From the NCBI GenBank assembly GCA_016928995.1, contig JAFGJS010000123.1:1-13310 (forward strand): a DNA stretch of 13,310 nt, read 5' to 3'. The stretch is from Candidatus Sumerlaeota bacterium (GTDB lineage: Bacteria; Sumerlaeota; Sumerlaeia; JAFGJS01). This document shows positions 1 to 13,310 of this stretch, in pieces (positions within the stretch are counted from its first letter, which is position 1; each line of letters starts with the position of its first letter). The notes beneath the pieces are model-generated. The model saw nothing but the letters and a program-made list of their open reading frames with translations. It was not told the DNA's origin and did no database searches. Made by a program: the position numbers and the translations under genes.

Positions 1-863
1 GCGATCTTGGCCTTACAACAAACATCGCGCTGGAAGGCCGCATAACGCGGCTGGAACAAGAAAAGGCCCTTTTTCAACGGGCTGCTAATCTGTCCAGCAA
101 CACCGCTGACAACTGAGATTTCCCCACATGATGTGCCTCCCGTCAGATCGACAAAGAGTATAGGATTTTGGCCTGCATACATATATTCATTCCCAAAGTT
201 AATTGGAAAATCAAAATGAGGATCAATGGAACACCATCCGCTTAATGAAGTATTTAACCATCGCTCCCGATGATATTGATGGCCAAATAATTCATCACAG
301 TATTGGCCAGTAAACTGGTACGATGTCAAGGAACCGTCGCCGCTCAGCAGATCGCCGTAGGGCGTGTAATCAATAGCACTGTCGCCCACCGGAGCGCCAG
401 CAAAATCGGTCAGCAGGCGCGTGGAGCCGAGGTGGTCGGCGTGGAACAGGGCGCCGCCATCGGCGGATTGCGCCAGCAGCGAGTCGCCGTAGGTGTATTG
501 ATTCTCCACATTGCCGCCGGCGTCCGTCTCGGCCAGCGTCTGGTTGTAGCCGGTCGGATTCCGGTAGTCCGTGAGGAACCGGGTTGTGGAGGGATTGCTC
601 TCGCCGGCGCCCTCGGTCTGGAGGCGGCTGACGCGCGTGCCGTTGTCGTCGTATTCGAAGTAGAGCGTATAGGCCAGCGCGCCGCCGCTCTCGTTATAGA
701 TTTTGGCCTGGATCAGCTGATTCCGAGCGTTCCAGAAATACTCCCGCGCCAGCGTGCTGTTTTTCGTCTCGCTGGAGAGATTGCCGTAGGCGTCATAGGC
801 ATAGTTCTCCACGTCCGTGCCGTCGAACAAGCAGTTGGCGGTTCCTGATGCATCAAATTCCTG
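1..863 (-). pseudogene. Rhs/YD-repeat protein, C-terminal fragment, probably an orphan tip; runs off the left edge
   Basis: Reading leftward from about 863, the minus strand is open to base 1 and gives YD-repeat sequence (ENYAYDAYGN, YFEYDDNGTRVSRLQ, YTYGDSLLAQSADGG). The Rhs core signature follows: HADHLGSTRLLTDFAG, then DYTPYGDL, FTGQY, SGWCSIDP, MYAGQNPILFVDLTGG. In the family this signature closes the beta-cocoon just before a variable toxin-like C-terminus. About 43 residues after VDLTGG lie in the window (TSCGEISVVSGVAGQ... LFLFQPRYAAF...), too few to name a toxin. Just upstream the same frame meets TAA at 864-866 (NPVTA-stop-QEFDASG). No ATG occurs until deep in the core, and the possible TTG/GTG starts have no ribosome site. 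I infer a 5'-truncated or frameshifted Rhs remnant. A one-base loss near 855-860 is possible, because another frame reads KPGDGVTG there, but the sequence farther upstream does not look like Rhs. Confidence 0.75.
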
Positions 864-1052
864 TTACGCCGTCACCGGGTTTACAAAAAGACACAAGATC
901 AATGATATCCGAATGAAACCGCAGCCATCCGGTTGTTTTTTTTATCGACAAGGCAAGCGCCACTCTGTTCGTATGGATCATTCAAATACGCTTTTAACCG
1001 AAAACAGCGATGACCATAGTCTATCGGATTCCTGATTGAGGCAGAGAGTTTT

Positions 1053-3080
1053 ATGTCGAGAGCATCAACAGCAGGAGCTGGCGCAGCGAACCACGGAAAG
1101 GGCGTCATCCAATGGACTTGGACGATCGTGCTCAGCATTCTCACCGTGCTTTTCGTGTGCATTGTCACTCCATACAATAATTTCATCATCGCCAATTCGT
1201 ACATTTCCGACACCTATCTGCCGCTCGCTTCGATGCTTTGCGTCATCCTGATCTCGCTTGTGATCAATCCGCTCATGCGCATGTTTGTTCCTGCGCTGAC
1301 GCTGAACTTCAGACAACTGGCGATGATCTTTGCCGTGGCGCTGGCCGTGGCGGTCACGCCCAGTTCCGGCCTGCTGCGCATGCTGCCTTACGCCATCGCC
1401 AACACGTGCCAGGACGTCAGTTCAAATAAAATGAACGCCGAAGCCTACGCCGCGCTCGATCCGCCGCCGGCGCTGTTTCCCGACAAACTGCAATTTGGCG
1501 GTCAGACTCCCGTCACCGATCCTTTTATCAGCGAGCTGAAACCCGGAGAAACGATTCCCTGGGCCGCCTGGCTGCCTCCGCTTTTCAGCTGGAGCGGATT
1601 TTTGATTCCCTATTGGCTGATGGTCGTTGCGCTCGGCGTGATCGTCTTCCCGCAATGGCGCGATAATGAACGGCTGCCCTTTCCGCTCATCACGGTGATG
1701 CAGTCACTCATCGAGACGCCGGAACAAGGGAGGCGCCTGCCGCCAATCTTCAGCCGGCGATCTTTTTTGATCGGCGTCATCGGAGTCTTTGCGCTGCATT
1801 TGCTGACCGGTCTCGACGCCTATTGTCCCGGATTTGCGCCCAAAATTCCGCTTAGTTTTGACACCAATCGCTTCTTTACAGAAGAGCCGTTGAATTCTCT
1901 GCCATGGTACACCAAATACAATCGAATCTACTTCACGTTTATCGGCATCGCGTTCTTCATGCCGAATCGAGTCGGATTTTCCATCTGGTCCTTTCAAGTC
2001 ATCTACGCGCTGTATATCATGATCGGCGTCGCTTACTTTCCGCCATTTGCCTGGGGTTCGATCTGCGATCATAGCACCGGCGCGCTCTTCGGCACGGCGC
2101 TTGTGATCGTCTGGCTGGGGCGAAAGCACGGGATGCATGTGCTGAAATGCATGCTCGGCAAGATCGGCGGAGCGGACGACCGCTCCTACCTGCTGAGCGG
2201 CTGGTCGTTCTGGATCGGCTGCGCAGGCATGCTGATCTGGCTGCTCTGGGTCGGCGTGCCGGCCCCCTTTGCCATCTTCTATGTCGCTATGTTGGCGGTC
2301 ATCGCCTTGGTTTTGACGCGCATTATCGCGGAATCCGGCCTTCCCATGCTCGGCGGGGACACCGACTCAATGATGCGTCTGTTGCGCTTGATACCCGCCG
2401 GTTGGCATAACGCCGCGTCGGCGTTCTTCGGCGGATTCGTCTCGCTGCTCTTCGGCTCCGGCAACCGTCTTTGCGCCGCTGTGTTCACCACTCACGCCAT
2501 TGGTCTGGATCGGCAGGCGACGCAATCAAAGCGCGCCTCCATGGGCGCGATCATGCTCGCCGTGATCATCGTGTCCGTGGTCGTCTGCGGCGCGGTGCAC
2601 CTTTGGGGTTCGTATAACCATAGCGTCACGCTTAACGGACTGCAAAGCCCCATCGGCAACAACGGGACGGGCCTGACGTGTTTCGACTGGAGCGCCCGTG
2701 CTCTGCTGCTCGAGCAACAAAAAGGCGCGATGAGCGTCGGGAATTACCACCAGATCGGCCATCTATTCTTCGGTTTTTTCCTCGCCCTTTTGCTGCAATA
2801 CATGTGTCTGAATTTCACCTGGTGGCCGCTGCATCCAGTGGCGCTGCTGTTTGTCGGCAACTGGTACGCCTCGCAGGTCTGGGTCAATGTGTTCATCGGC
2901 TGGCTGGCCAAAATCCTGATCCTGCGTTATGGCGGTTCGCGCGTCTATCGCTCCGCCAGTCCGTTTTTCATCGGACTGGTGATCGGCGAGATGATCGCCG
3001 TGGCGTTCTGGACGCTGATTTCCGGCGTTCGCGCCTTCAACGGCATGCCCTACGAGATCGTCGACATCCTGCCGTTTTAG
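1053..3080 (+). CDS. Polytopic inner-membrane protein, DUF6785/DUF6784-like (function unknown, transporter-like)
   Basis: The product has 675 residues. A short polar N-terminus (1-18) is followed by roughly 13-14 hydrophobic segments, for example near 21-40, 54-78, 84-104, 180-200, 236-252, 290-305, 312-330, 343-356, 383-401, 404-423, 455-472, 494-515, 568-590 and 634-658. The C-terminal part carries a WWPLHP motif (590-595), then GWLAKILILRYGG (616-628) and FFIGLVIGEM (638-647). From memory this pattern matches the DUF6785 (N-terminal) plus DUF6784 (C-terminal) proteins common in Planctomycetota, Lentisphaerota and similar phyla. The overall plan recalls oligopeptide-transporter-like carriers, but no substrate is known. 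Another conserved-looking block is ERLPFPLITVMQSLIE (206-221). The ATG at 1053 has a weak GAGAG 6 nt upstream and is the first good start. The next gene lies 163 bp downstream on the same strand, too far to assume one transcript. Confidence 0.75.
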   Translation: MSRASTAGAGAANHGKGVIQWTWTIVLSILTVLFVCIVTPYNNFIIANSYISDTYLPLASMLCVILISLVINPLMRMFVPALTLNFRQLAMIFAVALAVAVTPSSGLLRMLPYAIANTCQDVSSNKMNAEAYAALDPPPALFPDKLQFGGQTPVTDPFISELKPGETIPWAAWLPPLFSWSGFLIPYWLMVVALGVIVFPQWRDNERLPFPLITVMQSLIETPEQGRRLPPIFSRRSFLIGVIGVFALHLLTGLDAYCPGFAPKIPLSFDTNRFFTEEPLNSLPWYTKYNRIYFTFIGIAFFMPNRVGFSIWSFQVIYALYIMIGVAYFPPFAWGSICDHSTGALFGTALVIVWLGRKHGMHVLKCMLGKIGGADDRSYLLSGWSFWIGCAGMLIWLLWVGVPAPFAIFYVAMLAVIALVLTRIIAESGLPMLGGDTDSMMRLLRLIPAGWHNAASAFFGGFVSLLFGSGNRLCAAVFTTHAIGLDRQATQSKRASMGAIMLAVIIVSVVVCGAVHLWGSYNHSVTLNGLQSPIGNNGTGLTCFDWSARALLLEQQKGAMSVGNYHQIGHLFFGFFLALLLQYMCLNFTWWPLHPVALLFVGNWYASQVWVNVFIGWLAKILILRYGGSRVYRSASPFFIGLVIGEMIAVAFWTLISGVRAFNGMPYEIVDILPF

Positions 3081-3152
3081 CGCAGCGCCGACTTTTAATG
3101 CTCTTATCAAACATCTTTTTTACGCAGCTCATCAAAAAGTGCGATTTGGCGC

Positions 3153-3180
3153 TTTACATCATTTGTCTCTGCCGCATAAC
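3153..3180 (+). promoter_or_regulatory. Candidate sigma70-like promoter for the CoA-transferase/GNAT gene
   Basis: TTTACA (3153-3158, one mismatch to TTGACA) and CATAAC (3175-3180, two mismatches to TATAAT) are separated by 16 bp in the 163-bp gap before the gene starting at 3244. This would leave a leader of roughly 55 nt. It is only a pattern match. The organism's sigma-factor preferences are unknown. Confidence 0.28.
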
Positions 3181-3243
3181 ATTTTAACAGCCTGAACTTG
3201 CACTCGGCATAGCAACGATTCCACTCAGTGAAGATGACACATC

Positions 3244-5184
3244 ATGGAAAACGCAGAACCTTCGAATGATTGGCAGGTACGCTACGCGGATAAAATCGCC
3301 ACCGCCGAAAAGGCGGTGAAGCGCATCCGGACCGGCCATCGCGTGTACATTGGCTCCGGGGCCGGCGAGCCGCAAACACTGGTGGCCGCGCTCTCCAAGC
3401 GCGAAGACCTTAGCGACACGGAGATCATTCACTACCTGACGCTGGGCGTCGCGACTTACGCTGAGCCGCGCCTGGGCAGCCAGTTTCGCCCGAACGCCTT
3501 TTTCATCGGCCCCAATGTGCGCGAGGCAGTCTCGCAGGGACGCGCCGACTATACTCCGATCTTCCTTTCCGAAATTCCCCGGCTGTTCAGCAGCCGGCGT
3601 ATCATGCTGGACGTGGCGTTGATCCAGGTCAGCCCGCCCGACTCAAACGGTCTTTGCAGTTTCGGAGTCTCCTGCGATATTAACATGTCCGCCACGGAGT
3701 CCGCCCAGCTGGTGATCGCCGAGGCGAACGCGCAGTCGCCGCGCTCTCTGGGCAACTGTTTTATTCACGTGGACGACATCGACGTGCTGGTGCCCAGCGA
3801 CACGCCGATCCTGGAGGCGCCTCCCCAGCCCTGCGATGAAATTTCCCAGCGCATCGGCTATCACATCGCGAACCTGGTGGAGGACGGCGCCACGCTGCAA
3901 CTGGGGATCGGCACCGTTCCCGACGCGGTGCTCGCCAATCTGAAAGGCTTCAAAAACCTGGGCATTCACTCGGAAATGATCAGCGATGGCGCGCTGCCGC
4001 TCTTCAAAGAGGGAGTGATCAACAACTCCCAGAAAACGCTGAATCGCGGCAAGTGCGTGATCTCCTTCGTGATGGGCAGCCGCAAGCTCTATGACTATAT
4101 CCACAACAATCCGATGATTGAGTTTCATCCCACGGAATACGTCAATGATCCCTTCATCATCAGTCAACACGAGAAGATGATCTCCATTAACTCGGCGATC
4201 GAGGTGGACCTGACCGGCCAGGTCTGCTCCGACTCGCTGGGAGCGATGTTTTACAGCGGCATCGGCGGCCAGGTTGATTTTGTGCGCGGCGCCTCGCGCT
4301 CGAAGGGGGGCAAGCCGATTATCGCCCTGCCCTCCACCGCGGAGCACGACTCAACTTCCCGCATCGTGCCGCACCTCAAGCAGGGCGCCGGCGTCGTCAC
4401 CAGCCGCGGCGACGTGCATTATATTGTCACGGAATACGGCTCCGCCTATCTCCACGGCCGCACGATTCGCGAACGAGCGATGTCGCTGATTGAGATCGCC
4501 CATCCGCGCTTCCGGCCCTGGCTGATGGCCGAAGCCAAGGCCCGCGGCCTGGTTTACCAGGACCAGATCGAGATCGAGTTCCGCATGCCGACCTATCCGG
4601 ACGAACTCGAGCAATGGCTCAAGCTCAGGGATGAAAGCAAAGTGTTTATGCGTCCGTTAAAAATCAGCGACGAGCCGTACGTCCGGGAATTTTTCTATAA
4701 ACTGACGCCCAAATCGATTCACTATCGCTTCTTCCAGATGATCACCGCGATGCCGCACGCCAAGCTGCAGGAATTTCTCAAGATCGATTACGAAAACGAT
4801 ATGGCGTTTCTGGTGTTGACCGGGAAGATCGACGAGGGTGGCGAGGTAATTGCCATCGCGCATTATCATAAAGATCCGCGCACGAACTTCGCCGAGGCGG
4901 CCTTCCTGGTGCGAGATGACTGGCAGCACAAGGGGATTGGCACCGAGCTGATCCAGAAACTGGCCCAGTGGGCCATCAAGAACGGCATCGCCGGTTTTTC
5001 CGCGGATGTCATCTCGGACAATGTCGGCATGATGCGCATCTTCCATCGTTGCGGCTATCATGTCGATAGTTCACTGGAAGGCGGCGTCTACGAGCTGCAC
5101 ATTCCCTTTGACCGTAAAATCCCCAAGGAAAAAAACCCGCCCAATCCCGAACCGGAAGCCATCAAGAACCAGGGCGACAATTGA
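3244..5184 (+). CDS. Acetyl-CoA hydrolase/CoA-transferase fused to a C-terminal GNAT acetyltransferase
   Basis: The product has 646 residues and is cytosolic. Residues 1 to about 445 form a complete family I CoA-transferase of the acetyl-CoA hydrolase/4-hydroxybutyrate CoA-transferase type. Visible landmarks are GSGAGEPQTL (37-46), LQLGIGTVPDAV (218-229), LGIHSEMISDG (239-249), INSAIEVDLTGQV (315-327) and SGIGGQVDFVRGA (338-350). E244 in the HSEM motif is the likely catalytic glutamate that forms the CoA thioester, by analogy with the HTEM-type motif of 4-hydroxybutyrate CoA-transferases. GGQVDF would line the CoA/oxyanion site. Residues about 467-620 are a GNAT domain: FMRPLKISDEP at its start and the acetyl-CoA-binding motif A with QHKGIG (561-566). 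The charged tail (621-646) looks disordered. This two-domain order is known in several bacterial groups. The first half would swap CoA between acetate and acyl groups; the second would acetylate a protein lysine or small molecule. The ATG at 3244 fits the family N-terminus, though its Shine-Dalgarno is weak. Confidence 0.9.
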   Translation: MENAEPSNDWQVRYADKIATAEKAVKRIRTGHRVYIGSGAGEPQTLVAALSKREDLSDTEIIHYLTLGVATYAEPRLGSQFRPNAFFIGPNVREAVSQGRADYTPIFLSEIPRLFSSRRIMLDVALIQVSPPDSNGLCSFGVSCDINMSATESAQLVIAEANAQSPRSLGNCFIHVDDIDVLVPSDTPILEAPPQPCDEISQRIGYHIANLVEDGATLQLGIGTVPDAVLANLKGFKNLGIHSEMISDGALPLFKEGVINNSQKTLNRGKCVISFVMGSRKLYDYIHNNPMIEFHPTEYVNDPFIISQHEKMISINSAIEVDLTGQVCSDSLGAMFYSGIGGQVDFVRGASRSKGGKPIIALPSTAEHDSTSRIVPHLKQGAGVVTSRGDVHYIVTEYGSAYLHGRTIRERAMSLIEIAHPRFRPWLMAEAKARGLVYQDQIEIEFRMPTYPDELEQWLKLRDESKVFMRPLKISDEPYVREFFYKLTPKSIHYRFFQMITAMPHAKLQEFLKIDYENDMAFLVLTGKIDEGGEVIAIAHYHKDPRTNFAEAAFLVRDDWQHKGIGTELIQKLAQWAIKNGIAGFSADVISDNVGMMRIFHRCGYHVDSSLEGGVYELHIPFDRKIPKEKNPPNPEPEAIKNQGDN

Positions 5185-5206
5185 TGGTAAAACAAAAGCG
5201 CCGGTA

Positions 5207-5236
5207 GTAGGGACGGTTGTCCTCAACCGTCCCTAC
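5207..5236. repeat. Perfect 13-bp inverted repeat, REP-like palindrome between convergent genes
   Basis: The left arm GTAGGGACGGTTG (5207-5219) and its exact reverse complement (5224-5236) enclose the 4-nt loop TCCT, a very stable hairpin on either strand. It lies 22 bp after the stop of the plus-strand CoA-transferase gene and 223 bp beyond the stop of the minus-strand lyase. No U-tract directly follows on the plus strand, where there is an A-run instead. On the minus strand a T-rich stretch (CTTTTGTTTT) begins about 8 nt past the stem. It could serve as a weak terminator for the lyase transcript, or it may simply be a dispersed palindrome of the REP/MITE kind. Confidence 0.8.
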
Positions 5237-5313
5237 CCGACAAAAAAAAGGTTGGTGTGCTAATTCGCATTTCTCATCACTCAGCACGTTCTCGGCTGTG
5301 AGAAATTGTCACA

Positions 5314-5399
5314 CTTGCTCTTGCTCGTGCTCTTGCTCTTCCTGCCCAACCACACACTGTTTTTTCTTGAGTGAGAGCAAGAGCACGAGCAAGAGCAAG
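5314..5399. repeat. Perfect 26-bp inverted repeat made of GCTCTT/GCTCGT hexamers
   Basis: The arm at 5314-5339 consists of hexamers of the form GCTCTT with one GCTCGT variant. The arm at 5374-5399 is its exact reverse complement, including the variant unit. The 34-nt spacer (5340-5373) contains a TTTTTT run. Neither arm is followed by a U-tract, so this does not look like a terminator. Read as protein the right arm gives only low-complexity SKSKSTSKSK, with no start or ribosome site, so it is unlikely to be coding. A structure of this size could extrude as a cruciform or mark an insertion. Confidence 0.85.
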
Positions 5400-5459
5400 A
5401 ATATTCGGTCTCAAGCACGATACAATGACAATCTTATACATCCTGGTGAGAAGACCGGA

Positions 5460-8400
5460 CTAATTCGCGCCGGAAGGGATCTCAGGCAATCCCTCAAAAA
5501 GGATGTCCCCATCCAGCGATTTCACTTTGATGTTTCTGAATTCGGCGGCGGTTTCCCATGTGCCAATTCCGACTTGTCCATGAATCTGTAAATATCCTTC
5601 CATGGTTTCATCCAGGATGAGCTCACCATCCAGCCAAACTTGGATGTGCCCGGCATCGTAACGCACATGGATATCGTACCAGCGGCCGGTTTCGATCGAG
5701 CCCGATACGCTTTCGCCGAAAGCCTGTCGTCTGCCGTTCTGAGCGTACTGCAACCGGTGCAAGGTGTTGCGCCAGCCTCCCAGATTGATCCACAGGTAAT
5801 TGTCATCGTCGCTCATGCCGAAGACGATCAAAAAGCCTTCATTGCCGCTTATCTTGCGGGCCTGCAAGGTATAATCAATATCCGTCCAGTCGTGATCGCC
5901 AAAGCCGAGTTTGATATCGGTCAATAGACTGTTTTGCACGATTGCGTCGTCCCGGATTAGCCAATTTGCTCTACGGTTCGTCGGATCGCCAGCGAGTTTC
6001 AGGTTCTGTATCGCTGCCAGCCCCCATTCGGCGCACGCATTGGTGGAGATGCCGATCTCGCCGGGCTTATTATTAAATACAGACTGATTGAATGGGTCTT
6101 TTTCCAGGTGGAAGCTTTTCAGTTCGCCTGAGTACCGGAAAGATTCGAGAAATTCCGCCCATGCGCGTTGGGCTAGATCGGGCCGGTCTAATTTCATGGC
6201 GGCGTAAGCGGTGCATCGCGAATGGGCGTCTCGCAACGCTCCACCTATCCGACCGCCGAATTCTTGTTCCTGGGCGGCCCGGCCGGCGTTGTAAAATTCA
6301 CAGTATTTCACCCAGGTTTTTTCGTAGTCCGGAATGTCCAGCAATTCGACCAGCTCGGCGTTGATCTCCACGGCGCCGAATACAGCGCTCAGATGCGATC
6401 CGCCGACCCAATGGGGATTCTCGAGGAATTCGCCGGTGTCCGGATCGTATCCGCAGCCGCCGGACGCCCAGCCGTATTGCATTTTGCCGATCCCCCGCAA
6501 GCCCGTGAGCAGACGATCGCGCCATTTCGTGTCCTGAGTCAGTTCCCATTCCGTCAGCCAGGCCGCCGCGATCGAGCAATACATGTTGCCGAATCCCATG
6601 TACGCCGGAAAGGGGTATGGCGGATCGCCTTCTTTGACCGGAGTCACTTTGCGTCCAATGTTCACTGTGCGCAGCCGCTGGTCGGAATCGAGCAACTCTG
6701 TGATCTGATCGCGGATGCGCTCATCCGCCGTCAGATAAAGCAGGAAGCGCCTGTTGGCCGCCGTGCTGATGCGCGGCTGTTTGGAGCTGTCCCCCCAATG
6801 CTGCACATTATGACGGGAGCCGAGTCCCTTGAAACGGCCGAGATGATAAACATCCACCTCTCCGGTGTGACGGGTCATCGCCTCGGCGATGCGATAGACG
6901 TCGCTGCGGCCTGTGCGCAGAAAGTAATACCACAGCCAGAGGTCCGGCGAGAGTTCGGAGTTATCCCAGGCGTAGCCGCCGACATCGTAGCGCCAGCATT
7001 GCCTGTCTTCATCGTAGGTGTGCATCACGTCGCCATGATCCCAGAAGCCGTACCAGCGCTCTTCTTCGATTTGCTCCGCGTAGACGTCGAATATGAAGTC
7101 CAGCAGATTTTCGATATCCGCCTTCAACGGCGTTGAACGGTCGGGCAACGTCCACAACGCGCCAAAAACTCCGGCGTCGAGATAATGCTGCGGCTCGCAA
7201 ACGAGCAACGGCGGCGTTTGAACGGCCGCCGAGATGTCCAGCAATTCTTCATGGGATGGCGTAGCGGCCAGCGCCCATAAGTAAAGTTCATTCGTTCTGG
7301 CGACGCCGTGTGGATCGCCCCAGCCTTTTTCGTAATCTTCGTATGTGATGTTCAGGCCTTCGATCTCCTGCTCGTAAGTCTCCATGCCCATGCCGTCGTG
7401 ATAGAAACGCAGATCCATCGCCGGGGCTTCCGGCGACCAGAGCCACATCGTCGCTTCCGCTGTTTCCGACGCCGCGTTGCGGATGTCGATCTGGACGGGA
7501 TGCCGTTGCCAGAAGTAACGCTGGCCGAACGCCACGCCGCCGGTTACGCCGCCGAAATATGCCAGGCCGGTTGCGCGCGTGCCGCCGGTGGAGCGCACCC
7601 AGGTGTGTCCTTCCTTCGTGCGCTTTCGAATCTGATAGCCATCCGCATTCAGTTGAGTGAGCTCATAATCATTCCAGGCCGGAATCAAGTGCATGCGATC
7701 GCTGACGCGCCGGTCCCATGTGTCAATCGGCGGAGTGGCCTTGCCTGCCACTTGAGCCTGACGCGCTGCATAACCAGGATCGCGCCGCAGGCCGGTGATG
7801 CCGCGAATCGCTTCTTTGAACACACCCTTGTCTTCGCTGACGAAGCGGACGTGGCGATTATAGAGTTCATCGCGCATCGGCACATCGAATCGCACGCCCA
7901 AACCGGAGATGAAATCAACTTCTTCATCGCCGTCAAAAACGAACGTGTGCATGATGCGCATCGCTTCATTGCCGGCGTAAAAGTACAGCCGAACCGAGAA
8001 AGGGAGCCAGCCTTCCGGCGATTGTTCGCTGACATGCTTGCCGTCAATTTTCACCACGGCGCGCAATGGTCCTGCCTGTTCGACGATCACCTTTTCGATT
8101 TGCCCAATGAAACTTTCACGTTGAATGCTCTCGCCGGGTTTGATTTCCGGCTTGTTCTGCTTGCTGCCAATCAATCGCGCATTCTTTGCGATCACCACAT
8201 CATTGCGTGTGATCGACTCGATCATTGATGTTCCTGATTTGGGGATGCGATAGACCGCGACGCCGGAATCGACGATGACAGCATCATCGGTCTCTTCAAC
8301 GTTGAGCGTTGTGTCGGGCACTGGAGCTTCGCCGGGGAAGAGGTCATAACTACCTGAAGAGACCTTGCTATCCGCGACAGCATGCGCCGACCATTTCAGA

Positions 8401-8675
8401 GAGCCGTCCGGCCAATAGGCGAACGGCCAGCTCTGCATGGCGATGGCTTCGCCGTCCTTGTCTTTCAGCGCAAAACTCTGATCGGGCTGATACTCGCCCT
8501 TCGGCCAGGGCACGGTCCAAGTCACGCCCGGCGACAGCGCCGGAGCATCCTGCTCCAACCAGTGCAACGGCGTTTTGACTGTTTCAGTCTCCTGAGCGCC
8601 GGCTGCAAAGTTATGAAACGCCATCAAACTCAACAGAACGATCAGCGTTCCGATCCCGCTCAAACGAATAGACAT
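5460..8675 (-). CDS. Secreted PL26/YetA-like exo-rhamnogalacturonan lyase with extra C-terminal jelly-roll module
   Basis: From the ATG at 8675 the product has 1071 residues. Residues 1 to about 27 are a signal peptide (basic MSIRLSG, hydrophobic TLIVLLSLMAF, then AAGA-Q). After that I recognise the PcRGLX/YetA-like plan: an N-terminal RIFT-barrel (about 32-115, with FAYWPDGSLKWSAHAV), a central beta-sandwich (about 120-440), and an alpha/alpha toroid (about 455-895). The toroid holds aromatic and His-rich blocks typical of a sugar cleft: WYGFWDHGDVMHTYD (541-555), GGYAWDNSEL and RHNVQHWGDSS (621-631). Known members cleave rhamnogalacturonan I from the chain end by beta-elimination. Residues about 905-1062 are an additional beta-sandwich (DDDNYLWINLGGWRNTLHRL, then WYDIHVRYDAGHIQVWLDGE) like modules beside GH51 arabinofuranosidases and DUF1080 folds. 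It may bind the polymer and explains why the protein is longer than typical relatives. The gene follows the symporter gene by 68 bp without a visible terminator, so the two are probably co-transcribed. The exact substrate is inferred. Confidence 0.82.
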   Translation of the reverse strand: MSIRLSGIGTLIVLLSLMAFHNFAAGAQETETVKTPLHWLEQDAPALSPGVTWTVPWPKGEYQPDQSFALKDKDGEAIAMQSWPFAYWPDGSLKWSAHAVADSKVSSGSYDLFPGEAPVPDTTLNVEETDDAVIVDSGVAVYRIPKSGTSMIESITRNDVVIAKNARLIGSKQNKPEIKPGESIQRESFIGQIEKVIVEQAGPLRAVVKIDGKHVSEQSPEGWLPFSVRLYFYAGNEAMRIMHTFVFDGDEEVDFISGLGVRFDVPMRDELYNRHVRFVSEDKGVFKEAIRGITGLRRDPGYAARQAQVAGKATPPIDTWDRRVSDRMHLIPAWNDYELTQLNADGYQIRKRTKEGHTWVRSTGGTRATGLAYFGGVTGGVAFGQRYFWQRHPVQIDIRNAASETAEATMWLWSPEAPAMDLRFYHDGMGMETYEQEIEGLNITYEDYEKGWGDPHGVARTNELYLWALAATPSHEELLDISAAVQTPPLLVCEPQHYLDAGVFGALWTLPDRSTPLKADIENLLDFIFDVYAEQIEEERWYGFWDHGDVMHTYDEDRQCWRYDVGGYAWDNSELSPDLWLWYYFLRTGRSDVYRIAEAMTRHTGEVDVYHLGRFKGLGSRHNVQHWGDSSKQPRISTAANRRFLLYLTADERIRDQITELLDSDQRLRTVNIGRKVTPVKEGDPPYPFPAYMGFGNMYCSIAAAWLTEWELTQDTKWRDRLLTGLRGIGKMQYGWASGGCGYDPDTGEFLENPHWVGGSHLSAVFGAVEINAELVELLDIPDYEKTWVKYCEFYNAGRAAQEQEFGGRIGGALRDAHSRCTAYAAMKLDRPDLAQRAWAEFLESFRYSGELKSFHLEKDPFNQSVFNNKPGEIGISTNACAEWGLAAIQNLKLAGDPTNRRANWLIRDDAIVQNSLLTDIKLGFGDHDWTDIDYTLQARKISGNEGFLIVFGMSDDDNYLWINLGGWRNTLHRLQYAQNGRRQAFGESVSGSIETGRWYDIHVRYDAGHIQVWLDGELILDETMEGYLQIHGQVGIGTWETAAEFRNIKVKSLDGDILFEGLPEIPSGAN

Positions 8676-8682
8676 GATCAAT

Positions 8683-8688
8683 CTCCTC
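8683..8688 (-). promoter_or_regulatory. Shine-Dalgarno site that fixes the lyase start at the ATG at 8675
   Basis: On the minus strand GAGGAG (8688 to 8683) is followed by the 7-nt spacer ATTGATC and then ATG at 8675. The longer frame beginning with TTG at 8690 would overlap this ribosome site and have none of its own. The five extra residues (MRRLI) are therefore unlikely to be translated. Confidence 0.85.
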
Positions 8689-8743
8689 AAATAATTGTTT
8701 AAATCTGAATGTAATGTGTGATTCCTGGAATGATGGTGGTTGT

Positions 8744-11296
8744 TTACTGTTCGTAATCAACGACCTCATCCCGCTTCATGCGCATCAGCGTGTATGCGGT
8801 CAATCCTTTTAACTGCTTTTCGGTCGGAGGAGGAGCAAGAAAACTGGCGAAGTATCCGACGGTGACGCTGACGATCAAACCGGCCGGAAAATAGAGGAAT
8901 GCATTAATGTCTATCGTCGAATAATATTTCATATATATAGTCACTGCCGTAGAAGTAATCGCTCCGCACACGATGCCGAAAAAATTAACTCGTCGGGAAA
9001 ACACTCCGAGTGTGAAAATCGCCACAATCGATGGAGCGATGATGCCGGTGATCAGGATCGCCAAATCCCAGACCGAAGGCATTTTATTCTTGGCCAGCCA
9101 CAACGCGGCGGCGGTGCCGATCATTCCGAGCGCGACGGAAAGAATCCGCCCCAGCCAGACACAGCCATGATCGGTCGCATTTTTGAACAAACGCCTGTAC
9201 CAGTCGTCCACTCCCAGGTTGGCCATGCTGTTGACCGCCGAGGAAAGCGTCGACATTGTCGCCGCCAATAGCGCAGCCACCACCAATCCGGCGATTCCCG
9301 AAGGGAGAAACTGAGCGGCGAAGAGCGGATAAACGCCGTCATTTTTCAACGCAGGACTCAACAGCTCGGGACGTTCCCGGTAGAACAAGAACAGTACCGT
9401 GCCGAGAGAGAACAACACCGCATTCAACGGCACAGCCACAGCCATCTGCGTCCCCACCGCCTTCACCGCGTCTTTCTCCGATGCGGTGCACTGCATGCGT
9501 TGAATAAAGTTCTGATCGGAAAGACCGCCGATCGAACCGACCAGCACATTGGCGAAGAGAATATAAACACATGTGCGCGTCAGGTCCAAATGCCAATCGA
9601 ACATATAGAGTTTATGATTGATCTGCAATGCATTGATCATTTCCGTGGTGCCGGAATGCATCAGACAGATAGCCCATGTGATGCACAGCAGCACGGAGCC
9701 AACCATCACAATCGCCTGGATCACGTCGGTCCAGATCACCGCCTCCAAACCTCCCAGCGTGACATAAATTGTCGTCACCACGCCCATGATCAGGATGCTT
9801 TGCCAGACAGGGATTCCGACAATGGCGCTGAGCGCGATCGCCGGCAACAGCATAATCGAAGCCATGCGCGCCAACAGCTGGTTGAGAATAAAGATGATGC
9901 TGCCGTACATGCGTGTGGCGAGGTTAAAACGCCTTTCCAGGTATTCGTTGGATGTGGCCACGTTCAACCGGCGCGCAATCGGCGCAAAAACAAATAATCC
10001 AAGCGGAAGGCACATCACCGAATAAATGCTGACGGTGAAATAGATCCAGTCTTCGGCGTAGGACTTGGCCGGCATGGCCATCAGGCTGATCGCGCTGGCG
10101 CCTGTGGCGAACAGACTCAAGCCGGAGGCCCACCAGGGCACGCGCTGACCGCCGCGGAAAAAGTCTTTGCTGCTCTTTTCGCGTTTGGCCAGAAACGCTC
10201 CAATCCAGAGCATGCCGATAATATAGATAAACACGATGGAATGATCGAGCCATCCATAAGGCGTCGCTTTGAGTTCCGCTTCACCGGCGATGATTCTTTC
10301 TTTTCCAAAGGCTTTGAACTTGACGCCATCTGCAAGTAACTGGATCAGTGCAATGGGCTTGGGCAAATGACCGTTCACCACCCAGGTGTCCGTGACGACA
10401 TGATAAGCCAGGATTTCCTGTGAATGCTCCCGCATGCCGATCAATAAAACATGCGAATCGCCGCAAGGGACTGCCTGCGCGCCTTCAATGGAGCAAGGCG
10501 CGGCTTTCCGTTGCTTCCACTCTCGCCCTGGATCGTAAACATAAGCATCATCGAGAAAATTCCGCGTCGCTGGATCGACTCCTCCAAACAGATAGATATT
10601 CTTCTGATGCGCCGCCATAATCGGATTGAGCCGCGCCTTGCCAGGCCAGGCTTTCAGTTCCGTCCACTCGCCATCCTGATCAGCGATGCTGAGCGACATA
10701 AAGACTGGAGCGCTTGTTCCGTTATCCTCATCAGTGCGCATTCCCGCCAGATAAAGGGCGCCATTCATGGCTGTGGCGGAAACTCCCTCTATCCCGGACG
10801 GAATGGCAGCTATTCCATCAATTCGAATGCTGCCAGACCCGCTAATCAATATATCGCGTTGCGATGCATTGAGCTCGCTTTCATTCGCCGGATTGTCCCA
10901 TTGTATCCGCAGGATTGAGTTTGTGGTTTTCCCGTCCAACTCGCTGCCGATGCAAATGAGATTGCCTGATTGCTGCAAAGTCAAACCACCCGAGAGATGA
11001 ACATCCAGTTCTCCGCCAATTTTCCATTCCTTGGATTCTTCATCCCACCAATAGATGTTTTTGTTCGGAGCAGCCTGATCGTCTTGTTGGGCATAGCCCC
11101 CCATGATGACCAGAAATTCGCCCAATTCGCCGATGATCGCCTGGCTTAATTGAACCGGCGGACTGGTGAATTCATCGACCTTGAAATAATTGACGATGTC
11201 TTCGGGTCCGGATGTTGGAGCATCTTGCGCGGAGGCAACGACTGATGACGACAGAATCAAGATGCATGACAGCATTAAATAAAAAAAACGCAGCAT
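8744..11296 (-). CDS. Kelch-type beta-propeller fused to a sodium:solute symporter (SSS family)
   Basis: The product has 850 residues. Residues 1-24 are a signal peptide (MLRFFYLMLSCILIL... ASAQ-D), which places the next ~320 residues outside the cytoplasmic membrane. That region shows Kelch-like blades: FLVIMGGY (61-68) with IYWWDEESKEWK (81-92), ALYLAGM (180-186), NIYLFGGV (233-240) with AYVYDPGREWKQ (251-262), and VLLIGM (283-288) with YHVVTDTWVV (298-307). It resembles the N-acetylneuraminate epimerase/cyclically permuted mutarotase group. From about 349 to 822 lies an SSS/LeuT-fold carrier with about 13-14 membrane segments. Its first core helix is WASGLSLFATGASAISLMA (389-407), and the conserved STLSSAVNSMANLGVDDWYRR (682-702) contains the serines expected at the sodium site. 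The ribosome site GAAGGA is 9 nt before the ATG. It precedes the lyase gene by 68 bp, so the likely cargo is a rhamnogalacturonan breakdown product rather than sialic acid. Such propeller-SSS fusions occur in Planctomycetota-like genomes. Confidence 0.87.
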   Translation of the reverse strand: MLRFFYLMLSCILILSSSVVASAQDAPTSGPEDIVNYFKVDEFTSPPVQLSQAIIGELGEFLVIMGGYAQQDDQAAPNKNIYWWDEESKEWKIGGELDVHLSGGLTLQQSGNLICIGSELDGKTTNSILRIQWDNPANESELNASQRDILISGSGSIRIDGIAAIPSGIEGVSATAMNGALYLAGMRTDEDNGTSAPVFMSLSIADQDGEWTELKAWPGKARLNPIMAAHQKNIYLFGGVDPATRNFLDDAYVYDPGREWKQRKAAPCSIEGAQAVPCGDSHVLLIGMREHSQEILAYHVVTDTWVVNGHLPKPIALIQLLADGVKFKAFGKERIIAGEAELKATPYGWLDHSIVFIYIIGMLWIGAFLAKREKSSKDFFRGGQRVPWWASGLSLFATGASAISLMAMPAKSYAEDWIYFTVSIYSVMCLPLGLFVFAPIARRLNVATSNEYLERRFNLATRMYGSIIFILNQLLARMASIMLLPAIALSAIVGIPVWQSILIMGVVTTIYVTLGGLEAVIWTDVIQAIVMVGSVLLCITWAICLMHSGTTEMINALQINHKLYMFDWHLDLTRTCVYILFANVLVGSIGGLSDQNFIQRMQCTASEKDAVKAVGTQMAVAVPLNAVLFSLGTVLFLFYRERPELLSPALKNDGVYPLFAAQFLPSGIAGLVVAALLAATMSTLSSAVNSMANLGVDDWYRRLFKNATDHGCVWLGRILSVALGMIGTAAALWLAKNKMPSVWDLAILITGIIAPSIVAIFTLGVFSRRVNFFGIVCGAITSTAVTIYMKYYSTIDINAFLYFPAGLIVSVTVGYFASFLAPPPTEKQLKGLTAYTLMRMKRDEVVDYEQ

Positions 11297-11406
11297 AAGG
11301 TAAAATCCTTCGGAAGATACTTGAGAGCTGATCGGACCTGTCCAGCCAAATAGGATTGCTCAAAATGACCACGACAAGGCATTCTAATGATCATCAATAT
11401 TTAATA

Positions 11407-11436
11407 TATAATGCAATGCCGATGACATACAGGCAA
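11407..11436 (-). promoter_or_regulatory. Candidate promoter of the symporter-lyase operon
   Basis: On the minus strand TTGCCT (11436-11431) and ATTATA (11412-11407) are 18 bp apart inside the AT-rich part of the gap, about 110 nt before the symporter ATG. The -10 assignment is uncertain because the run ATTATATATT allows several registers. This is a pattern match only. Confidence 0.25.
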
Positions 11437-11550
11437 GTGTTTTTCGGTAATTTACATGAAAATAATCAGTGTATTGCCGAATTCTAAGAAACTGCGTATA
11501 AAACGTTCATTCACAGCCATGTTTTGTCATACTGTGGGTTGAGTTCGAGA

Positions 11551-11581
11551 GAAAAATTAAGGGCTGGCATATTGCCAGCCC
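11551..11581 (-). terminator. Rho-independent terminator of the LamG/PPC protein gene
   Basis: On the minus strand a perfect 9-bp stem (GGGCTGGCA/TGCCAGCCC) with the 3-nt loop ATA, at 11581 to 11561, is followed directly by TTAATTTTTC (11560 to 11551). It begins 31 nt after the stop codon of the gene ending at 11612. This is the classic GC-rich stem plus U-tract and points to transcription from the right. Confidence 0.88.
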
Positions 11582-11611
11582 CAATTTTCATCCATTTCAT
11601 CGCTCTGCTCA

Positions 11612-13310
11612 TTATCGCGAATAATCCACATGCAGCGGGTAATTGCCGTATTGGTGGTAGTAGCTATCGACGACAATGTAATACACTCCGGCATCGAGCG
11701 AGATGTCTTCGAACGGTGAACAGTAGTTAGGATCAAAGAAGTGGCCATTGCCTGTTGAAACGCCGTCTTTGTCAAAGATTTCAACATAAGCGCTGAAGGT
11801 GAAATACCCATCGCACAGGTTGATGTCGATCAATGCGGGTTCGCGCAGGATGAGTTTGTACGATTGATCCGAGCCGTCCGGCATGCCGCCATTGGTATCC
11901 CAATCGTCGGTTTTGTAGGCGGTTGAGCCGTTGTGTTCGAATGGCAATTGATCGATGTAAAAATCGGCCGCCGGAACCCCCACGGCATGCGCCATATATT
12001 CATCCAGGATTTGCTCATCGCGGAGCCTGTCGCCATAGATCTTCACCTCATCGATCTTGCCCGCAAAAGTGTAGCTCCAGCTCAAGGTGCCAATGCCCAT
12101 GCGTTCACCCGTCCACAGAGGTTGTATGACCATATTAGTATCAGTGAGAAATCTATCGCTGGTTTTGATCAACCGGCCGTTGTAATACAATCTCCAGCGA
12201 GCATCTGTTGAATAAGACGCGCCGACATACGACCATTGATTCAAAGGAATCACGTCGTCGCTGGTTAATCCGTAATACGTTGAACCATGCGCGAAATGCA
12301 CATTCAAACGGCCATCCGCCAGCATTTGCAGATCAAAATCACGGTTGGGAGTGGTTTTGGAAATGATCGTGTCGTAGTTTTTATAACTCGTCGGATAAAT
12401 CCAGGCGGAGATGTAAAAGTCATTCATCCCGTTGAAATGCGCCGGATTGCTGATTCGGATCTGGTCGTCGGCGCCATCCAACAGGACGGCATTGCCGAAA
12501 CCATCCTGTCCTTGCGTATAGCTGGCGCCGTTGTAAAGGGTTCCAGCGTTGCTAAATTCGCTTTGATCCGCGGTTGTGCCGTTCAATGACCACATGCCCA
12601 TTAACGGATGATTGCCCGACCACGTATTGACGATTTCTCCGGCATAAATGGCGCCCATTTGATCCGGAGTCATCAGCGAACCGAAAAACTGCACTTCGTC
12701 GATCTTGCCATTGAAACCATAGCTCCAGTTCATCGTGCCAATCCCCATGCGCGAGCCTCCCCATACAGGAGCATGCCCCGCATGGCTGGTTTCCTTGACG
12801 AGATCCCCATTGATGTACAGTTGCCAGGCCGTGCCAGTCCAGACGGCGCCCACATGCGTCCATTTGTTCAGCGGCACGGTTTCTGTGCTGGTGCAATGAT
12901 AATATGAGGAGCCTTGCGTAAAATGCGCATTCAGCCGGCCGTCGGACAGCAGCCAGAACACAAACTCACGGGTGGGATTCACTTTGGAAAGAATGCTGTT
13001 ATAGGTGCTGTAGCTCGTGGGATAAACCCAGGCGGCCATGGCGAAGGCGTCCAGATTGTTAAAATAATGCTTGTTCTGGATTTCAACCCGGTCGCTGCCG
13101 CCGTTGAATTCAAGCGCCGAACCGATAAAGCCGGGCGCCCATTCCGCGCCGATAATCGTTCCATCGCTGCCGCCCAAAAAGGGACGGGTAATGTCGCCGT
13201 CACCTTCGCGGAAATCCCACCAGGGATACAAACTGTTCGCGCTGTCTTCCGCCCAGGTCCAGGCCACGCAAAAATACGTGAATTCCCCGGCCGGGATGCG
13301 GTCGATGGAA
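11612..13310 (-). CDS. LamG/LamG/PPC-domain protein, C-terminal part, 5' end outside the window
   Basis: The frame is open to the right edge (SIDRIPAGEFTYFCVAWTW...), so the GTG at 13267 is an internal codon and not a supported start. Residues below are numbered from 13267. The first LamG-like jelly-roll spans about 14-210 (ALEFNGGSDRVEI, AAWVYPTSY, GKIDEVQFF). A second follows at about 222-428 (AVLLDGADDQIRI, SAWIYPTSY, GKIDEVKIYG). They share MGIGT.xWSY.F.GKIDEV, which shows tandem duplication. Residues about 432-551 form a PPC-like beta-sandwich (ALIDINLCDG, AYVEIFDKDG, LDAGVYYIVVDSYYHQYGNYPLHVDYS), a module often found at the end of exported proteins. Its paired cysteines (C485, C516) would suit an oxidising compartment. 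No transmembrane anchor or sorting signal is seen at the C-terminus. LamG domains bind sugars or proteins, so a surface or secreted adhesin or carbohydrate-binding role is likely, but the missing N-terminus may hold a catalytic domain. Confidence 0.82.
   Translation of the reverse strand, partial: SIDRIPAGEFTYFCVAWTWAEDSANSLYPWWDFREGDGDITRPFLGGSDGTIIGAEWAPGFIGSALEFNGGSDRVEIQNKHYFNNLDAFAMAAWVYPTSYSTYNSILSKVNPTREFVFWLLSDGRLNAHFTQGSSYYHCTSTETVPLNKWTHVGAVWTGTAWQLYINGDLVKETSHAGHAPVWGGSRMGIGTMNWSYGFNGKIDEVQFFGSLMTPDQMGAIYAGEIVNTWSGNHPLMGMWSLNGTTADQSEFSNAGTLYNGASYTQGQDGFGNAVLLDGADDQIRISNPAHFNGMNDFYISAWIYPTSYKNYDTIISKTTPNRDFDLQMLADGRLNVHFAHGSTYYGLTSDDVIPLNQWSYVGASYSTDARWRLYYNGRLIKTSDRFLTDTNMVIQPLWTGERMGIGTLSWSYTFAGKIDEVKIYGDRLRDEQILDEYMAHAVGVPAADFYIDQLPFEHNGSTAYKTDDWDTNGGMPDGSDQSYKLILREPALIDINLCDGYFTFSAYVEIFDKDGVSTGNGHFFDPNYCSPFEDISLDAGVYYIVVDSYYHQYGNYPLHVDYSR

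Follow-up and report, generated by a model that had tools for sequence, protein, structure and literature searches.

In the window analyzed here (the whole 13,310-nucleotide stretch of DNA, from a Candidatus Sumerlaeota bacterium), an SSS symporter carrying an N-terminal kelch propeller is encoded next to an exported protein that resembles the rhamnogalacturonan exo-lyases of family PL26 (Table 1). Sequence comparison places this transporter in a distinct clade of sialic-acid-type fused transporters that is tied to a pectin lyase. We consider it probable (at roughly 0.7) that the pair works as a compact unit for transporting and processing fragments of rhamnogalacturonan I (RG-I), in which the symporter would take up the unsaturated acidic product.

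Layout of the gene pair

The preliminary description, made from the letters of the sequence, had placed the two genes 68 bp apart in one apparent transcript bounded by an upstream terminator. Both ORFs are present. The motif GAGGAG lies directly before the ATG at 8675 in the lyase ORF, so this ATG is probably the start; with this start the spacing is indeed 68 bp, with both genes on the same strand and the transporter first. A consensus scan found no terminator-like site within the 68-bp gap, and the two genes are probably co-expressed. The same type of scan supports the upstream boundary, where the hairpin with its T tail is a consensus match only. The core of the inverted repeat downstream of the pair (GAGCAAGAGC) recurs in the same genome (L138, 16402-16530; L140, 5737).

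Table 1. Features of the window, with positions counted from its first letter
Feature	Position	Strand	Remarks
RHS-repeat-like C-terminal fragment	3-830	-	at contig end; called by eye from translation
Membrane protein	1053-3080	+	matches DUF6785 and DUF6784
Acetyl-CoA hydrolase/transferase fused to GNAT acetyltransferase domain	3244-5184	+	Pfam
26-nt perfect inverted repeat	5314-5399		downstream of pair, between convergent genes; sequence CTTGCTCTTGCTCGTGCTCTTGCTCT
Exported PL26 rhamnogalacturonan exo-lyase-like protein	5460-8675	-	start ATG 8675; in-frame TTG at 8690 (ORF 5460-8690)
C-terminal lectin-like (3keto-disac_hyd/LamG) domain of lyase	5481-5972	-	PF06439, 2.3e-07
Tyr450 of lyase	7341-7343	-	aligns with the Tyr replaced by Phe in PcRGLX entry 5xqo
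Kelch propeller-SSS symporter fusion	8744-11296	-	ORF, 850 aa
SSS symporter domain, residues 346-830	8807-10261	-	PF00474 at residues 379-780; sodium-site residues conserved
Arg477, equivalent of SiaT Arg135	9866-9868	-	alignment
Six-bladed kelch propeller, predicted periplasmic, residues 24-345	10262-11227	-	structure model and profiles
Likely signal peptide, residues 1-23	11228-11296	-	hydrophobic N-terminus ending ASAQ (read from sequence); modelled as one helix
Terminator-like hairpin upstream of pair	11560-11582	-	10 pairs, T tail; consensus scan match only
Protein with two LamG-type domains	11612-13309	-	runs off contig end

The lyase

PL26 is counted among the rhamnogalacturonan lyase families (PMC8787155). 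The assignment of the lyase to PL26, made in the preliminary description, is borne out by all three PcRGLX domains (PF19501, PF21345 and PF21346), which occur in order and above the Pfam cut-offs (105, 517 and 540 bits; 1.7e-30 to 4.9e-162), and by its nearest solved relative, the exo-rhamnogalacturonan lyase PcRGLX itself (5xq3, E 2.8e-232). PcRGLX releases short unsaturated products that bear a carboxylate (4-deoxy-uronyl-rhamnose). The window protein shares with it the three domains as well as Tyr450 and its surroundings, but is bacterial and has an additional C-terminal lectin-like domain. Tyr450 is invariant in our PL26 alignment (A1), and the PcRGLX sequences 5xqg and 5xqo show a visible Tyr to Phe difference in the motif ITYEDWE, which suggests that this position marks the catalytic tyrosine. 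The C-terminal domain shares 48% identity with part of an arabinofuranosidase encoded in the same genome and may represent an accessory domain shared among RG-I-directed enzymes. The window lyase is a putative exo-lyase on RG-I.

A second PL26 gene in the same genome (C25; L024, 10996-14599) encodes a protein 67% identical to the window lyase, from an ORF with no visible signal peptide. After it come a DUF1961 gene and one for a LacI regulator. PL26 has neighbors of the DUF1961 or DUF6250 type in Hymenobacter and Pseudoalteromonas as well.

The fused transporter

The symporter domain matches PF00474 (SSF) over nearly its full length (profile positions 1-404 of 406; 161.8 bits, 3.1e-47) and TIGR00813 above its cut-off. 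Its nearest solved relative is the sialic acid transporter SiaT of Proteus mirabilis (5nv9, 4.5e-78). The propeller matches the NANM (3e-17), Kelch and TIGR03548 (6.6e-21) profiles; the scores against the NanM-type NCBIfam models lie below their cut-offs (TIGR03547, 58 bits versus 256; TIGR03548, 75 bits versus 243). Together with the signal-like N-terminus, these matches agree with the earlier description of a sodium symporter that carries an exported propeller of sugar-epimerase type, and the propeller is NanM-like.

The structure model of the propeller confidently shows a six-bladed kelch fold (pLDDT 80.5, pTM 0.82) and matches kelch folds in the PDB at Z scores of up to about 22. In the comparison with NanM proposed beforehand, NanM itself is not among the listed PDB matches, where many kelch domains tie, and it may still be a structural match. 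The model of the full-length transporter was poor (pLDDT 54.8) and was left out of use.

Conservation of the pair

A scan with the PL26 alignment yielded 80 loci from named genomes. In only three of these is PL26 immediately adjacent to a kelch-SSS gene of the same orientation, namely in an Opitutia genome (L037; 4-bp overlap), in a Puniceicoccaceae genome (L042; PL26 then kelch-SSS, with a 32-bp gap) and in a Latescibacterota genome (L045; transporter first as in the window, with a 3-bp gap). PL26 thus does not require a kelch-SSS transporter. Transporters of other families occupy the same position at other loci: ABC-type genes adjoin PL26 in G090 and L032 (read from ORFs), and a Pseudoalteromonas plasmid (L023) carries, as in the window, a sugar importer beside PL26, although of a different family (MFS, annotated). 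By its annotation, this MFS gene appears to be split by an IS4 transposase (L023, 14366-17290).

We also surveyed the transporter independently of its neighbors. In 384 genomes of the class of L042 (Verrucomicrobiota), the transporter profile and PL26 were searched separately, and in this survey as in a second one the two best candidates per genome were scored, which makes the numbers of weaker matches minimum values. Of at least 59 matches, the top three (at least 996 bits, with the next at 705) were the L042 copy itself and those of G772 and G701, and all three lie beside PL26. None of the other kelch-SSS or SSS matches (0 of 56 among the best two per genome) lies within 100 kb of PL26. In the second survey, of 386 genomes related to or distant from that of the window, only the window itself reached this score level among the best two candidates per genome. 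With random placement of 27 PL26 copies, each with two neighboring slots, in 384 genomes of an estimated ~3,500 genes, adjacency to PL26 would arise by chance at about 4e-5 per gene; yet both members found without using adjacency (G772 and G701) are adjacent to it. The pairing of transporter and PL26 is not due to chance.

In phylogenies, the symporter domains of the six PL26-linked transporters form one clade (support 98/97; 100/100 on a smaller set of four members) apart from the sialic-type fusions. The clade spans at least three phyla, and each of its six members has PL26 as its direct neighbor; both gene orders occur, and the spacing, where measured, ranges from overlap to ~70 bp. The pair on which the preliminary description had built its reading therefore recurs in other lineages.

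The PL26 partners of the clade members are not monophyletic, so the link arose or persisted with more than one PL26 lineage, and this speaks for function over common descent of a DNA block. We rejected the idea of a fixed transporter-lyase pair that is inherited together, because the PL26 partners do not group as a single clade and the closest relative of the window lyase is the second copy in its own genome. In other genomes of the window's class we did not find PL26, and the matches there were to the C-terminal domain of the lyase only. The literature searched contained nothing on kelch-SSS fusions or PL26-linked symporters.

The sister clade of the PL26-linked transporters (L211 and L212) consists of kelch-SSS genes with neither PL26 nor sialic-type genes nearby. 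One of these loci (L211) has a DUF1961-like neighbor, as judged by eye.

Comparison with sialic-acid-type relatives

The nearest fused relatives of the window transporter sit in sialic acid loci and resemble SiaT plus NanM, a position that the preliminary description had missed. For instance, fused kelch-SSS genes in the window's own class (L028-L031) have genes for DHDPS-family lyases, for a GlcNAc 2-epimerase or for a sialidase-like BNR protein in their vicinity, and six further loci (L203, L204 and L206-L209) likewise have such sialic-type genes nearby. This context, in the window's class and in Verrucomicrobiota, and SiaT as the closest characterized relative would favor a sialic acid importer that has PL26 as an accidental neighbor. 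We regard this as very unlikely, because every member of the clade lies beside PL26 across phyla while none of the other matches (best two per genome) does, because probes for NanA, epimerase and sialidase matched none of the PL26-linked loci, and because the substrate site is altered.

In SiaT, Arg135 binds the carboxylate of the substrate, and changes at positions 60, 63, 82 or 135 abolish Neu5Ac transport (PMC5931594). The window transporter shares with SiaT the fold family, the Arg135 equivalent, Asp182 and the Ser/Thr positions of Na2 and Na3; its residues at the sodium-site positions (SiaT Asp182 and Ser342, 343, 345 and 346) are D, S, T, S and S. It differs in the changes at positions 58, 63, 81 and 82, in an insertion before Arg135, in its N-terminal propeller and in its link to PL26 instead of sialic acid genes. 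Among the Neu5Ac contacts (Ser60, Thr63, Gln82 and Arg135), it keeps Ser60 and Arg135 and has Ser in place of both Thr63 and Gln82, and hence does not carry the SiaT-type set.

These changes are shared by the clade. All six proteins have Ser for Thr at position 63 and Ser or Gly for Asn or Gln at position 82, whereas the fused sialic-type proteins have Thr63 and Asn82. Position 58 is mostly Gly or Ala, position 81 is bulky, and one residue is inserted before the Arg135 equivalent. Ser60, Arg135, Asp182 and the serines and threonines of Na2 and Na3 are kept throughout, with the exception of Ser345, which is Asp in L045. This pattern fits a substrate that bears a carboxylate but is other than Neu5Ac, and the PL26-linked transporter looks like a sialic acid importer that has been adapted to another acidic sugar. 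We rejected the use of Arg135 to prove specifically that the substrate is a uronate, because the equivalent arginine is conserved in nearly every relative examined.

The propeller

The preliminary description had suggested that the propeller may interconvert anomers of the unsaturated product. The sialic-type fusions retain GGANFP as well as a Glu/Arg motif corresponding in the alignment to NGEAKPGLR of E. coli NanM, in which we take Glu209 and Arg215 of the mature protein to be catalytic. The region of this Glu/Arg motif is missing from all six PL26-linked propellers, so NanM-type mutarotase chemistry is unlikely for them, and the proposed interconversion is not supported. None of the six has certain further residues outside the scaffold that the sialic-type propellers share. 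The window propeller thus shares with NanM and the TIGR03548 cyclically permuted mutarotases the exported six-bladed kelch fold and the matches to the NANM and mutarot_permut profiles (the latter below cut-off), but is fused to an SSS domain and lacks both motifs.

The descent from a NanM-like propeller and the retained six-bladed fold could still speak for an enzyme, a mutarotase or epimerase acting on the PL26 product through a new active site. Conservation points the other way. Among 90 positions conserved in the sialic-type set, 26, including the Glu/Arg motif region, are kept in none of the six PL26-linked proteins, and 12 are kept in all of them (mostly Gly, Pro and Trp of the scaffold, plus His and Thr). 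Only 16 residues are invariant among the six, almost without exception Gly, Trp, Pro, Tyr or further residues of the kelch scaffold. A separate rhamnose mutarotase is, moreover, encoded at two of the loci (L042 and L202). An enzymatic propeller is therefore unlikely in our judgment, and we infer that capture or gating of the substrate fits better.

Pathway context and the transported product

The earlier reading of the pair as a pectin unit is likely to be right. Besides PL26, the window's genome encodes GH105, GH53, an arabinofuranosidase, RhaA, RhaM and an FGGY kinase, and RhaM (L-rhamnose mutarotase) directly precedes PL26 in L042 and L202, which share the order LacI, GFO/IDH oxidoreductase, RhaM, PL26 and kelch-SSS. 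The GH105, GH53, GH51 and rhamnose pathway genes of the window's genome, together with RhaM beside the pair in these two relatives, point to RG-I. L042 also holds RhaA, GH43 and an arabinofuranosidase, and GH43 is present in L037 and L201. In the window's genome, the GH105 and rhamnose genes lie on contigs other than that of the pair: a single GH88/105 gene beside GH53 and GH2, and a rhamnose cluster of FGGY kinase, RhaA, an ABC importer and RhaM. We did not find KduI (PF04962) in this genome, which is 92% complete; handling of the unsaturated uronate by the usual route is accordingly only presumed.

The claim that the route uses neither SusCD nor an ABC importer stands for the two-gene unit in the window, where no SusC/SusD pair is present among the ORFs. 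It does not extend further: a large gene ~3 kb upstream of PL26 in L042 contains a TonB-receptor plug domain, L202 has a similar uncharacterized gene at the same place, and a rhamnose-type ABC importer is encoded beside RhaA on another contig of the window's genome.

The transporter might instead import another RG-I product, for example rhamnose in free form, galacturonate or oligosaccharides containing arabinose or galactose. The side-chain enzymes (GH43 and arabinofuranosidase) and RhaM at the loci are compatible with this, and the second PL26 protein could act on imported oligosaccharides. Against it, the genome already has the rhamnose-type ABC importer, and the retained arginine suits an acidic sugar; we consider such a substrate somewhat unlikely.

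We favor uptake of the unsaturated disaccharide. The exported PL26 enzyme would cut the rhamnogalacturonan backbone into 4-deoxy-uronyl-rhamnose or similarly short, unsaturated, carboxylate-bearing products, and the SSS domain would import the acidic sugar with sodium through its SiaT-like arginine and sodium sites, with the other sugar contacts altered. From the SSS topology, the propeller is predicted to lie on the outer side of the inner membrane, by the transporter's mouth, where it most likely captures or guides the substrate or else may be a structural remnant, rather than a NanM-type mutarotase. Inside the cell, the product would be split by the unsaturated-uronyl hydrolase (GH105), and the rhamnose would enter the rhamnose pathway, whose genes lie elsewhere in the genome. 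The transporter would descend from a NanM-SiaT-like fusion that serves sialic acid elsewhere. Possibly, and we propose this tentatively, the propeller is a tethered capture domain that passes the acidic disaccharide on to the symporter, such that a single-chain SSS protein works like a binding-protein-dependent importer and the design was switched from sialic acid to pectin products.

Implications

Annotation by nearest relative would label the PL26-linked transporters as sialic acid transporters or epimerases. The uptake of rhamnogalacturonan fragments outside Bacteroidota has largely been assigned by analogy, and the pair provides a specific, conserved transporter candidate. The combination of a kelch-SSS protein of this clade with PL26 can serve as a marker when pectin use is annotated in phyla with few cultured members, and the sialic acid and pectin clades are a natural pair for learning which residues set the substrate in SSS symporters.
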